NCBI GenBank assembly: GCA_023382935.1
Contig: JAHDXL010000003.1
Coordinates: 303,559-367,558 of the forward strand
Origin: Phycisphaerales bacterium
GTDB taxonomy: Bacteria > Planctomycetota > Phycisphaerae > Phycisphaerales > UBA1924
Length of the DNA stretch: 64,000 nucleotides
Reading direction: 5' to 3'
In this document: positions 1 through 64,000 of the stretch, piece by piece
Layout of the letters: every line of letters begins with the position of its first letter
How positions within the stretch are numbered: position 1 is the stretch's first letter
The notes under the pieces: model-generated
Told to the model about the DNA's origin: nothing
The model's database searches: none
What the model saw: the letters and a program-made list of their open reading frames with translations, nothing else
Made by a program: the position numbers and the translations under genes

Positions 1-59
1 ATCGAGACGCCCTGGCGGCGGCGATGGAGTTTGCACGCGCGAGCGCGGGGCTCGCGTGA
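1..59 (+). CDS. C-terminal end of an upstream phage gene (partial)
   Basis: An open frame enters from the left edge (reading from base 3) and ends in TGA at 57-59, giving the tail RDALAAAMEFARASAGLA. The frame, composition and position just before the neck gene suggest the end of a head or connector protein. Too little is present to identify it. Confidence 0.4.
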   Translation, partial: RDALAAAMEFARASAGLA

Positions 60-71
60 CCCCCGGAATTG

Positions 72-160
72 AACCACAGAGGACACAGAGATGCACAGAG
101 AACTGATTCTGAAAAAAGACCAAATGCATTGCTCTGTGACCTCTGTGCTCTCTGTGGTGA
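72..160. repeat. CACAGAG-type inverted repeat, hairpin-forming
   Basis: The left arm at 72-100 carries CCACAGAG, CACAGAG and CACAGAG in series. The right arm at 132-160 is its near-complement (CTCTGTG, CTCTGTG, CTCTGTGG), with an A-rich loop of about 30 bases between. It lies between the partial upstream gene and the GTG start at 180, so the apparent reading frame through it is not coding. The same CACAGAG words recur at 544-559. Confidence 0.7.
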
Positions 161-179
161 ATGCCTTTGGAGACGTGCG

Positions 180-536
180 GTGACGAACGCGAAGATCACA
201 GGCTGGAAGAAGCACGAGGGAGAGCAGGGCGATGGCTCGGCCATCCTCGGCGATGACCTGCTGAGCGCGCAGCCTGGCATCCCGGCCGAACTGGTCAGCC
301 CGTCGACCTACGCCCGCGCGACCGCCCGGGCCGAGGGCATCGAACTGGTCTGGACCGTGCGCGTCGCGCTCGAGCCGGTGCGGCGGCTGGACTCGGCGCT
401 GATTGCGGTGAGCGATCGCGTGCGGATCGCGCCCACCCGCCGCGGAGCCCCGGCCGAGTGGTTCGGGGTGGTCAGCGTGCGGGAAATGGACGAGGTGCTG
501 GAGGTGGGGCTGGGGAAGAAGGTGGATGGGCAGTGA
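180..536 (+). CDS. Phage protein, probable neck / head-tail adaptor
   Basis: 118 residues with no domain I can name. It is placed directly before the HK97 gp10-like gene, the slot that normally holds a head closure or head-tail adaptor protein. The frame is open upstream to 69, but that part is the CACAGAG hairpin. The GTG at 180 is preceded by GGAG at 169-172 with suitable spacing, so I take it as the start. The role is inferred from synteny and size only. Confidence 0.55.
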   Translation: MTNAKITGWKKHEGEQGDGSAILGDDLLSAQPGIPAELVSPSTYARATARAEGIELVWTVRVALEPVRRLDSALIAVSDRVRIAPTRRGAPAEWFGVVSVREMDEVLEVGLGKKVDGQ

Positions 537-565
537 GAGAGGGCACAGAGAGCACAGAGCGGAAA

Positions 566-600
566 CAGCAGAGCAGCAAAGCAGCAGAGCAGCAAAGAAG
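566..600. repeat. 35-bp CAGCAGAG/AGCAGCAAA repeat, copy A
   Basis: Two tandem units of the form CAGCAGAGCAGCAAAR followed by GAAG, in the gap between two phage genes. A second copy at 5216-5250 differs by one base. Confidence 0.75.
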
Positions 601-630
601 ATCACGACCTCACGACTCACGAGCGAAGCG

Positions 631-999
631 ATGACCAAGACCACCACCTATGCCGAACTTCCCCTGGGCGAGATGCAGGAGATGCTGCGCCGCCTCAAGG
701 ATCAGGCTGAGCCGATCCGAGAGGGGACGCTGCGCCTGGCGGCCGAGGCTCTGGTCAGCGAAGCGCAGATGGCGGCCCCCGTCGACACCGGACTGCTCAA
801 GAGTGCGCACCTGGTCATCCAGGTCACCGATCAGGAAGCCCTCATCGGCACCAACACCAAGTACGCGCTGGCCGTCCACGAGACCCACCCGACCAACAAG
901 CGGTGGTTCGTCAACGCCATCGTGACGAACTTTCAACGCGTCTTCGAGGGAGCCTTGAAGATCACGCTGGCCCGCGCCGGACGGGAGGCTGCACAATGA
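631..999 (+). CDS. HK97 gp10-like phage protein
   Basis: 122 residues. The family signature is clear: an N-terminal helix, then PVDTGLLKSAH (residues 50-60), GTNTKYALAVHE, and a C-terminal KRWFVNAI segment. HK97 gp10-like proteins sit at the head-tail junction or act as the tail-completion partner of the terminator protein. The start is ATG 631; the frame is open further upstream, but that region is the AGCAGCAAAG repeat. The gene overlaps the next one by 4 bases (ATGA), consistent with translational coupling inside the tail operon. Confidence 0.8.
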   Translation: MTKTTTYAELPLGEMQEMLRRLKDQAEPIREGTLRLAAEALVSEAQMAAPVDTGLLKSAHLVIQVTDQEALIGTNTKYALAVHETHPTNKRWFVNAIVTNFQRVFEGALKITLARAGREAAQ

Positions 1000-1835
1000 C
1001 CGCCCCGGCCACCGCCTTCACCCTCTGCGAGCAAGTCGGACGCCTGTGGGCGGCGAACAGCACGCTTGGGCTGACGTTCGCCGAGCCGCGCTCGGCGGCG
1101 CAGGCCAACATCTACGCGACCCCCATGCCGCCCGCGGACCGTCGCCTGTCGCCCTGCGTCTCCATCACGCCGGAAGTGGCGGCGCCCTCCGAAGCACAGA
1201 GCCCGACCCGCGCCATCGGCATTGCCTTGGAAGTGCACGCGGCCACACGCCGCGAAGCACTCGCCGCGCTCGAAGAGATCCACCTGATCCTCTTCCCCGA
1301 CGACCGGCCGTACGCCCCGGTGGTTGGGACCATCCACGGCCAGAGCGTGGTGGGCACGTTCGGCGCCCCGCCGGCGAGCCTCGAAGGTGAGGCCGAACTC
1401 TGGCGCATCATCGAGTTGCAGCCCGTGCAGATCCCCACGGTGATCGTGGGCGGCAACGTCGGACGCAATGAAGAGGGCGAAGAGATCGCGACGGCCACGC
1501 TGCGGGCCCTGGCGGTGCGCCAGACGCTCGACACGCCGACCATCGCCTTCCGCGTGTGGGTCACCGCCCCCGGAGACTTCAGCGCGGCGACGATCGAAGT
1601 GGACGGCACCAGCGTCAAGGTGGTGCGCAACAACGGGTCGGTGGTGCAGACCATCTTCCTGTTCAGCGCCTACGCGACCATCGCCCTGCTGCGGGCCGCG
1701 ATCGACGCGCTCGAAGGCGTGCAGACGGAAAGCAACGCGGAGGCGGACGCACTGGCGTCGGCCGACCTCGAACTGATGAGCGCAACGAACATCCTCGGAC
1801 GAACCAACGCGACCGACCTGGTCGTGGGAGTGTGA
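996..1835 (+). CDS. Phage tail terminator-like / minor tail protein
   Basis: 279 residues. Position after the gp10-like gene and before the tube gene is the classical slot of the tail terminator. The N-terminal half has a plausible small alpha/beta terminator-type fold (TLCEQVGRLWAA, then TRAIGIALEVHA). The C-terminal half, with IAFRVWVTAPG and VVQTIFLFSAYA, is extra, because terminators are usually under 150 residues. The start ATG overlaps the upstream stop, and GGAGG lies upstream at about 983-988. The function is a synteny-based inference. Confidence 0.5.
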   Translation: MTAPATAFTLCEQVGRLWAANSTLGLTFAEPRSAAQANIYATPMPPADRRLSPCVSITPEVAAPSEAQSPTRAIGIALEVHAATRREALAALEEIHLILFPDDRPYAPVVGTIHGQSVVGTFGAPPASLEGEAELWRIIELQPVQIPTVIVGGNVGRNEEGEEIATATLRALAVRQTLDTPTIAFRVWVTAPGDFSAATIEVDGTSVKVVRNNGSVVQTIFLFSAYATIALLRAAIDALEGVQTESNAEADALASADLELMSATNILGRTNATDLVVGV

Positions 1836-1838
1836 GAC

Positions 1839-2309
1839 ATGGCTGAACCGACGACTGCAACTGCACAGGCCGACGTCTTTGAGATCACCATCGACGGCGC
1901 CGCGTCGCCGTACCACGTCACAGTGGCATGGGCCGACTTGATCGACGCCGTGCCCATCACCAGCGGACGCACGGGCTCGACGCCGCTGGACTACATGGTC
2001 CAGGGCGTCGGCGGCGCGATCGAGGTGACCTTCAACACCGGCATGACGGCCGCGCAGTTGCAGGACTATCTCAACACGGACGGCTCGGGCGTGGCGCCGG
2101 TGGTCGGAGATCTGCTCACCAGGCACACGGTGCTGCTGCACCCGGTCAACGCGGGCGCCGACGACACGCAGGACTTCTACTTCCCGGCGATGGTCTACAT
2201 GAACTTCCGCGAGAGCAGCGACGGGCTGAACGAGCGCCGTCCTCAGGTGACCATGATGGCGGTGGCCAACACCAGCGGCGAGGCGTGGCAACTGGGCGCG
2301 CCGGCGTGA
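1839..2309 (+). CDS. Probable major tail tube protein
   Basis: 156 residues, beta-rich with no Cys. It contains an N-terminal FEITIDGAASPYHVTVAW segment and a later PQVTMMAVANTSGEAW strand, as in major tail proteins. It lies between the terminator-like gene and the chaperone-position gene ahead of the tape measure, as in most siphoviruses. Only 3 bases separate it from the preceding stop. I assign it by size, predicted strand content and synteny, not by a unique motif. Confidence 0.55.
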   Translation: MAEPTTATAQADVFEITIDGAASPYHVTVAWADLIDAVPITSGRTGSTPLDYMVQGVGGAIEVTFNTGMTAAQLQDYLNTDGSGVAPVVGDLLTRHTVLLHPVNAGADDTQDFYFPAMVYMNFRESSDGLNERRPQVTMMAVANTSGEAWQLGAPA

Positions 2310-2349
2310 GATCGGGAGTCGTGAGGTCGCAAGTCGGGAAAGGCAGTCG

Positions 2350-2850
2350 ATGAAGATCAAGCCCAACGCAACCTGGAACGTGAACATCGAAGTCGGTGAC
2401 TGGGTGATCCCCACGCTGGCGCCGACGGTGGTGCCGGAAGCCGACGCGGTGCACGCCCCGCGTCGGCCGGGCGTGCTGGTGCGCGCGTGGCGATGGCTGG
2501 TCGGAGAGCCGGACCGGAGGAAAGTCGAGACGGAGCAGGTGCGCGGTCTGTGCCGGCTGTTCGTGCCCGCGGCGTTCTGGGAGACGCTCGATCGACTGAA
2601 CGGCGGGCAACTGGCGCTGCTCTATTCGGCCTACATGGGAGCGCAGGCCGCCTGGTGCGGACGGGCGAAGCAGGACGCTGAGGCGGAGATGGAGCGGCAG
2701 ATGGGCCGAGCGACGCCGGAGCGGAGTGAGACCATCGAGCAGCGGCTGGGCGTGGCGGGCAAGTGGAAGGTGGCCGGACTGACTCCGCTGCGGGCGGGCG
2801 GTCCGATCCCAGCGGGCATGGCGGCGATGCGCGGAGGGAAGCAGGCGTGA
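2350..2850 (+). CDS. Phage protein in tail-assembly-chaperone position
   Basis: 166 residues, helical and charged in the second half (DAEAEMERQMGRATPERSE). It precedes the tape-measure gene with a 4-base GTGA overlap, the place where tail assembly chaperones are encoded. I see no slippery heptamer that would give the usual -1 frameshift product. The short spacer before it (2310-2349) contains a 13-mer inverted relative to one at 605-617. Function inferred from position. Confidence 0.45.
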   Translation: MKIKPNATWNVNIEVGDWVIPTLAPTVVPEADAVHAPRRPGVLVRAWRWLVGEPDRRKVETEQVRGLCRLFVPAAFWETLDRLNGGQLALLYSAYMGAQAAWCGRAKQDAEAEMERQMGRATPERSETIEQRLGVAGKWKVAGLTPLRAGGPIPAGMAAMRGGKQA

Positions 2851-3953
2851 TCGGAGCAGGCTTCGTGCTCGGTACGTTCTCTGCCCGACTGGGACTGGAC
2901 ACGAGCCAGTACTCAGCGGGCATCATCAACGCCGACACGATGAACCGCGTTTTCGGTCAAAGCTTTTCGGCCTTCGTGGCCAACCCGCTGCTGGGCTCGA
3001 TCGACCTCATCAAGAAGGTCGGCGCCGGCTTCCTGGATCTGTCCAACACCATCCTCGGCAACGCTGAGGCGGTACAGCGCCTCAGCCAGCAGACCGGCGC
3101 CAGCGTGGAAGTGATTCAGGCGCTCGAGAAGCGGCTGGACATCGCGGGCTTCGCGGCTGAACGGGCCAGGCAAGCTCTGATCAAGCTCAACCAGCAGGCG
3201 GGCATGGGCTCCAAGGTCTTCGAGCAGCTCGGCATCGACCCGGCGCAGGCACGCTCCATCGACAGCCTGCTCGGTCAAGTGCTCGATGGGCTGACGGCCG
3301 TCGAAGACCAGACCACGCGCACGGCGCTTGCGATGCAGCTCTTCGGCGAAGAGGCGGGGCCGCAACTGCTCAACGCGGTGGGCGGCGGGTCAGAGGCGCT
3401 TCGAGCGATGATCGCGGAGTATCGCGACCTCGGCCTGGTCATCAACCAGAGCGGCATTCAGACGCTGGCCAACTTCAACACCACCATCGGCTACAGCAAG
3501 CAGGCCATTGATGGGCTCAAGCAGACAGCGGTGGCAGGATTCCTGAAGGGGTTCGCCGGCGAGTTTGACACCGGCACTGGATCTATTCGCGAGTTCACCG
3601 GTGAGCTGACACAAAGGCTGGGACCAGCGGCGGAGAACTTCGGCACGAAGCTCGGCAGCGCTGTGGGCAACCTCGACGAGGTCATCGACAAGATCGACCG
3701 GCTGGTGACGGCGATGGAGCCGCTCATAACGCAGGCTGAAACGCTCATCAACCTGATCGATCGCATGCCGGGGAACGGGCCGGCGCAGTCGCAGATGCGG
3801 AACGAAATGTTTGGGGCGTCCGAGACGCTCATGAGCGGGCACCCGCTCAAGGCGCATCGCCAGTTCTACGGAGCGCTAAGGGATGAGATCTGGCGTGAGC
3901 TCATGGAGTTCCGTCGTCGTGGAAACGAGTTCGTCGGGAATCTGCTGGACTGA
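2847..3953 (+). CDS. Tape measure protein, unusually short
   Basis: 368 residues. The N-terminal region matches tape-measure proteins: AEAVQRLSQQTGASVEVIQ, then ALIKLNQQA, GSKVFEQLGID, FGEEAGPQLLNAVGGGSEAL and YRDLGLVI. These recur in phage tail tape-measure N-terminal domains. A C-terminal helical part (about 230-330) follows. The usual long hydrophobic and coiled-coil middle of 600-1500 residues is absent, so a tail built on it would be short. The start is GTG 2847, with GGAGGG at 2833-2838 and the upstream stop overlapping; the upstream extension overlaps the previous gene and was rejected. Confidence 0.75.
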   Translation: MIGAGFVLGTFSARLGLDTSQYSAGIINADTMNRVFGQSFSAFVANPLLGSIDLIKKVGAGFLDLSNTILGNAEAVQRLSQQTGASVEVIQALEKRLDIAGFAAERARQALIKLNQQAGMGSKVFEQLGIDPAQARSIDSLLGQVLDGLTAVEDQTTRTALAMQLFGEEAGPQLLNAVGGGSEALRAMIAEYRDLGLVINQSGIQTLANFNTTIGYSKQAIDGLKQTAVAGFLKGFAGEFDTGTGSIREFTGELTQRLGPAAENFGTKLGSAVGNLDEVIDKIDRLVTAMEPLITQAETLINLIDRMPGNGPAQSQMRNEMFGASETLMSGHPLKAHRQFYGALRDEIWRELMEFRRRGNEFVGNLLD

Positions 3954-3956
3954 CTT

Positions 3957-5213
3957 ATGGCACTGATTGACACGCTCAACGCGATCGGGAACGTGGTGGT
4001 GGGGGCCGGTGGTTCGGCCTCGGCCGCCTACCCCGTGCTGCGTGCCAAGCGCACCACGCGCGTCGTCGGGCCCGAAGACCAGTCGGCCGCCTCCTACCGC
4101 GAAGAGACGTGGGACCTGCGCTGCATGGCCTTTGCGGCCAACGCGGCGGCGATCACGACACTCAACGAAACGCTGCGCACCACCCTGTGTCAGCGCGGCG
4201 CGATCGTCACGCTGACCGAGCAGGGCACGGCGCGCACGCTGCCGGCCGCGGGCGGCTCGGGCGGGAGCCTGCCCGGCTATCCGTCGATCGAACTGGTCGA
4301 TGATGAGAACGCATCATTCGGCCAGGTGCAGGTGTTCGGTCTCAGAGCCACCACCCGCGTGCCCGCGGCCACCGGCGGCTCGGGCAACCTGGTCGAGCAC
4401 AGCTACGAGCGCACCGAAGAGATGGACAGCCTCGGGCTGACGACCATCCGCCAGAGCGGCACCGTCCGCACCATCAACACCGTCACGGCGCGCACCTGGG
4501 CGCAAACGAACATCATCGACGCCGAAGAGACCGCGGCCGCATCGGCCAATCAAACCTTCAGCATCCGCTGGACCTCCAACGCCGACACGGCGCTGGCCCG
4601 CTACGAGTTCACGCGGGCGCCGACGGGCGTGCTGGTCAGCGGCGTTTCCGAGTACCAGGTCGAGGACAACACCGAGCGCACCGTCGAAGGCCGCGTGGTG
4701 CGCACCATCCGCGGGCGGGCGCGAGGCACCGACGCGGTGACCTTCGCCGAAGGGCTCGAGCCCAGTCTGGCCAGCAACGAGATCCTGACCCGCGCCAGCG
4801 TCAGCGAACCCAGCGAGCCGGACGGATGGGTGAGCTTCGCCTACGACACGCTGATCGGAGCGCTTGACGCCAACTTCAGCGGCATCGTCATCGTCAGCTT
4901 CCGGCAGAGCATCACCGACGTGGGCGGGGCCCGTGACATGGAGGTGAGCCGCTTCTATGACGCCGCGCCGCTGCTGATGTACGGCGTGCAGAAGGAGTGG
5001 CGGTACATCGAGCGCACGGTGATGGAGTTCATCGGCACGTGGATCGGGGTGCTGACGATCGACCCCACCATGGACACCGACTACCTGGTGCAGCAGGCCG
5101 AGCCGGTGGTCTATGACGCCGGCGGCGGCATCCGACGCATCGAAGTGACGCGGGAGTACGCGTTCCCGACCCAGCAAACGGCGCCGGCGCCGTACGAGAT
5201 TCCAGGGCTGTAG
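3957..5213 (+). CDS. Large phage tail protein, distal-tail position
   Basis: 418 residues, beta-rich, with Gly/Ser-Gly linkers near residues 98-106 and 137-143 (AAGGSGGSLPG, ATGGSGNL). It follows the tape measure by 3 bases, where the distal tail protein normally lies. I do not recognise a named domain. The middle (about 190-330) has repeated strand-like segments such as FSIRWTSNAD and GWVSFAYDTLIG, which could be a receptor- or carbohydrate-facing beta domain. The TAG stop directly abuts the second AGCAGCAAAG repeat. Confidence 0.5.
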   Translation: MALIDTLNAIGNVVVGAGGSASAAYPVLRAKRTTRVVGPEDQSAASYREETWDLRCMAFAANAAAITTLNETLRTTLCQRGAIVTLTEQGTARTLPAAGGSGGSLPGYPSIELVDDENASFGQVQVFGLRATTRVPAATGGSGNLVEHSYERTEEMDSLGLTTIRQSGTVRTINTVTARTWAQTNIIDAEETAAASANQTFSIRWTSNADTALARYEFTRAPTGVLVSGVSEYQVEDNTERTVEGRVVRTIRGRARGTDAVTFAEGLEPSLASNEILTRASVSEPSEPDGWVSFAYDTLIGALDANFSGIVIVSFRQSITDVGGARDMEVSRFYDAAPLLMYGVQKEWRYIERTVMEFIGTWIGVLTIDPTMDTDYLVQQAEPVVYDAGGGIRRIEVTREYAFPTQQTAPAPYEIPGL

Positions 5214-5215
5214 AG

Positions 5216-5250
5216 CAGCAGAGCAGCAAAACAGCAGAGCAGCAAAGAAG
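5216..5250. repeat. 35-bp CAGCAGAG/AGCAGCAAA repeat, copy B
   Basis: Same two-unit structure as 566-600, with one A/G difference near the middle. It sits immediately after the stop of the 3957 gene, in a 94-base gap identical in length to the gap holding copy A (537-630). Confidence 0.75.
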
Positions 5251-5307
5251 ACCGAAGCACACGCCTTTCACGACTCGCCACCTGGCCACCTCGCGACAAA
5301 CCTCATC

Positions 5308-7707
5308 ATGGCCCCGATCACGCTGACATGCACGCTTTCCGGCACCCTCTCCGATGGCTCGGCCTCGGCGATGGTCATCGCGTGCGTGCCGCAGTCGACC
5401 ATCCGTCGCTCGATCGGCCTCTATGGCGATGACCTGGTGGTGACGGTCAAGGCGGCCGACTGGGCGGCCCTGGACTGGGACGTCACCAAGCCGATCAGCA
5501 TCGTCTTCGGCGACGCGGCCGGGCCCATCACGCTCGGTGGCTACTACTTCAACCGCGTCTCGGCCGGCATGTTCGGCATCCTGCCCGAAGACGTGACGCA
5601 GACGATCGCCCTGGGCACCATCATCGTCTTCCTGGAAACCCAGCCGCGGAAACTGCGCGAGGCGCGCGGCGGCCTGCTGACCATCGGCACCGTCAACCGG
5701 CTCGGCGAAGACGGGCTGGTGGACACCGCCCACGCCGACTACATGACCTGGCAGGAACTGGTCGACGCGGCGCTTGACGCGACGGGCCTGGCCCACGACG
5801 CCTGCCCGTCGAGCATCAACACCGCCATCGACGGCACCACCACGCTCGATGCGCCCGGGCCGCTGGACTGGGGCAACGCCCGCGCGATCAGCGAACTCGA
5901 AGCCCTGCTGGCCCAGGTGGGCTACGCGGCGGTGTTCGCCAACGACGGGAGCAAGATCTCCGTGGTGCGGCTGTTCCGCTCGGGCGAGATCCTGAGCCTG
6001 CCCACGCTCATCACCGACGCGGCCGACACCTACTACACGGACGTTTCGGCCAGCCTGCGTGGCTCGACCATCGTGGTGACCAGCGGCACCACGCGCGCGA
6101 CGATCGTGACGCATCGCTCGCTGGATGACACGGACGAGCCGGCGCTCGAGTGGGTGGCCTTCGATGAGGTGACGGGCTCGTGGATGAACGAGGCCGAGTG
6201 GACGGCCGAGTACGGCGCCACGAACCACCCGGCCAACATCACGCGCTTTCAGGCCGGACCCGACGATGGCGGGGGACCGGAGAGCACGCGGGCATGGGCC
6301 CGGCTGTTTTCCGCCCTGCGCCTGGTGGACGACACGAGTGACCCCGACCCGGCCAACCACAAGCTCGATCGCACGCGGCGTTCGCGCTTCGTCGTGCCCA
6401 CGGGTGACCTGGGAGATCTGCGTCGTATCACCGGCTACGCGGTCGGGTTCGCCTGCCGAGACGAAGGCGCGTCGATGCTAGTCAACTGGCCGCTGTCGGA
6501 CGTCGATGACGCGATCCGCTTCGACGGCGTGCAGATGATCAGCGGCGAAGGCGTGTTCGTGCTGCCCCAGGACATGAAGTGGGTGCGCATGAACCCGGGG
6601 CCGCAAGGCACCTACAGCGAAGCCCGCGTGCTGGCGGCCGGGGAACTGGAGATCCACTTCGCCCACGAGGCCGACACCGGCGTCTTCACGCAGGACTACT
6701 TTGTCGCGGCCTTCCTCGTCGGCGTCACCGCCGGCGTGGTGAGCCTGACGGCGCTGACCGGCACCGACCTCGATGACGCGGTGGCCGACCCGATGAGCGT
6801 CAAGATCGATGCGCCGTTCCTGCGACTCATCAGCACGCAGAGCCCGGGCGACACGACCACCACGCCGCTCAACGCATCGGCCCTCAACACCGTGGCGACG
6901 CAACTGGCCCTGGCCAAGGCGGGGGCAGCCCTGGTCACGACGGCCGTGATCCCGCTTCGAGGCTTCATCAACGTGGAGCCGGGGGCGGCCTCCGGGGCCG
7001 TCAGCAGCGTCGAGTGGCGACTGACCGAGGGACGCACCATCGTGCAGGTCAACAGCCACGAGGTGCCCCAGGCCTCGTACGACCGAGCCGAACGCCAGGC
7101 ACGCCGGTCGATCACCGCGGGCCTGCGTCGCTACTCGGTGCCTGGCTCTTCGGCGGGGCTGACCGACACCCGCGCCGGCAGCACGCCGGGCGAGCTGGCA
7201 GGCGTGGGCGGAGCGGGACGCGGCACGGCGCCCGAAGCGGCCAGCGGCACTCGCGGGCGTGATCGGGCCCTGCGGGGCGGAGAAGCGATCAAGAGCCAGG
7301 GCGTGCGGCCGGGCGAGACGGCGCCGGCGAAGGGCGCGGGGCTCCAGTTCATCTGGGCGAAGATCACGGATTCGGCCCTGATCGACGAGGAGGTTGAGAA
7401 CAACCGATTCACTTATGAGTGGGCTGAGGTCTACGTCGACGACGATTTCGACTGGAACCTTGGCACACGGACCAGTGACGACTACGGCGTGGCGATCGCG
7501 GCGGTCGAGGCTTTCAACACCGGCAGCGGCGTCGAAGGCAATGGCGTCAACGTGGACAACCTGGTCGGCACCTACGACTTGCAGCCGTTGCGCGGCAATC
7601 CGGTGGTGCTCCTGGTCGGTCCGTACACCAAGAGCGACGGAAGCAACTTCTGGGTCATCGCGGGTGCCACCAACGCGATCGACGGCGCCTGCCCGGTGGT
7701 TCTATGA
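5308..7707 (+). CDS. Large tail protein, probable tail hub / baseplate component
   Basis: 799 residues. The first half (1-350) has the look of tail-hub proteins: alternating strands, an acidic middle, and a segment with TWQELVDAALDATGLA and AISELEALLAQVGYAAVFAND. That pattern is typical of the 'evaluate position then read register' fold of phage tail hub or late-control proteins. A Gly/Ala/Arg-rich linker at about 610-665 separates a C-terminal domain (LQFIWAKITDSALIDEEV, TYDLQPLRGNPVVLLVG). The stop overlaps the next start (ATGA). No lysozyme or protease motif was found. Confidence 0.5.
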   Translation: MAPITLTCTLSGTLSDGSASAMVIACVPQSTIRRSIGLYGDDLVVTVKAADWAALDWDVTKPISIVFGDAAGPITLGGYYFNRVSAGMFGILPEDVTQTIALGTIIVFLETQPRKLREARGGLLTIGTVNRLGEDGLVDTAHADYMTWQELVDAALDATGLAHDACPSSINTAIDGTTTLDAPGPLDWGNARAISELEALLAQVGYAAVFANDGSKISVVRLFRSGEILSLPTLITDAADTYYTDVSASLRGSTIVVTSGTTRATIVTHRSLDDTDEPALEWVAFDEVTGSWMNEAEWTAEYGATNHPANITRFQAGPDDGGGPESTRAWARLFSALRLVDDTSDPDPANHKLDRTRRSRFVVPTGDLGDLRRITGYAVGFACRDEGASMLVNWPLSDVDDAIRFDGVQMISGEGVFVLPQDMKWVRMNPGPQGTYSEARVLAAGELEIHFAHEADTGVFTQDYFVAAFLVGVTAGVVSLTALTGTDLDDAVADPMSVKIDAPFLRLISTQSPGDTTTTPLNASALNTVATQLALAKAGAALVTTAVIPLRGFINVEPGAASGAVSSVEWRLTEGRTIVQVNSHEVPQASYDRAERQARRSITAGLRRYSVPGSSAGLTDTRAGSTPGELAGVGGAGRGTAPEAASGTRGRDRALRGGEAIKSQGVRPGETAPAKGAGLQFIWAKITDSALIDEEVENNRFTYEWAEVYVDDDFDWNLGTRTSDDYGVAIAAVEAFNTGSGVEGNGVNVDNLVGTYDLQPLRGNPVVLLVGPYTKSDGSNFWVIAGATNAIDGACPVVL

Positions 7708-9065
7708 CCAACATCGCACGTCAATGCTGCTGCGGAGCCGAAGGGCCGGCCAACTGGATTCAGGTGGTCTCGTGCGATTGCGGATACACGCGCTTCGTGC
7801 CGGTCGCTGATGAGTACTTCTCGTGCTCGCCAGAGGGCAAGGGACCGCCTCCGATTGGCTCGGTGCTTCGCGAGGCCGTCGACAGTGAAGGCCTGCAACC
7901 GGGCGGATGCTGGACCGTGGTCGACCACTGGGACGCTCCGCCGGACGGCGCGGCCACCATGGCCAACGTGTTCGAGCCGACCTGCGTGAGCGGATGCTCG
8001 GACGAATCGTGCGTCGACTACAGCAGCTCGTGCCCGGCGTGCGACTGGCACATCTGTAACGGCTGGCAGAACGCCGACGCGGGCGACTGCGGGTACATCA
8101 GCAAGCACGCGTACATTGGCCGCCTGGTCGCCCTGGCGGTCGGTGAGATGAGCCTGCAATTCCAGTACCGCTTCTGGACCGGAGGCGTGCTCCAGAGCGC
8201 CCGTGACTGTCTGGCGACCTATGACGCGCTCCAGTGGACGGTGTGGGATTGGACTGCCGGCGCCCCCGCGTTCGTCAGCCAGACCTTGCAGCTCACGACG
8301 AGGATGCAGTATTCGGAGAGCGGACCCTCGCACGGCGCCGGCTGCTCGTTTGACCAGTCGATCAACATCAACGCGACTATCACCGACGACGCGGACTGGT
8401 ACGCGACGACGTGCGGCGACATCCCCGGCATCCTCGTGGACCCGGTTGTGTGCGGCGATGAGCCAATCAAGCTGGCGTACAGCACGCACGCGTTCAGCGA
8501 GGTATTTGGGGCGTGCTCGGCCTACACGTCATGCGTGAACCCAGCGGTGGCGGCGATCATGTTCAGCCGCGAGTACGTCGAAAACGTCTTGCCCCAGGAT
8601 GGATCGTGCCTGGAGGAAGAGACGGTCTACGACCACCACGAGAACACCATCGGCGGGAACGGCTGCGGGGTGAGCCTGGACCAGGTGGAGACTGCTACCC
8701 GCTACTTCAGGCCGTGGATGTTCACGCGCACGAGCCGGACTTGGGCGGAGGATCGCGACGACTACGGAGGATGCACCACCGGCGGACCGACCGACCGGGA
8801 GTGGTGGAGGACCAGATTCAGCGGGGCGATCAGCGGCCGAGCGTTCTGGCTGCTCTGCGACGAACTGCCCGCGAGCCTGATGGCCAGGCCGAGCGGGCTG
8901 GTGGTTCCCAAGCAGCCACGGGTGTTGCCGGCTCGGCTGAGCAAGTTCCGCGATGGGAGCAAGGGGCGATCAGTGGCCAGCGCGACCAAGGTGCCCATGG
9001 ACCCGAGAGTGACCGGCCTGACGGCCGAGGCCAACACGCCGAGGGGGTGCTGCGGTCGGGATTGA
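7704..9065 (+). CDS. Cys-rich phage tail-tip protein (unknown family)
   Basis: 453 residues with about 26 cysteines, beginning MTNIARQCCCG and ending GCCGRD. Cys spacing is irregular (CDCG, CVSGCSDESC, CPACDWHIC), with pairs that could bind metal or form disulfides. There is no signal peptide. It is the last gene of the module and is coupled to the previous gene by ATGA, so it is probably the most distal tail or host-contact protein. I do not recognise the family. A short Lys/Arg-rich stretch near the C-terminus (about 405-425) precedes the final Cys pair. Confidence 0.5.
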   Translation: MTNIARQCCCGAEGPANWIQVVSCDCGYTRFVPVADEYFSCSPEGKGPPPIGSVLREAVDSEGLQPGGCWTVVDHWDAPPDGAATMANVFEPTCVSGCSDESCVDYSSSCPACDWHICNGWQNADAGDCGYISKHAYIGRLVALAVGEMSLQFQYRFWTGGVLQSARDCLATYDALQWTVWDWTAGAPAFVSQTLQLTTRMQYSESGPSHGAGCSFDQSININATITDDADWYATTCGDIPGILVDPVVCGDEPIKLAYSTHAFSEVFGACSAYTSCVNPAVAAIMFSREYVENVLPQDGSCLEEETVYDHHENTIGGNGCGVSLDQVETATRYFRPWMFTRTSRTWAEDRDDYGGCTTGGPTDREWWRTRFSGAISGRAFWLLCDELPASLMARPSGLVVPKQPRVLPARLSKFRDGSKGRSVASATKVPMDPRVTGLTAEANTPRGCCGRD

Positions 9066-9349
9066 GGGGGGCGTGACGGCCCCGTGAAGGATGCTTGAGG
9101 GCGGCTCAACGGCCGCTCGAACGAGCTTCAGACCGTGTTGTCCGGAAGCCCAGTGGGGAGCCGCTGGGCGATCTGCTGCGCTCTACGGCCGCGCACTGTT
9201 TGTGCCAACCGCGCGGTATTTTCGTGCCTACCACGGGATGGGATCGCCGTGGGTACTGCATCCCTGGCTTGTTGGGCACCTCGGGGGGAGGGTTCCAGCC
9301 TCACCGGGGGCGGGATGCCGGCGCTTCTGCCCTGTCAAGCAGGGGGCTT
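9066..9349. other. Intergenic region at the phage-chromosome boundary
   Basis: 284 bases between the last phage gene and the end of upp, with no supported gene or tRNA. It contains small palindromes (GCTCG-AA-CGAGC near 9113-9124) and, at its right end, the hairpin listed separately at 9329-9350. It is the expected place for an attachment site, but I could not find its partner inside this window. Confidence 0.4.
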
Positions 9350-9350
9350 T
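9329..9350. terminator. Weak hairpin after upp, possibly bidirectional terminator
   Basis: A 5-bp stem CCCTG/CAGGG with loop TCAAG, flanked by extra G/C pairs and followed on the + strand by CTTT. It lies immediately beyond the upp stop codon and downstream of the convergent phage module. The T-run is short, so this is tentative. Confidence 0.35.
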
Positions 9351-9997
9351 CAAACCGTGCCGTACAGCCGGTCGCCGGCGTCACCCAGTCCGGGGACGAT
9401 GAATCCATGTTCATCGAGGCGTTCGTCGAGGGCCGCGGCGTAAATCCGCACGTTGGGATCGGCCTCCATCAAGCGTCGGACCCCTTCCGGGGCCGCGACC
9501 AGGCAGATCATGCGGAGGTCATGGGCCCCGGCACTGCGCAGCAGCGAAATGGCGGCACACGCCGAGCCACCCGTCGCCAGCATCGGATCGACCAGCACGA
9601 CCGGGCCGGCGTCGAGGTCACGAGGGAGTTTGTTGAGATAGGCCTTGGGCTTGAGGGTGGCTTCGTCCCGGGCCATGCCCAGGTGCCCCACGCGGGCCTC
9701 GGGCATGACTTCGAGCACACCGTCGGCCATGCCCAGCCCGGCGCGAAGGATCGGCACGACGGTGATCGTCGAAGCGAGCCTTTGTCCGAAGGCCCGGGTC
9801 ATCGGGGTGTCGACCGGCACGGGCACGGTGGCAAACGACCGCGTGACCTCGTACACCATCAGCCCGGCGATCTGGGCGAGCAGGGCGCGAAAGGCACGGT
9901 AACTGGTCGTGCGATCGCGCATCCAGGTCAGTTTGTGCTGGATGAGCGGGTGGTCGAAGAGTTGAAGATTCGGAAAGCGGGGGTTGCCGTTGGACAT
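9350..9997 (-). CDS. upp: Uracil phosphoribosyltransferase
   Basis: 215 residues, close to the usual 208-210. It makes UMP from uracil and PRPP in the cytoplasm (pyrimidine salvage). The PRPP-binding loop DPMLATGGSA is intact, and the N-terminal pattern (FDHPLIQHKLTWMRD) and C-terminal GLGDAGDRLYGT are diagnostic of Upp. I place the start at ATG 9997; the frame is open further but that part has no similarity. It is divergent from a cytosine deaminase starting 41 bases away, so the two enzymes convert cytosine to uracil to UMP. Confidence 0.93.
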   Translation of the reverse strand: MSNGNPRFPNLQLFDHPLIQHKLTWMRDRTTSYRAFRALLAQIAGLMVYEVTRSFATVPVPVDTPMTRAFGQRLASTITVVPILRAGLGMADGVLEVMPEARVGHLGMARDEATLKPKAYLNKLPRDLDAGPVVLVDPMLATGGSACAAISLLRSAGAHDLRMICLVAAPEGVRRLMEADPNVRIYAAALDERLDEHGFIVPGLGDAGDRLYGTV

Positions 9998-10038
9998 GCC
10001 CCCGATTCTAATGGGCTTCGGGCACCAAGGAGTTGGAC

Positions 10039-10500
10039 ATGGACGAACGTGATCGGCTGGATCGGCTGGCGCTGGAGGCCGCGATCGCTCAGGCGGAAAA
10101 GTCACGCCGCGAGGGAGGAATCCCGATCGGCGCAGCCTTGATGGACGCCGCCGGCGTGATCGTGGCGCTCGGACACAACCTGCGTGTGCAGACGAGCGAC
10201 CCGACGGCCCACGCCGAGACGGTGTGCATCCGCAACGCCGGGCGGCGGCGCGACTGGCACACGCTGACCATGGCGACGACGCTGAGCCCGTGCGCGATGT
10301 GCTCGGGCACGGCTGTGCTGCACCGGATTCGGCGCGTGGTGATCGGCGAGAACGAAACGTTTCGCGGGCGCGAGGACTGGCTGCTGGCTGCGGGGTGCAA
10401 AGTGCGACTGATGCAGGACGATCGCTGCCGCGCGATGATGGAACGGTTTATCGCGGAGAACCCGGAACTGTGGGATGAGGACATCGGGGTGCCGGAGTGA
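10039..10500 (+). CDS. Cytosine deaminase, yeast Fcy1-like fold
   Basis: 153 residues. Zinc-dependent deaminase with the HAE motif (HAETVCIRN) and PCxxC motif (TLSPCAMCSGT). The overall length and C-terminus (ERFIAENPELWDEDIG) resemble the small fungal-type cytosine deaminase rather than the large bacterial CodA. It should convert cytosine to uracil, which the divergent upp product then salvages. The ATG at 10039 follows AAGGAG (10027-10032) with 6-base spacing, so I prefer it to the TTG two codons upstream. The 3' part is antisense to the over-extended frame of the neighbouring subtilase. A guanine- or nucleoside-specific deaminase cannot be fully excluded. Confidence 0.82.
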   Translation: MDERDRLDRLALEAAIAQAEKSRREGGIPIGAALMDAAGVIVALGHNLRVQTSDPTAHAETVCIRNAGRRRDWHTLTMATTLSPCAMCSGTAVLHRIRRVVIGENETFRGREDWLLAAGCKVRLMQDDRCRAMMERFIAENPELWDEDIGVPE

Positions 10501-10511
10501 TGGAAACGGAA

Positions 10512-12028
10512 CTATTTGCTCGCCCGCGTAACTGTGAAAGAAGATTGTCACGTCGTCGGTGGTCTGGATCGTGTCGAGGTTCAGGTCGGTCATCGGGTCG
10601 GCGTTGGTGAAGTCGATAAGGTAAAGGGCCGCGTCGAGGCTTTCGATGGCCCCGTCGCCGTTCCAGTCGCCGGGCAATGCCTGTTTCATCGCCATCGTGA
10701 CGGCCTTCTGCGCATTGACCAGTCCGTAGCCCGTGTAGTCGTCGTAGCCGACCGAGGCCGGCGATGCCGCGATGTCCGTCGCCGTTGCTTCGAGGATGTA
10801 CCGAACGTCGCTTGGCGTCAGGGCAGGGTTCATCTTGAGCATGAGTGCGACGACTCCCACAACCTGTGGAGCGGTCCACGAGGTCCCCTTGGCGTTGTCG
10901 GCCAGGCTTCGGTACCCAGTGCCCGGATCGTTGGGATCGTGATCTGGAAAGGTCGAAAACAGTTCGTCCATAGGCGCGCACACGCTCAACACCGGGAGCC
11001 GCTGACCGGGCTGGGTCTCGTAGAACGAATCGCAGCACTCGCTCCCATTCGGCAACTCGTCGCACAGCGGATTGACTCGCGAGCGGCAATGCCACGTTGT
11101 GCCGGAAGAGCACACCCCGCCCACCGTGATCGTCTTGGGGTGCAGGGCCAGCCCGTTGCTGATCACGCCCGCCGGAGTCCCGTCCCAGTTGCAATCCTCA
11201 GTCGAAGCGCACCCGTCGTCGCTGTTGCCGGCGATGGCGACGATGACCACGCCGCGGTCAAATGCCTCGTCGATGGCCGCCCGCACGTCGTTGTCGAGGT
11301 CGCACAGCCCTTCGTAGAAGGCGCCCTCCGACGCGATGGAAATGACGCGAGCCCGAACCTCCTGGTTGTATTGCCCAGTCAGCGCGTTCCAGCCGACCGC
11401 ATAGCGAATCGCCTCTGCGATCGTGAACTCGTTGAACAAACATTCGAATGTGCCGAAAAGGGCGCTGCATTCCGATGGCGCGTGTTCTTGCGCAAAGACA
11501 CGGAGCATCAAGATCGGACAATCCCAGCACACGCCCGCGAGCCCTTCGCCGTTGTTGCCCAATCCCGCCGCCAAACCCGACGTCTTGGTCCCGTGCCCAT
11601 ACGAGGGCAGGTCATCGATGACTCCGTAAGCAAACGCAGGACGCGACATATCGCAGCCACAGAAGTGGTTCGGACTGGACGACGGTCCATCGATCAACAC
11701 CGAGTGACTTTCCGCGTGCAGTTTGCCGGCGAACTGCGGATGGTCAGTCTGAATCCCGGTGTCGATGATCGCGATGGTGGCGTTTGGATCGCCGTGCTGG
11801 ACCGTGTACCCCAGGTGATAGCCCACAAGCCGCCACGCTCGATCCACCCGCGTCGTCCCGATCCAGTGCTGCCCAAGCGGGAACTGCGCCGACGGCTGGT
11901 ACAGCGGGTCATTGGGCGGATAGGGCTGTGGGTCATACCCGATCTGCCCGCACCCCCCCCCTAACAAAGAAGGCCGCGCACAGATTCCCGGCGATGATTT
12001 GTGCGTTTCGTTGCCGACGGCCGGTCAT
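10512..12028 (-). CDS. Secreted S8 subtilase with dockerin-like tail, two apparent frame breaks
   Basis: Subtilisin-family protease with Asp (IAIIDTGIQTDHP), His (SYGHGTKTSGLAAG) and Ser (KGTSWTAPQVVGV) motifs all present. A C-terminal pair of EF-hand-like loops follows (DWNGDGAIE, DLNLDTIQT). The uninterrupted frame runs 11967 to 10102, but both ends look wrong. At the 5' end it starts inside a run of nine C (11953-11961) without a signal peptide. Removing one base joins it to an ATG at 12028 with GGGAG 6 bases upstream and a hydrophobic leader (IIAGNLCAAFFV). At the 3' end the frame passes the expected stop after the second EF loop and runs 399 bases antisense to the cytosine deaminase. Removing one base in the CCC at 10523-10525 would end it in TAG at 10512-10514. 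The coordinates given are the repaired gene. Confidence 0.7.
11953..11961. repeat. C9/G9 homopolymer at the frame break of the subtilase
   Basis: Nine consecutive C on the + strand, within the leader-to-mature junction of the subtilase on the - strand. Eight bases would put the ATG at 12028 in frame with the protease; nine do not. Confidence 0.9.
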
Positions 12029-12056
12029 CACAGTCTCCCAGTGGTAGATTCGAGGC

Positions 12057-12749
12057 ATGGTTGCACACATGCGTCGGCGCCTTTCGTATACCAGATCCGC
12101 TGCTCGCTCGCAAGCGCACCTGCGGGGTCTCGTCGCGGCCGCTGCGATGGGGCCGTCCTGTTCGGGCGTCGCGTGGGCCGACGTGTTCGCGCGTTTCGAC
12201 ATCTGGGTCGAGGCGCCGGCGAGCGTTCAGGCCGGCGACATCGTTGATGTGCGGGTTTGGGCGCAAGTCTCGGGCCCGATGCTCGACGTCGGCTTGAACG
12301 CCATGGCCGGCTTCAGGATGGACCTGCCTGTCAACACGTCCGGCAACCTTGTTTCGGCAGTGGAGAATCCACGGTTTGGTCATCCTTATTTTAGATCCTG
12401 GTACGCAGAAGTCAGCGCTGCCGGCATTTTGGACATCGGTGCTTTCCAACTCGACATCTGGGACACGCCCATCTGGCTGAACAATCCGATTCTGCTCTTT
12501 TCGACGCGACTGCACACCATCGAGGGCGCCGCCGGATGGATCGAACTTGTCCCTGAGCGACACGATCCGGTTCCCAGCATCATCGCGTGGTGGGTGGATA
12601 TTGACGATTACGCGCGGCCGGTCGTCGACGACACCGACCCGAACGCGGAGTTGAACATCACCGGCGCGACCATCCGCGTCATCCCCGCGCCGTCAACGTT
12701 GGGCGTGCTCGTACTTGCGTCGCTTGGCGTGGCTCGTCGACGGCGGTAG
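12057..12749 (+). CDS. Exported protein with PEP-CTERM-like sorting tail
   Basis: 230 residues. The N-terminus is an Arg-rich signal peptide with hydrophobic LRGLVAAAAMG and a plausible cleavage after SGVAWA. The middle is a beta-sandwich-like secreted domain without a recognised family. The C-terminus is a sorting signal: a PAPS motif, the hydrophobic stretch TLGVLVLASLGV, then ARRRR. This is a PEP-CTERM-type anchor processed by an exosortase, but none lies in this window. It is divergent from the subtilase with only 28 bases between proposed starts. An alternative start is ATG 12069; neither has a good ribosome site. Confidence 0.75.
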   Translation: MVAHMRRRLSYTRSAARSQAHLRGLVAAAAMGPSCSGVAWADVFARFDIWVEAPASVQAGDIVDVRVWAQVSGPMLDVGLNAMAGFRMDLPVNTSGNLVSAVENPRFGHPYFRSWYAEVSAAGILDIGAFQLDIWDTPIWLNNPILLFSTRLHTIEGAAGWIELVPERHDPVPSIIAWWVDIDDYARPVVDDTDPNAELNITGATIRVIPAPSTLGVLVLASLGVARRRR

Positions 12750-12920
12750 ATGCACCGGCCGTTCAGTGGTTCTGACATGCGCGGCCGACCCTTGGCTGGG
12801 AGGTTGTTCAACGGGGAGCCCGAGAGTCTGCCTGCCGGCTGGAACATCCGCCCTGCAAGGCGCCACAGGCGGTGGAAACCGGCCCTACCTCGCGAGAAGG
12901 ACGGTTGAAACAAGACGGCC

Positions 12921-14549
12921 CTACGCCATCACCTCGATCGACGCGATGGTCAGGTCGTCGGCCAGTGCGTCGGTGCCGGCGTGCCGGACCACTGCTTGGG
13001 CAAGGGTGCGCACGTCAGTCTCGGCGGAAGTCGAGCCAGCCAGCACCTCAATGGCCTTGGCAACGCCGAACTGCACGCCCGTGCGATCGGGCTGCTCGAT
13101 CAGTCCGTCAGAGAAGACCACCAAGCGCGAGCCGGGCGGAAGGCTGATGCGCTCGGTCTGATACGCCTGCGCTTCCTGCACGCCGACGAGCAGTCCGCCG
13201 GCGCAGCGGATCGGCACCGGCTTCTCGCCCGGACGAATCACCAGCCAGTGGCCATGTCCAGCGTCCACGAATGCAAGTTCGTGCTTCACGCGATCAAACA
13301 CGCCCAGCCACAGCGAGAGGAAGCGGTTGGCGGCCGAGTAGCGGAAGACGTGCTGATTGAGGTCGGTGACGATGGCGCCCGGGTCGCGCTCGACCCGCAA
13401 TCCGCAGCGTAGGTACGTCTGGGCGATGGTCATAAGCAGGGCCGCCGAGATGCCCTTGCCGGCGACGTCACCAAGGAATGCGGCCGCGGTGTCGTGATCG
13501 AGCGGCACGAAGTCAAATAGGTCGCCGGCGACGAATCGGCCCGGACGGCGTGACAGCGCATAACGCAGAAATGCGCTCGAACCCGCGTCGGCGGGCATGA
13601 TGACGTCCTGCACCTCGCGGGCGGCCTGCATCTCGCGCTCCATCTCGCGACGCTGACGCTCGAGTTGCCCGCGCCGAAGATTGCCGATGGCCATCTCGCC
13701 GATGCGGGCAATGGCGGCACAGAACGCGGCGGCTTCTTCGGCCACGGCGCGCTCTCCGCGGCGAGCGTCGAGATAGAGATAGGCCTCGACCGAGCGTTCG
13801 AGCATGAGCGGGGCACAGATGGCCGAGTGAATCCCCAGGTCGACGATGCTCTGCCCGAAGTCAGGTCGGGCCTCGCTGGTGAGGCGGACAATTTCGCCGG
13901 CCGAGGCGGCGGCCAGCAGCGAGCGAGAAATATCCACATGCAGTTCGTTGTCCATGCCCGGTCCGGCGTGGGCGAGCATTTCGACCTCGCCCGAGGCCGA
14001 GACCTGGCGGACGACGGCGCCGCGCGAAAAACCCGTGCCCTGCAAAGCGGTGTCGAGCATGACCCGGGCGAGGTCAGGCACCGAGGCGGCGGCGTTGGCC
14101 GACGCGGCGCACTCGAGGATCAGGTCCAGCCGATGCTGGGCGAACTCGTGGTGCGTGGCCCGCTGAATGGTCTCGATGCGGTGCCCGGAGGAATGGAAGT
14201 CGTTGGTGGTCGCGATGGCTGGGGCGACCGATCGCGGGTCGCGGACACGGAAAGTCCAGGGTCCGAAGCGGATGAGGTCGCCCGGGGCCAGGGGAGTGGG
14301 CTCGCCGGCGGGCAGTTGAACGCCGTTGAGGAATGAGCCGTGCCGGCTCTGCCGGTCGACGACCATCCACTGCCCGGCCTGGTGGACGAACAGGGCGTGC
14401 TCGCGCGAAACGGTGGCGTAGACGAGTTGGATGTCGTTCTCCGACCCGCGGCCAACGCGGCGCGGCCCGGGCGGTGTCAAGTCGATCGGCTCGGTCGCCG
14501 GCCCGGCGATGGGTTCAAGCCTGAGGTTTTCCAGCGGCTGGTCGGACAT
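12921..14549 (-). CDS. FHA-GAF-PP2C (SpoIIE-type) serine phosphatase
   Basis: 542 residues in three parts. An N-terminal FHA domain (about 20-115) has the phosphothreonine-binding signature GRGSENDIQL, SREHALF and SRHGSFLNG. A GAF-like sensor domain (about 150-290) is followed by a coiled linker rich in Arg/Glu. A C-terminal PPM/SpoIIE phosphatase (about 315-540) has VAGDLFDFV, GDVAGKG and VVFSDGLIEQ metal-binding motifs. It is predicted to dephosphorylate a regulatory protein, probably of an anti-sigma-antagonist or kinase network sensed through FHA. ATG 14549 (MSDQ) is the start; the longer frame adds only a low-complexity lead. No partner switch genes lie next to it. Confidence 0.88.
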   Translation of the reverse strand: MSDQPLENLRLEPIAGPATEPIDLTPPGPRRVGRGSENDIQLVYATVSREHALFVHQAGQWMVVDRQSRHGSFLNGVQLPAGEPTPLAPGDLIRFGPWTFRVRDPRSVAPAIATTNDFHSSGHRIETIQRATHHEFAQHRLDLILECAASANAAASVPDLARVMLDTALQGTGFSRGAVVRQVSASGEVEMLAHAGPGMDNELHVDISRSLLAAASAGEIVRLTSEARPDFGQSIVDLGIHSAICAPLMLERSVEAYLYLDARRGERAVAEEAAAFCAAIARIGEMAIGNLRRGQLERQRREMEREMQAAREVQDVIMPADAGSSAFLRYALSRRPGRFVAGDLFDFVPLDHDTAAAFLGDVAGKGISAALLMTIAQTYLRCGLRVERDPGAIVTDLNQHVFRYSAANRFLSLWLGVFDRVKHELAFVDAGHGHWLVIRPGEKPVPIRCAGGLLVGVQEAQAYQTERISLPPGSRLVVFSDGLIEQPDRTGVQFGVAKAIEVLAGSTSAETDVRTLAQAVVRHAGTDALADDLTIASIEVMA

Positions 14550-14604
14550 GGGGCAGTGGAAAGCGTAGCGATTCCGCAAGCCCGGCGCTCACTGGCGGCG
14601 CAAG

Positions 14605-14637
14605 AGAAAGGGCCCGGGTCTGTGTGACCCGGGCCCA
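14605..14637 (-). terminator. Rho-independent terminator of the large subtilase
   Basis: A perfect 11-bp stem (GGGCCCGGGTC at 14610-14620 with its complement at 14626-14636) and a 5-base loop. On the - strand it is followed by TTTCTCTT and lies 33 bases beyond the subtilase stop. Confidence 0.8.
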
Positions 14638-14668
14638 TGCGGCTTTCAACCGAGGCTCGGAGCGGCCC

Positions 14669-17600
14669 TTATGGGCAGCCGGCCGAGAACAGTTGCAGGA
14701 ACAACTGGACGTCGAAGAAGTTGAAGATCCCGTCGTTGGTCAGGTCGGCGGCGGGGTTCTGGGCCGAGAAGGCGGCCAGGAAGGCTTGGACGTCGAAGAA
14801 GTCGAGCACCCCGTCGTTGTTGAAGTCGGGCGTGCAGTCCTCGATCGGGACGATCCCGATGAACTCGATGTCATCGATGTTCCAGCCGGGATACGTCACC
14901 GACGAGTCGGTGGTGCCCATGACCCAGCGGACGCGGACGGCACTCTGCCCGTCGGCGATGCTGGAGATGTCATAAGTGACCTGCTCCCACGCAGTGGGGC
15001 TTACGCTCCCGCCGGTGTGGTCCCAGATGACCGTCCAGTTTACCCCGTTGGTGCTCACCTCAACCGAGGCGTGGTCCCAGGTGGAACTCTCGATGGCCAG
15101 CCACTTCTGGAAGCGCAAGGACACGTCGGTGGCCTGCGAGAAGTCGAGCGGGCCGGTGGTCAGATACTGGCGGGTCAGGTTGTCCGGATAGTCGCCGGCC
15201 AGGTTGTAGCCATAAACGTTGGTCCCGGTGAAGCCCGAGTTGGGGTCGAAGTTGTGCGAGCCGCCGCCCGTGGGCTGTCCAAAGGCCCACTGCCCGGTGG
15301 TCGCCCAGCCGGGGTTGGTGTTGTCGACGAGGAAGGCGTAGATGACTTGAGGCCCGCCGACCGTGACGTTCACGGTGCCGGTGTTGGACTGGCCGCCGTC
15401 CGGAGGCGTGCCGCCGTCGTGGGCGTAGTAGGTGAAGGAGTCAGGCCCCTGGTAGTTGTGCTGCGGCGAGTAGTCCACGGTGTCGCCCGCGAGCAGGAAG
15501 GGCACCGCGTTGATCGGGGCGTTGGTCACCCCGTCGCGGATGGTGCCGTGGGCCGGCAGCGAGGCGACATAGAGGTTGAGCGTGCCGCCCGGGAGGCCGT
15601 CATCGGTGGCATTGAGCGTGACCTCAACCATGGCGTTGACGGGGGTCTGGACGGCCACATCACCGGCGCTGGGCGGGCGCGGGCCGCACCCGGCCGTGCT
15701 CGACAGGTCGGAGGGGAAGAAGTCGGGGTCGAGTCCGCCGCCGTTGGACAGACCGGCGATCCCGTCCAGGGACGCCATGCCGGCGTAACTGATGCGGATG
15801 CGCCCGTCGAAGAACATTTCGATCTGGAAGGTATTGCTGTTGGAGGTGCTGTATTCGGGCACGCCCAGCCAGGTGACGGCCATGCGGTCGGACAACTGCT
15901 TCCAACTCACCGATCCGCCGGTGCTGGGGTTGAGGTCATCAAACCAACCGCTGATGCGCTGGCGCGAGAAGTGGGCGTCGAGCGACTCGGAGTAGGTGCT
16001 GTCGCCGGAGCCGAAGGTGATGTACCCGTTGGAGCCGACGAAGAACGAGGTAAACAACTGCTCATACAACTGCACCGAGTTGCCGCCGGCGATGGTGACC
16101 TGGGCGCTCGAGTCGTCGCTCAGCGTCAGCGTGGTGCCGCCGGCCGGGTTGGTGGGCAGGGCGCCGCCGGGCAGAGGCTCGGCGCAGGAGACGTAGAAGT
16201 CGACCGCGCTGGCGTTGGGATAGAAGGTGACGCTCAGCCCGTTCAGGTCGCTGCCCGAGGTGAACTGCTGGGTGAAGAAGTCGGGCACCTCGGGAGTGGT
16301 GAACGTGTAGGCGTTGCCATTGTTGTCGTCGTAGGAGTTGTTTCCCGCGATGTCAGTCATTTCGACCGCGTAGTAGTAGGTCTCATTGTCATTCAGCCCG
16401 CCGATGGACAGCGAGTGCCCGGTCAGGTTCTGCACCGTGGACACGCTGTTGGTCATGCTGCCGGGGCTGGTGCCGTACCAGACGGTCACGGCCGCCGGCT
16501 CGTTGACCGTCACGCTCACCACGGCGCTGCGCGGCTCGACCTGTGGCGTGCTGGTGGCCACGAGCACCGGAGGCGTGCAGTCGATGACCAGCGAGGCCTC
16601 GACCTGCACGTTGCTGTGCCCGTTGCCGTCGTCCGCGTCGACATAGGTGACGGTCACCGTGTCGCCTTCGTTGACGAGCAGGACGCCGGGGGAGTTGACC
16701 GTGCTCACCGGGATGGATCCGTGGAACACCGAGACTTCCGCCCCGATCTCGGTGACGGTGACGAACTCGCCGCCGGGTTCAGAATCGCTGGTGACCAGCA
16801 CCACCGTGCTGTCGATGACGTTGTCGTCGAGGTTGAGATCGCAGTCGATCACGTCGATGCCGACCACCGCGTCGCAGCCCAGGCGCGTGCCGTTGAGCCC
16901 GACAATGCCCGCCGAAGAGCAGGTGAACATCTGATTCGTGCATGCGGCGCCGACGATCTGCGTCGGACCCTGCGCGATGTTGTAGCCGGTGACTTCGATG
17001 CGATACGCGCCGGCAGCCGGAGCGAAGACCGTCACCTGCTCGGTGTTGTTGATCCGGTCCGGAGCGGTCCGCACCGCCGGAGCCGACGGGTTGGTCGGAT
17101 TGAGCGTCCAGGGCAGGTACACCGTGCCGTCAGGCCCGATGACGCGCACGTCCACGTCGTTGATCAGCGCGTTGGTGGTCATCGGCGTCGCGGGCGGATC
17201 GTCCCACGAAATGGTGACCTGGAACGTGGTCTGCCCGGGTTGAACCACCGCCGTGTAGAACTGCGTCTGCCCCTGTGCCACCGGGAACTCGAGCACGCGG
17301 TTCTCGAGGACGGTGTCCACCGCGGGCTGCGCACGCACCGAGCCGTAGCCCGATTGGTAATCCGGTCCGACGTTGAGAATGTCCACCGCCGAGTTGGCCA
17401 GAATGGCCTTCAGCGTAGCGTTGCGCATGTCCGGCGATCCCGGATTGGACAGACGCCACTGTTCGAGGATGAGCGCACACACGCCGGTGACAGCCGGGCT
17501 GGCCATCGATGTACCGCACATGGTCGTGTACCCAGTCGCCGAGGTCGTGCACGAAGTCACGCCCTGGTCCTCGTTGCTCTGGCACCCGGGCCCGGAGATG

Positions 17601-19021
17601 TCTGGGCGCAGGCGCCCGTCGTCGGTCGGACCCCAACTTGAGAAACTCGTCATCGAGTCGTCGTTGGAGTTGAGCGCGCCGACGGAGATCTGGTTCTTGG
17701 CGGCCTGCGGGGGCGCGATCGAGTAGTAATCGCCGTAGCCCTCGATGTCGCAGCGCGAGCCCTGCCGCTCGTTGCCGGCGGCCCAGACCTGACGGAAAGG
17801 CGCCCCGAACGAGCCGCGCACGCCCGCGTCGATCAACTGCGACATCAGTCCGTAGTCGCCTTGCCACGAGCAGGTGTACCCGTTCGATTCCACGTTGGAG
17901 CCGATCGAGTTGTTGGAGATGGTGGCCCCGTGGGTGTTGATGGCCTGGTTGTAGTCGGCTTCGTAGTCGCCGGGGTCGGTGTAGAGGAAGCCGGGCTGCA
18001 GCCCGCCGGGAACATCGAACTCGTAGGAAATGATGTGCACACCGGGCGCCATGCCGCGGTTGGTACCGCCGGAGGCCACGCCCGTGCCGCCGATCGTGCC
18101 CGCCACATGCGTCGCGTGCGCAATGGCGCCGGCGCCGTCGCCCTGGGTCACGCGACCGGCCAGATCGTTGTGCGGATACACGCCGCCCGCGTCATACACC
18201 AGCACGCGCACGCCAGAGCCGTCCAGCCCGTAGGGCGGGTCGTTCACCGCCTGCACCCCCAGCAACTGACGCGCCGACGCATTGGTCGTGCTGAACCTGG
18301 GCAGCGGGGGCTCGATCCACAGTACGACATCCTCGGCCGCCAGCGCCTCGATGGCGCCGCGCGAGATGTGCACCACCAGCGAGTTGACCGACTCCACCAG
18401 CGAAATCACCTCGCCGCCGTGGCGCGTCACCGCGTCAAAACCGGCGCCCAGCACATCGACGTCATCGTGGAACGATACGTAGGCGGCCACCATTGGATTG
18501 GACGCCACCTTCTCCACTTCCTGTTCCGTCATGCCCTGCGAAATAGCCTTCTGACGCAGTTGCTCGACCGACTCGACGATCGCCCACTCGGCCGTCAGAC
18601 CGGCGTTGAGATCGGGATGCAGTTTGCGACGGACCGTCAGTTCCTCGATGTTGCCGATCAGGCCCTCCGACGCGGCCGCCCGCGCGTTGACGCTGGGCTG
18701 AATCGCGACCAGGTAGGCCGTTCCGCCCAGCGACCGGAGCGGAGTGATTCCCAGCGATGCCAAGCGATCGCGCTCCTCCTGCGTCGTGGGACGGGTCAGT
18801 TGCATCACCGCGTGACGCACGCCCTGTGCATCGGTCAGATCACGAATGACACGCTCGACCTGCCGGGCCCCAAGGCGCATGGCCTGTGGCTGCGGGTCGG
18901 TGCGCCAGGAAACCTGAGCGTTGGCGAGCGGGGCGCACGCCATCGCCAGTCCGCACCCCAGCACGAGCGCGGAAATGTTGGACTTCCTCTGCCGGAAGCC
19001 CGCGGCACGCGATGTACTCAT
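14669..19021 (-). CDS. Giant secreted S8 subtilase with multidomain C-terminus and dockerin-like tail
   Basis: 1450 residues. A signal peptide (about 1-34, LGCGLAMACAPLANAQ) is followed by an inhibitor-like propeptide (about 40-200). The subtilase domain has Asp (VRVLVYDAGGVYPHND), His (AIAHATHVAGTIGG), oxyanion Asn (WAAGNERQ) and Ser (CGTSMASPAVTGVCA). Beyond it come a proprotein-convertase-type beta domain (VTISWDDPPATP), fibronectin-like segments with RSAVVSVTVNEPAAVTVW, a nidogen-like domain (GSNGYITFGSG, MAVTWLGVPEY), a cadherin-like domain (DSFTYYAHDGGTP), a jelly-roll domain and two EF loops (DFNNDGVLDFFDVQ, DLTNDGIFNFFDVQ). The start at ATG 19021 has AGAGG 7 bases upstream. A strong terminator follows the gene. 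Confidence 0.88.
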   Translation of the reverse strand: MSTSRAAGFRQRKSNISALVLGCGLAMACAPLANAQVSWRTDPQPQAMRLGARQVERVIRDLTDAQGVRHAVMQLTRPTTQEERDRLASLGITPLRSLGGTAYLVAIQPSVNARAAASEGLIGNIEELTVRRKLHPDLNAGLTAEWAIVESVEQLRQKAISQGMTEQEVEKVASNPMVAAYVSFHDDVDVLGAGFDAVTRHGGEVISLVESVNSLVVHISRGAIEALAAEDVVLWIEPPLPRFSTTNASARQLLGVQAVNDPPYGLDGSGVRVLVYDAGGVYPHNDLAGRVTQGDGAGAIAHATHVAGTIGGTGVASGGTNRGMAPGVHIISYEFDVPGGLQPGFLYTDPGDYEADYNQAINTHGATISNNSIGSNVESNGYTCSWQGDYGLMSQLIDAGVRGSFGAPFRQVWAAGNERQGSRCDIEGYGDYYSIAPPQAAKNQISVGALNSNDDSMTSFSSWGPTDDGRLRPDISGPGCQSNEDQGVTSCTTSATGYTTMCGTSMASPAVTGVCALILEQWRLSNPGSPDMRNATLKAILANSAVDILNVGPDYQSGYGSVRAQPAVDTVLENRVLEFPVAQGQTQFYTAVVQPGQTTFQVTISWDDPPATPMTTNALINDVDVRVIGPDGTVYLPWTLNPTNPSAPAVRTAPDRINNTEQVTVFAPAAGAYRIEVTGYNIAQGPTQIVGAACTNQMFTCSSAGIVGLNGTRLGCDAVVGIDVIDCDLNLDDNVIDSTVVLVTSDSEPGGEFVTVTEIGAEVSVFHGSIPVSTVNSPGVLLVNEGDTVTVTYVDADDGNGHSNVQVEASLVIDCTPPVLVATSTPQVEPRSAVVSVTVNEPAAVTVWYGTSPGSMTNSVSTVQNLTGHSLSIGGLNDNETYYYAVEMTDIAGNNSYDDNNGNAYTFTTPEVPDFFTQQFTSGSDLNGLSVTFYPNASAVDFYVSCAEPLPGGALPTNPAGGTTLTLSDDSSAQVTIAGGNSVQLYEQLFTSFFVGSNGYITFGSGDSTYSESLDAHFSRQRISGWFDDLNPSTGGSVSWKQLSDRMAVTWLGVPEYSTSNSNTFQIEMFFDGRIRISYAGMASLDGIAGLSNGGGLDPDFFPSDLSSTAGCGPRPPSAGDVAVQTPVNAMVEVTLNATDDGLPGGTLNLYVASLPAHGTIRDGVTNAPINAVPFLLAGDTVDYSPQHNYQGPDSFTYYAHDGGTPPDGGQSNTGTVNVTVGGPQVIYAFLVDNTNPGWATTGQWAFGQPTGGGSHNFDPNSGFTGTNVYGYNLAGDYPDNLTRQYLTTGPLDFSQATDVSLRFQKWLAIESSTWDHASVEVSTNGVNWTVIWDHTGGSVSPTAWEQVTYDISSIADGQSAVRVRWVMGTTDSSVTYPGWNIDDIEFIGIVPIEDCTPDFNNDGVLDFFDVQAFLAAFSAQNPAADLTNDGIFNFFDVQLFLQLFSAGCP

Positions 19022-19102
19022 TGAGAATCCTCTCAATCCGACGGTTATAAGACCATGCCGACCCCCCACTGAGGTCGTGCATGCTCTGATGCTCGCGAAA
19101 AC

Positions 19103-19148
19103 TGACTTCCATGTCAAGAGGCATGAGCCGGTGGAAAGTAGGAAGTCA
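19103..19148 (-). promoter_or_regulatory. Inverted repeat with TTGACA box upstream of the large subtilase
   Basis: TGACTTCC at 19103-19110 and GGAAGTCA at 19141-19148 are exact inverted copies separated by 30 bases. A - strand TTGACA, the sigma-70 -35 consensus, starts inside the repeat at about 19112-19117. The corresponding -10 is poor. It could be an operator flanking a promoter for the subtilase, or a terminator stem after radA. Confidence 0.3.
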
Positions 19149-19151
19149 CAC

Positions 19152-20522
19152 TCACCCCAGGTGCTCCATCGCTTCCTGAACCGATCGCACCACCAGCGGT
19201 TCGACACCCTTGGTCCGTTGCGGAAGTACGATCGGGGGCACGAGCACGCGACCAAACCCCAGTCGCGCGGCCTCCATGAGCCGCTGCTCCATCTGCGTCA
19301 CGCCCCCAAGCCGCCCGGATAGCCCAACTTCACCAATGGCGCAAACGCCTGATTCCAGCGACTTGCGCCGCTCGGCCCCCGCCACCGCCAGCAGCAACGC
19401 CAAGTCCGACGCTGGCTCCACCACGCGCATCCCACCGACGACCTGTGCAAAAATGTCGCGATCGGCCAGCCGAAGCCCTGCGTGCTGCTCCAGCACCGCG
19501 ATGATCATCGCCAACCGATTGGCGTCCAGGCCTGAACTCTTGCGCTTGGCCGCCCCGAGAAAACCAGTCGCGGTCAACGCCTGAATCTCGGCCAGCAAGC
19601 AGCGCGACCCGTGAATGACCGGGCAGATCACCGAGCCGGGGCACGCCTCGCCCTGCCCCACTTCCGGGACGCTCGACCGTTCGCGAAGCCCGTGTCCGGT
19701 CATCTCGAAAATGCCCAATTCCAGTGTGGCGCCAAACCGGTTCTTCACGGCCCGCACCAGGCGGGCCGCGTGCATCCGCTCGCCCTCGAAGTAAATCACC
19801 GCATCGACCAGGTGTTCGAGCAGGCGCGGACCGGCCAGTTGTCCATCCTTTGTGACATGTCCGACGAGGACCACCGACATGCTGGTGCTCTTGGCCAGCA
19901 TCACCAGTTCCGACCCGCACCGGCGCATCTGCGACACGCTGCCCGGCGAACCATCGACCGACGGCGCGAAGATCATCTGCACAGAGTCAACCAGCAGCAC
20001 GCGCGGACGGATCTTGCGCGCCTGCTCGGCGATGCGCTGGAGATTGGTCTCGGCCAGCAGGAAGAGTTCGGGCGGCAACCCCAGTTCCAGGCGTTCGGCG
20101 CGGAGGCGGATCTGCTCGGCCGACTCTTCACTTGAGACGTAAAGCACGCGCGCGCCCCGCCGCGCCCACGCGCCGGCCGCCTGCAGCAGCAGCGTCGACT
20201 TGCCCACCCCCGGCTCGCCCCCGACCAGCAGCACCGAGCCGGGCACGATGCCGGCCGTTCCATCGGGCGAGATGCCCAGCACGCGATCAAACTCGGCCAG
20301 CCCGGTGGGCAGGCGCGCCACCGAAGGCTCGGCGCCCACCTCCACGATGGAACGGGCCTCCGGAGCGGCGATGGACCAGTCGGCGCCGACCGCGTCGGGC
20401 GGGCCTGCCGAGCGGGATTCCTCCAGTGCATCCCATGCTCCGCAATCGGGGCAACGCCCCAGCCAGCGCGGAAAACTCGATCCGCACGTCCGACAGGTGA
20501 AGTTCGTTCTGGCCCTGGGCAC
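19152..20522 (-). CDS. radA: DNA repair protein RadA
   Basis: 456 residues, the normal RadA length from a GTG start at 20522. It promotes branch migration of recombination intermediates. It has an N-terminal zinc finger (CRTCG and CPDCG), a Walker A motif (GGEPGVGKST), the RadA-specific KNRFG motif and the C-terminal Lon-like domain with a GEVGLSGRL segment. The frame is open upstream to 20882, but that lead is antisense to the AsmA-like gene and shows no similarity. It is divergent from the AsmA-like gene with about 30 bases between the starts. Confidence 0.95.
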   Translation of the reverse strand: MPRARTNFTCRTCGSSFPRWLGRCPDCGAWDALEESRSAGPPDAVGADWSIAAPEARSIVEVGAEPSVARLPTGLAEFDRVLGISPDGTAGIVPGSVLLVGGEPGVGKSTLLLQAAGAWARRGARVLYVSSEESAEQIRLRAERLELGLPPELFLLAETNLQRIAEQARKIRPRVLLVDSVQMIFAPSVDGSPGSVSQMRRCGSELVMLAKSTSMSVVLVGHVTKDGQLAGPRLLEHLVDAVIYFEGERMHAARLVRAVKNRFGATLELGIFEMTGHGLRERSSVPEVGQGEACPGSVICPVIHGSRCLLAEIQALTATGFLGAAKRKSSGLDANRLAMIIAVLEQHAGLRLADRDIFAQVVGGMRVVEPASDLALLLAVAGAERRKSLESGVCAIGEVGLSGRLGGVTQMEQRLMEAARLGFGRVLVPPIVLPQRTKGVEPLVVRSVQEAMEHLG

Positions 20523-20552
20523 AATGCGAGGATACCCGCTCCGCCTGCTACC

Positions 20553-23500
20553 ATGCGTTCCCGGGCTGTTTCCCTGTTTATGGACTCCAAACCCGCCCAA
20601 GCACAAATTGGCGCTCCGCGTTGGCGCCGCCGCGCCCGCAGGACGGCGTTCATTCTCATTCTGCTGCTGGGGCTGCTGGTGATCGGCGTGTTTTTCGCAA
20701 CGCGCGGCCCTCTCGCCCGCCAAGTGGTTCTCGCCCGTCTGCAAGCCATGGTGGACGGCGATGTGTCCATCGGCTCGGCGTCCCTTTCGTTCGACGGCAC
20801 TGTTCATGTGCGCGACATCCGGCTGGGCGCTCGCAGCATACCCGGACCCGCCGGCGAAGTGCTGCACGCAGACTCGGCTCATCTCGCGTTGGCCGGGCTG
20901 TGGTCCGGAGCAATCGCCATTCGCGATGTCCGCGTTGAGAATCCGGTGGTTCGGGTCAGCCAGGACACCGATACGGGGGAACTGAATCTCACGGCTCTAA
21001 AGTTCCGCTCCACTGGAGGCCGGGCAGGCGCGCTGCCCGGCATCACGGCCACCGGTGGGGTGATCGAACTGGGAGAGCACTTCGGAGCGGACTACCAGGT
21101 ACTCCGACGCCTGCCTGTGCGCGGTGTGCTGACGCCCGGGCAACAAAGCGATTCCTACGTGTTCGAGATCACGCACTCCGGGCCGGGTGGCGAAGCGGCC
21201 AGACTGACCGGCTCGATCACTGATACCGAACTGGACATCGTGGTCTCGGAGATGGACCTGGCGGCCTGGCCGAACAGCGCCGTGCCCTCACGCTATCGCG
21301 ACCTGCACCGCTCGCTCGATCTGAAAGGGAGAATCCAGCCGACGCGCATCCGCGTGCCACGCGAAGGCCCGCTGGAACTGGCGGTCCGCCTCGAGGGCGT
21401 GGAACTCGACCTGCCGCTGGACCAGACGCCCGTGGCCCGCGGGCACATGACCGGCGTGATCGGCGTGCTGCTGGTCAGCGCCGACGGTGTCACCGCCGAA
21501 CTGGCGGGCAATCTCGACGGCGTTCCGGCCCAGGCCTCCCTGGTCGCCCCGACACTCGACGCCGACACCCCTTTCCGCGCCGAAGTTCACGTCGACCGCA
21601 TCCGGCTCAACGAAAACCTGCACCGGCTGAGTTATCTCCCCGAGTACGTTCGCGAGAAACTCGCGACTTTTTCCAATCCCACCGCCGAACTCGAACTTGA
21701 CCTGGTGCTTCAGCGAAGCACCGGCTCAGGAGAGGTCGAGGCGAGCGGACAGTTCCGCCTCTTTGACGGCGTGGCATCGTTCGTGGATTTCCCCTACGAG
21801 TTCCGCAACATGAGCGGCGTCTTCGTGCTCGAACGCGACCGCCTGGAGTTCTACGACATCATCGGCACGGCCGAGAGTGGCGCGAAGTTGACCGCGTCGG
21901 GGTGGGTGGCCCCGCTCAACGATGCGGCCGAGGCGAGCATCAAGGTGCATGTGACCGACGTGCCGCTCGATGACCGGCTGCGCTCAGGATTCCGCGAGCA
22001 TGATCGCGCTCTCTACGACGCCCTGCTCGATCGCGAGTCGTACCGGCAACTGGTCGAACGTCACCTGATCGCCGAGCCGGCGCAGAAGCGCCAGTGGCAG
22101 CGCGAGCGCAACCAGTTGCGGGCTGCCATCCGCGCCGATCAGGTCAGTGACGACGATGAAGCGGCCGCCGAACTGGCCCGCCTGGACGCGCTGGCCAGCC
22201 TGCACGAGTTTGCCATGGGCGGCGCCGGCACGGTGGACATCAGCGTGTATCGCTATCCGGGGCACGAGAGCAGGTGGGACACGGAGATCCTTGTGCACCT
22301 GCCCACCGTGGGGCTGCTCACCGAGCACTTTCCGATGCCGATTCTTGCCGAAGAACTGACTCTGCGCGTCTTCAATGGACTGGCACGGGTGACGGGAGGC
22401 ACGTTCCGCGGACTGCAGGGCGGTACGGCGCGGGTGCAGGCCGCCGCCTTTCTCGATGAACCTGATCGACTCCCGCAGGTACACATCCAAGCGATCGACG
22501 TCCCGGTCACGCCGCTGCTGATTCATGCCATTCCTGGGCCGCGTGATGAACAGGCCGACGACACCATGCACGCCCGCGCCCTGCTTACGCGCCTCGGTCT
22601 GCACGGCTCGGTGAACTGCGAGGCACGCATCGGGCTCGACAACGAACCGGCTTTTGCCATCGACGTGACGCCCAACTCCATGTCCGCACGGCCCGGGGCG
22701 TTCTCCATGCCGGATTCCTTCGTCGCCGACGGTCTTGAACTGCGCGACATCTCCGGGTTGATCGCCGTGCGACCGGGCGATCTGCGCATGAGCCTGTCCG
22801 CCCAACTTCCCGGCGCCGAGTCGACCGGCGCCGTTCGGCTCGAAGTGGGCGCCGGCTTCGGCGACCGAATGGGCCAGGGCGTCGAGGTGCATGAACTGGA
22901 CCTTCGCCTGACCGACCTCGACGCCTCCACTCCCATCGAGCAACTGGTGGCGGTCATCAGTCCGCCCGCGGCCGCCCAGATCGCACCGCTGCGCCAACGC
23001 TACCAGCCTGCGGGCCTGCTCGACGCCCACTTGGGCTATCGACCCGCCCAAGATGAACGCGCGAGCCTGAGCATTGATCTGACCAACTTCCGCCGTCCAT
23101 CGCTCGCACTCTTCGATGGGCGACTGGCGATCGACAGCCCGAAGGGCCGCATCCGCATCGAACGCGGCGAGCATCTCGGCGCCCGCTTTGAAGGCTTCGC
23201 CGGCGCGGCCACCTACGAGTCCGAACCGCTGGGTGACCTGCGCATCGACGGCACGCTGACGCTGACCGACCAGGGCGCCGCCGGAAGCACCGAGATTTCG
23301 CTCACCGACGCCCGCTTCGAGTCGAGCATCATCGACAGGTTGCTGGCGGAGCGAGCCCCGGCGCTGGCCGATGTTTACCGCGACTCCCACCCGGTCGGGC
23401 ACTTCGATCTGTTTTCCATCGTCGAACTCTCCGGCCAGGGCGAGGTGGAGCCGGTTTCCATCGTCATCTCTCCGCGCACGCTTTCATTCACCCGGCGCGG

Positions 23501-24827
23501 GGAACGTCTTGCATTCGAGGAGGCTGGGGGCCAGATCCGCCTCGACCGGCGCCTCGGCCTCGTGGACCAACTCGCCCTGGTTTCGCCGGACTTGGAGATC
23601 CGCGCGCACGGACGGTTCTCGGTGGAAAGTCCGGAGCATCTTGACATCGACGTGGCTTTCGAGGTTGGCGCCGCTTCGCTGCATGCCCGCGCTCGCTCGC
23701 TTCTGCCGGAGAAACTCGACGCCACCTTGGAGGGGCTGAAGATCGCGGTCGATGGGCCTGTGGCCTTGGAAGAGGGTCACCTGCTGATCGCCCATCGCTC
23801 CACCGGCGATCAGGTGGACGCGCTGGGGCGTGTGCGTGTGCGTCGCGGGCGTGCCTCCGTGGGCGTCGAACTTGACCAGGTCGATGCCTCGTTCGAGTTC
23901 GCAGCACACGTGCATCCGACGCTCCAGACCCCGCAGTTCCAGTTGGTTCTGCGTGCCGACTCCATGCGTGCGTCGGAGATCTGGCTCTCCGACGCACGGT
24001 GTGAGATCAGGTCCATTGACGGGAACGCCATTCAGATCGGTCCATTCGGCGCTACAGCGCACAATGGCCGCGTCGCTGGTTCGGCGCTGGTATGGTCCGA
24101 TGTGGGCGACGAACGCCCGCGTTTCGACCTTCGGATCCTGACCAGCGGCGTGCGCTTCGCCCCGATCCTCGCGGACCTCGCGCTGGACACGCAGGCACCT
24201 GACCCGGAAGAAACGGCCGACGACTCGCGCGGCGTCGTGGACTCCCAGTTCACCGCCTACGGCATCGTCGGAGGACCTCGGCGCGGCATGGGGCAGGTTC
24301 AGGTCAGCGAAGGGCGCGTGCTGCGCCTGCCCCTGCTGCTCCCGCTCATCGAGGTCAGCAACCTGCGACTGCCCCGGGGCGAGAAGCTCGATCTGGCCGT
24401 CGCCCAGTTCTACCTGCGCGACAACTTGGTGAGTTTCGAGTCGCTCAGCGTGCTGTCCAGGTCGATCGAACTGATCGGCTATGGCACCATGGACCTGCCC
24501 GACCTGGCGCTCGACCTGCGCATCAACAGCCGTTCCGTCCGCCGCGTCCCGTTGCTTTCGCCGATGCTTGAGAACGTCCGCGACGAACTGCTGACCACGC
24601 GCGTCAGAGGCACCTTGAGCAACCCCGATATCTCCAGCGAGCAGTTCGTCGGCACGCGCCGGGCGCTGTCTTCGCTGTTCGGACAGGAGTCAAGCGAACA
24701 GGACCGCCTCCTCCAGGACATCAAGCAGCGGGCCATGCAGTATCGTGAACGATTCCGACTCTCCACCTCGGCCGTGCAGCGCGTCGTCGATGCGCTGCCA
24801 GATGGGCCGACCGATGAACAGCCATGA
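20553..24827 (+). CDS. AsmA-like intermembrane transport protein, giant
   Basis: 1424 residues from ATG 20553, or 1415 from ATG 20580 (MDSKPAQ); neither has a convincing ribosome site. One N-terminal transmembrane helix (FILILLLGLLVIGVFF, about 33-48) anchors a very long periplasmic repeat-type beta structure. The AsmA-like C-terminal part is recognisable (LLPLIEVSNLRLPRGEK, FESLSVLSRSIELIGYGTMDL, RVRGTLSNPDISSEQF). Proteins of this class (AsmA, TamB, YhdP) bridge inner and outer membranes and are implicated in phospholipid transport or outer-membrane assembly. It ends in a 4-base ATGA overlap with a LOG-family gene, suggesting co-translation. Confidence 0.8.
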   Translation: MRSRAVSLFMDSKPAQAQIGAPRWRRRARRTAFILILLLGLLVIGVFFATRGPLARQVVLARLQAMVDGDVSIGSASLSFDGTVHVRDIRLGARSIPGPAGEVLHADSAHLALAGLWSGAIAIRDVRVENPVVRVSQDTDTGELNLTALKFRSTGGRAGALPGITATGGVIELGEHFGADYQVLRRLPVRGVLTPGQQSDSYVFEITHSGPGGEAARLTGSITDTELDIVVSEMDLAAWPNSAVPSRYRDLHRSLDLKGRIQPTRIRVPREGPLELAVRLEGVELDLPLDQTPVARGHMTGVIGVLLVSADGVTAELAGNLDGVPAQASLVAPTLDADTPFRAEVHVDRIRLNENLHRLSYLPEYVREKLATFSNPTAELELDLVLQRSTGSGEVEASGQFRLFDGVASFVDFPYEFRNMSGVFVLERDRLEFYDIIGTAESGAKLTASGWVAPLNDAAEASIKVHVTDVPLDDRLRSGFREHDRALYDALLDRESYRQLVERHLIAEPAQKRQWQRERNQLRAAIRADQVSDDDEAAAELARLDALASLHEFAMGGAGTVDISVYRYPGHESRWDTEILVHLPTVGLLTEHFPMPILAEELTLRVFNGLARVTGGTFRGLQGGTARVQAAAFLDEPDRLPQVHIQAIDVPVTPLLIHAIPGPRDEQADDTMHARALLTRLGLHGSVNCEARIGLDNEPAFAIDVTPNSMSARPGAFSMPDSFVADGLELRDISGLIAVRPGDLRMSLSAQLPGAESTGAVRLEVGAGFGDRMGQGVEVHELDLRLTDLDASTPIEQLVAVISPPAAAQIAPLRQRYQPAGLLDAHLGYRPAQDERASLSIDLTNFRRPSLALFDGRLAIDSPKGRIRIERGEHLGARFEGFAGAATYESEPLGDLRIDGTLTLTDQGAAGSTEISLTDARFESSIIDRLLAERAPALADVYRDSHPVGHFDLFSIVELSGQGEVEPVSIVISPRTLSFTRRGERLAFEEAGGQIRLDRRLGLVDQLALVSPDLEIRAHGRFSVESPEHLDIDVAFEVGAASLHARARSLLPEKLDATLEGLKIAVDGPVALEEGHLLIAHRSTGDQVDALGRVRVRRGRASVGVELDQVDASFEFAAHVHPTLQTPQFQLVLRADSMRASEIWLSDARCEIRSIDGNAIQIGPFGATAHNGRVAGSALVWSDVGDERPRFDLRILTSGVRFAPILADLALDTQAPDPEETADDSRGVVDSQFTAYGIVGGPRRGMGQVQVSEGRVLRLPLLLPLIEVSNLRLPRGEKLDLAVAQFYLRDNLVSFESLSVLSRSIELIGYGTMDLPDLALDLRINSRSVRRVPLLSPMLENVRDELLTTRVRGTLSNPDISSEQFVGTRRALSSLFGQESSEQDRLLQDIKQRAMQYRERFRLSTSAVQRVVDALPDGPTDEQP

Positions 24828-25993
24828 ACAACGAACAGAGACGACAGGAACTCGACCCGCCCGCCTCGACGCAGCCCAAGGGCCTGAGCAGCGCTCCGCC
24901 GGAGCAGATCTCGCAGGTCCGCGCCGATGATGGAGAAATCCAAGAGCGCATCCGCGACCTGGTCCAGGACATCGCCCGCAACGCCGACGAATATGACGCG
25001 CGCCTCGTGCGCGAACTGATCACCGCGGCTCTGAAACTCATCCCCGACGGGCGCAACCGCGGCGAACTCAAACTCATGACCGCAGCCATGAAGGAACTTC
25101 GCTACGCCTTTCGCGTGTTCGGACAGTACCCCGACCCGCACAAGGTGACGATCTTCGGCTCGGCGCGCACGCCGCCCGACCATCCGGACTATCGCGCCGC
25201 CGTGCAGTTCGGTCGCATCATGGCGCAGCGCGGGTGGATGGTGATTACCGGCGCAGGCAACGGGATCATGCGCGCCGGGCACGAGGGTCCCGGGCGCGAA
25301 GCCAGTTTCGGCGTGGCCATTCGCCTACCCTTCGAAACAACGGCCAATGACATCATTGTCGACGACGAGAAACTGATTCACTTCCGCTACTTCTTCACGC
25401 GCAAGTTGATGTTCCTCAGCCAGGCCGAGGCCATTGTCTGCTTCCCCGGAGGCTTCGGCACCCTCGACGAAACCTTCGAAGCCCTCACCCTGGTGCAGAC
25501 CGGCAAAGCGAGCATGATCCCCATCGTCTTTGTCGAGGGCGAGCCCGAGCCCGGTCAGACCGTGGCGGGCGGCGACCCCGACATGGCCATCGCCGGTTAC
25601 TGGAAGGGCTGGAAGCACTTCATCGACACGCAACTCATGCGGCGAGGATGGATCAGTCCCGAAGACGACAACCTCTTCTACATCGCCACCGATCCGACCG
25701 ACGCGGCCGATCACGTCCTGCGCTTCTACCGCAACTACCACTCCTCGCGCTACGTGCGCGATGAACTGGTCATCCGGCTCAACAAGCCGCTGCGCGAGGC
25801 CGACATCGAGGCCCTCAACGACGAGTTCTCCCACCTCGTCAACAAGGGCCGGATTGCCATGCGCCCGCCCTTCGACGCCGAGGAAGACCACCTCGACCTG
25901 CCGCGCCTCTCGTTCGCCCACACGCGGCGGGGGTACGGATTCGTCCGGCGCCTGATCGACCGGATCAACCAGTTCGATCCGGTCGAAGAGTAA
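24824..25993 (+). CDS. LOG-family (TIGR00730-type) protein with N-terminal extension
   Basis: 389 residues, much longer than a typical 180-220-residue LOG protein. The Rossmann core (about 105-330) contains GAGNGIMRAGHEG in place of the usual GGxxGxMxA and the catalytic PGGFGTLDETFE. Family members hydrolyse nucleotide 5'-monophosphates to base and ribose 5-phosphate (PpnN-like or cytokinin-activating). The extra N-terminal ~100 residues are acidic and helical (IQERIRDLVQDIARNADEYD). It overlaps the AsmA-like gene at its start. The exact nucleotide substrate cannot be read from sequence. Confidence 0.82.
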   Translation: MNNEQRRQELDPPASTQPKGLSSAPPEQISQVRADDGEIQERIRDLVQDIARNADEYDARLVRELITAALKLIPDGRNRGELKLMTAAMKELRYAFRVFGQYPDPHKVTIFGSARTPPDHPDYRAAVQFGRIMAQRGWMVITGAGNGIMRAGHEGPGREASFGVAIRLPFETTANDIIVDDEKLIHFRYFFTRKLMFLSQAEAIVCFPGGFGTLDETFEALTLVQTGKASMIPIVFVEGEPEPGQTVAGGDPDMAIAGYWKGWKHFIDTQLMRRGWISPEDDNLFYIATDPTDAADHVLRFYRNYHSSRYVRDELVIRLNKPLREADIEALNDEFSHLVNKGRIAMRPPFDAEEDHLDLPRLSFAHTRRGYGFVRRLIDRINQFDPVEE

Positions 25994-25997
25994 TCCG

Positions 25998-26978
25998 GTG
26001 ATCGCTCGCCTCTCATCCCTGGCTCTCCTCGCCGCGCTGCTGATGCTGCCCGCCCCGGCCCGCGCCCAGACCAGCGCGCCCGGAACCCTGGGCCTGGAAA
26101 TGCGCCTGGCGCCCGTGCGCAGCGCCGGCGGTGCCATCCCCTCGGCCCTGCGCCGCTACGAGTCCAACCCCACCGGCATTGATGAGGATTCCGACCGCCG
26201 CCTGCGGGCCAGTGGTCTGCGGGCCCTGGCCGTGCCCGTCGACCTCCTCGATCAGGCTCTCGGCTCGCTCCAGTCGGCCGGGCCGATACAGCGCGAATGG
26301 CTCGGCAGCCTCGGCGCGTGGACACCCATCGTCACCGGGCCCTCCCTTTCCGACCCGGCCACACGTATCGACTCCGGCGAGATCAACCTCGGCGAGGGAC
26401 GCTTTCGCCTTCTCGCACGCTGCTGGCTGGTGCCTGACCTGACCGACGCCCAGGAGTCCGGCCTCATTCACGCCAACCTGCGCATCGAACTGGTTCCCCA
26501 GCATCTGCCCGATCGCCCGCGCCGCCTCGAACGCCTCCTCGAACCCACCATCGAGGGTCGTGTGGCCGAAGGGCAGGTGCTCGATCGACTCAGACTCTCT
26601 TGCGACCTGCCTTCGCACATGGCGCTGTTGATCGTGCCAACCGCCGGGGAGGAGGAGTGGGACTCACCCCCGAGCCAGCCCGGCCCGGACGCGCCGCCCC
26701 CAGGCGCCGGAGCGGTCGGGCCTGATTCGGAGGCAGAACCGCCGCGACCGCCAACTTCTCCGCCGACCGACACGCTCCCGGCATCCCTGAAGCCGGGGTT
26801 GTCTGCTGTCGGCCCCACCGAACCGCAACCCCGCACGCTGGGGGAACAACTCCTGCGCACTCCGGGAGCAATCGAGCCACAGGGCGGTGACGACAAGTCG
26901 GTGCGCGTGCGACTCGAGCGTTCGATCGTGATCGTGCTCATGGCCCACACTCCCGAACGCTACCGCCTGGTGCCCTGA
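25998..26978 (+). CDS. Exported protein of unknown function, Pro-rich C-terminal half
   Basis: 326 residues from a GTG start 4 bases after the LOG gene stop. A signal peptide with hydrophobic LALLAALLMLPAPARAQ is followed by a globular part (to about residue 215) with no recognised domain. A Pro/Gly-rich linker (about 220-280, PGPDAPPPGAGAVGPD) leads to a short C-terminal strand region (RSIVIVLMAHTPE). It probably belongs to the same transcription unit as the AsmA-like and LOG genes. No function is assigned. Confidence 0.6.
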   Translation: MIARLSSLALLAALLMLPAPARAQTSAPGTLGLEMRLAPVRSAGGAIPSALRRYESNPTGIDEDSDRRLRASGLRALAVPVDLLDQALGSLQSAGPIQREWLGSLGAWTPIVTGPSLSDPATRIDSGEINLGEGRFRLLARCWLVPDLTDAQESGLIHANLRIELVPQHLPDRPRRLERLLEPTIEGRVAEGQVLDRLRLSCDLPSHMALLIVPTAGEEEWDSPPSQPGPDAPPPGAGAVGPDSEAEPPRPPTSPPTDTLPASLKPGLSAVGPTEPQPRTLGEQLLRTPGAIEPQGGDDKSVRVRLERSIVIVLMAHTPERYRLVP

Positions 26979-27207
26979 ACGCCCGTCCGATAACCACTCT
27001 CGAGCGATCAGCGCGCGTGCTCGTACCGCGTCGGTCGAGCGGAGCGGACCACCGGTCCCGCCTGGCGGCCGGCCACCTCACGGCGCCGACAACCCGTCGC
27101 CCGCACGAACACGCGGAATCCGGAACGGCGCGTTTTTCTGTGGATCGGATCGCACCCGAGCAACGGCGCGGCCGATACATCGGTCGCGTGTCTGCGCGGA
27201 GTCATTC

Positions 27208-28482
27208 ATGCTGCGATTGAGCACCTCACAGGCCAAACCGGGGATGCGGTTGGCGATGTCCATTTACCACCCCAAGCAGGGGTCGGCGATTCTGCTGCGC
27301 GCCGGCGCGGTACTTCAGGACAAGGTGATCCAGAGGCTGCGCGAGTTCAACGTCACGGAGATGTGGATCGAGTACCCCGAACTGGGGCAGGTGGCTGATT
27401 GCATCAGCGAAGAGGTCAACCGGGCCCGCGCCGAGACTATGCAGGTGCTGTCCGACGCCTTCAACGACGTGCGTCCGGAGATGGGCGCCACGCTCGACTA
27501 CCGGGTGTTCCGCAAGGCGATTGTGGATCTCATCGACTCGCTCCTGCGCAATCCGAATGCCGCGCTGCTGATCGAGGACATGAATGGGTGCGCGCACCCA
27601 CCGCTGCAGCATTCGGCCAACGTGGCGTTCGTGAGTCTGCTCATCGGGCTCAAACTGGATTTCTATCTGGAGCATCAGAGGGCGCGGCTGGAGCCGGCGC
27701 GGGCGCGGGAAGTCAGTTCGCTGGGTCTGGGCGCGTTGCTGCACGACGTGGGCGCGATGGATCTCGAACCCGACATCATCGAGCAGTATCTCCGCACCGG
27801 CGATGAGTATGAACTGAACTACCGTCGGCACGTCATCAAGGGTTTCGAGCGGGTGCGGGGGCACGTTGATCCCACGGCCGCCACGGTCGTGCTGCACCAC
27901 CATCAGCACTTCGACGGCTCGGGGTACCCGGCGCGCGAGAGCGGCGCGGGCATCCACACGCCCGCGGGCACCGACATCCATGTGTTCGCCCGCATCGTCG
28001 CGGCCGCGGACAAGTTCGATTCGCTGCGGCATCCCCCGCAGCCGGTGGACGCGCCGGAGGGCGAACCGATGCCGACGGTGCGAGCCTTGCGTCTGCTTGG
28101 ACAATCCCCGTACAAGGAGATGCTCGATCCGATCATCTACCTCGGGCTGCTGGCGGTGGTGCCGCCGTATCCGCCGGGCACGACGGTGGAACTGTCCAAC
28201 GGCGTGATGGGAGTGGTGACGCGGTGGAACCCGGCCGACCCGTGCCGCCCGGTAGTGCGCGAGATCGGCGACCTGGAAAACCCGGATCGGTTTGCGCCGG
28301 GGCTGGAGTTTGACCTGAGCCAGCAGCCGGGCCTGATCGTGGTCAAGGCGCAGGGCCAGGACGTGGCCGACGACAACTTCTTCCCCACCGAGACCACACG
28401 ATTTGATCTGCATGGGGTGGCGCGGGCGTTGATCAACCGTGCGGCCGATCAACCCGGGCACAACCTTCGTCAGGCTGGATGA
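27208..28482 (+). CDS. HD-GYP domain phosphodiesterase-type signalling protein
   Basis: 424 residues. The N-terminal ~110 residues form a DUF3391-like input region. The HD-GYP domain (about 125-300) has a leading His (HSANVAFVS), the HD pair (LLHDVGAMD), HxxxGFERV and HHHQHFDGSGYPARE. The last is close to HHExxxGxGYP but has Gln where Glu is usual. The C-terminal part (about 310-424) is a beta-domain often found after HD-GYP. It is predicted to hydrolyse cyclic-di-GMP. It starts at ATG 27208, and a 22-base gap separates it from queC. Confidence 0.85.
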   Translation: MLRLSTSQAKPGMRLAMSIYHPKQGSAILLRAGAVLQDKVIQRLREFNVTEMWIEYPELGQVADCISEEVNRARAETMQVLSDAFNDVRPEMGATLDYRVFRKAIVDLIDSLLRNPNAALLIEDMNGCAHPPLQHSANVAFVSLLIGLKLDFYLEHQRARLEPARAREVSSLGLGALLHDVGAMDLEPDIIEQYLRTGDEYELNYRRHVIKGFERVRGHVDPTAATVVLHHHQHFDGSGYPARESGAGIHTPAGTDIHVFARIVAAADKFDSLRHPPQPVDAPEGEPMPTVRALRLLGQSPYKEMLDPIIYLGLLAVVPPYPPGTTVELSNGVMGVVTRWNPADPCRPVVREIGDLENPDRFAPGLEFDLSQQPGLIVVKAQGQDVADDNFFPTETTRFDLHGVARALINRAADQPGHNLRQAG

Positions 28483-28504
28483 GCCGGGCCCATAGACTTC
28501 GTGC

Positions 28505-29194
28505 GTGAGTGCAACGGGTGAGGCCATCCGGGCGGTGGTGCTGCTCTCCGGCGGGCTGGACAGCGCGACGGTGCTGGCGCTGGCTCGCGGCGAGGGGCGG
28601 CTGTGTCATTGCCTGTGTTTTGACTACGGTCAGCGACATCGGCACGAACTCCAGGCCGCCCGCCGCGTGGCCGCCGCACAGGGGGTCGAGGCGCCAGTGG
28701 AGATGCCGCTCAACCTCCGGGTTTTCGGGGGTAGCGCGCTGACGGACGACATCGAGGTGCCGCGGGCTGGCGAGAGCGAGGGGATTCCCGTCACCTACGT
28801 CCCCGCGCGCAACCTAGTATTCCTGTCGCTGGCGGCGGCGCTGGCCGAGGTGGTGGACGCGGCGGAAATCTGGATCGGCGTCAACGCGATCGACTATTCG
28901 GGGTATCCGGATTGTCGCCCGGCATTCATCGAGGCGTTTGAAAGAGCGGCGAACCTGGCAACCCGGGCCGGGGTTTGCGGAAGGCCGGTGCGTGTGCGTG
29001 CGCCGCTGATCGCTCTGAGCAAGGCCGAGATCATCCGTCGGGGCGCCGCACTCGGAGTCGATTACGCGCTGACGCACAGTTGCTACGACCCCGACGAGCG
29101 CGGGCGGGCGTGTGGGCGCTGTGACAGTTGCGTGCTGCGCCGGCGCGGGTTTGCGGAAGCGGGCGTGCCCGACCCCACGGTGTACGCGCCATGA
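28505..29194 (+). CDS. queC: 7-cyano-7-deazaguanine synthase
   Basis: 229 residues, normal QueC length. It converts 7-carboxy-7-deazaguanine to preQ0 with ATP and ammonia. The PP-loop ([12 protein letters not shown]), the [10 protein letters not shown] segment and the C-terminal zinc site ([17 protein letters not shown]) are intact. The GTG start is preceded by the HD-GYP stop at 28482. The stop overlaps the queE start (ATGA). Confidence 0.95.
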
Positions 29195-29898
29195 GCGATC
29201 TGCTGCCCGTTGCCGAGACGTTCCGCTCGATCCAGGGCGAGGGCAAACTGACCGGCGTGCCGTCGTTTTTCGTGCGCCTGTCGGGGTGCAACCTGCGCTG
29301 TCGCTGGTGCGATACGCCCTATGCCAGTTGGAAGCCCGAGCCCGGGCAACGGAGCATCAACTCGCTCATCGACGAGGCGGTCGCCGGCGGAGCGGGGCAT
29401 GTGGTGCTGACGGGCGGGGAGCCGCTGATCTTCGAGGGGGCTGGCGCGTTGTGCGCGGGTTTGCGCGCGCGGGGGTTGCATGTGACGATTGAAACTGCCG
29501 GCACGGTTTCGCCCGAAGTGCGCTGTGACCTGATGAGCATCAGCCCGAAACTGGGCAACTCGACCCCCTGGAACGACCCACGCGATCCGGACGGCGCATG
29601 GGCGCGACGGCACGAAGAGCGGCGGCTGAACATCGGCGCCATCCAGCGGCTGATGGCCCAGGGAGAGGATCGGCAACTCAAGTTTGTCGTGTGCGGACCG
29701 GGGGATCTGGACGAAATCGACGCGCTGGTCGGGCGGTTGAAGGGCATGCGGGCGGAGGACGTGATGCTGATGCCCGAGGGCGTGCGACCTCCCGGGCGTG
29801 GGCAGACGGACTGGGTGGTCCAGGCGTGCTTGGAGCGGGGGTGGCGGTACTGCCAGCGGCTGCACATCGTGCTGTTTGGAAACACGCGGGGAACGTGA
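29191..29898 (+). CDS. queE: 7-carboxy-7-deazaguanine synthase (radical SAM)
   Basis: 235 residues. It catalyses ring contraction of 6-carboxy-5,6,7,8-tetrahydropterin. The N-terminal [15 protein letters not shown] motif and the radical-SAM cluster CNLRCRWCD (CxxxCxxC) are present, followed by TGGEPLI and SPKLGNS typical of QueE. It overlaps queC by 4 bases, so the two are probably translated together. Confidence 0.95.
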
Positions 29899-29972
29899 GA
29901 GGCCGACTGCCCGGAACCGGTCGGCCCGCAGAGCCGATCTGCCCGGAACCGCCCCGGGAATATGATGGACCG

Positions 29973-30437
29973 ATGACCTACCGGGTGTGCAAGTCGTTTG
30001 AGGTCGAGAGCGGGCACATGCTCAGCAAGCACCCGGACCGGTGCCGATTTCCGCACGGACATTCGCGCCGGATCGAGATTGTCGTTTCGGCGGCCACCCT
30101 GGACAGGAACGACATGGTATGCGATTTCAAGGTCCTGAAACTGGCGATTGGGGAGTTTCTGGACCAATTTGACCACGCGATGGCGATCAACAGTGCCGAT
30201 CCGATGGCCGAGGCTCTGGGGAAAGTTGCCGGTTCGAGGCTGATCGTTTTTGAGGGGGTGGATCCCACGACGGAAGTGCTGGCCAGGCACATCTATGACT
30301 ACCTGAAGGCGGAGGTCGGCTCAGGGCGGACCTACCGCGATCATCGCGGCACGTCGTACGCGCTGCGGAGCGACCTGGTCGTGGAGCGTGTGCGCGTGTG
30401 GGAGACGAGCAGTTCCTGGGCCGAGTACGCGGGCTGA
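29973..30437 (+). CDS. queD: 6-carboxy-5,6,7,8-tetrahydropterin synthase
   Basis: 154 residues, slightly longer than E. coli QueD (about 120). The zinc and catalytic region is seen as the N-terminal FEVESGHML and CRFPHGH (catalytic Cys and two His), with DFKVLKLAIGEFLDQFDH and PTTEVLARHI further on. It converts 7,8-dihydroneopterin triphosphate in preQ0 synthesis. The 74-base gap from queE holds a 13-base direct repeat but no gene. With queC and queE it gives three of the four preQ0 enzymes; folE is not in the window. Confidence 0.9.
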   Translation: MTYRVCKSFEVESGHMLSKHPDRCRFPHGHSRRIEIVVSAATLDRNDMVCDFKVLKLAIGEFLDQFDHAMAINSADPMAEALGKVAGSRLIVFEGVDPTTEVLARHIYDYLKAEVGSGRTYRDHRGTSYALRSDLVVERVRVWETSSSWAEYAG

Positions 30438-30467
30438 GAGGCCCGTGCTTGGTTGATGGAGGCAGAT

Positions 30468-31889
30468 ATGCGCAAGTGGGTCTGGAGTCGGGCCGCGGCG
30501 ATGGTGCTGGCGGGAGGAGTTGTTTTGTTGGGCGGGCAGGCGCTGGGTGCGCTGGACCAGCCCGAGTCTGTGGCCGAGGAGTTGCGGTATGCGCGCTCGC
30601 TGTCGAACGCCTTTCAGCATGCGGCCGAGCGGGTGGAGCCTTCGGTGGTGCACATCACCAGCCAGGCCCGGGTGCAGAGCGTTCGGCGCGACGTGTTCGG
30701 GCGGCAGTTGATTGGTCCCGAGCAGTTGAGGCCGACGGGGCTGGGGTCGGGCGTGATCGCCGACGCGGACGGGCTGATCATCACGAACAACCATGTGGTG
30801 CAGGAAGCCGACCGGTTGGTGGTGCGGCTGACGGACGGACGTGAGTTTGAGGCCAGCGTGGTTGGGACCGACCCGCAGCGCGACATCGCGGTGCTGAAGA
30901 TTGACGCGCGGGATCTGCCCGCGGCGGAGTTTGGCGAGTCGGAATCGCTGCAGGTGGGCGAGTGGGTGCTGGCGATCGGGAGTCCGTTCGGATTCGAGAA
31001 CTCGGTGACGGCCGGCATTATCAGCGCAACGGGACGCCGCGGGATCGGGCTGGTGTCGGAGCGCTTCAAGGACTACGAGGATTTCATCCAGACCGACGCG
31101 GCGATCAACCCGGGCAACTCGGGCGGGCCGCTGATCAACCTCGATGGCAAGGTGGTGGGGATCAACACCGCCATCGCGTCGCGTTCGGGCGGGAGCGTGG
31201 GGATCGGCTTTGCGATTCCAGCGCACCTGGTCAAGTCGGTGATGCGCAACCTTGTGGAGGCCGGTCGGGTCGGGCGAGGATGGCTGGGCGTGATGATGCA
31301 GGAGTTGACGCCCGAACTTGCCGAGTCGTTCCAACTGGTGGCCGGGCAGAAGGGCGTGGTGATCGCCAGCGTGCTCAAGGACAGTCCCGCGGCCGCGGCG
31401 GGCCTGGCCGACGGGGATGTGATCGTGAAGATCGGCGATCGTGCCATCGACAGCGCATCGGCGCTGATCACGGCGATCGAGATCATTCCGCCGAAGACCA
31501 AGGTGAAGGTGCAGTTCTTCCGGGGCGGCAGGGCGCGCGAGGCCGAGGTGGTGGTGGGCGATCGGAACGAGCGGAACACGCGGATGTTTGGCGGCAAGGC
31601 GATCGAGTCGCTCAAGGCGACGGTGGCGACGCTGGACGCGAGGGCGGCGCGGGAACTGGGGTATCAGGGAGAAGAGGTGAGCGGGGCGCTCATCACGGAT
31701 CTGCAGGCCGGCAGCCCGCTGGCCCGCGCAGGACTCGAGCCCGAGGACATCATCTACGGCGTCGAAGGCTACCGCGTGAGCAGCGTGGATGAACTGGTCG
31801 AACTGATGTCGCGGGCCGACTTGCGGCGTGGGGTGCGGCTTCAGGTCATCCGCGGGGCGCGGCGTGGGTTTGTGATCGTGAGAGAGTAG
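30468..31889 (+). CDS. HtrA/DegP-type periplasmic serine protease
   Basis: 473 residues from ATG 30468, which follows GGAGG at 30458-30462; an ATG five codons earlier is less well placed. A signal peptide (hydrophobic AAAMVLAGGVVLLGGQALG) leads to a trypsin-like domain with His109 (ITNNHVV), Asp139 (RDIAVLK) and Ser218 (NPGNSGGPL), all in the normal order. Two PDZ domains follow (about 275-365 and 385-473), the second ending near the C-terminus. It is a periplasmic quality-control protease and chaperone. Confidence 0.93.
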   Translation: MRKWVWSRAAAMVLAGGVVLLGGQALGALDQPESVAEELRYARSLSNAFQHAAERVEPSVVHITSQARVQSVRRDVFGRQLIGPEQLRPTGLGSGVIADADGLIITNNHVVQEADRLVVRLTDGREFEASVVGTDPQRDIAVLKIDARDLPAAEFGESESLQVGEWVLAIGSPFGFENSVTAGIISATGRRGIGLVSERFKDYEDFIQTDAAINPGNSGGPLINLDGKVVGINTAIASRSGGSVGIGFAIPAHLVKSVMRNLVEAGRVGRGWLGVMMQELTPELAESFQLVAGQKGVVIASVLKDSPAAAAGLADGDVIVKIGDRAIDSASALITAIEIIPPKTKVKVQFFRGGRAREAEVVVGDRNERNTRMFGGKAIESLKATVATLDARAARELGYQGEEVSGALITDLQAGSPLARAGLEPEDIIYGVEGYRVSSVDELVELMSRADLRRGVRLQVIRGARRGFVIVRE

Positions 31890-31978
31890 AGTGACGAACT
31901 GAGACGGCATCAGAGCGTCTCGTGCAGGCGAGGGTCGCCTTCAAGGAACGCGGCGGGACTCGTTCAACGTTTCCCGCG

Positions 31979-34900
31979 TCATGGAGCGGTTTCGGCGGAC
32001 GCGGGCTGAGACACCGGGCGCACACGCCCATTGACGTCTTCAACGGAAGCGCCCGGCTCGGGCGCGGAGTCGGCGGCGACCAGTCGCACGGTGAGGGGGT
32101 CGTGGGCTTCTTCCCAGTGCCCGGTCCATGCGGCCTTGATGACGCGACGGAAGTCATCGAGCATGAGCAACATGCTGGGGAGGATGAGCAGTACCAGCGC
32201 CGTGGCGGAGATGAGGCCGACCGCGATGGTGATGGCCATGGGAATGAGGAAACGTGCCTGGAGGCTTTTTTCGAGAATGAGCGGAAGCAGTCCCAGGACC
32301 GTCGTGATCGTGGTCAGGAGAATGGCGCGGATGCGGGCACGTCCGGCGGCGATGGCGGCGGCGGCGACGGGCATGCCGCGCCGGCGCTCTGTGTTGAAGA
32401 ACTCCATGTAGATGATCGAGTCGTTGACGACCACGCCGGCCAGGGCAACGAAGCCGATCAGCGAGAGGAAGGTCATCGAGTAGCCCAGCAGCAGGTGTCC
32501 CCACACCACGCCGACGATGGAGAAGGGGATGGCGGCCATGACGATGAGCGGCTGCGTGTACGACTTGAACAGCCAGGCCAGGCACACGTAGATGAGACCA
32601 AAGGCGACCATCATGCCCAGCGGGAGCGTGGCCATGGACTCGGCGACCTGCTTCTGGCGACCGCGCTGGAGGATCTTGAGCCCGGGGTATTCGCGTTCGA
32701 GGGTGCGGAGGAAGGGTTGGATGGAGGCGGTGATGGACTCGGGGTTGGCGCCGGTGCCGCGGTCGACGTCGCCGGTGACGGTGACGGCGCGCTGACGATC
32801 GAGGCGACGGATGGAGACGTAGGCCTGGGCATCTTCAATGTGCGCGACTTCCCCGATCTGCACGGGGCGGCCATCGGGCGTAAAGACATACATGCTCTCG
32901 ACGGCGTCCTGACTGCGGCGGATGCGCTCGGGCATCATGACACGGACATCCACGTCTTCTCTCACGCCGGCGAAAGTGAAGGCTTCGATGCCAAAGACCG
33001 CGGCCTGGATCTGGCGTCCCAGGCTGGCGCGGGTGAAGCCCAGTTCGCGGGCGCTTTCACGAAGGGTAAATCGCAGTTCGCGCTGCCCTGAGTCGACATC
33101 GGTGGCCAGGTCGTAGACGCCTACAAACTCGGCCAAACGGTGCATGAGGCGCTGGACGGCCTGGTCGATCTGCTCGTTGCTGGCGCCCGTGACGGTGAAG
33201 GACAGGGCCGAGCCGCCGGGTCCGCCGGAGACGCCCTCCATGCGCAGGCTCTTGATGCCGGGAAGCGGGCCGGCCTCCTTGCGGATGGCCAGCATCACGT
33301 CGTCGCTGTTGCGCAGGCCCCTGTCGGTGCGTTCCTCGACGGGGAGCAGTTCGAGGACGAGTTGTCCGACGTTGCCCGAGTTGGCTCCACCGCCTGAGCC
33401 TGAGAGGTCGCCGATAACGCCGGTCTGGGCGAAGACGGTGAGGACTTCGGGCTGAGCGGAAGCGGCCTTTTCCAGGACGCGCACGTAGCGGTCGGTTTCT
33501 TCGACCGGCGTGCCGACAGGCATGCGCAACTGGATATCCACGGTCTCGGAGTCGTCGGTCTCGAAAAAGATGAACTCGAGGCGTCCTCCGGCGAGCATGG
33601 AAAGCGAGATGGTGATGGCCGCGATGCCCAGGCAGAGGCTGATGTATCGGTATCGCAGCGTGACGCGGAGGATGCGGGCGTAGTTGGGGATGATGAAGCG
33701 GTTGAACAGCCCATCGCGGACCTTGTCGTAGCGGGCTTCGACGCGTCCAAGCAGGTGCGAGACGCCGCTGCGCTGGCGCGCGTCATTGGCGCGCAGGCTG
33801 TGGGCCATGTGGCAGGGCAGGATGAACAGCGCCTCGATGAGCGAGACGGACAGAGCGCAGGCGACGACGATGGGCAGGGCCTCCATGAAGTCGCCGATCT
33901 GCCCCTGGATCAGGGCGAGCGGAAGGAAGGCGAAGATGGTGGTCAGGACCGTGCCGACCACGGGCCAGCCGACCTTGGAAGCGCCTTCAACGGCGGCCTG
34001 GTTGGCGGGCACGCCCCTCTCATGCTCGGCCGTGATGTTCTCCGCGACCACGATGGCGTCGTCAACGAGGATGCCGACGACGATGATCAGCCCGAACATG
34101 GTGAGCAGGTTGAGCGTGATGTCGGTGACGCGCATGACCACCAGCGTGCCGAGCATCGAGATGATCAGCCCCGCTGTGACCCACATCGCCACGCGCCAGT
34201 TGAGCAGCAGGACGAGCGTGAGGAAGACCAGCGTGCCGCCCCAGAAGGCGTTGCGCGTGAGCAGTTCGAGGCGCCCGACGACAAAGCGGGCCAGGTCGGT
34301 GGTGGTCTGGATCTGCCCGGGCGGGGGGCCTCGCTCCAGCCCGAGTTGATAGGCCCGCACGCGATCGCTGGGTGGCTGATCGGAGCCGGGGCGGCTGAAC
34401 ATCTTGGCCATCTGCTCGCCGAAGGACAGTTTCAGCGGCTCCCCGCGCCGCCCCTTGACGTAGGCCTTGACGATCTCGGCCATCTTGACGATGTCCTGCT
34501 TGCCCTTCTTGAACACCGTGACCGAGACGGTGGGCCGCCCGTTGAAACGGAAGCGATAGTCCACGTCGGCAAAGCCTGAGGTCACGTCGGCGACATCGTC
34601 GAGTCGGACGACGCGCCCGTCGCCCGCGGCTTTGACAATGATGCCGCGAACCGCTTCGGCGCGTTCCTCGACCCCCACCGCCCGCACGCCGACGGTCTGG
34701 GTGGGCGAGCGCACCGAACCGCCGGGCAGTTCGAGCATGGCCGAGCGGATGCGGTCGGCCACGTCGGGCAAACTCAGTCCGTGCTCGAGCAGCGCCTCGG
34801 GAATGACCTCGACGGCGATTTCGTCGCGTCGCGTGCCGCCCACACTGGTATCGCCGATGCCAGGGAGTGAACGCAAGTCGTCATCAACCTGTCGCACCGC

Positions 34901-35356
34901 TTCTTTGAGCGTGCGCTCGTCGATGTCGCCGAACACGGTGACGATGATGACAGGCAGACGCGGTTCGAGTTTGACCACGGTGATGCGGTCGGCAGCATCA
35001 GGCAGATCCTGCAGCGCGTCGATCTCGCGCTTGACGTCGGCCACGGCCTGGTCGATGTCGGTGCCCTCCTCGAACTCCAGCAGCACGGTGGCGCCGCCCT
35101 CGGACACGGTCGAACTGATCTCCTTGACGCCATCGATGTCGACGAGGCGGTCTTCGATCTTGATCGCCAGGGCGCTCTCGACCTCATCGGGGGCCGCGCC
35201 GGGGTATGGGGCATTGACGATGACGAAGGTCGAGTCGATCGGGGGGAAAAACTCCCGTCGCAGGGTGACGCCGAAGATGATGCCCGCGACGATGATCGTG
35301 AACATCACCAGGTTGGCGATGACGGGATTCTCGACGCCGAAGCGCGGAAGATTCAC
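31979..35356 (-). CDS. RND efflux transporter, inner-membrane subunit
   Basis: 1125 residues, 12-helix RND architecture with two large periplasmic loops. TM4 carries the proton-relay Asp pair in GILVDDAIVVAEN. In TM10 the usual Lys is absent: the segment reads LAGVVVNDSIIYMEF. A poorly conserved Pro/Arg-rich insertion lies near residues 310-350 of the first half (GSDQPPSDRVRAYQLGLERG). It starts at GTG 35356, overlapping the adaptor stop (GTGA). The substrate is unknown, as this clade includes both drug and lipid or siderophore pumps. No outer-membrane TolC gene is nearby. Confidence 0.9.
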   Translation of the reverse strand: MNLPRFGVENPVIANLVMFTIIVAGIIFGVTLRREFFPPIDSTFVIVNAPYPGAAPDEVESALAIKIEDRLVDIDGVKEISSTVSEGGATVLLEFEEGTDIDQAVADVKREIDALQDLPDAADRITVVKLEPRLPVIIVTVFGDIDERTLKEAVRQVDDDLRSLPGIGDTSVGGTRRDEIAVEVIPEALLEHGLSLPDVADRIRSAMLELPGGSVRSPTQTVGVRAVGVEERAEAVRGIIVKAAGDGRVVRLDDVADVTSGFADVDYRFRFNGRPTVSVTVFKKGKQDIVKMAEIVKAYVKGRRGEPLKLSFGEQMAKMFSRPGSDQPPSDRVRAYQLGLERGPPPGQIQTTTDLARFVVGRLELLTRNAFWGGTLVFLTLVLLLNWRVAMWVTAGLIISMLGTLVVMRVTDITLNLLTMFGLIIVVGILVDDAIVVAENITAEHERGVPANQAAVEGASKVGWPVVGTVLTTIFAFLPLALIQGQIGDFMEALPIVVACALSVSLIEALFILPCHMAHSLRANDARQRSGVSHLLGRVEARYDKVRDGLFNRFIIPNYARILRVTLRYRYISLCLGIAAITISLSMLAGGRLEFIFFETDDSETVDIQLRMPVGTPVEETDRYVRVLEKAASAQPEVLTVFAQTGVIGDLSGSGGGANSGNVGQLVLELLPVEERTDRGLRNSDDVMLAIRKEAGPLPGIKSLRMEGVSGGPGGSALSFTVTGASNEQIDQAVQRLMHRLAEFVGVYDLATDVDSGQRELRFTLRESARELGFTRASLGRQIQAAVFGIEAFTFAGVREDVDVRVMMPERIRRSQDAVESMYVFTPDGRPVQIGEVAHIEDAQAYVSIRRLDRQRAVTVTGDVDRGTGANPESITASIQPFLRTLEREYPGLKILQRGRQKQVAESMATLPLGMMVAFGLIYVCLAWLFKSYTQPLIVMAAIPFSIVGVVWGHLLLGYSMTFLSLIGFVALAGVVVNDSIIYMEFFNTERRRGMPVAAAAIAAGRARIRAILLTTITTVLGLLPLILEKSLQARFLIPMAITIAVGLISATALVLLILPSMLLMLDDFRRVIKAAWTGHWEEAHDPLTVRLVAADSAPEPGASVEDVNGRVRPVSQPASAETAP

Positions 35357-37005
35357 CTCTCACCCCCGATAGACAGGTCGATCAGGGCGCCGTCAATCAG
35401 TTGATCGAGGTTGCTGGTCAGCAGGATGCGCTGGTTGAGGCTCGATCCATCGAGCGGCTCGACGGCCACCCACTGCCGCTCGTCCGGGTCGATGTCCGAA
35501 ATTTCACCCTCAAGCGTGAAGAGCGGGCGCACCGGGACGGCCCGCACAGCCCAGAGTCGCTGGGACTGTTCGATTTCCTGGCGCAGCGAGGCAGGCAGAT
35601 CCTCGCGCCGGGTCTGCATCAGCCAGGTGGCCACCTCGGGAGTGAGGTGGGCTGTCAGCACGCGGACAAACTGGTCTTCGATCGTCTGGGCACCCGAGTT
35701 GCCCATCCATGCGGCGGTCGGGCGCGCAACGGCGCCGGCGAGTTGCTGGGCAGCCTCGCCCACTTCGAGCCGGGTCGACTCGATCATCGATCGCGTCAGA
35801 GCGTCGGCCAGTTTGGGGTCCGACATGGACGGGTGAGCGCTGCGGACGGCGCCGCGCGACAGTGCTTCGGCGATGCGCCGGGCGACCGGCCAGATGGCCG
35901 CCTCGGGATTATCCGTCTCTGCGGCGATGTAGACGCGGTCGTCCACGATGGCGCGACGCGGCACCACGATGTGAGGTTCCGCGGTCGACGCCGACACCCG
36001 CCCTGCCACAAACTGCCCGGGTCGCAGCATGCGGCCGGCGTCCGGAGGCTGATCGATCTCGACGAAGACGGTGAGCGATCGCGTCTGCTCGTCGGCCTCG
36101 GGCGCGATGCGCGCAATCTCGCCGGCCCACCCTTGGCGATCCTCCTGACGAAGGCGGACATCTACCGGGTCTCCAACGCGCAGACGCTGACCGGCCGAAA
36201 CCGGCACACGCAGCGGAACCTCCACACGCTCCAGGTTGACGATGCGGGCGACGACCTGTCCGGCCTGTGCCCATTCGCCCTCCTTGAGCGACACGCTCTG
36301 GATCACGCCGGAGATCGGCGCGGTGATGACGGTGCGACGGAGGTTCTCCTCGGCCTGACGCAGCGCCACGCGCTGGGCCTCGATCCGGGCTCTCAGTTCT
36401 GCACGTCGGCTGGGAATCAGGTCCACCAACTGGCGCAGGCCCGACTCGACACGCTCAGCCCGGCGCACGGCGGCCAGCCACTGGTCCAGTTCAGCCTTGC
36501 TCCCGGCGCCCTCGGCGATGGCGCTATTCGCCCGGTCGAAGTCGCGCTGCGAAACCCGGGTTTCCTCCTCAGCCAGCGCCAGTTGCCCGCTCAGCCGCTC
36601 TTCCTCGACCTCGAGCCCGGCCAGTTGTGCCTCGAGTGAGGCGATGCTCTCCCGCGCGCTGGCAGCGGCCAACTGGAAATCGATCGCGTCGAGTTCGAAA
36701 AGCGTCTGCCCAGCCTGGACGTGCATGCCCACCTCGGTGCTGCGCGGACGCCGCTGCACGCGGGCCGACACTTGCGCCGGCGTGTCGGCGCGTTCCATCG
36801 GCCGGACGGTTCCGTACCCCCACCACTGCGGTGCCACCGGTTGCGGGTGCAGGCGCACGCCGCGGACGAGCATGGGCCGATAAACCTCGGCCTTGAGTTC
36901 GGGTGCATGGCGCGTCGAGACCATCAACCCGAAGAAGCCGAAGGCGCCGGAGAGAATCAGCAGCCCGAGGAGAATTCTCAAAGCAAGTGATAGAGCGTGA
37001 CGCAC
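35353..37005 (-). CDS. RND periplasmic adaptor (membrane fusion protein), extended
   Basis: 550 residues, longer than the usual 370-420. An N-terminal membrane anchor (LALRILLGLLILSGAFGF) is followed by the lipoyl half-motif, coiled-coil hairpin (about 120-230), second lipoyl segment (ITAPISGVIQSV) and beta-barrel (VEVPLRVPVSAG). A segment of about 120 residues between the barrel and the final domain (about 365-490, AIWPVARRIAEALSRGAV to ATWLMQTRREDLPASL) has no counterpart in standard adaptors. The start is GTG 37005, preceded by TTGGAG with 8-base spacing. Confidence 0.85.
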   Translation of the reverse strand: MRHALSLALRILLGLLILSGAFGFFGLMVSTRHAPELKAEVYRPMLVRGVRLHPQPVAPQWWGYGTVRPMERADTPAQVSARVQRRPRSTEVGMHVQAGQTLFELDAIDFQLAAASARESIASLEAQLAGLEVEEERLSGQLALAEEETRVSQRDFDRANSAIAEGAGSKAELDQWLAAVRRAERVESGLRQLVDLIPSRRAELRARIEAQRVALRQAEENLRRTVITAPISGVIQSVSLKEGEWAQAGQVVARIVNLERVEVPLRVPVSAGQRLRVGDPVDVRLRQEDRQGWAGEIARIAPEADEQTRSLTVFVEIDQPPDAGRMLRPGQFVAGRVSASTAEPHIVVPRRAIVDDRVYIAAETDNPEAAIWPVARRIAEALSRGAVRSAHPSMSDPKLADALTRSMIESTRLEVGEAAQQLAGAVARPTAAWMGNSGAQTIEDQFVRVLTAHLTPEVATWLMQTRREDLPASLRQEIEQSQRLWAVRAVPVRPLFTLEGEISDIDPDERQWVAVEPLDGSSLNQRILLTSNLDQLIDGALIDLSIGGER

Positions 37006-37167
37006 GCGAGGAACTCCAATGAGGCGAACTTCCCGGCCCCGTGGAGTGTAGGAGCCCCCTGTTGGGTGCTGTTCGCAAGTCCACACTCGCCCGGATGCGG
37101 CCCCTCCTCGCCTCACGCGGAAAGCGCACCATGCTGTGCGCCCCAGGCAGGCGAGGGCAGGTGCAGG

Positions 37168-37410
37168 TCAGCACAGAGCCGGGCGAGCGATCAGCGTGCC
37201 CTGGCGGGCGTGTTTCCAATTGCGGCTGGCGGCCATGGAGGGGATGAGGATCAGGTCGATCAACTGCCCGATGCCGAGCAAGCCCAGCGTGAAGAACCAC
37301 AGCAGCCCTGTGATCCACTTACCCATATAGAAGCGATGCAGACCGCACAGCCCGAGCAGACAGCCCAGCCAGAGCAGGTATCCGATCGCAGGTTCACGCG
37401 GCGTGTGCAT
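37168..37410 (-). CDS. TM2-domain small membrane protein
   Basis: 80 residues with two hydrophobic helices ([20 protein letters not shown] and [20 protein letters not shown]). The connecting GLHRFYMGK turn and the DLIL tail are characteristic of TM2 proteins. The function is unknown. It lies in the gap between the RND adaptor and the DUF58 operon, in the same direction as both. Confidence 0.75.
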
Positions 37411-37459
37411 CCGCCAACTCCTTCTGGGCAGGCGCCCGAGGAGTCATTGGGAACGCTGC

Positions 37460-38662
37460 TCATCCGCTTTCGCCGGGCGAATCGAGCAGCACCCAGCCCC
37501 ATTCAAGGCGCACCGCGTCGTGGACCGGCCCTCGCTCGCCTGGCAGCACGCGCAGTCCGATCTGGGTGGTCGCGTCGAGTTCCACGACGAATGAAGCCGA
37601 GGGAGTAACCGCGTTCAGACGCTGCTCCCACAGCACACGCGAGCCCTGCTCGACGCGCACCACACAGTCGGCCCACAGACTGTCAGGGTGCACCAGGCAG
37701 GCCGTGCCGGAGACACGCTGCCCGCGGCGGGGCAGCCGCCACTCGACGAACATCGGCCCGGACAGTTCGACGGTGGACAGGCCGAGCAGACCCGGCGGCG
37801 GCGCGACCGGCGGGGGAGTCCAGCGGCGTTCCCCCTCGGCCTTGAAGGAAAGCAGTTCGAGCGCGTTGAGCGGGATGAGCCATCGCGGCGCACACTCGAC
37901 TCCCTGGAGCGAGCGGTCCAGGCCCGGGTCGATGGCGCGGACCTGCCCAAAGGGTTTCCAACCGTCCGGACCCGGCGCGATGGCTTCACAGCGCAGTCCG
38001 GCCAGGTCATCGCCGATCGTCGACTGGGCTGCGAAGACCGAGCCGTCGCTCATCCACAGTCGCATCGGCGCGGGCGACAGGGACGGGTTGACCAGTTCGA
38101 CCGAGGCGACCGATTCGATGGGCGCGCGGACCACGCGGCCGCTCTCGATCTCCACCTGCGAGTCGATGCCCAGCACCGTGCCCTCGATGACGTCGGAGTT
38201 CGTGAGACGCACGCGGTCGGACGAGTCGGCACGCACGAGCGGAGGTGCGTCAAAGGTGATGCCGGCGATCACGTCGAGCGGCACATCGACGCGCCCGACG
38301 CCGCTGACCAGCAGGGCAACCTCTCCCTCCGGCGGATCGGGGAGCACCGCGGCCCGCCAGCGCTGACCATCGACCAGCGACACAACGCCCGTGCGCCCTT
38401 CGCCGGGCGACGATGGACGGACGCCGGTGGAGGCCGCTGACCTGTTTCCCGGATCGAGCATGAGCGCCAGGAGGTCGGCACGGCGCAGATCGAGCACGCG
38501 CCCTCGTGCATCGCGCAGACGCACCGACTCGGCGTTGATGCTGACCATTTGCCCGGCAACCGACTCAAGCCGCGCGTTCCAGGCGATCCATGTGCCATCG
38601 GGCGCGGCGGGCTGTGCGACGCTTGTGTAACCCAGTACCAGCAGGGCGGCGATCGACGGCAC
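37460..38662 (-). CDS. Exported protein with NPCBM-like C-terminal domain
   Basis: 400 residues. GTG 38662 with GAGG upstream gives a signal-peptide-like start (IAALLVLGYTSVAQPA). The middle has beta-rich repeats (VRLTNSDVIEGTVLGID). The C-terminal ~150 residues resemble the NPCBM/NEW2 carbohydrate-binding domain: SGTACLVHPDSLWADC, VLWEQRLNAVTPSASFVVEL, then GLRVLPGERGP. The start is 8 bases after the toroid-gene stop, so it is probably in the same operon. It may bind cell-wall or polysaccharide ligands; this is inference. Confidence 0.6.
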   Translation of the reverse strand: MPSIAALLVLGYTSVAQPAAPDGTWIAWNARLESVAGQMVSINAESVRLRDARGRVLDLRRADLLALMLDPGNRSAASTGVRPSSPGEGRTGVVSLVDGQRWRAAVLPDPPEGEVALLVSGVGRVDVPLDVIAGITFDAPPLVRADSSDRVRLTNSDVIEGTVLGIDSQVEIESGRVVRAPIESVASVELVNPSLSPAPMRLWMSDGSVFAAQSTIGDDLAGLRCEAIAPGPDGWKPFGQVRAIDPGLDRSLQGVECAPRWLIPLNALELLSFKAEGERRWTPPPVAPPPGLLGLSTVELSGPMFVEWRLPRRGQRVSGTACLVHPDSLWADCVVRVEQGSRVLWEQRLNAVTPSASFVVELDATTQIGLRVLPGERGPVHDAVRLEWGWVLLDSPGESG

Positions 38663-38669
38663 GGCAACC

Positions 38670-39800
38670 TCACTTCTGGAAGATGGGCAGATAGCGCTTG
38701 GGCATTTGCAGGATGATGAGCGCCATCGCCGAGCCGTAGGCGTCGCCCACGCTGCGGTCGAGCCAAGAGCCGTTGGAGAGCTGCTCACTCAGCAGTTCGG
38801 TGCGAATGGCCACCCACCAGCGAGCCCAGTGCTCGCCCCCGGCCAGGTAGTTGGCCTGCACCGCGTAGTAGTGACCGTAGAAGTAGTGGGCACGGGCGGC
38901 GTTGGTCTTGCCGGGCAGCGCGTTCTGATCGAGGTAGTCAAGCCCCGCATCGATGGCGCGGTCGTCATAGATGCCCGCGTAGAAAAGGCTGGCGATTCCA
39001 GCCGCCGAGCGAGGCCAGGCGCTCGGCCCGATGTCGCTCTGGTAGCGGAATCCGCCGTCGCGATTCTGGCATGCGCGGACGTACCGGACGGCCTTGTCGA
39101 TGACATCCTTGTTGACCTCGATGCCGGCGTTGCGCGCTGAGCGCAGGGCCATGATCTGGCAGATGGTGACGCTGAGGTCGGCGTCGTAGGGCACCGGGTT
39201 GTATCGCCACCCGCCTTCTTCGTTCTGCGTCTGCTCGATGAGGCGCACCGCCTTGATAAGGGCCTCGTGCACACGCGCGGCGCGCTCGGTGTCGGCGCCC
39301 CCGCTGGTCATGCCGTGGATTTCGCCGAGAAACAGTGCGGCAAAGCCGTGCCCATACATGGGTCCATTGGCCGCGTCGGCGGCGATCAGCCCATTCTCGG
39401 CGCTATTGCGGAGAATGAACTCGAGACCGCGGTCGACGACATCGGCGTACTCGCCGCGTCCGGGCAGGTGGCCGTCACCCATGAACGCAAGGCAGGCCAG
39501 CGCCGTGATGGCCACGTTGCGCCCGAATCGCCCGCCGCTGAATGATCCGTCGGGCTGCTGCTGCGTGGCCAGGAAAGCCAGCCCGCGGGCGACGGCCGCG
39601 TCGAGTTCAGGCGTGATCTCGTCGGGCAGGGCGTTGTTCTCGGCCGAGAGGCTCGTCACATCGGGCGATGCAGGCTGCGTAGACGGCGCGGCTGTTGGCG
39701 GCGCAGATGTCGGAGCGCCGCCCGGCTGAGCGTCCTGTGCGGCGCTGTGCGCGAACACGAACAGGCCGATCATCATCGCAGCGAACGCGGCGGCTTTCAT
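38670..39800 (-). CDS. Exported prenyltransferase/squalene-cyclase-type alpha-toroid protein
   Basis: 376 residues. A signal peptide (AAFAAMMIGLFVFAHS) precedes repeated helical units with the QxxDGxxS signature of terpenoid-cyclase toroids: QQQPDGSFSGGRFGR, NEEGGWRYNP and NRDGGFRYQSD. Such exported toroid proteins are common in planctomycete DUF58 operons and are thought to be structural rather than cyclases; no DxDD or acid motif for cyclisation is seen. GGAGG stands 7 bases before the ATG. It overlaps the upstream gene by 4 bases. Confidence 0.8.
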   Translation of the reverse strand: MKAAAFAAMMIGLFVFAHSAAQDAQPGGAPTSAPPTAAPSTQPASPDVTSLSAENNALPDEITPELDAAVARGLAFLATQQQPDGSFSGGRFGRNVAITALACLAFMGDGHLPGRGEYADVVDRGLEFILRNSAENGLIAADAANGPMYGHGFAALFLGEIHGMTSGGADTERAARVHEALIKAVRLIEQTQNEEGGWRYNPVPYDADLSVTICQIMALRSARNAGIEVNKDVIDKAVRYVRACQNRDGGFRYQSDIGPSAWPRSAAGIASLFYAGIYDDRAIDAGLDYLDQNALPGKTNAARAHYFYGHYYAVQANYLAGGEHWARWWVAIRTELLSEQLSNGSWLDRSVGDAYGSAMALIILQMPKRYLPIFQK

Positions 39801-40465
39801 GGGCGATCCTCCGCCAGGCGCCGGTAATAGGCCTCGGTCATGCGCTCGTACAGCGCGCTGTACCGCTCGCTCAGGCCTTCGATCAGCGCGTCGCGCGTGC
39901 GCTCGGGCAGGCGTCCCCACGCCGCGGTATTGGCGGGGCGTACCGGCGAAAGATCGCCGTCCTGGCGCGCCGGACCCTCCTGCGTGTTTTCGGGGTTGGG
40001 GTTGTTCGGCTGCTGCTGTTGACGCTGCTGCTGCTGTTGTTGCTGTTGCTGTTGCTGTTGCCGGTTGCGCGAGGAACTGCCCTGGCTCTGCCGCTGCTCG
40101 GCCGCGGCGATCACCTGGTCGAGTTTGCGCAGGATTTCTTCCTGCAGGCGCTGGGTCTGCACACCCGAGTCGCCGGCGGTCATGCGAAGGGCCGCATCGC
40201 CCATCAACTGGGCTGCCTGTTCGAATCGCTCGCGAGCCTCGGCCGCGGTCAGGCGCCGATCCAGGTCGGCGCGCGTGGGATCGACCAATTGCGGCGCTCC
40301 GTCGGGCGAAGCAGGCCGCGGCGACATCTCCTCCAGGCCGAGCAGCTCGTCGAGGCTGGGCAACTCATCGGGCGGCGCGGCTTCCTGCGCGGGCGCGCCC
40401 TGCGCGAGGGCGGCCACGTTCCACACGAGGGATCCGAGCAGCGCAATGAGCCTTGGCGACCTCAT
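39797..40465 (-). CDS. Exported Gln-rich coiled-coil protein
   Basis: 222 residues with a signal peptide (LIALLGSLVWNVAALAQG). A coiled-coil region (about 60-130, RFEQAAQLMGDAALRM) precedes a poly-Gln tract (Q12 followed by Arg and Q4). An Asn/Pro linker and a conserved C-terminal helix (LPERTRDALIEGLSERYSAL) follow. This is a known type of small protein in planctomycete BatA/VWA operons, without a named function. Both ends overlap neighbours by 4 bases. Confidence 0.65.
   Translation of the reverse strand: MRSPRLIALLGSLVWNVAALAQGAPAQEAAPPDELPSLDELLGLEEMSPRPASPDGAPQLVDPTRADLDRRLTAAEARERFEQAAQLMGDAALRMTAGDSGVQTQRLQEEILRKLDQVIAAAEQRQSQGSSSRNRQQQQQQQQQQQQRQQQQPNNPNPENTQEGPARQDGDLSPVRPANTAAWGRLPERTRDALIEGLSERYSALYERMTEAYYRRLAEDRP
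40010..40060. repeat. CTG/TTG triplet repeat encoding poly-Gln
   Basis: Four plus twelve Gln codons (CAG and CAA mixed, on the - strand) separated by one Arg codon. The mixture of codons makes it less slippery than a pure CAG run. Confidence 0.9.
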
Positions 40466-43400
40466 GGCGATATGTCCCTTGGAGGCTGTTCATCTGGAGG
40501 CGGAGTTCGCGGGGCGTTGCGCTGCTGCATGCGCTCGATCAGCGATCGGGCCTGCTCAGCCAGTTGCTCCTGCACCCGCCCCACTTCGCCGGGCGCCTCG
40601 CCCGCGTCACCCAGCGAGCGCGTCTGCTGGGCCACCAACGCCTGCATCGACCGCAGGAGTTTGAGTTCGGCGATGGGCGGCAGGAGGCTCTGCTGACCCT
40701 GCGCGTTTGAGCCGCCCCCGCTGTCGCTTCCGCCCGCGTCGGCCGCCCCGGCGTCAAACTCGTTTTGCCCCAGCGAGGGCGCCAGCGCTTCGACGAGCGA
40801 GCGCAGCAGGGCGACCGATTGCTCCATCGAGTGGAGCGCGCGCTGATCGACCTCGCCCAGGCCCAGTTGCTCGGCACTGGCGGCCGTCAGGCTGCCCAGG
40901 CGACGGTGCGCAAAGTCGAACACCGCGGCTTCGCTCAATCCCTCGGTGCTCTTGAGCAGATCATCCAGCGCGTCGTGAATGGTCTGCTGGCGCTGGCCCA
41001 AGCCACGGGCCGAAGCGCGCTCACGCCGCGACAAGACGCGACCCGCCAGTTCCGAAGCCTCGTCGCGTACCACCACCTGCTGCTCAAGCTGCTCGCCATA
41101 GGCCTGGCGAAGTTCGCGCCGAATCCGCTCCTGCTCCTGTCGGCGGGCCTGTTCTTCGAGCCTTTCGGCCTCGGCCAGCGCGTCGCGCAGTTTGAGCAAA
41201 CTCGTCTGCTCGCCACGCCCCGCCAAGTCCAAATCCGGCGGCGTGGAACGCAGGCCCGTGATCGCCGACTCCTGCGATGATCGCGCCTCCTCCATCGGCG
41301 TGCGCACCGCCGCCAAGTCCGGTTGCTGTGTCTCCGCCAGCACCGCCAGCGTGTTGTCGTGCAGCCGGATCATGCCCGTGTCAAGCCCGGTTGGACGCCC
41401 GGAAGCCCGCGCCGCCGTCAGCGATTCAATCTGCCCCTCCTGCGCCGCAATCAGCCCTCGCAATGACTCGATCAGACTGGCCAACTGGCGCAGCAGCGCC
41501 GCATTGCGGTGGCGCTGCGCATTTTCGAGTTCCTCGAGCATCCGCTCGAGCGATTCCAGCGCCGACTGTTGAGCCGATTGCGCACTCGACGTGCGGTTCT
41601 GCTGCACCTCCTCGGCCGCATGCTCCAGTTGCCGGGGAACCTGCTGCTGACGTCCCTGTCGCGCCGCTTCGGCCATGGCTCCGGCCTGTGCCGGATCGGT
41701 CTGGCTCAACTGCCTGGCACGCTCACCGAGTTCGTCGATCGCCTCAGCCGCCCGGCGCGAGGCCTCACGCTGACGCTCGGCGATCATGTCCAGTTCGCTG
41801 CGCTCCTGCGGGGTCAACTGGCTGGCGTCACGCCCGATCATGCCCTCGCCGGCCTGTCGCGTCTGCTCCATCAGCCGTCGCTGCTCCTCGATCAGCCTCT
41901 CGACCGACCGACGCGCCACCCAGCCGTCTTCGCCACGATCAAGCAGGTCGACCAGCCCGGCCAGTTCATCGCGCACCTGCCGCTGCCCGGCCTCGCCCTG
42001 CTCAGCCTCGTTCTGCGCGATCGCCTCGGACGCGCGATCCGAGGCCTCGGCGGCCTGTTGCAAGCCCCGCGACGCACCCTCGAGCAGACCGGCCAGCCCG
42101 GGTTCATTCAGCCCGTTGCGCGCCGCACGCTGCATCAGCCGATCGAGCGTGCCCTGCTGGGCCGACACACGGTCACCCAGGTCGGTCTGCTGCCCCGCTA
42201 GGTCGCGCGTCGCGCCCTCCTCACGCAGACGCTGCGCCAACTGCGCCTGTTGTTCATCCAGCCGCATGGCGGTCTGACGAAGTCCGCTCAGTTCGGCCTG
42301 CATCTGTTCAAGCAGTTCGCTCTCGGTGATGATGCGCAGCCGTCGCACGCCTGATCGCACCGGCTCGCGGCCGAGTCCAGCAGCCGCGAACGTATCGAGC
42401 GCCGTCGCAGTCACCCACACCTCATCTCCCGGCCGCACGCCAAGCCCGGCCAGTTCGAGCCGCCCCTGGACAACAACCAACGCCCCCGGCGATCCGCTCC
42501 ACTCGGCAAGCACGGTCCACGGATCGTCCGTGGCCGGCGGAGCGCCTTCCGAGCCGCCCGGCCTGCGCGCCACCCGGTGCTCAATCGTCGCGTCAACCAC
42601 GCCCAGGTCATCTCGGGCTTCTGCGCCCAGCGCCACCGAGGCCTTCGGTATCAACTGTTCGTCGCTCTCAGGCTGGCTGATCGTCGGTTCCGGCAGCCCG
42701 TCCGGCCGCACGTCCAGGCTGTAGACCGACTCCTCGCGGCTGCGGAACCCGTGCTCATCCTGGAGTTCCACCGGCAGACGCACGGAACGGTCAAGAACCG
42801 CCTCCACCATGATGCGATCGCCCTGCGTGCGCCACGCGAAGTCTCGCGAGGCCGCGGCCAGGTCGGTCAGCCAGCCCGGCGGTTCGTCCGACACGGGCAG
42901 CACCTTGCTCGACCGCACCACCATTTCGATGCGTGAGTCGGCGATGACGTCGCTCACCGCGGCCCGCGCATCGTTGCCCGGCCCAAGGTCGATGTCCGAA
43001 CCGCGCGCCAAACCCGCCCGCTCAGCATCCGGCAGCGCATACTCCGGCGGGCGCACGCTCAGGCGCGCCTCGACCACGCGCGGGGGACGCACCACCTGCA
43101 CTCGCTGAGTCACCGTCTGGTCATCTTCGGTGAAGAACCGATACTCAATGAAGCCCTCGGCGCCGCGCGCCGCCGCGATGGCCTCTCCCGGGTCGATCAG
43201 CCGTTCGTACAACTCGCCCTGCCCGCCGGCCTTGAGCCCCAGTTCACGCAGCGCTGTGCGCCGCTTCTGCCCGGTCAGCGCCGCGGCGCGCCAGTCGCCC
43301 GGCCTGTCGCCGACGATCGCGCGATACTCGACCCTCACCGGCGTGTTGCCCAGCGAACGATTCGACCGCACCACTGCCGCACGCATCGGCAATGCCTCGT

Positions 43401-44055
43401 CGATCGGATGCACATGGATGGGCGTCAGATCGACCACCAACTGCCGCTTGGGCCACTCGGCTCGCATCCACGGCGCAAGCATGCGCTTGGCGCCGATGCG
43501 CGCCAACGTGGGCTCCACAGCCACCAGTGCCGCCAGGCAGGCGGCCGTCACCGCCAGCACCAGCATCGACTGCACCGCCGGACCGGTCCGCAGCACACCC
43601 TGCCGGGCCGACCGCTTCCATCGCGCCAGCGCCTCGCCCATCGCCAGCGCGCGCAGTTCGGGCGACTCGTCGCGGTGACGCTGCTCGTCGGCCAGTTCCA
43701 GCGCCGATGCCAGCCACCCGCGCAGGTCAGCCTGGCCCGCCCGACGCTCCAGCCGCAACGCCAATTCGGACAGCGACGGACGGAACCTCAGTGCCGGCCA
43801 GACCGAACGCACCACCGCCCAGGTGCCCGCCGCGACCGCGCCGCCCAGCCCGACGACACGAATCGGCGTCGGCGATCGCAGCACATAGTCGATCGCCCCG
43901 CCGAACAGCAGTGCCGCCCCCGCGCAGGCCAGCCACGTCGCGACCGATCGAACCACCAACAGCGCTCGCGCCCTCGCCCGCAGCGCGCGCAGGTACCGCT
44001 CCAGTTCAGCCACGCTGCTTCCGTGTTGCCGCTCGTACTCCAAGAACCGCTCCAC
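40462..44055 (-). CDS. Very large DUF4175-like membrane and coiled-coil protein
   Basis: 1197 residues. GTG 44055 (after AGAGG) is preferred over the TTG one codon earlier. N-terminal transmembrane helices (ATWLACAGAALLFGGAIDYVL and VVGLGGAVAAGTWAVV, about 40-90) and a third (MLVLAVTAACLAALVAV, about 165-185) are followed by Ig-like beta domains. A long coiled-coil and Gln/Arg-rich region (about 560-1150) comes after. This matches the DUF4175-type proteins of planctomycete VWA operons. It is coupled by ATGA to the following gene. The role is probably a periplasmic scaffold, inferred. Confidence 0.65.
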   Translation of the reverse strand: MERFLEYERQHGSSVAELERYLRALRARARALLVVRSVATWLACAGAALLFGGAIDYVLRSPTPIRVVGLGGAVAAGTWAVVRSVWPALRFRPSLSELALRLERRAGQADLRGWLASALELADEQRHRDESPELRALAMGEALARWKRSARQGVLRTGPAVQSMLVLAVTAACLAALVAVEPTLARIGAKRMLAPWMRAEWPKRQLVVDLTPIHVHPIDEALPMRAAVVRSNRSLGNTPVRVEYRAIVGDRPGDWRAAALTGQKRRTALRELGLKAGGQGELYERLIDPGEAIAAARGAEGFIEYRFFTEDDQTVTQRVQVVRPPRVVEARLSVRPPEYALPDAERAGLARGSDIDLGPGNDARAAVSDVIADSRIEMVVRSSKVLPVSDEPPGWLTDLAAASRDFAWRTQGDRIMVEAVLDRSVRLPVELQDEHGFRSREESVYSLDVRPDGLPEPTISQPESDEQLIPKASVALGAEARDDLGVVDATIEHRVARRPGGSEGAPPATDDPWTVLAEWSGSPGALVVVQGRLELAGLGVRPGDEVWVTATALDTFAAAGLGREPVRSGVRRLRIITESELLEQMQAELSGLRQTAMRLDEQQAQLAQRLREEGATRDLAGQQTDLGDRVSAQQGTLDRLMQRAARNGLNEPGLAGLLEGASRGLQQAAEASDRASEAIAQNEAEQGEAGQRQVRDELAGLVDLLDRGEDGWVARRSVERLIEEQRRLMEQTRQAGEGMIGRDASQLTPQERSELDMIAERQREASRRAAEAIDELGERARQLSQTDPAQAGAMAEAARQGRQQQVPRQLEHAAEEVQQNRTSSAQSAQQSALESLERMLEELENAQRHRNAALLRQLASLIESLRGLIAAQEGQIESLTAARASGRPTGLDTGMIRLHDNTLAVLAETQQPDLAAVRTPMEEARSSQESAITGLRSTPPDLDLAGRGEQTSLLKLRDALAEAERLEEQARRQEQERIRRELRQAYGEQLEQQVVVRDEASELAGRVLSRRERASARGLGQRQQTIHDALDDLLKSTEGLSEAAVFDFAHRRLGSLTAASAEQLGLGEVDQRALHSMEQSVALLRSLVEALAPSLGQNEFDAGAADAGGSDSGGGSNAQGQQSLLPPIAELKLLRSMQALVAQQTRSLGDAGEAPGEVGRVQEQLAEQARSLIERMQQRNAPRTPPPDEQPPRDISP

Positions 44056-44160
44056 CAATCCTCTATGCGCCCGCGCCCCGTTCAGTTCCCCGGCCCCGGG
44101 CCAACCAAAACCTATCGGCTCTCCCTGCTGGCCCTCCCCACAGGCCCCGTCACCGTTCCG

Positions 44161-46500
44161 TCACGCCAGTCGGATCAACCTGCGACCCACCCATTCGAGC
44201 GTCAACAACAGCACCAGCACGATCAGCACCACCGGGCGATCCCACAGAGGCTGCACCTCCGGCTCGCCCGCAATGGTCAACTCCCTGTTGGGCAGCAAGT
44301 CTTCCAGGGTCTTCAGATTCGTCGGCGAAAGCACCGCCCCCCCGGTCCGCTCGGCCAGATCGGCCAGCAGCCCGTGATCGGTCTCCGGACGACGCCACTC
44401 ATCATCGGGCAATCCCACCCGCACAGACCTGGCTGCTTCCACGCCCCCCAGCAGCGGGTCGCTCAGCCGCACCTCGAAGCGCCCCGGGCGATCAGGCGCC
44501 CACTGGGCCGCGTAGAAGCGCCCGCGGCCATCCGGCTGCGGCTCCAGCGGCAGGTCCGTCCGCGTCTGGTCGGGCGCGGTCACCACGGCCCGCAGCATCC
44601 CCGGGTGCGCGTCGATCAGCGACTGGTCGAGCAGTTCGGCCGAGATGCGCACCAGACGCCCCACCAACGCCTCTTCCGGCGTAACGCTCAGCAGCACGCT
44701 GCGCTGCGACCGTGCCACGCTGGCGCGGGCCAGTTGCCGGATCATCGGCACCCAGAATCGCTCGGGAAGTTCTTCGCCGCGCCCGTAGCGCCAACGCCAC
44801 GTCTCGTCCGTGGCCACATAGACGGAGGCTCCCGCGCCGAAGCGCATCATCAGCACACCAGGCCACGCTTCGGCGCTGCTCGGCCTGCCGCCGGCGCTGG
44901 CAGGCTTCAACGTCGCCAACGTCACCGCGCCCGGCTTGACGCGCGACGGGTCAATCTTCTGCGCCCAACGCAACTGCGACCATCCGGTGTTCGGGTCGCT
45001 CAACAGCGCCGGCCAGCCCGGCTGACCCCTGCCCGGCGCTTCGGCCAGCTGCAGCAGCCCAAGCGCCTCGGCCGCCGGAGTGCTGGACATGGTCACCGGC
45101 TCGTCAAAATCCGGCATCGCCGCGTCGGAATCCATCACCACCGGGATCAGGTCGGCCAGCGGACTGTTTCGCCAGGCCCGGGGCAGTGCACCGGGACCGG
45201 CGATCCACACCAGCCCCGCGCCCCGGTCGGCCACGTGCTCACGCAACTGCGCCAGCGTCTCCTGCCCCAGCAACTCCGGACGCAGGTCACCGATGATCAC
45301 CACGTCATAGGCTGCCCACTCCTCCACCGAGCGCGGCAACTGCACCACGTCGACATCACCTTCCTGCAGGTAACGCCGGTTAGCACTGAGCACCAGCGAC
45401 GACGACCGGATCGACCGCTCGCGCATCAGCAGATTCTTCACGTATCGCTGCTCCCAGCGCGGATACCCGTCGATGTACAGCGCCCGCAACGGACGCTCCA
45501 CGACCTCCACGCCGAACTCCTGCGCATTGTTGTCGGAGATCAGATCCTCCATCGTTCCGGCCAGCCGCACACTCAGCCGCCGTCGTCCGGGCTGGTCCAG
45601 CCGCACGCTCAGCGAAGTCGTCGCCCGCCCCGATTCATCCATCTCCGCCTGCCCGCTGTCGAGCACGGCGCCGGTGTCCAGATCGACCAGTTCGACCTCG
45701 ACGGCGCCGGCGGCTGCCCCCGTCCGTTCCAACTCCACCGACGCCGTGACCACGTCGTCGGCAAACACCGCGTCGGGCGCCTTCACCGAGCGCACGGCCA
45801 CGTCGGCAATCGGCTCGGCGCTGCCCAGTGGTACCGTGAACACCGGCACGCGCTGAGACTCCAGCGCCCGCAGCAAAGGCCTCTCCAACTGATCGCTCGA
45901 CCGCCCGTCGCTGAACAGCACCACACCCGAGACCGGACGCGCGCTGACGCGCTGCAGGGCGCCCTCCAGCGACGCCCCGATGGCCGTGCGCCGTCCCTGC
46001 GCCTGCCCCAGCCAAGTGTTGTCACTTCCCGGCCCCGTCGTCTCGAACGTCCCGGCGTCAAACCCGAGCCACAGCACGCGCTTCTCGCGCCCCAGGCGCT
46101 CGAACACATCGAGCGAGGACTCGATCGATGCCCGCAACTGCGCATCGCGCGTCACGCGCTCCGCCTGCCCCGGCGCATCTGGAATCAGCATCGAGCGCGA
46201 GCGGTCCAGCATCACGATCACCCAATCTTCCTCGATGCGCTCGTGGTGCCGCGTCAGTCGCGGGCCCGTGGCCGCAAGCAGCAGCAGCCCCGCCAGCGCC
46301 ATGCGCGCGCACGCCAGCATCACCCGCGCCCGTCTGCCCGCCAGTTGCCGCACATACGACAACGCTACCAGCACGCCCAGCACGCCCAGGAGAATCACCC
46401 ACGCCCACGCAGGAATCGGGCGCGCAAAGGTCAGCACCGCCTCGGGGTCAGAGAATCCCAGTCCCTCCAGGCCGAACATCGCGTCGAGCAGCCCGCTCAT
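44161..46500 (-). CDS. VWA-domain membrane protein of the BatA/DUF58 operon
   Basis: 779 residues. Two N-terminal transmembrane helices (WAWVILLGVLGVLVAL and LALAGLLLLAATG) and a C-terminal one (PVVLIVLVLLLTLEWV) frame a von Willebrand A domain. Its MIDAS Asp-X-Ser-X-Ser is intact (MLDRSRSMLIPD). A Rossmann or amidotransferase-like region with a YDVVIIGDL segment follows around 430-560. It overlaps the upstream BatA gene by 4 bases. It is likely a membrane-bound protein-interaction platform of the operon. Confidence 0.8.
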   Translation of the reverse strand: MSGLLDAMFGLEGLGFSDPEAVLTFARPIPAWAWVILLGVLGVLVALSYVRQLAGRRARVMLACARMALAGLLLLAATGPRLTRHHERIEEDWVIVMLDRSRSMLIPDAPGQAERVTRDAQLRASIESSLDVFERLGREKRVLWLGFDAGTFETTGPGSDNTWLGQAQGRRTAIGASLEGALQRVSARPVSGVVLFSDGRSSDQLERPLLRALESQRVPVFTVPLGSAEPIADVAVRSVKAPDAVFADDVVTASVELERTGAAAGAVEVELVDLDTGAVLDSGQAEMDESGRATTSLSVRLDQPGRRRLSVRLAGTMEDLISDNNAQEFGVEVVERPLRALYIDGYPRWEQRYVKNLLMRERSIRSSSLVLSANRRYLQEGDVDVVQLPRSVEEWAAYDVVIIGDLRPELLGQETLAQLREHVADRGAGLVWIAGPGALPRAWRNSPLADLIPVVMDSDAAMPDFDEPVTMSSTPAAEALGLLQLAEAPGRGQPGWPALLSDPNTGWSQLRWAQKIDPSRVKPGAVTLATLKPASAGGRPSSAEAWPGVLMMRFGAGASVYVATDETWRWRYGRGEELPERFWVPMIRQLARASVARSQRSVLLSVTPEEALVGRLVRISAELLDQSLIDAHPGMLRAVVTAPDQTRTDLPLEPQPDGRGRFYAAQWAPDRPGRFEVRLSDPLLGGVEAARSVRVGLPDDEWRRPETDHGLLADLAERTGGAVLSPTNLKTLEDLLPNRELTIAGEPEVQPLWDRPVVLIVLVLLLTLEWVGRRLIRLA

Positions 46501-48668
46501 GCGGCGCCTCCCACCTCGGCGTGACTGGCCAGCCGCGCGAAGAACATCTCGCACAGGCCCAGCAACAGCGCCGCTGCAAAGGCGAGCCAGGCCAGCCCCT
46601 CGATGCCGGGGCGACGTTCGGCTGCCTCCCCGCCGCCCTCCTGCTCTCCGCCGGCGTTCAGCGTCAGTCCACCCTGCGACAGCGGGCCGAGCCAACGCTC
46701 GATCTGCTCGGGCGTGCGTGCCCCCGCGCGTGCCCCCGCGGCGTCGGCATTGACCACGAGCAGCCCGCGCGACACGCCCTCGACATCACGCACCATCCAC
46801 ACGCCTGATCGCCGCAGCCCAGGTGCGCCCTGCTCGGGCAAACGCACGCTCCGGCCCTCGCCCACAGGCAGCAACTCGCCTCCCGGCGCATGGACCGGCG
46901 CCACGCCGCCGGCCACCATCGAACGCCCCTTCACCCCGCGCGCCACACCCTGACGCACCAGTTCCTGGAACAGGGGCACCATCATCGGCTTGGTGGGCAG
47001 ATCGGTCCAGGACGGATCGATGGCGCTGGAGAACAACGCCACCGCGCCGCGCGCTTCCTCTGGCCTGGCCATGACCAGAAAAGCCTGTCCTGTGCTCATC
47101 CGCAACAACACATCCTGCTCGGGAGTTTCGATCGACAAGCCCCGAGAGACGTGCACCGAGCGCACCAGAAACGACAGTTCACCGGCCAGCACCCGCAGCG
47201 GTGAAGTTGCTTCGTCGCCGCCAGGCTCGGCCAGCGCCGGCGCTGGATCCCGTACCTGCGCCTCACGCGACAACGTCCATGGCAATCCCACCGACTGAAT
47301 CATCGCGTCGATCCAGGCGTGCGAACTCGCCGAGGCCGGCGGAGCAATGATCACCATTCCGCCTTCTTGGACCAGGCGCGACAGCGCTTCCCAACCGCCC
47401 GCCCCCACCAGGTCCGCCCGCAGCACGATCGCCGCGTCCAGCCCCGCCAGACGCGAGCGATCGAGCGAACCGGGCTGCACCATCGCCAGGTCGATCCCGG
47501 CGGCTTCTTCCTCGCCTGGCAACAGCGCCAGGCGCACCCAGTCGGCTGCGTCAAACTGCCCGAGCCCGCCGGTCCCAGATCGCCCCGATGAAATCAGCCC
47601 CACACGCAACTTCTGACGCAGTTCGATCGGAGCACGGGCCACGTTGTCGTCCATCAGCGCGTCACGATCAATCTCCACGCGCAGCACACCCGAAGAGGTC
47701 AGCCCCTCCAGTGCCGACGGGCTCACCGCGATCGACGCTTCCGCCTCGGTCTGCCCCTGCGACCACGTCACGCTGGTCCGACCGACCTGCCGCGGCTCGA
47801 CCAGGCCTCCGCCCGCGCTCACTCCGTCCAGCCAGGCCCCGACGCTGGTAATCTCCCCGTCGGGCAACTGCAGACCCGAACGCAGCAGCCGCACCCGCAC
47901 CGGGCTGGCAAGGTCGGCCGGCCCGAGCCCCGAGACCACCAGCAGCGACCGCGGCGGCTGCACGTCGGTGATGCCGATGTTCTCCAGCCCTCCCCCGCTC
48001 ACCTGCGCCAGGCGCCATCGCACCGCCCGCGACAGCGGCCTGACCGCCCGCTCAACCGGCGCCGAGCCTTCGAGCATCTGTGAAAACACCACGACTTCCG
48101 GCGACATCACCTCAGACTGCGAGAGCCAACTGTCCAGTTGGCTGCACAGACCTGTCCAGTCGGCCGCCGACTGCACGCCTTCGATCTGCGCGATCGCCCG
48201 GCTCACGCCCGCCAGATCGCTGCTCGGCGGCAAAACCAGCGCCTGCGACGGCGCTCCCAGCGTCATCAGGGCCGCCATGTCGCCCCGAGCCGCGTCCAGC
48301 GCGTTGATCATCTCAGCGGCGGCCGCCTTCGATCGGTCCAGCGCGCTGCGCCCCTCCGGACCCACCAGACCTGATGCAATCGAGTCGTCGATCACGATGA
48401 CCAGCGTGCGCGCTCGCCCGCCCGCGTCGGCCCCGCCCCGCATCGGCCCGGCCACCGCCACACCGATCAGTCCCACCAGCGCGCACCGCAGCAGCAGCAG
48501 GATCAACTGCTCCAGTTGCAGGCGCCGCTTCTGCTTGCGATAAGCCTCGAGCAGAAACCGCATCGCTCCCCATCGCACTGTCCGCCGGCGCCGGCGCGTC
48601 AGCAGGTGCACCACGATCGGGATTGCGATGCACGCAAGCCCGGCGGCCAGAAGAGCAGGATGGGCCAT
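46497..48668 (-). CDS. BatA/VWA-type membrane protein
   Basis: 723 residues. The BatA N-terminal domain (about 1-75, GLACIAIPIVVHLLTRRRR, then RFLLEAYRKQ) contains two helices. The following VWA-like domain is weak: the usual DxSxS site reads VIDDSIASG, so metal binding is doubtful. A later part (about 350-700) has beta domains and a C-terminal helix (FAAALLLGLCEMFFARL). ATG 48668 is the start. It is the second gene after DUF58 and lies 24 bases downstream. Confidence 0.8.
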   Translation of the reverse strand: MAHPALLAAGLACIAIPIVVHLLTRRRRRTVRWGAMRFLLEAYRKQKRRLQLEQLILLLLRCALVGLIGVAVAGPMRGGADAGGRARTLVIVIDDSIASGLVGPEGRSALDRSKAAAAEMINALDAARGDMAALMTLGAPSQALVLPPSSDLAGVSRAIAQIEGVQSAADWTGLCSQLDSWLSQSEVMSPEVVVFSQMLEGSAPVERAVRPLSRAVRWRLAQVSGGGLENIGITDVQPPRSLLVVSGLGPADLASPVRVRLLRSGLQLPDGEITSVGAWLDGVSAGGGLVEPRQVGRTSVTWSQGQTEAEASIAVSPSALEGLTSSGVLRVEIDRDALMDDNVARAPIELRQKLRVGLISSGRSGTGGLGQFDAADWVRLALLPGEEEAAGIDLAMVQPGSLDRSRLAGLDAAIVLRADLVGAGGWEALSRLVQEGGMVIIAPPASASSHAWIDAMIQSVGLPWTLSREAQVRDPAPALAEPGGDEATSPLRVLAGELSFLVRSVHVSRGLSIETPEQDVLLRMSTGQAFLVMARPEEARGAVALFSSAIDPSWTDLPTKPMMVPLFQELVRQGVARGVKGRSMVAGGVAPVHAPGGELLPVGEGRSVRLPEQGAPGLRRSGVWMVRDVEGVSRGLLVVNADAAGARAGARTPEQIERWLGPLSQGGLTLNAGGEQEGGGEAAERRPGIEGLAWLAFAAALLLGLCEMFFARLASHAEVGGAA

Positions 48669-48692
48669 CTGCAATGGCAAGCGTGAATCCGT

Positions 48693-49691
48693 TCACCCGT
48701 ACTTGCGCTTCTTGATCTGCGCGTTGCGATGCGCGACAAAGGCCGCCAGCGTCGGCCCCAGCCAGTCACTCGTATGCACCTGCTCGTAATCAAACCCGAA
48801 CGACCGCGCCAGCCGCGCGATCCGATCGTTGTGCTCGCCGAGCGCCTCGAGGTATCCCTTCCGCAGCGCCCGCGGATCGACATTCAGTTTCGCCTCGCCC
48901 TCCAGCCCCTCAAAGCGCGACAGCGACTCAAAGTCAAACTCGACCTCGGCCCGATCGAGAATCTGGAAAATGATCAAGTCGTGTCCGCGGTGCCTGATGC
49001 GGGCCAGCGCTTCAGCGATGTGCCCGGCATCGGCGAACAGGTCGCTGATCAGCGCGATCAGACAGCGGTTGGACACCTTGCCGAGCAACTGGTCCACCAC
49101 GCGCGGCAGGTCCGTCGGGCGATCCACCGATTGGTGCGCCAGCGTCTCCACCACCTGCCGCCATGTGCCGCGCTGACTCGAACGCGCCACCATGTGCCTG
49201 ATCTCGTCGGCAAACACCACCACCCCCACCCGGTCACCCTGGTGCAACGTGATGTACGCCAGCGCCGCGGCCGTCGCCGTCGCATGGTCAAACTTCGACC
49301 AGTACGATCGCCCGTCCGGCGAGGTCTTGCGCCCCACACCCGAAGCGTCCTCAAACGACCGCGAGCCGAAGTTCATCGAGCCCGACGAGTCGACCAGCAC
49401 CAGCAGATCGAGATTGGTCTCCTGCTGATACTGCTTGAGGTGCAGTTTGTCCGTCCGCCCGTAGACCTTCCAGTCCAGGCGCCGGATGTCGTCGCCGGGC
49501 ACGTAGGGGCGATGCTGGGCAAACTCGATGCTGACGCCCTGGTACGGCGAGCGGTGCTGCCCGCTCATCACCCCCTCGACAATCATCTTGGCGCGCAACT
49601 CGAAACTGCCCAGGCGCGCCAGTGTCTGCGGGTGCAGATACAGCGAAGCGTCCAGGCGTTCGGAGTCCGGTCGTTGCGACGGGCCGGGCAT
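48693..49691 (-). CDS. DUF58 family protein
   Basis: 332 residues with the family features: YQGVSIEFAQHRPYVPGDD, RLDWKVYGRTDKLHLKQY and a VWA-type MIDAS in LDLLVLVDSSGSMNF. DUF58 proteins normally act with a MoxR AAA+ ATPase. Here the upstream neighbour is an EF-hand gene behind a terminator, so no MoxR gene accompanies the operon locally. It is the first gene of the block that runs down to 37.5 kb. Confidence 0.88.
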   Translation of the reverse strand: MPGPSQRPDSERLDASLYLHPQTLARLGSFELRAKMIVEGVMSGQHRSPYQGVSIEFAQHRPYVPGDDIRRLDWKVYGRTDKLHLKQYQQETNLDLLVLVDSSGSMNFGSRSFEDASGVGRKTSPDGRSYWSKFDHATATAAALAYITLHQGDRVGVVVFADEIRHMVARSSQRGTWRQVVETLAHQSVDRPTDLPRVVDQLLGKVSNRCLIALISDLFADAGHIAEALARIRHRGHDLIIFQILDRAEVEFDFESLSRFEGLEGEAKLNVDPRALRKGYLEALGEHNDRIARLARSFGFDYEQVHTSDWLGPTLAAFVAHRNAQIKKRKYG

Positions 49692-49713
49692 CGACAGATC
49701 CTACCGCACGCGC

Positions 49714-49743
49714 CATGCCGAACCAGATGAACTGGATGGCATG
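49714..49743. promoter_or_regulatory. Imperfect palindrome upstream of the DUF58 operon
   Basis: CATGCC and GGCATG form the outer 6-bp arms, and CCAG and CTGG the inner 4-bp arms. It lies 23 bases upstream of the DUF58 start and beyond the EF-hand terminator, so it is well placed as an operator for the seven-gene operon. The function is unknown. Confidence 0.35.
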
Positions 49744-49754
49744 TTGAAGTTCCA

Positions 49755-49790
49755 AAAAACGCCGCCCGGGCGGAAGATCTCCGCCCGGGC
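49755..49790 (-). terminator. Rho-independent terminator of the EF-hand gene
   Basis: An 11-bp perfect stem (GCCCGGGCGGA at 49764-49774 and its complement at 49780-49790) with a 5-base loop. Six T follow on the - strand (49754-49759 are A on +). It lies 60 bases beyond the EF-hand stop. Confidence 0.85.
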
Positions 49791-49849
49791 ATTCCCCAAA
49801 CCCCTCGTGTCGGCTCGACCGGCCCCAGCGCCGGCCGAGCCGCTGGCGC

Positions 49850-50776
49850 CTATTCAGGCCCCCGCCCCCCGCGACGACGCGGAGCACCCTGCCCCTGATC
49901 GTCACGCGGCATCAGGCCGGGCTGACCCTGCGGACCACCGAACCCGCCCGGCCCAAAACCCGGGCCGCCCATCGGTCCGCGCGGGCCTTCACGTCCGGGC
50001 CCGAAACCCGGTCCGGGGCCCAGTCCGGGGCCACCGAATCCCGGGCCCCCCGGACCCATGCCCGGTCCCTGAGGCGGGCAGTCCACACCTGGAACTCCAC
50101 GCCCCCGGAATCCACCCGGCCCACCACCGCCACCGAACAGCCGCCGGGCGGCATGCACCCAGCCCGGAACCGGGCGATCATCGAACGCACCCGCGTCAAG
50201 GGCTGCATCACGCTCACTGATGCTCAACTTCCCATCGCCGTCCTTGTCAAACTTCGCGATCAGATCGGCCCGCCACGCCTGCATCTCCTCCCGCATGGCC
50301 TCCCGGGCCTCCTGCCGCTCCTCGGGATTCAGCACCCCGTCGGCGTCGATGTCGAACTTGCCCAACAGTTCCTGATGGAACTTCTCGGCCTCGGCCCGGA
50401 ACTGCTCCCGCGCCACCTGCCGCTCCTCGACGCTCAGCGAACCATCCTTGTCCGTATCGAACTTCTCGAGCATCCGGGCGCGAGCCTTCTCCGCACGGGC
50501 CGCCCGATGCGCCTCGGCCTCGGCTCGCTCCGCCTCGTTCAACACCCCGTCGCCGTCGAGATCGAACATCTCGACCACATGCTCACGAAGACGCTCACGC
50601 ACCTGCCCGCCCAAGCGCCCGCCGAACTGCTGCCCCTGGGCGTTGGGGCCTGATCCATCCCGCAGCATCTGCCGCTGCGGACGCTGCTGCCCCTGGTTGC
50701 CCGCAGGCTGCGCTACCGCCAGCCCGGTCACCAACACCAGTCCGGCCACCGTCGCCCACTTCGCCTTGCTGTTCAT
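49850..50776 (-). CDS. Secreted protein with four EF-hand loops and Gly/Pro-rich tail
   Basis: 308 residues. The signal peptide has hydrophobic WATVAGLVLVTGLAVAQ. Four canonical calcium loops occur in turn: DLDGDGVLNEAE, DTDKDGSLSVEE, DIDADGVLNPEE and DKDGDGKLSISE, with helical spacers. The last ~100 residues are Gly/Pro-rich low complexity. It is probably an exported calcium-binding protein. The frame is open further upstream to 51505, but that part is antisense to pfk, so ATG 50776 with GGAGG just upstream is the start. Confidence 0.85.
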   Translation of the reverse strand: MNSKAKWATVAGLVLVTGLAVAQPAGNQGQQRPQRQMLRDGSGPNAQGQQFGGRLGGQVRERLREHVVEMFDLDGDGVLNEAERAEAEAHRAARAEKARARMLEKFDTDKDGSLSVEERQVAREQFRAEAEKFHQELLGKFDIDADGVLNPEERQEAREAMREEMQAWRADLIAKFDKDGDGKLSISERDAALDAGAFDDRPVPGWVHAARRLFGGGGGPGGFRGRGVPGVDCPPQGPGMGPGGPGFGGPGLGPGPGFGPGREGPRGPMGGPGFGPGGFGGPQGQPGLMPRDDQGQGAPRRRGGRGPE

Positions 50777-50899
50777 CGCCAAGCCTCCGTCGAAACCCAC
50801 CTTCGAAACCACCCCGCTCAACGTGCCCGCCCCCGGCGCCATTGCACCACCTCCCCCATTCTCACGGCACGCACTCCCCACCTCCGATAATCTCACACG

Positions 50900-52018
50900 A
50901 TGCAAACCGATCGCTGTTCGGCTTCTGGAATCACCCGCGTCGGCATCCTCACCGGAGGCGGTGACTGCCCCGGTCTCAACGCAGTCATCCGCGCCGTCAC
51001 CAAGGACGCCATCTTCCACGGCATGGAAGTCCTCGGCATCGAGGACGGATTCCTCGGCCTGATCGAAGACCGCATCCGTCCACTCAAGACCGATGATGTC
51101 TCCAACATCCTGGCCATGGGCGGCACCATCCTCGGCTCGTCCAACAAGGCCAACCCCCAGAAGTACCCCGTCGGCACCGGGCCCGACGGCAAACTCATCT
51201 TCAAAGACCTCACCGACGTCTGCATGACCCACCTGCAACTGCATGGCATTCAGGCCTTGGTGTGCATCGGCGGCGATGGCACCATGTCGGCCGCCAAGCC
51301 CTTCGCAGACCAGGGCATCAACTGCATCGGCGTCCCCAAGACCATCGACAACGACCTCTTCGGCACCGACATCACCTTCGGCTTCCAGACCGCCGTCGCC
51401 GTCGCCACCGAAGCCCTCGACCGCGTCCATACCACGGCCGCCAGCCATCACCGCGTCATGGTCGTCGAAGTCATGGGACGCAACGCCGGCTGGATCGCCC
51501 TGCACTCAGGCGTGGCCTCCGGCGCCGACGTCATCCTGCTGCCTGAAATCCCCTTCAACCTCGACACCGTCTGCGCCTTCTGCGAAAAGCGCTCACGCCG
51601 CGGCAAACGCTTCACCATCATCTGCGCCTCGGAAGGCGCCAAGCCGGTCGGCGGCAAGCAGATCGTCGAACGTGTCGACCCCACCAGCCCCGATCCCATC
51701 CGCCTCGGCGGCATCGGCAAATGGCTGGCCAACGAAATCGAATCACGCACCCACATCGAGAGCCGCTACGTCGTCCTCGGCCACGTCCAGCGCGGCGGCA
51801 CCCCCGTGCCCGGCGACCGCGTGCTGGCCACCCTCTTCGGCGACCACGCCATGCGCATGCTCCACACCGGCAAACGCAACCGCCTGGTCGTCATGCAGGG
51901 CTCGAACCTAGCCGACATCGAGATCACCGCGGCCGCCAACAAGCAACGCCTCGTCCCCCTCGATCACCCCCTCATCGAAGCAGCCCGCAGCGTGTACACC
52001 TGCTTCGGAGACGAGTGA
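50900..52018 (+). CDS. 6-phosphofructokinase, group with GGDGT/PKTIDND
   Basis: 372 residues. It phosphorylates fructose 6-phosphate in glycolysis. Conserved motifs are the phosphate loop GILTGGGDCPGLNA, GGDGTMSAA, PKTIDNDLFG, EVMGRNAGWIAL and the C-terminal GHVQRGGTP. The donor-selecting position has Gly in GGDGT, as in ATP-dependent enzymes, but Lys in PKTIDND, usually seen in pyrophosphate-dependent ones. Enzymes with this combination in actinobacteria use ATP. The start is ATG 50900, divergent from the EF-hand gene. Confidence 0.9.
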   Translation: MQTDRCSASGITRVGILTGGGDCPGLNAVIRAVTKDAIFHGMEVLGIEDGFLGLIEDRIRPLKTDDVSNILAMGGTILGSSNKANPQKYPVGTGPDGKLIFKDLTDVCMTHLQLHGIQALVCIGGDGTMSAAKPFADQGINCIGVPKTIDNDLFGTDITFGFQTAVAVATEALDRVHTTAASHHRVMVVEVMGRNAGWIALHSGVASGADVILLPEIPFNLDTVCAFCEKRSRRGKRFTIICASEGAKPVGGKQIVERVDPTSPDPIRLGGIGKWLANEIESRTHIESRYVVLGHVQRGGTPVPGDRVLATLFGDHAMRMLHTGKRNRLVVMQGSNLADIEITAAANKQRLVPLDHPLIEAARSVYTCFGDE

Positions 52019-52030
52019 CCACGTCGTGCC

Positions 52031-52756
52031 TCAGCCCCAGAAATCTGCTCCTTCTACGCCGTCACGCGTGTTGTGCAGGCGCTGGTGATCGAGCGGGTGG
52101 CGAAACGGGTTGACAACTGGTGCGGTTGCCCCGGCCGGAGTGCGGACCCGCACTGCCCCGTCGGCGGTGATCGCTGGAGTTCCCTCTGCCAAATCGTCCC
52201 CCACGTGTCGCGGCTGTTCGCGGAGAAACCCCAACTCCTCGTCCCAGAGCAGCACCTTGCCCGATGGATACCTCAGGCCGGAAACACGCTGCACCTGCCG
52301 ATACTCCGGCCGCGCCGTTGCTCCTCCACGCCACAGCAGCGGAGAGCCAACAAAAGACGTACTGTATACATAGGAACTGGGAAAATCCTTCCGACGACTG
52401 CCCGGGGACATGAAGACCTCGGGCATCTGGTCGATGGCAAGGTAGTTGTATATCACTCCCGGCCAGACGGAAGCAATCTCCCAGTATGGCTAACCGATCC
52501 AGACCAGGTCACCGACTTGAAACATCCTCCCTTCGATGACTGCGGGATACCGACCATCCGAGTCATTTGCATATATTCCAAAAGTTGAGTAGATCTGACG
52601 GAGATTCGAACAACTCACCGTCCGACGCGCCGCGTCGCGAACTCCCGCCACAGACGGCAGGAGTATGGACAGCAGAATAGCCACGATCCCCACACAGAGC
52701 AGGACTTCTACCAGCGTCACCTCGCGCGCCTGTCGTACGCTTGCGTGAGTTGCCAT
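52031..52756 (-). pseudogene. Prepilin-like protein interrupted by an in-frame amber codon
   Basis: The 5' part (88 residues, 52756-52490) has a type IV pilin/pseudopilin methylation leader (REVTLVEVLLCVGIVAILLS) and a CSNLRQIYSTFGIYAND segment. It then stops at TAG 52490-52492. In the same frame, reading continues to 52031 with a segment typical of the planctomycete prepilin C-terminal half (GLRYPSGKVLLWDEELGFL and AITADGAVRVR). One base change would join both parts. Either it is a nonsense-inactivated gene, or the stop is read through. Confidence 0.7.
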
Positions 52757-52796
52757 GGCATCACCTGGCCGGACCCCCGTTCGGCTTCCATGGATC

Positions 52797-53528
52797 TTAG
52801 ACCGGCGGATCCACCACCATCACACCGTCTGGCACGTCATACAACCGCGTTCGAATCAAGACCCACTCCTGCGTCCCCGGGTTATGTGCAAACTCGATAC
52901 CAAGGGTTGCCTCGAACTGCGGACTATCTGCCGCGTAGGCGCGAAACAGCCCTTTCACACGCAACTCATATGACTCACTCGGTGACCGCGCCCACCCCGG
53001 GCGAGCCTCTGGTCGCTCACTCATGCGCATCGAATCGGCGTTCGCATCGGACAGAGCGGCGCCGCGGCTGATTCGATGCATCACTTTCGCGCTGGCGGGG
53101 TCGAACCTCGCGTCGGCAAAGCACCTCCGAAACGCCAGCCACTGCTCACTGTCGCCGCTTTCGCCCTTCCCGATCGGCTCAACTCCCATGGACTCCAGGT
53201 ACCCATTGAATTCAGCGAGATGCTCCGAGAGATATGCCGTCATCACATCGCGCACCACGCCTCGGAATGAGTTCAGCGTCGCCGCGTCCACTCGCTCGGT
53301 TGCATGGATCGACCCCGCAATTCCCTCGACCACTGCCTCTGCCCCCGAGCCCGCCCACAACGGGTACTCTCCGGAAGTCTTGAGGGGATCGAGCACCGGA
53401 ACCACCTGCGAGTTCTGTGCCGGACCGCGAGTCCCGGTCGATGATGGCCAGAACCGCGCCACAGATACGGACAACATCGCCATCCCGGCGCCCGCAATCA
53501 CAACAGCCGCTGCGTATGACCACTTCAT
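52797..53528 (-). CDS. Membrane-anchored or exported protein of unknown function
   Basis: 243 residues from ATG 53528, with AAGGAA upstream. The N-terminus is a hydrophobic anchor (YAAAVVIAGAGMAMLSVSVA). The rest is hydrophilic with a helical middle (FRGVVRDVMTAYLSEHLAEF) and a beta-rich C-terminus (WVLIRTRLYDVPDGVMV). No domain is recognised. It lies between the Cys-rich gene and the prepilin gene, spaced by 14 and 40 bases, so it is probably part of the same small operon. Confidence 0.6.
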   Translation of the reverse strand: MKWSYAAAVVIAGAGMAMLSVSVARFWPSSTGTRGPAQNSQVVPVLDPLKTSGEYPLWAGSGAEAVVEGIAGSIHATERVDAATLNSFRGVVRDVMTAYLSEHLAEFNGYLESMGVEPIGKGESGDSEQWLAFRRCFADARFDPASAKVMHRISRGAALSDANADSMRMSERPEARPGWARSPSESYELRVKGLFRAYAADSPQFEATLGIEFAHNPGTQEWVLIRTRLYDVPDGVMVVDPPV

Positions 53529-53542
53529 GGCGTTTCCTTCAC

Positions 53543-53836
53543 CTATCGAGGAATCGGCTCCCAGTGGATGGTGTGACAATGAGTCAGATCTTCCTTGCAG
53601 AAGTGCGTCGCCGAGACGATGCAGGACGTCGTTTCTCCGGTCTTGCGTTTCAGAACATTCTCGCAGCAGTTCTTGCCCTCGGGGCAGGTCCAGGGCATCA
53701 CATGATGGATGCCGTCGCAGTCGATCCAATCAAGTTCGCACTCCGCGTCCGAAGCAAGCGCCACCGATGCCACCGAACACACAACCGCGATGCAGATCCC
53801 CAACCCGCTGACCACACGGCTGACCTTCATTTGCAC
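53543..53836 (-). CDS. Secreted 8-Cys mini-protein
   Basis: 97 residues. The signal peptide (GLGICIAVVCSVASVALA) is followed by a mature region of about 68 residues with eight cysteines (AEC, DC, TC, NCC, SC, FC and HC), enough for four disulfides. No family is recognised. A GTG at 53836 with GAGG 7 bases upstream is a better start than the ATG two codons later. It immediately follows a MauE-like membrane protein gene and overlaps the extended end of its last frame. Confidence 0.65.
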   Translation of the reverse strand: MQMKVSRVVSGLGICIAVVCSVASVALASDAECELDWIDCDGIHHVMPWTCPEGKNCCENVLKRKTGETTSCIVSATHFCKEDLTHCHTIHWEPIPR

Positions 53837-54288
53837 GGGTCGCCCTCTTTATATTCCGTTCCCTTTCCGTCGAGCGGGCGAGTCGAACAGGCCACGCCGC
53901 CGCGAACGCCGCCATCGCCAGAGGAAGATTTCGTCCGAATATTGCCATGAGAGGGTGACTGCCCCACTCAGGAAGACCGCAGCCGCAAGGCGTCAGGTCG
54001 TGGCGCAACCATTGCAACGCCGGGCTCGAAGAAACCGCGACAAGGAACAAGCCCGTGACAATGAGCGCCCCCCCTTGTGGGTAGCCCCAACAAGCCATGC
54101 AGCAAGCGCAATCTCAAGCCCGATTAACCCCCAGGCGACCCAAAGAGCGCTGGCTGGAGTCAGTCCCCAATGTGCGACGAGGACGCGGAAGGTGGGTCAA
54201 CATCCCAAGACTTCGCAGCCGCCCCAGCAAGCAGGATCGCAGCGAGAAGGCACGCAACCAAGAACGCAAACGGAGGGCTTTGGGCCAT
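53730..54288 (-). pseudogene. MauE/DoxX-like redox-associated membrane protein, frame broken twice
   Basis: ATG 54288 has TTGGAG 7 bases upstream. The three pieces lie in three successive frames. First is a helix (FAFLVACLLAAILLAGAAAKSWD). After a break near the CCCC at 54165-54168 comes LWVAWGLIGLEIALAAWLVGA. After a break at the C7 tract 54068-54074 comes GALIVTGLFLVAVSSS, followed by LTPCGCGLPE (CxC pair) and HPLMAIFGRN. Adding one G to each tract restores a single frame of about 140 residues. MauE-type proteins support disulfide formation in periplasmic partners. The recognisable part ends near 53871; the frame itself runs to 53730. Confidence 0.6.
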
Positions 54289-54448
54289 AGTCCGACTCCA
54301 AAGCGCATGCCACCTTACTCATTCCTTGCGGACGCGTCAATCTGTTTTGTGGTGACAGTAGAGTGTGAACCCTGCGGCCAAGAGATGCGCCACTGCGTCA
54401 ATACCGAGGCATCGAGCCTTCCAGACACGCACCAAACCCGTGCTTTGT

Positions 54449-54913
54449 CTACGCCTTCATCTCCGCGGGGTCCACGCCCTCTTCGATCGCGTGGATCTTC
54501 GCGACGCGTCGCGCGTGGCGCCCGCCCTCAAACTCGGTCTTGAGCCACACCTCGACGATCTTGTCGATGAAGCGCTCGCCGAGCAAATCGGCCGAGAGGC
54601 ACAGCACATTCGCGTTGTTATGACTCCGCGACAGTTGGGCCGTCAGTTCGTCATGCACGACCGCGGCCCGCACGCCTTGAATCTTATTGGCGGCGATCGA
54701 CATGCCGATGCCCGTGCCGCAGATGAGAATACCCAGGTCGGCCTGCCCCGCCTTGATCGCCTGCCCCACCTTCCAGGCCGGTTCAGGATAGTCGCACGCC
54801 TGTTCCGAGCATGTGCCCAGCCATTGCGTCTGGTAGCCCTGCGAACTGAGCAGTTCCACCAGGTGGGCCGTCTGCTTATATCCGCGATGATCCGAACCCA
54901 GCGCGATCCTCAT
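54449..54913 (-). CDS. rpiB: Ribose-5-phosphate isomerase B
   Basis: 154 residues, the normal RpiB length. It interconverts ribose 5-phosphate and ribulose 5-phosphate. GSDHRGYKQT, CGTGIGMSIAANKI and RSHNNANVLCLSADLLGE are diagnostic. Its start overlaps the stop of the TsaC-phosphatase gene (ATGA), so the two are coupled. Confidence 0.95.
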   Translation of the reverse strand: MRIALGSDHRGYKQTAHLVELLSSQGYQTQWLGTCSEQACDYPEPAWKVGQAIKAGQADLGILICGTGIGMSIAANKIQGVRAAVVHDELTAQLSRSHNNANVLCLSADLLGERFIDKIVEVWLKTEFEGGRHARRVAKIHAIEEGVDPAEMKA

Positions 54914-55995
54914 GCCGACAACTCCTTCACCCGACGCTCGATCAGTGTTCGCAAGATGCGGCTCGTTTCCAGGTACGCCTCCAGCGGCATGCCCACCGGG
55001 TCAGCGATGTTCCCTGACGGATCCAGTTTCTGCACGCGGTCGCGGGCCGACGGCTCGATCTCCAGCACGCGCTGCAGGTGCGCGTCGGTCATCACATAGA
55101 TCGCCGCCGCCCGTCGCACCAGTTCCCGTGTCAACTGCCGCGTCCGGTGCGATGAAATATCAATGCCCATCTGCGCCAGGGCCTCGACGGCCTCGACCGC
55201 CACGGGCAGCCCGTCGGCCGTCGCCACCCCCGCCGACAGCACCGTCGTCAGTTCCTCGGGTTTCAACATGCTCCGCGCGATGCCCTCGGCCATCGGGCTG
55301 CGGCAGGTGTTGCCCGTGCACACGAACAGCACCACGCGCTCCACCGCGTGCATGATCTCGGCGCTGCTCACCGCGCCTTCGCTCTCGACCTTGAACCCAC
55401 CTCCGGCGTGCAGCCGCACCGTGGTCGCGGGCTTGCCGATCGAGAGCGCCCCCGCGTCGATCACGCACCCCACGCGCTGGTCATGCACCTCGCCCAGGCG
55501 CCGATCATCCTGCCCGCCGCGGCCCGCCCCCCAGCCGGCCGCCGCGGCCCGGATCATCACCACCGGCCGCGGCACGTTCTCCAGCACCGCGCTGCTGACC
55601 GCCGACCCCGGCACGCGTACCCGCAAGGCCGTCCCGTCTTCGATCACGCCGCGCGCCACGCCCAAACGCCCACACACCGCCGCCAGCACGTCCTCGGGCA
55701 ACTCGATCACGAACCGCACCGGCCCGGGCAGAAACCGGCTCAGCAGCCGCCGATGCGCCAGCGCCGTCATCTCCAGCCCTTCGACCGCGGCCTCGGCCGT
55801 CGGCGCGTGCCAAGTCAGACTCCCACCCCCCGCACGCGACAACTCCCGCAACGCCTCGACCGAGCGCGGGTCGTCCGCACGCCCGGCCACGCCGTACACC
55901 GTGTCCGTCGGAATCACCACCAGTCGCCCGGACAGCAACGCCTCCGTCGCCGCCCGGGCCACCCGTTCCGAGGTCGCCCCCGGCACTCTCAGCAT
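54910..55995 (-). CDS. Fusion of TsaC/Sua5-type domain and low-molecular-weight phosphatase (YwlE-like)
   Basis: 361 residues from ATG 55995 (a GTG six codons upstream is an alternative). The N-terminal half (1-205) is a YrdC/Sua5 threonylcarbamoyl-AMP synthase fold (VVIPTDTVYGVAGRA). The C-terminal half (about 220-361) is a LMW phosphatase with CTGNTCRSPMAEGIA and the general-acid loop DPSGNIADPVG. Thr in CTGNTCRS is the residue that gives Bacillus YwlE specificity for phosphoarginine, whereas tyrosine phosphatases usually have Ile/Leu there. Together with rpiB it mirrors the Bacillus ywlC-ywlE-ywlF order. Confidence 0.85.
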   Translation of the reverse strand: MLRVPGATSERVARAATEALLSGRLVVIPTDTVYGVAGRADDPRSVEALRELSRAGGGSLTWHAPTAEAAVEGLEMTALAHRRLLSRFLPGPVRFVIELPEDVLAAVCGRLGVARGVIEDGTALRVRVPGSAVSSAVLENVPRPVVMIRAAAAGWGAGRGGQDDRRLGEVHDQRVGCVIDAGALSIGKPATTVRLHAGGGFKVESEGAVSSAEIMHAVERVVLFVCTGNTCRSPMAEGIARSMLKPEELTTVLSAGVATADGLPVAVEAVEALAQMGIDISSHRTRQLTRELVRRAAAIYVMTDAHLQRVLEIEPSARDRVQKLDPSGNIADPVGMPLEAYLETSRILRTLIERRVKELSA

Positions 55996-56091
55996 GGTTG
56001 GACTTTCTGCCACGAGCGAGTATTCGAGGTTGGCCGGCGCAAATCAATTCGCCACACCCGCCCAAAACGGGCCATCGCCGCGCCACCCCGC

Positions 56092-56910
56092 TCAGAACTT
56101 GATCTGGAGCCGGGCGAACAACCCCGCCTCGTTCAACTGCGCCTCCAGGTTGCGCACCTCGATCACCGAGTGCACGTACTCGTACCCGGCCGTCAGCCCC
56201 ACGTTGTACCGCAGTTTGATCTCCGTTTCCGCCCGCAGGTCGAAGAAAGTCGCGTTGGAGATCGTGTGCGTGGAAACCCCCCCACGGAACTGCACCTCAT
56301 CACTCGGGCTCCAGAACACACCCGTCCCCACCACCGGCACGGCCACCACGCCCCGTTCGTCGCGATAGGTCGTCGTCGTGTTGCCCAGCCGATCCTGCGA
56401 CACGCTCACCTGCCCCACCTCGGCCCGGATGGCCCGGAACCCGGCCAGCAGCGAAAGCCCGACATCCTTGCGCTTCAGTTCCCCCAGTCGCACCGAGATG
56501 TCGTACAACTCGAACTCGCCGTTCGGCTCGGCATAGCCCGCGAGCACCTCCGATCCGGTCGGCCCATGCTCGCCGCCGATGCCGCCGTCACGCAACACCG
56601 TGTCGCGCCCCACGATCAGCCCCAACTCGGCCAGCACATTTCGAGGAGGGTCGAAGATCGCTGCGTCAGCCGCCGCGTCGAGTGTTCCCACCAGCGGGTA
56701 GCGCATCTGGCGCAGACCGCTGATCGGCTCGTGCTCCTCCCCTTCTCCTCCTGACCGAGGCTCCAGGGGCGACGTGCCGGTGCGCACCAGCCCGTCGAAC
56801 GAGAGACTGACCGGTGCCGCGGCCGGCACGCGCTCGTCACGCTGCGCGGCCGCGGGAAAACCCAACGCCGCCATCGCAAGCAGACTCAGCATCATCGACC
56901 AGTTCTTCAT
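56092..56910 (-). CDS. Outer-membrane beta-barrel protein
   Basis: 272 residues. A signal peptide (MLSLLAMAALGFPAAAQ) precedes a beta-rich body with alternating strands (FELYDISVRLGELK, VVAVPVVGTGVFWSP, LRYNVGLTAGYEYVHSV). The C-terminal LFARLQIKF ends in Phe, the outer-membrane insertion signal. No specific family is recognised. The frame is open upstream, but ATG 56910 gives the signal peptide. Confidence 0.7.
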   Translation of the reverse strand: MKNWSMMLSLLAMAALGFPAAAQRDERVPAAAPVSLSFDGLVRTGTSPLEPRSGGEGEEHEPISGLRQMRYPLVGTLDAAADAAIFDPPRNVLAELGLIVGRDTVLRDGGIGGEHGPTGSEVLAGYAEPNGEFELYDISVRLGELKRKDVGLSLLAGFRAIRAEVGQVSVSQDRLGNTTTTYRDERGVVAVPVVGTGVFWSPSDEVQFRGGVSTHTISNATFFDLRAETEIKLRYNVGLTAGYEYVHSVIEVRNLEAQLNEAGLFARLQIKF

Positions 56911-56951
56911 GCCTCTCTTCCGCTCGCTTCCTCGACGCCCCGACGCAAAGC

Positions 56952-57844
56952 CTACCGCATCGGCTCCCGGTTGCGTACCGCTAACTTGCACAGCGAGTTA
57001 TCGGCACAGACGCCCACAAAGCCTTCAACCGCACGCGCCATCGCCAAGAAGGCAGTGCTCTGTTCCTTCGCCCGATCAGGGGGATTGGGAACCCCGAACA
57101 CATGATTCCCCGCCTGAATCAGGCACAATCGAGCCCGCTCGCCGCCTGCCCCAGCCAGGGCATGCGCCGCATCGACCGGCACCGTCTCGTCGGCCGTGCC
57201 ATGCACCACCAGCATCGGCACTCCCGCGCGCGACACCTGCAACATCACGTCGTGCCCTTCCGGATCGTCCCACTGCTGCGCCAGCCAGGCGCTGGAAATC
57301 GACATCACCTGCCCCGTGCGCGCGCTGCGCACCGTCCGCGTGCCGGTCTGGAGCCAATCGTGCTGTTCCTCCGGCGACAGATCGCCACATCGCGCCGGCG
57401 ACGCCAACGTCACCAGCCCCCACAGCCGCAGTCGCGCGCGATGTCGCCCCGCACACAGGATCGCCGTCGCGCCGCCCCTCGAGTGCCCGCTGAGTACGAG
57501 CGGAAGCCCCGCGCCGAGCAATCGGCCATCCTGGATCGCCTCACACACACACACAGCGTGTCATGCACCTGCGCGTTCCAGGTCTGGCGGGCAAACAAGT
57601 CGGTGCGCTCGAAGCGCGTGATTTGGTTGGTCACTCCAGAGTGCGCAAAGTTGAACCGATGCACCAGCACGCCGCTCGCGGCCAGGTGGGCGCCCAGAAG
57701 GGGGATGAACCCATAGTCCTTATAACCCATGAACCCGTGCAGCAGCACCACGCAGGCGCGCGGCGTCCGCTCGGGCACGTCCGTGTCGCCGAGCAGGTCG
57801 AGTCCATTACTTCCGGGAATGCACCACGCGCGCGTACCGGGCAT
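56952..57844 (-). pseudogene. Alpha/beta hydrolase, frame broken at a (CA)6 tract
   Basis: The 5' part starts at ATG 57844 and has an oxyanion segment VVLLHGFMGYKDYG. After the tandem CA repeat at 57542-57553 the frame is lost. In the next frame the rest of the hydrolase continues with the nucleophile elbow GHSRGGATA, an Asp-containing VVHGTADETVPVDAA segment and a catalytic His near GNHVFG. Removing one CA unit joins both into one protein of about 297 residues. Probable esterase or dienelactone-hydrolase-type serine hydrolase. Confidence 0.7.
57542..57553. repeat. (CA)6 dinucleotide microsatellite
   Basis: Six tandem CA units on the + strand inside the hydrolase gene. Five units would keep the hydrolase in frame. 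Confidence 0.9.
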
Positions 57845-58018
57845 GACCGAGTCTAGCGGGAGCGAATGCGCGGGTGATGCGCTTTCGACTCCCCCAAACC
57901 AGGCAACAGACCTTCAAGTTCACTGGACGCCCGGCCGAATGGGTTGGTTCGACGAAACGCAAGTTGGTCGATTGCGAAGGGAAGGGCTGCTAGCATCCCT
58001 TTTCCCGGGGAGTTTGTC

Positions 58019-58813
58019 GTGACGCGCTTGAACGGCAATGGAAAGGCATCGCGCTGGCGCTGGGGCAAGCGCCCGCCCCCCGGCGATGACTCCAAACTGC
58101 TCGAAGGTCCGAAACTCCGGCGCGACGAGTTGTTCCGCAGTGTGCGCATCTTCCGCGAGTTCATCCACGGGTTCCGGCAACTGCACTTCATCGGGCCTTG
58201 CGTGACCGTCTTCGGCTCGGCACGTTTCGATGAGGACCATCGCTACTACGCGCTGGCCCGCCAGATGGGCACCGCCTTGGCCCGAGCCGGACTGACGGTG
58301 ATGACCGGCGGAGGTCCGGGCATCATGGAGGCCGCCAATCGCGGCGCCAAGGAAGCCGGCGGGCTTTCGCTGGGGTGCAACATCGAACTGCCCGAAGAGC
58401 AGCACCCCAACGCCTACCTGGACAAGTTCGTCGAGTTCCACTACTTCTTCGTGCGCAAGGTGATGCTCGTCAAGTATTCGGACGCCTTTGTGGCGCTGCC
58501 GGGCGGATTCGGCACGCTCGATGAAATCTTTGAAACCGCGGTGCTGATTCAGACGCGCAAGATCGCCGAGTTCCCGCTCATCCTCATGGGCAAGGACTTC
58601 TGGGAGCCGCTGTTCGACTTCGTCCGCGATCGGCTGCTCAGCGAGAACACGATCAGCCCCGAAGACCTCGACCTGCTCAAGGTCACCGACTCGGTGGACG
58701 AGGCGATGGACTGCATTCTCTCGGCCCTGGAATCGCGCAAACGCATCCCGCCGCGTCTGCATCGCGCGCCGACGCTGGCGGGGTGCGCCCCCGCGCTGCA
58801 CGAGGCCTCATAG
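58019..58813 (+). CDS. LOG-family protein (second copy)
   Basis: 264 residues. GTG 58019 has GGGGAG 7 bases upstream. The core motifs are canonical: GGGPGIMEAANRGAKEAG and PGGFGTLDEIFE, with the acidic residues expected for nucleoside monophosphate hydrolysis. A basic N-terminal ~60 residues precede the fold. Unlike the copy at 24824 it has the standard GGGPGxMEA loop. It is convergent with the CgeB-like glycosyltransferase gene; the two overlap by 6 bases at their 3' ends. Confidence 0.87.
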   Translation: MTRLNGNGKASRWRWGKRPPPGDDSKLLEGPKLRRDELFRSVRIFREFIHGFRQLHFIGPCVTVFGSARFDEDHRYYALARQMGTALARAGLTVMTGGGPGIMEAANRGAKEAGGLSLGCNIELPEEQHPNAYLDKFVEFHYFFVRKVMLVKYSDAFVALPGGFGTLDEIFETAVLIQTRKIAEFPLILMGKDFWEPLFDFVRDRLLSENTISPEDLDLLKVTDSVDEAMDCILSALESRKRIPPRLHRAPTLAGCAPALHEAS

Positions 58814-61174
58814 CGACGCGAGCACCAGTGACTCGATCCGTTCGGCCAGTACGTCGTGCGTCAGGCCTGCGCGCACGCGCCGCGCGATCTGACCGGACTG
58901 CTCCCGCTTCCACTCCGGCTGGCCCAACGCCCGCTCGATCAGGCGTTCCAGCCCGGCCGCATCGGCAAACGCCGTCGAAACGCCGGGCCCGAGCAGGTCT
59001 TCCGGCGTCCACACGTCAAAGGCGACGGTGAATCGGCGCATCGACTCGGCCGCCTGCGGATGCACCAGCAGTTGGTCGGGCAGGTGCAGCCCCAGTGTGC
59101 CGAGCCTGGCCTGCAGACCGGCCAAGTCGGCGTGCTTCGTCGTCCGGTACATCAGTCCGCCGTCGCGCCGGCGTTCGTCGGGCTCCGCCTGGCGCACCAA
59201 CCGACACAGCGCCTTCTGACGCGATGCTCCAAAGACCGGCGATACCGCCCGGCACAGCGCCAGCCCGCCCGACAGCGCGCACTCCATCACGCGCTGATGC
59301 ACCAGCGTGGTCATGGAGGCGTGCAGGTGAACTCCCGCAGCCTGATAGCAGGCGCGCAGTTCCTCCCCGTGTCCCAACTCCCCGGCTGCAAAGGGCGCCA
59401 GCGTGGGGTGTCGTTCCCACCCCCGGCCGAACAGACGCAAACGCCACCCTCGCCGCTCGCAGATCCGCCTGGCCCAATCCAGTGTCTCATGGCGTAATGT
59501 GCGTTCGAGCATCGGCACGAGATACTGATCGGTCAGTTGCGAAACCACGCGCGGCGTGGGCGACTGCCCATGCACGCGAGCCCACGCATCGCCGGCGATG
59601 GACTTGAACGCCCGCTCCTCCTGACCGCTCATGCCCACCTCGTAGCGTTCCTTGATCAAGCCGTTCATTGCCTCAAGCACGCGCACCACCGCCGGGTCGC
59701 CCGCCTCGGCGCACAGACGCTCGTGCATTTTCTGCGGCGTTTCGCTGTGGTGGCTCACATACGCCACCTCGCAGGCAAACTGCTCCCGCAGCGCCGCGTC
59801 GACAGGCGCGTCGTGAAACTTGCGCGGACTCACCGGCACCGGCATCGACAAGGCCCGATCCGCCGGATAGCCGAACTGGCGGAAGAACTGCGGGTACACA
59901 TGCCCGGCCACGAAATCGCGCGGCCCCTGCCCGCGCCCCATCCGCTCGTCGAACAGGTGCGGCATCGCGTCCTGCACCCAGCACACAAAGGGCGTCTGCG
60001 TCACGAAGGCCGCTGACCTGGACGCCCGGGGGTAGTTGATCAGCACGATCAGGTCCGGATCAAACTCGATCTCGGCGCGGTGATAGGCCAGCGTCGAAAA
60101 TCGCGAGTGTGTGTCCGGCTCGATGAGCACCCGAGCCTCCCACCCTCGCCCTCGAAATGCCTCGGCCAGATCCTCGCTGGCATGCTGAATGAACGTTGAA
60201 AACCGGCAAGTCGGAATCAGCACGCGCTTCGGTCCGCCCTGGCTCCACCGCGCTGTCCACCACGCCGAGTCACGCGCACGGTCTCGCGCCACCAGCGCCC
60301 CCTGCAGACGCGCGCCTTCCAGCCGCTGCTCTTCGCTCAATCGCGCCATGCGCTCGGAGAGCGCAGGCTTGCAGGCCTGGCGCAGCGTCGCCGACGGCAC
60401 CACCGGGCCGGTCGCCTGACAGTCAAACCGTTCCCGCACGTGCGCTTCCCACCGCTCGGCCGCGTCCGAACCGGCGAACACCCTCGCCCGCGACAGCACG
60501 GCGCGCACGTCGGCCAGAGCCAACCCCTCGGCCAGTTCGCCTGCATCACCCTGCACGATCTGAAGCATCGGCTGGTATCCGTCCTTCAACGTCGGCGTGG
60601 CGCGATCCATCGCCAGCAGCAGCCAGGGCGGACTGACACCCTCGATGGTGATCGGGCCGATCGGTTCGCGCGCCGCGTGACCCAGATGAGCCCGACAGAA
60701 CTCGCCAGCCGCCCGCACCAGGTCACCCACCCACTCGAACTTCGTCAGGTCGTCGGCCCCGCGCGGCACTCGCACCACGTTGCCGTCGGTTGCGCGGTGA
60801 TACGCGACCCCCTGCGTCACCCACGCCTCGATCGCCTGCTCGACATTCACCCCCTCGATCAGACGCAGGTTGGCCCGGGCCTGCTCGATGAGCGCGCCAG
60901 GGTCCAGCGCCGGCGCCGGCCCGATGGTCGCTCGCAGTCGATCGCGCTGATCGTGCAGGTCCGGCGCTGTGAGGCGCTCGAGCACGACCCGCGCCGCCCC
61001 GCCCAGACCCAGCCCCGCCAGGGACCGGGCCGCCAGCAGGCGCACCTCGTCATCCTGTGGCGCGACGCGCAAAGCCTGCGCAGCCAGAGTCAGGAACATC
61101 CATCCGCCTTGCGTGCGTCCGATCTCGACGATGCGCGCGCGGGTGAAGCGTTGCGACGTCGGGGCCTGCGTCAT
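58808..61174 (-). CDS. CgeB-like glycosyltransferase with large N-terminal region
   Basis: 788 residues. The C-terminal half resembles CgeB/DUF3880-type glycosyltransferases: a PKRVLIPTCRFSTFIQHAS opening, VCWVQDAMPHLFDER and VAYVSHHSETPQKMHE. A late nucleotide-sugar region with LRLFGRGWERHPTLAPF and HASMTTLVHQRVMECALSGG is the retaining-transferase E/x7/E-like site. The N-terminal ~300 residues contain a short TPR-like opening (LTLAAQALRVAPQDDE) and a domain I cannot name. The start is ATG 61174. Confidence 0.75.
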   Translation of the reverse strand: MTQAPTSQRFTRARIVEIGRTQGGWMFLTLAAQALRVAPQDDEVRLLAARSLAGLGLGGAARVVLERLTAPDLHDQRDRLRATIGPAPALDPGALIEQARANLRLIEGVNVEQAIEAWVTQGVAYHRATDGNVVRVPRGADDLTKFEWVGDLVRAAGEFCRAHLGHAAREPIGPITIEGVSPPWLLLAMDRATPTLKDGYQPMLQIVQGDAGELAEGLALADVRAVLSRARVFAGSDAAERWEAHVRERFDCQATGPVVPSATLRQACKPALSERMARLSEEQRLEGARLQGALVARDRARDSAWWTARWSQGGPKRVLIPTCRFSTFIQHASEDLAEAFRGRGWEARVLIEPDTHSRFSTLAYHRAEIEFDPDLIVLINYPRASRSAAFVTQTPFVCWVQDAMPHLFDERMGRGQGPRDFVAGHVYPQFFRQFGYPADRALSMPVPVSPRKFHDAPVDAALREQFACEVAYVSHHSETPQKMHERLCAEAGDPAVVRVLEAMNGLIKERYEVGMSGQEERAFKSIAGDAWARVHGQSPTPRVVSQLTDQYLVPMLERTLRHETLDWARRICERRGWRLRLFGRGWERHPTLAPFAAGELGHGEELRACYQAAGVHLHASMTTLVHQRVMECALSGGLALCRAVSPVFGASRQKALCRLVRQAEPDERRRDGGLMYRTTKHADLAGLQARLGTLGLHLPDQLLVHPQAAESMRRFTVAFDVWTPEDLLGPGVSTAFADAAGLERLIERALGQPEWKREQSGQIARRVRAGLTHDVLAERIESLVLASL

Positions 61175-61302
61175 GCCCCGGTCATCGTCGCATCGCCCCG
61201 AACAGGTCCAGATTCGGCAAGTTGGGCGCGTCGGACGGGCGGGCGCGCTCCCGCCCCCGGCAGTTTCCACACCCGACCGGCCGGGGGACGATAACGAGCC
61301 TC

Positions 61303-62934
61303 ATGACCACGCCGCGCAGCGGGAAGATCCTCACGCATGCTGAACTGGTCGCCCGGCGCGACCGGGCTAGGAGCGAGGGGCGAACCCTCGTGCAGTGTCA
61401 CGGGTGTTTCGACATCGTGCATCCCGGGCACATCCGTCACCTGCGCTTTGCCCGCAGCCAGGGCGACCTGCTGCTGGTCAGCATCACCGGTGACGCAGCC
61501 ATCGACAAGGGGGCCCACCGCCCCCTCATTCCGCAGGAACTGCGGGCCGAGAACCTGGCCGAACTCGATTGCGTCGACTGGGTCTACGTCGAGCCGCGGC
61601 CCACGGCTGCCGAACTGCTCGACGAGGTTCGACCCGATGTTTACATCAAGGGTCGCGAGTACGAGTTCAACCGCGATCCTCGCTTCGCCGCCGAGCGTGC
61701 GGCCGTCGAACGCCACGGGGGCCGCGTGGTCTTCAGTTCCGGCGACGTGGTGTTCAGTTCGACCGCGCTGATCGAGGCAATGGAACGCTCGACCGAACCC
61801 TTTCAGAAACGCCTGACGCAACTGGCAGCCAGCCCCGATCTTGAACCAGGTGCGCTCGAGCAGTTGATCGAATCTTTCCGCGGCAAGCGCGTGGTCGTGG
61901 TCGGCGAAGTCATGCAGGACACCTACGTGTTCTGCGATCGCCCCGATGTGGCCGACGAAGCGGCCATGATGACCCTGCGCCCGGTGCAGCACCAGTACTT
62001 TGACGGCGGCGCCGCGATCATCGCGCGACACCTGGCGGCCCTGGGCGCCTCGCCCGTGCTCATCACCGCGCTGCCGGAAACCGAACTGGCCCTGCTCGTC
62101 ACACGCCGCCTTGCCGGCTCAGGCGTTGAGGTGCGCAGCGTGCCGACTCCCTCGGCCCTGGCCGAGAAGCAGCGCCTGCTCGTCGGCTCGAGCAAGATGC
62201 TCAAACTCGATCTGGTCGAGCCCATCGTGCTTGACGCCCGGCAGCGCGATGCGCTGATTCACCTGGCCACCGACGCGGCGCGCGACAGCGCCGGCGCTGA
62301 CGCGGGCATCATCGCCGACTTCGGGCTGGGGCTCTTCAGCCCCGCCATCACGCACGCGCTGTGTCGGGCGATGCGCCCCGACGTGGGCGTACTGACCGGG
62401 GCGGCCCGCGGGCGACGCAGCAACCTGCGCTCCATGACGCTCATGGACCTGCTCTGCCCCACCGAACCACAGGTGCGCGAGACCTACCGCAACTTCGACC
62501 AGAGCCTGCCGGCCGTCATGTGGGAAATGCTCGAAGAAACCAGCACACGGGCCGCAATCGTCTCACTCGACGCCGAAGGGCTCGTCGCCTTCAACCGCCT
62601 GCCCGAAGAACACGGGCCCTGGCAGTCACGCCTGCACGGCGAGCACATCCCTTCGCTCTGCCACAGCACGCTCGACGCACTGGGCTGCGGCGATGCCCTG
62701 CTCACCGTCGCGACCCTGGCCCTGGCCAGCGGTGGCTCGCTGCTCGCCGGGGCCTTCCTCGGCGCGGCGGGCTTTGCTGCCCACGGACGGCGCATCGGAA
62801 ACGTCCCCCTCGAGCCATCGGACCTGCGGCGCGAAGTCTCGCGCGTGCTCGGCGCCCGCATCACCTTCACCCCGCCCGAACAGGCCGTCGTCGCGCGACT
62901 CGGACGAAGCACCATCACGCGCACCGCGTCATGA
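61303..62934 (+). CDS. HldE-like bifunctional heptose enzyme with inverted domain order
   Basis: 543 residues. The N-terminal nucleotidyltransferase (1-180) has CHGCFDIVHPGHIRHL with the HxGH site, RPTAAELLDEVRPDVYIKG and the FSSTALIEAM end. The C-terminal part (about 195-543) is a PfkB-type kinase with LGCGDALLTV as the anion-hole GxGD motif. E. coli HldE has the kinase first and the transferase second; here the order is reversed. It should make ADP-glycero-manno-heptose or a related activated sugar for the surface-polysaccharide cluster. It overlaps the next gene by 4 bases. Confidence 0.85.
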   Translation: MTTPRSGKILTHAELVARRDRARSEGRTLVQCHGCFDIVHPGHIRHLRFARSQGDLLLVSITGDAAIDKGAHRPLIPQELRAENLAELDCVDWVYVEPRPTAAELLDEVRPDVYIKGREYEFNRDPRFAAERAAVERHGGRVVFSSGDVVFSSTALIEAMERSTEPFQKRLTQLAASPDLEPGALEQLIESFRGKRVVVVGEVMQDTYVFCDRPDVADEAAMMTLRPVQHQYFDGGAAIIARHLAALGASPVLITALPETELALLVTRRLAGSGVEVRSVPTPSALAEKQRLLVGSSKMLKLDLVEPIVLDARQRDALIHLATDAARDSAGADAGIIADFGLGLFSPAITHALCRAMRPDVGVLTGAARGRRSNLRSMTLMDLLCPTEPQVRETYRNFDQSLPAVMWEMLEETSTRAAIVSLDAEGLVAFNRLPEEHGPWQSRLHGEHIPSLCHSTLDALGCGDALLTVATLALASGGSLLAGAFLGAAGFAAHGRRIGNVPLEPSDLRREVSRVLGARITFTPPEQAVVARLGRSTITRTAS

Positions 62935-64000
62935 TCTCCTACATCGTCCCCACCCGCGACCGTCCCGGCGACCTGGCCCGCACCCTCGGGTTCATCGGCC
63001 GCATCGTCGAGCACGACCAGACCGGCGCCGGGCGCGAGCCGGCCGAGGTCATCGTCATCGACAACGGCTCGCGAACCGTGCCCGTCGCGCCGCACCGGCT
63101 GCCCAACGGCGTGCCGGTCCGGATGATCGTGCTCGAGGGCAACCACGGCGCCGCCTCGCGCAACGTGGGCGCCAGCCGTGCACACCCCGACTCCGACTGG
63201 CTGGTCATGCTCGATGATGACTCACACCCGCTCGATGGACGCTTCATCGCGACGCTGCGCAGCGCGCCCGCCGACGTGGGCATCGTCACCGCCGACATCC
63301 ACCTGCCCGCCCAGCACAGACGCGAGGACGGCGGGCTGCCCGAGGTGTTCGTCGGCTGCGGCGCCGCCATCCGGCGCCACCTGTTCGACCAACTCGGCGG
63401 CTACGACGCCGCCTTCGAGTACTACGTCGAGGAGTACGACCTCTCGGCCCGCGCCATCGGGCTGGGCTACCGCACGATGTTCGAGCCGCGCTTCCGCGTC
63501 GATCATCACAAGTCGCCGGGCGGGCGCGACATGAACCGCATCGTCTCGCTGCTGCTGCGCAACGGGAGTTGGGTCATGCAGCGCTACGCCCCCGATGCCG
63601 ACCGTCGCGGACAGTTGCGGGAGATCCGGCGACGCTGCCGACTCATCGCTGATCTGGAACAGGCCCGCGAGGGATACACCCGCGGGCTGGCGCTGATGCG
63701 CCAGACGCTTCGCGGGCAGCGGCGCACTCCGCTCTCGCGGGCACACTTCGACCGATTCACCGGGCTGTGGCACGCCCGCGAGGCGCTGCGGCGCGCGCAC
63801 GAGAACGAGCGCTTCTCCACCTGCGCCGTGGTGGCCCGCGGCAAGAACGCCTGGGTGGTTGATCGCGCCGTGGCCGAAATGGGCATCGAGGTCGTGCCCG
63901 TCGATCAGGCCGACGCCCTCGTCATCGGCACCATGAGCCCAGGCCCGATGCTGGACGCGCTGGGCAAGTTCGCCGGAAAGGGCCGGGTGATCGCACCCTG
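62931..64000 (+). CDS. Family-2 glycosyltransferase (partial, runs off the window)
   Basis: 356 residues so far. The GT-A domain (1-230) has ISYIVPTRDRPGDLA, the DxD-type VMLDDDSHPLDG, GCGAAIRRHLFDQLGGYDA and EEYDLSARAIGLGYRT, a complete GT2 core. From about 310 a second region begins (FSTCAVVARGKNAWVVDRA) that looks like a separate Rossmann-type domain and is truncated by the window end. It is coupled to the HldE-like gene by ATGA. Confidence 0.85.
   Translation, partial: MISYIVPTRDRPGDLARTLGFIGRIVEHDQTGAGREPAEVIVIDNGSRTVPVAPHRLPNGVPVRMIVLEGNHGAASRNVGASRAHPDSDWLVMLDDDSHPLDGRFIATLRSAPADVGIVTADIHLPAQHRREDGGLPEVFVGCGAAIRRHLFDQLGGYDAAFEYYVEEYDLSARAIGLGYRTMFEPRFRVDHHKSPGGRDMNRIVSLLLRNGSWVMQRYAPDADRRGQLREIRRRCRLIADLEQAREGYTRGLALMRQTLRGQRRTPLSRAHFDRFTGLWHAREALRRAHENERFSTCAVVARGKNAWVVDRAVAEMGIEVVPVDQADALVIGTMSPGPMLDALGKFAGKGRVIAP

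Follow-up and report, generated by a model that had tools for sequence, protein, structure and literature searches.

What might a MauE-like membrane protein do when its gene stands in line with those of a small Cys-rich exported protein, an anchored protein and a type IV prepilin? The question is raised by positions 52031-54288 of the window, by which we mean the whole 64-kb stretch of Phycisphaerales DNA analysed; an earlier note had claimed just this gene set there, as a candidate disulfide-maturation cassette. Rechecking of the coordinates bears out the claim: all four genes are present, all on the minus strand, and the grouping is more than chance, the same slot in a sister species being filled by the same set. 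The gene of the MauE-like protein, with four predicted transmembrane segments (TM), runs from an ATG at 54288 down to 53830, the frame being broken and the lower end taken from alignment, and carries a CGC motif (53979-53987) in the loop that joins predicted TM3 to TM4. It is followed by an exported mini-protein of 97 aa (53543-53836) with a GTG start and a hydrophobic signal, whose mature part, its start placed by eye, has about 69 residues (the note had about 68) including 8 Cys; by a 243-aa protein (52797-53528) with a single N-terminal TM or hydrophobic helix and an outside domain, perhaps NTF2-like; and by a type IV prepilin-like protein (52031-52756), interrupted by a premature in-frame TAG codon at 52490-52492. 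The composition thus stands as claimed, whereas the breaks in mauE (frameshift) and in the prepilin (TAG) had gone unstated, though the note spoke of a 'strain with the intact cassette'.

The genes flanking the cassette are presumably rpiB-like, next to a low-molecular-weight-phosphatase-like gene, and phosphofructokinase-like. By eye, a single ORF at 54910-56013 appears to join a YrdC/Sua5-like part to a low-molecular-weight-phosphatase-like part. The whole 64-kb window gave no Rfam match at the gathering threshold, and no tRNA gene was found in it.

The sister species (G002), which shares its genus with the window genome (G000), carries an undamaged set of all four genes at the corresponding place (locus L011), encoding a MauE of 154 aa, a Cys protein of 97 aa, a membrane protein of 244 aa and a prepilin of 241 aa; the Cys-protein gene begins before mauE has ended, the two sharing 10 bases. 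In DNA alignment with this copy the window mauE shows three gaps of one base each, and the window pieces, joined with X at the breaks, match the intact 154-aa MauE over query residues 7-158 at 70%. The frameshifts deprive the window copy of a whole-protein PF07291 score, and the family call is made through the sister MauE (L011:6389-6853), which matches PF07291 at 4.2e-10 and 40.5 bits (cut-off 27). Identities between window and sister are 84% for the Cys protein, 65% for the membrane protein and 73% for the prepilin, with dN/dS ratios of 0.146, 0.214 and 0.177 respectively, set against 0.057-0.097 for three neighbour genes of the same species pair; by this measure the three cassette genes are evolving fast yet are selected as proteins. 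Since they are so selected between the two species, either the damage to mauE and to the prepilin of the window is recent or it is an assembly error; the window copy has probably lost its function recently, or been mis-assembled. Other kits of this type in the window genome look intact, and its other MauE proteins could serve the window mini-protein in trans. One G002 record, RHKP01000011.1 (L053), is titled 'Cyanobacteria bacterium CYA N2_1'; we place it in the genus of the window genome, and the label looks wrong.

Conservation of the neighbourhood, on which the proposal had been staked beforehand, is found, though it is sparse. All four genes are open and in the same order at three loci in three genera (G002, G305 and G068). 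At L051 and L054 an open C-terminal half of MauE, with its CGC, lies directly before a 4-Cys protein, the membrane protein and the prepilin following; at L057 MauE is split over two frames, and in G015 and G063 it is truncated. Signs of decay are seen in several genomes (the window, L013, L039, L057). Profiles of the single proteins find the membrane protein in at least 12 of 400 genomes of the order, the Cys protein in at least 6 of 400, two of these matches being weak enough to be chance (G182 and G382; E 0.004 and 0.008), and the prepilin in at least 28 of 397 genomes of the class, all three figures being lower bounds with 7-13 candidates scored per genome. Some of these cassettes do without an adjoining MauE: the window genome has a second set of this kind (C2, L003), present also in G001, and a six-frame check revealed no MauE beside the Cys-protein cassettes at L003, L012 (G001 likewise) and L052 and in G030, G281, G271 and G032. 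G000 (with the paralogue L003), G001, G030, G281, G271 and G032 each have other MauE genes elsewhere. The Cys gene at L049 lies at a contig end, where a MauE neighbourhood cannot be judged.

MauE is abundant in these genomes. PF07291 hits number 16 in G000, 16 in G002 and 2-9 in each of ten further genomes, 87 in all, and only one of 14 control genomes has a hit over the cut-off. Leaving aside seven partial matches (G002, one; G015, two, one of them L013; G030, one; G324, one; G271, two), we examined 80 of the 87 in the 12 genomes, and 77 of the 80 bear a CxC pair. In the first four genomes (G000, G068, G305, G032) the pair is present in 37 of 39 hits and reads CGC in 32 of the 37; the remaining two, L140 and L141, were excluded, as was L181, likewise without CxC, from the 41 of the further genomes, though it was retained in the fusion count below. 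Scores at two such loci are well clear of the cut-off of 27 (L038, 67.9 bits; L041, 48.6), and the fragment at L039 scores 18.5, under it. A different use of MauE is seen at L150 (G068:C1:3056857-3057183), where a protein of about 388 aa with a MauE domain has a C-terminal part, thioredoxin-like by eye, with a CHHC motif, and adjoins a gene reading like a flavin-dependent oxidoreductase or halogenase.

How regularly do these MauE proteins have an exported Cys-rich neighbour? We counted an ORF as such a neighbour if it lay on the same strand within 1.8 kb, had at most 230 aa and a hydrophobic N-terminal core followed by 40-150 residues with at least 6 Cys and few Arg, and had coding-like third positions. 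Three settings of this rule were fixed on the first four genomes and reused unchanged on eight further ones. At the strict, middle and third settings, a Cys-rich neighbour is found at 14, 19 and 24 of the first 37 CxC MauE, as against 0, 0 and 1 of 37 on the opposite strand, and 1, 1 and 2 ORFs in 113,918 bases of the same strand 3.2-5 kb away. The eight further genomes, in which several loci stop at contig ends, gave 12, 17 and 20 of 40, with 1, 1 and 1 of 40 on the opposite strand and 1, 1 and 3 ORFs in 105,316 bases of the more distant same-strand DNA. Pooled at the middle setting, the neighbour is thus present at 36 of 77 loci on the same strand vs 1 of 77 on the opposite one. An initial version of the rule, with an 11-residue core, caught 15 of 39 loci and one such ORF in 128,836 flank bases; run over the 64-kb window, it matched the 8-Cys ORF alone. 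One of the two ORFs caught by the rule at L134 (6337-6690) looks spurious.

Reading of the loci in the first four genomes raises the count: 29 of the 37 CxC MauE adjoin a Cys-rich exported protein. At least seven of the 37 are read as having none (L126, L128, L147, L150, L151, L153, L157), and three of these (L126, L151, L157) seem to represent a single, ordinary type of MauE. The eighth exception, L155a, adjoins a 65-aa start that may belong to a broken exported protein rich in Cys; a minus-strand reading of L155:9055-9252 (G305:C45) gives an exported-looking Cys-rich start beside this MauE, seemingly split in two frames. The two partners also tend to keep company between species: among the 11 G000 modules whose Cys protein could be matched among G002 MauE loci, eight have that match in the locus of their own MauE's best match. 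These eight fall on five G002 loci, because paralogous modules share best matches, and include five reciprocal-best MauE pairs. In these genomes MauE thus stands repeatedly beside a Cys-rich protein with an export signal. The linkage reaches well beyond the window cassette and strengthens the interpretation offered in the note, which is borne out in part.

Could the CGC pair and the Cys of the neighbour meet? In 49 MauE chosen from the 77, the content of K+R per residue is 0.17 in the TM2-TM3 loop, 0.18-0.19 after TM4 and 0.01-0.10 in the CGC loop. Because positive charge is low around the CGC and high in the TM2-TM3 loop and after TM4, the CGC loop should face outside; there it would meet the exported protein, and the C-terminus of MauE would lie inside, where the signal of a fused prepilin must be. 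CGC peptides act as oxidants and isomerases. No thioredoxin or MauD-like partner was seen in the cassettes.

The reading we favour, and consider fairly probable, is that of a module, recurrent among planctomycetes of the Phycisphaerales type, which supplies an exported mini-protein with a CGC-bearing MauE dedicated to its oxidative folding and links the two to an anchored protein and a pseudopilin. The small Cys-rich protein would be exported via its signal peptide; the dedicated MauE, with its CGC in the outside loop, would act on it as thiol-disulfide oxidant or isomerase and so bring about folding; and the N-anchored, perhaps NTF2-like, protein and the type IV pseudopilin would act afterwards, most likely to hold the folded protein or to move it through the envelope. 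We infer the action of MauE on the mini-protein's Cys, whether making disulfides or shuffling them, on better grounds than this last, hold-or-move step.

The Cys-rich proteins themselves are consistent with disulfides. In fifteen untruncated members of the window-type family, that of the window among them, three Cys are invariant and one Gly nearly so; 13 have 4, 8 or 10 Cys and two an odd number, the truncated L039 protein being left out of this count. Mini-proteins of 27 further loci have an even Cys number in 22 cases, so that, with mature ends set by eye throughout, the pooled figures are 35 of 42 even and 7 of 42 odd. AlphaFold2, given the 15 sequences, predicts with confidence an all-beta fold of five strands (mean pLDDT 90.3, pTM 0.69), and both the mostly even counts and this model fit disulfide bonding. 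Pfam gave nothing over cut-off for the Cys proteins, and Foldseek with the 8-Cys model found no relative at E<=0.001, the best, at E 2.1, being rejected. A PDB sequence search with the Cys profile had a best E of 0.47, rejected as chance. In a second structure comparison the highest Z, 3.2, belongs to a non-three-finger protein, and 12 of the 17 rows listed are three-finger by title, at Z 2.1-2.9. The three-finger fold is known mainly from animals, and the modelled likeness, of five strands and 8 Cys, is a lead only, too weak to claim.

Oxidation need not be the main task of MauE: it might instead keep the mini-protein's Cys reduced, or help to install a cross-link or cofactor. MauE and MauD serve methylamine dehydrogenase, the small subunit of which holds tryptophylquinone as well as disulfides, and five of ten Cys proteins compared here have a WxC, with Trp two residues before Cys. 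The disulfide role proposed for MauE of the methylamine dehydrogenase cluster is called 'speculated' in PMC7794033. WxC is missing, however, from the other five of the ten; neither a cofactor enzyme nor a mau gene was found among the cassette proteins scanned with Pfam and NCBIfam, and the window neighbours read as non-mau. Profile comparison, besides, indicates that the Cys family of the modules with MauE-prepilin fusions is unrelated to that of the window, so that Cys are the common feature of the two linked families compared. We therefore think a reducing or cofactor-installing MauE unlikely, and return to the oxidative module and its remaining two partners.

The 243-aa protein may be an NTF2-like domain following one TM. 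Modelled from the sister copy (pLDDT 83.6, pTM 0.72), it has a single N-terminal helix and an alpha+beta domain; the 50 rows listed for the model in a structure comparison, at Z 5.4-6.5, are mostly NTF2-like by title, TraM and VirB8 among them. TraM is the best match (Z 6.5, rmsd 4.0 over 103 residues), and the best Foldseek E is 0.098; the comparison is suggestive. The NTF2-like domains of TraM and VirB8 also follow a membrane anchor. Pfam gave nothing over cut-off for the 243-aa family, or for those exported partners of 350-400 aa, found in other modules, that were tried. The membrane proteins of the fusion modules match the window 243-aa family at a probability of 79.6 (E 1.5e-5, 91 columns), which is suggestive of kinship.

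The prepilin assignment rests on the N-terminal signal: against the N_methyl cut-off (PF07963, 21.2 bits) the sister prepilin scores 22.5, that of L013 21.5 and that of L003 20.9, just under, and NCBIfam recognises pilin models only among the cassette proteins, the generic prepilin domain TIGR02532 being over cut-off for two of three prepilins. The window genome has six T2SSF-type ORFs (12 hits), so that it does possess pseudopilin machinery; the search there for a prepilin peptidase gave no clear candidate, the one Peptidase_A24 match being under cut-off.

The partners are arranged in several ways. Besides the order of the window type (MauE, Cys protein, membrane protein, prepilin) we find Cys protein, membrane protein and a MauE fused to the prepilin (L132, L134, L135, L159, L161); a large exported protein, Cys protein, MauE and prepilin (L127 and L131, and, with fusion, L158 and L038); Cys protein, exported protein and MauE (L136-L139); and exported protein, Cys protein and a MauE fused to a further part of about 400 aa (L143-L145, in G068). 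In this last arrangement the fusion comes directly after an exported protein with 8-10 Cys, and at L143 Pfam recognises the MauE/DoxX part only, the C-terminal part of about 400 aa being unmatched. The four modules at L136-L139, all in G000, are similar to one another, with an exported protein of 320-390 aa and no prepilin seen nearby.

Fusion of MauE to a prepilin recurs: by motif it is seen at 8 of 37 and 13 of 41 loci, 21 of 78 together, and at 10 more of the first 37 MauE a separate prepilin ORF lies within 3 kb. Fusions were also read in G305 and G032, and found by motif in others; a survey for full-length fusions in a sample of the phylum found them in one of 343 genomes (G000), a lower bound, since scoring stopped at 5 candidates in each genome. 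In an alignment of eight fusions the CGC and the prepilin signal are both conserved, and in a PDB search the pilin part of these eight lines up from residue 1 of solved mature pilins; a prepilin peptidase could therefore free it.

The fusions bear on a further alternative, that the linkage reflects fast-turnover gene islands which carry prepilins, MauE and Cys-rich proteins with no mutual action. The sparse spread of the cassette, its membrane protein being found in at least 12 of the 400 genomes, and its decay in the window and at L013, L039 and L057 are what such islands would leave behind. Yet the joining of MauE and prepilin in one polypeptide, the overlap of MauE and Cys-protein genes, and purifying selection between the sister species all argue for joint function, and make islands of unconnected genes decidedly improbable. 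Least probable of all is that the Cys bind a metal or an iron-sulphur cluster, MauE and pilin being part of a redox surface structure: the proteins are small with many Cys, and pilin-type partners can serve surface redox structures, but mostly even Cys numbers, a small all-beta fold, export and a CGC loop outside fit disulfides better.

Beyond the folding module itself we can sketch, tentatively and as something we would sooner doubt than accept, a hitherto unrecognised envelope system of wider scope, belonging to a single planctomycete lineage, with many exported Cys-rich mini-proteins of more than one family, each with a private CGC-bearing MauE tied to a pseudopilin, the two being sometimes one polypeptide from which a peptidase releases the pilin; folding and pilus-driven delivery would then be one machine, present in about a dozen copies in the window genome.

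To our knowledge the chemistry of MauE (PF07291) is still unsettled. The dozens of natural pairs of MauE and candidate substrate found here, with substrates small enough to be produced and to have their disulfides mapped, make the question of what MauE does directly testable; if our reading is true, the module couples disulfide formation to export in bacteria in a new way. The earlier note knew of no described system of this composition, and we too found no description of such a gene set in the literature, among the matches listed, which lie mostly outside subscription journals.

Comparison with known systems brings out what is shared and what is particular. Like the MauE that works with MauD in the methylamine dehydrogenase cluster, those described here are PF07291 membrane proteins that would serve an exported Cys-rich protein; unlike it, they have a mini-protein as partner, an added prepilin and anchored protein, fusions at 21 of 78 loci and up to 16 hits per genome. 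Disulfide bacteriocins have dedicated thiol-disulfide helpers of the BdbA/BdbB type: the provision of a substrate with its own redox helper is the same, but the membrane family is another and no pilin is involved. In Streptomyces, the decRiPPter study (PMC7794033) describes mauE homologues in three RiPP candidate families, likewise beside a small ribosomal peptide gene and outside methylamine metabolism; in contrast to the candidates as described there, the mini-proteins here have hydrophobic export signals and pilin-type partners. Scanning of the cassette proteins revealed no RiPP-modifying enzyme, the best precursor match (PF14404) reaching 12.4 bits against a cut-off of 25. Planctomycete prepilins, finally, are reported in the main text of PMC8567305 to be expanded, with the N_methyl signal and, for the most part, an SBP_bac_10 domain; unlike those prepilins, in whose description that main text does not bring in MauE, the prepilin here is tied to a MauE and a Cys-rich protein, and, if our reading is true, folding and handling of such proteins is a likely role for part of the expansion.
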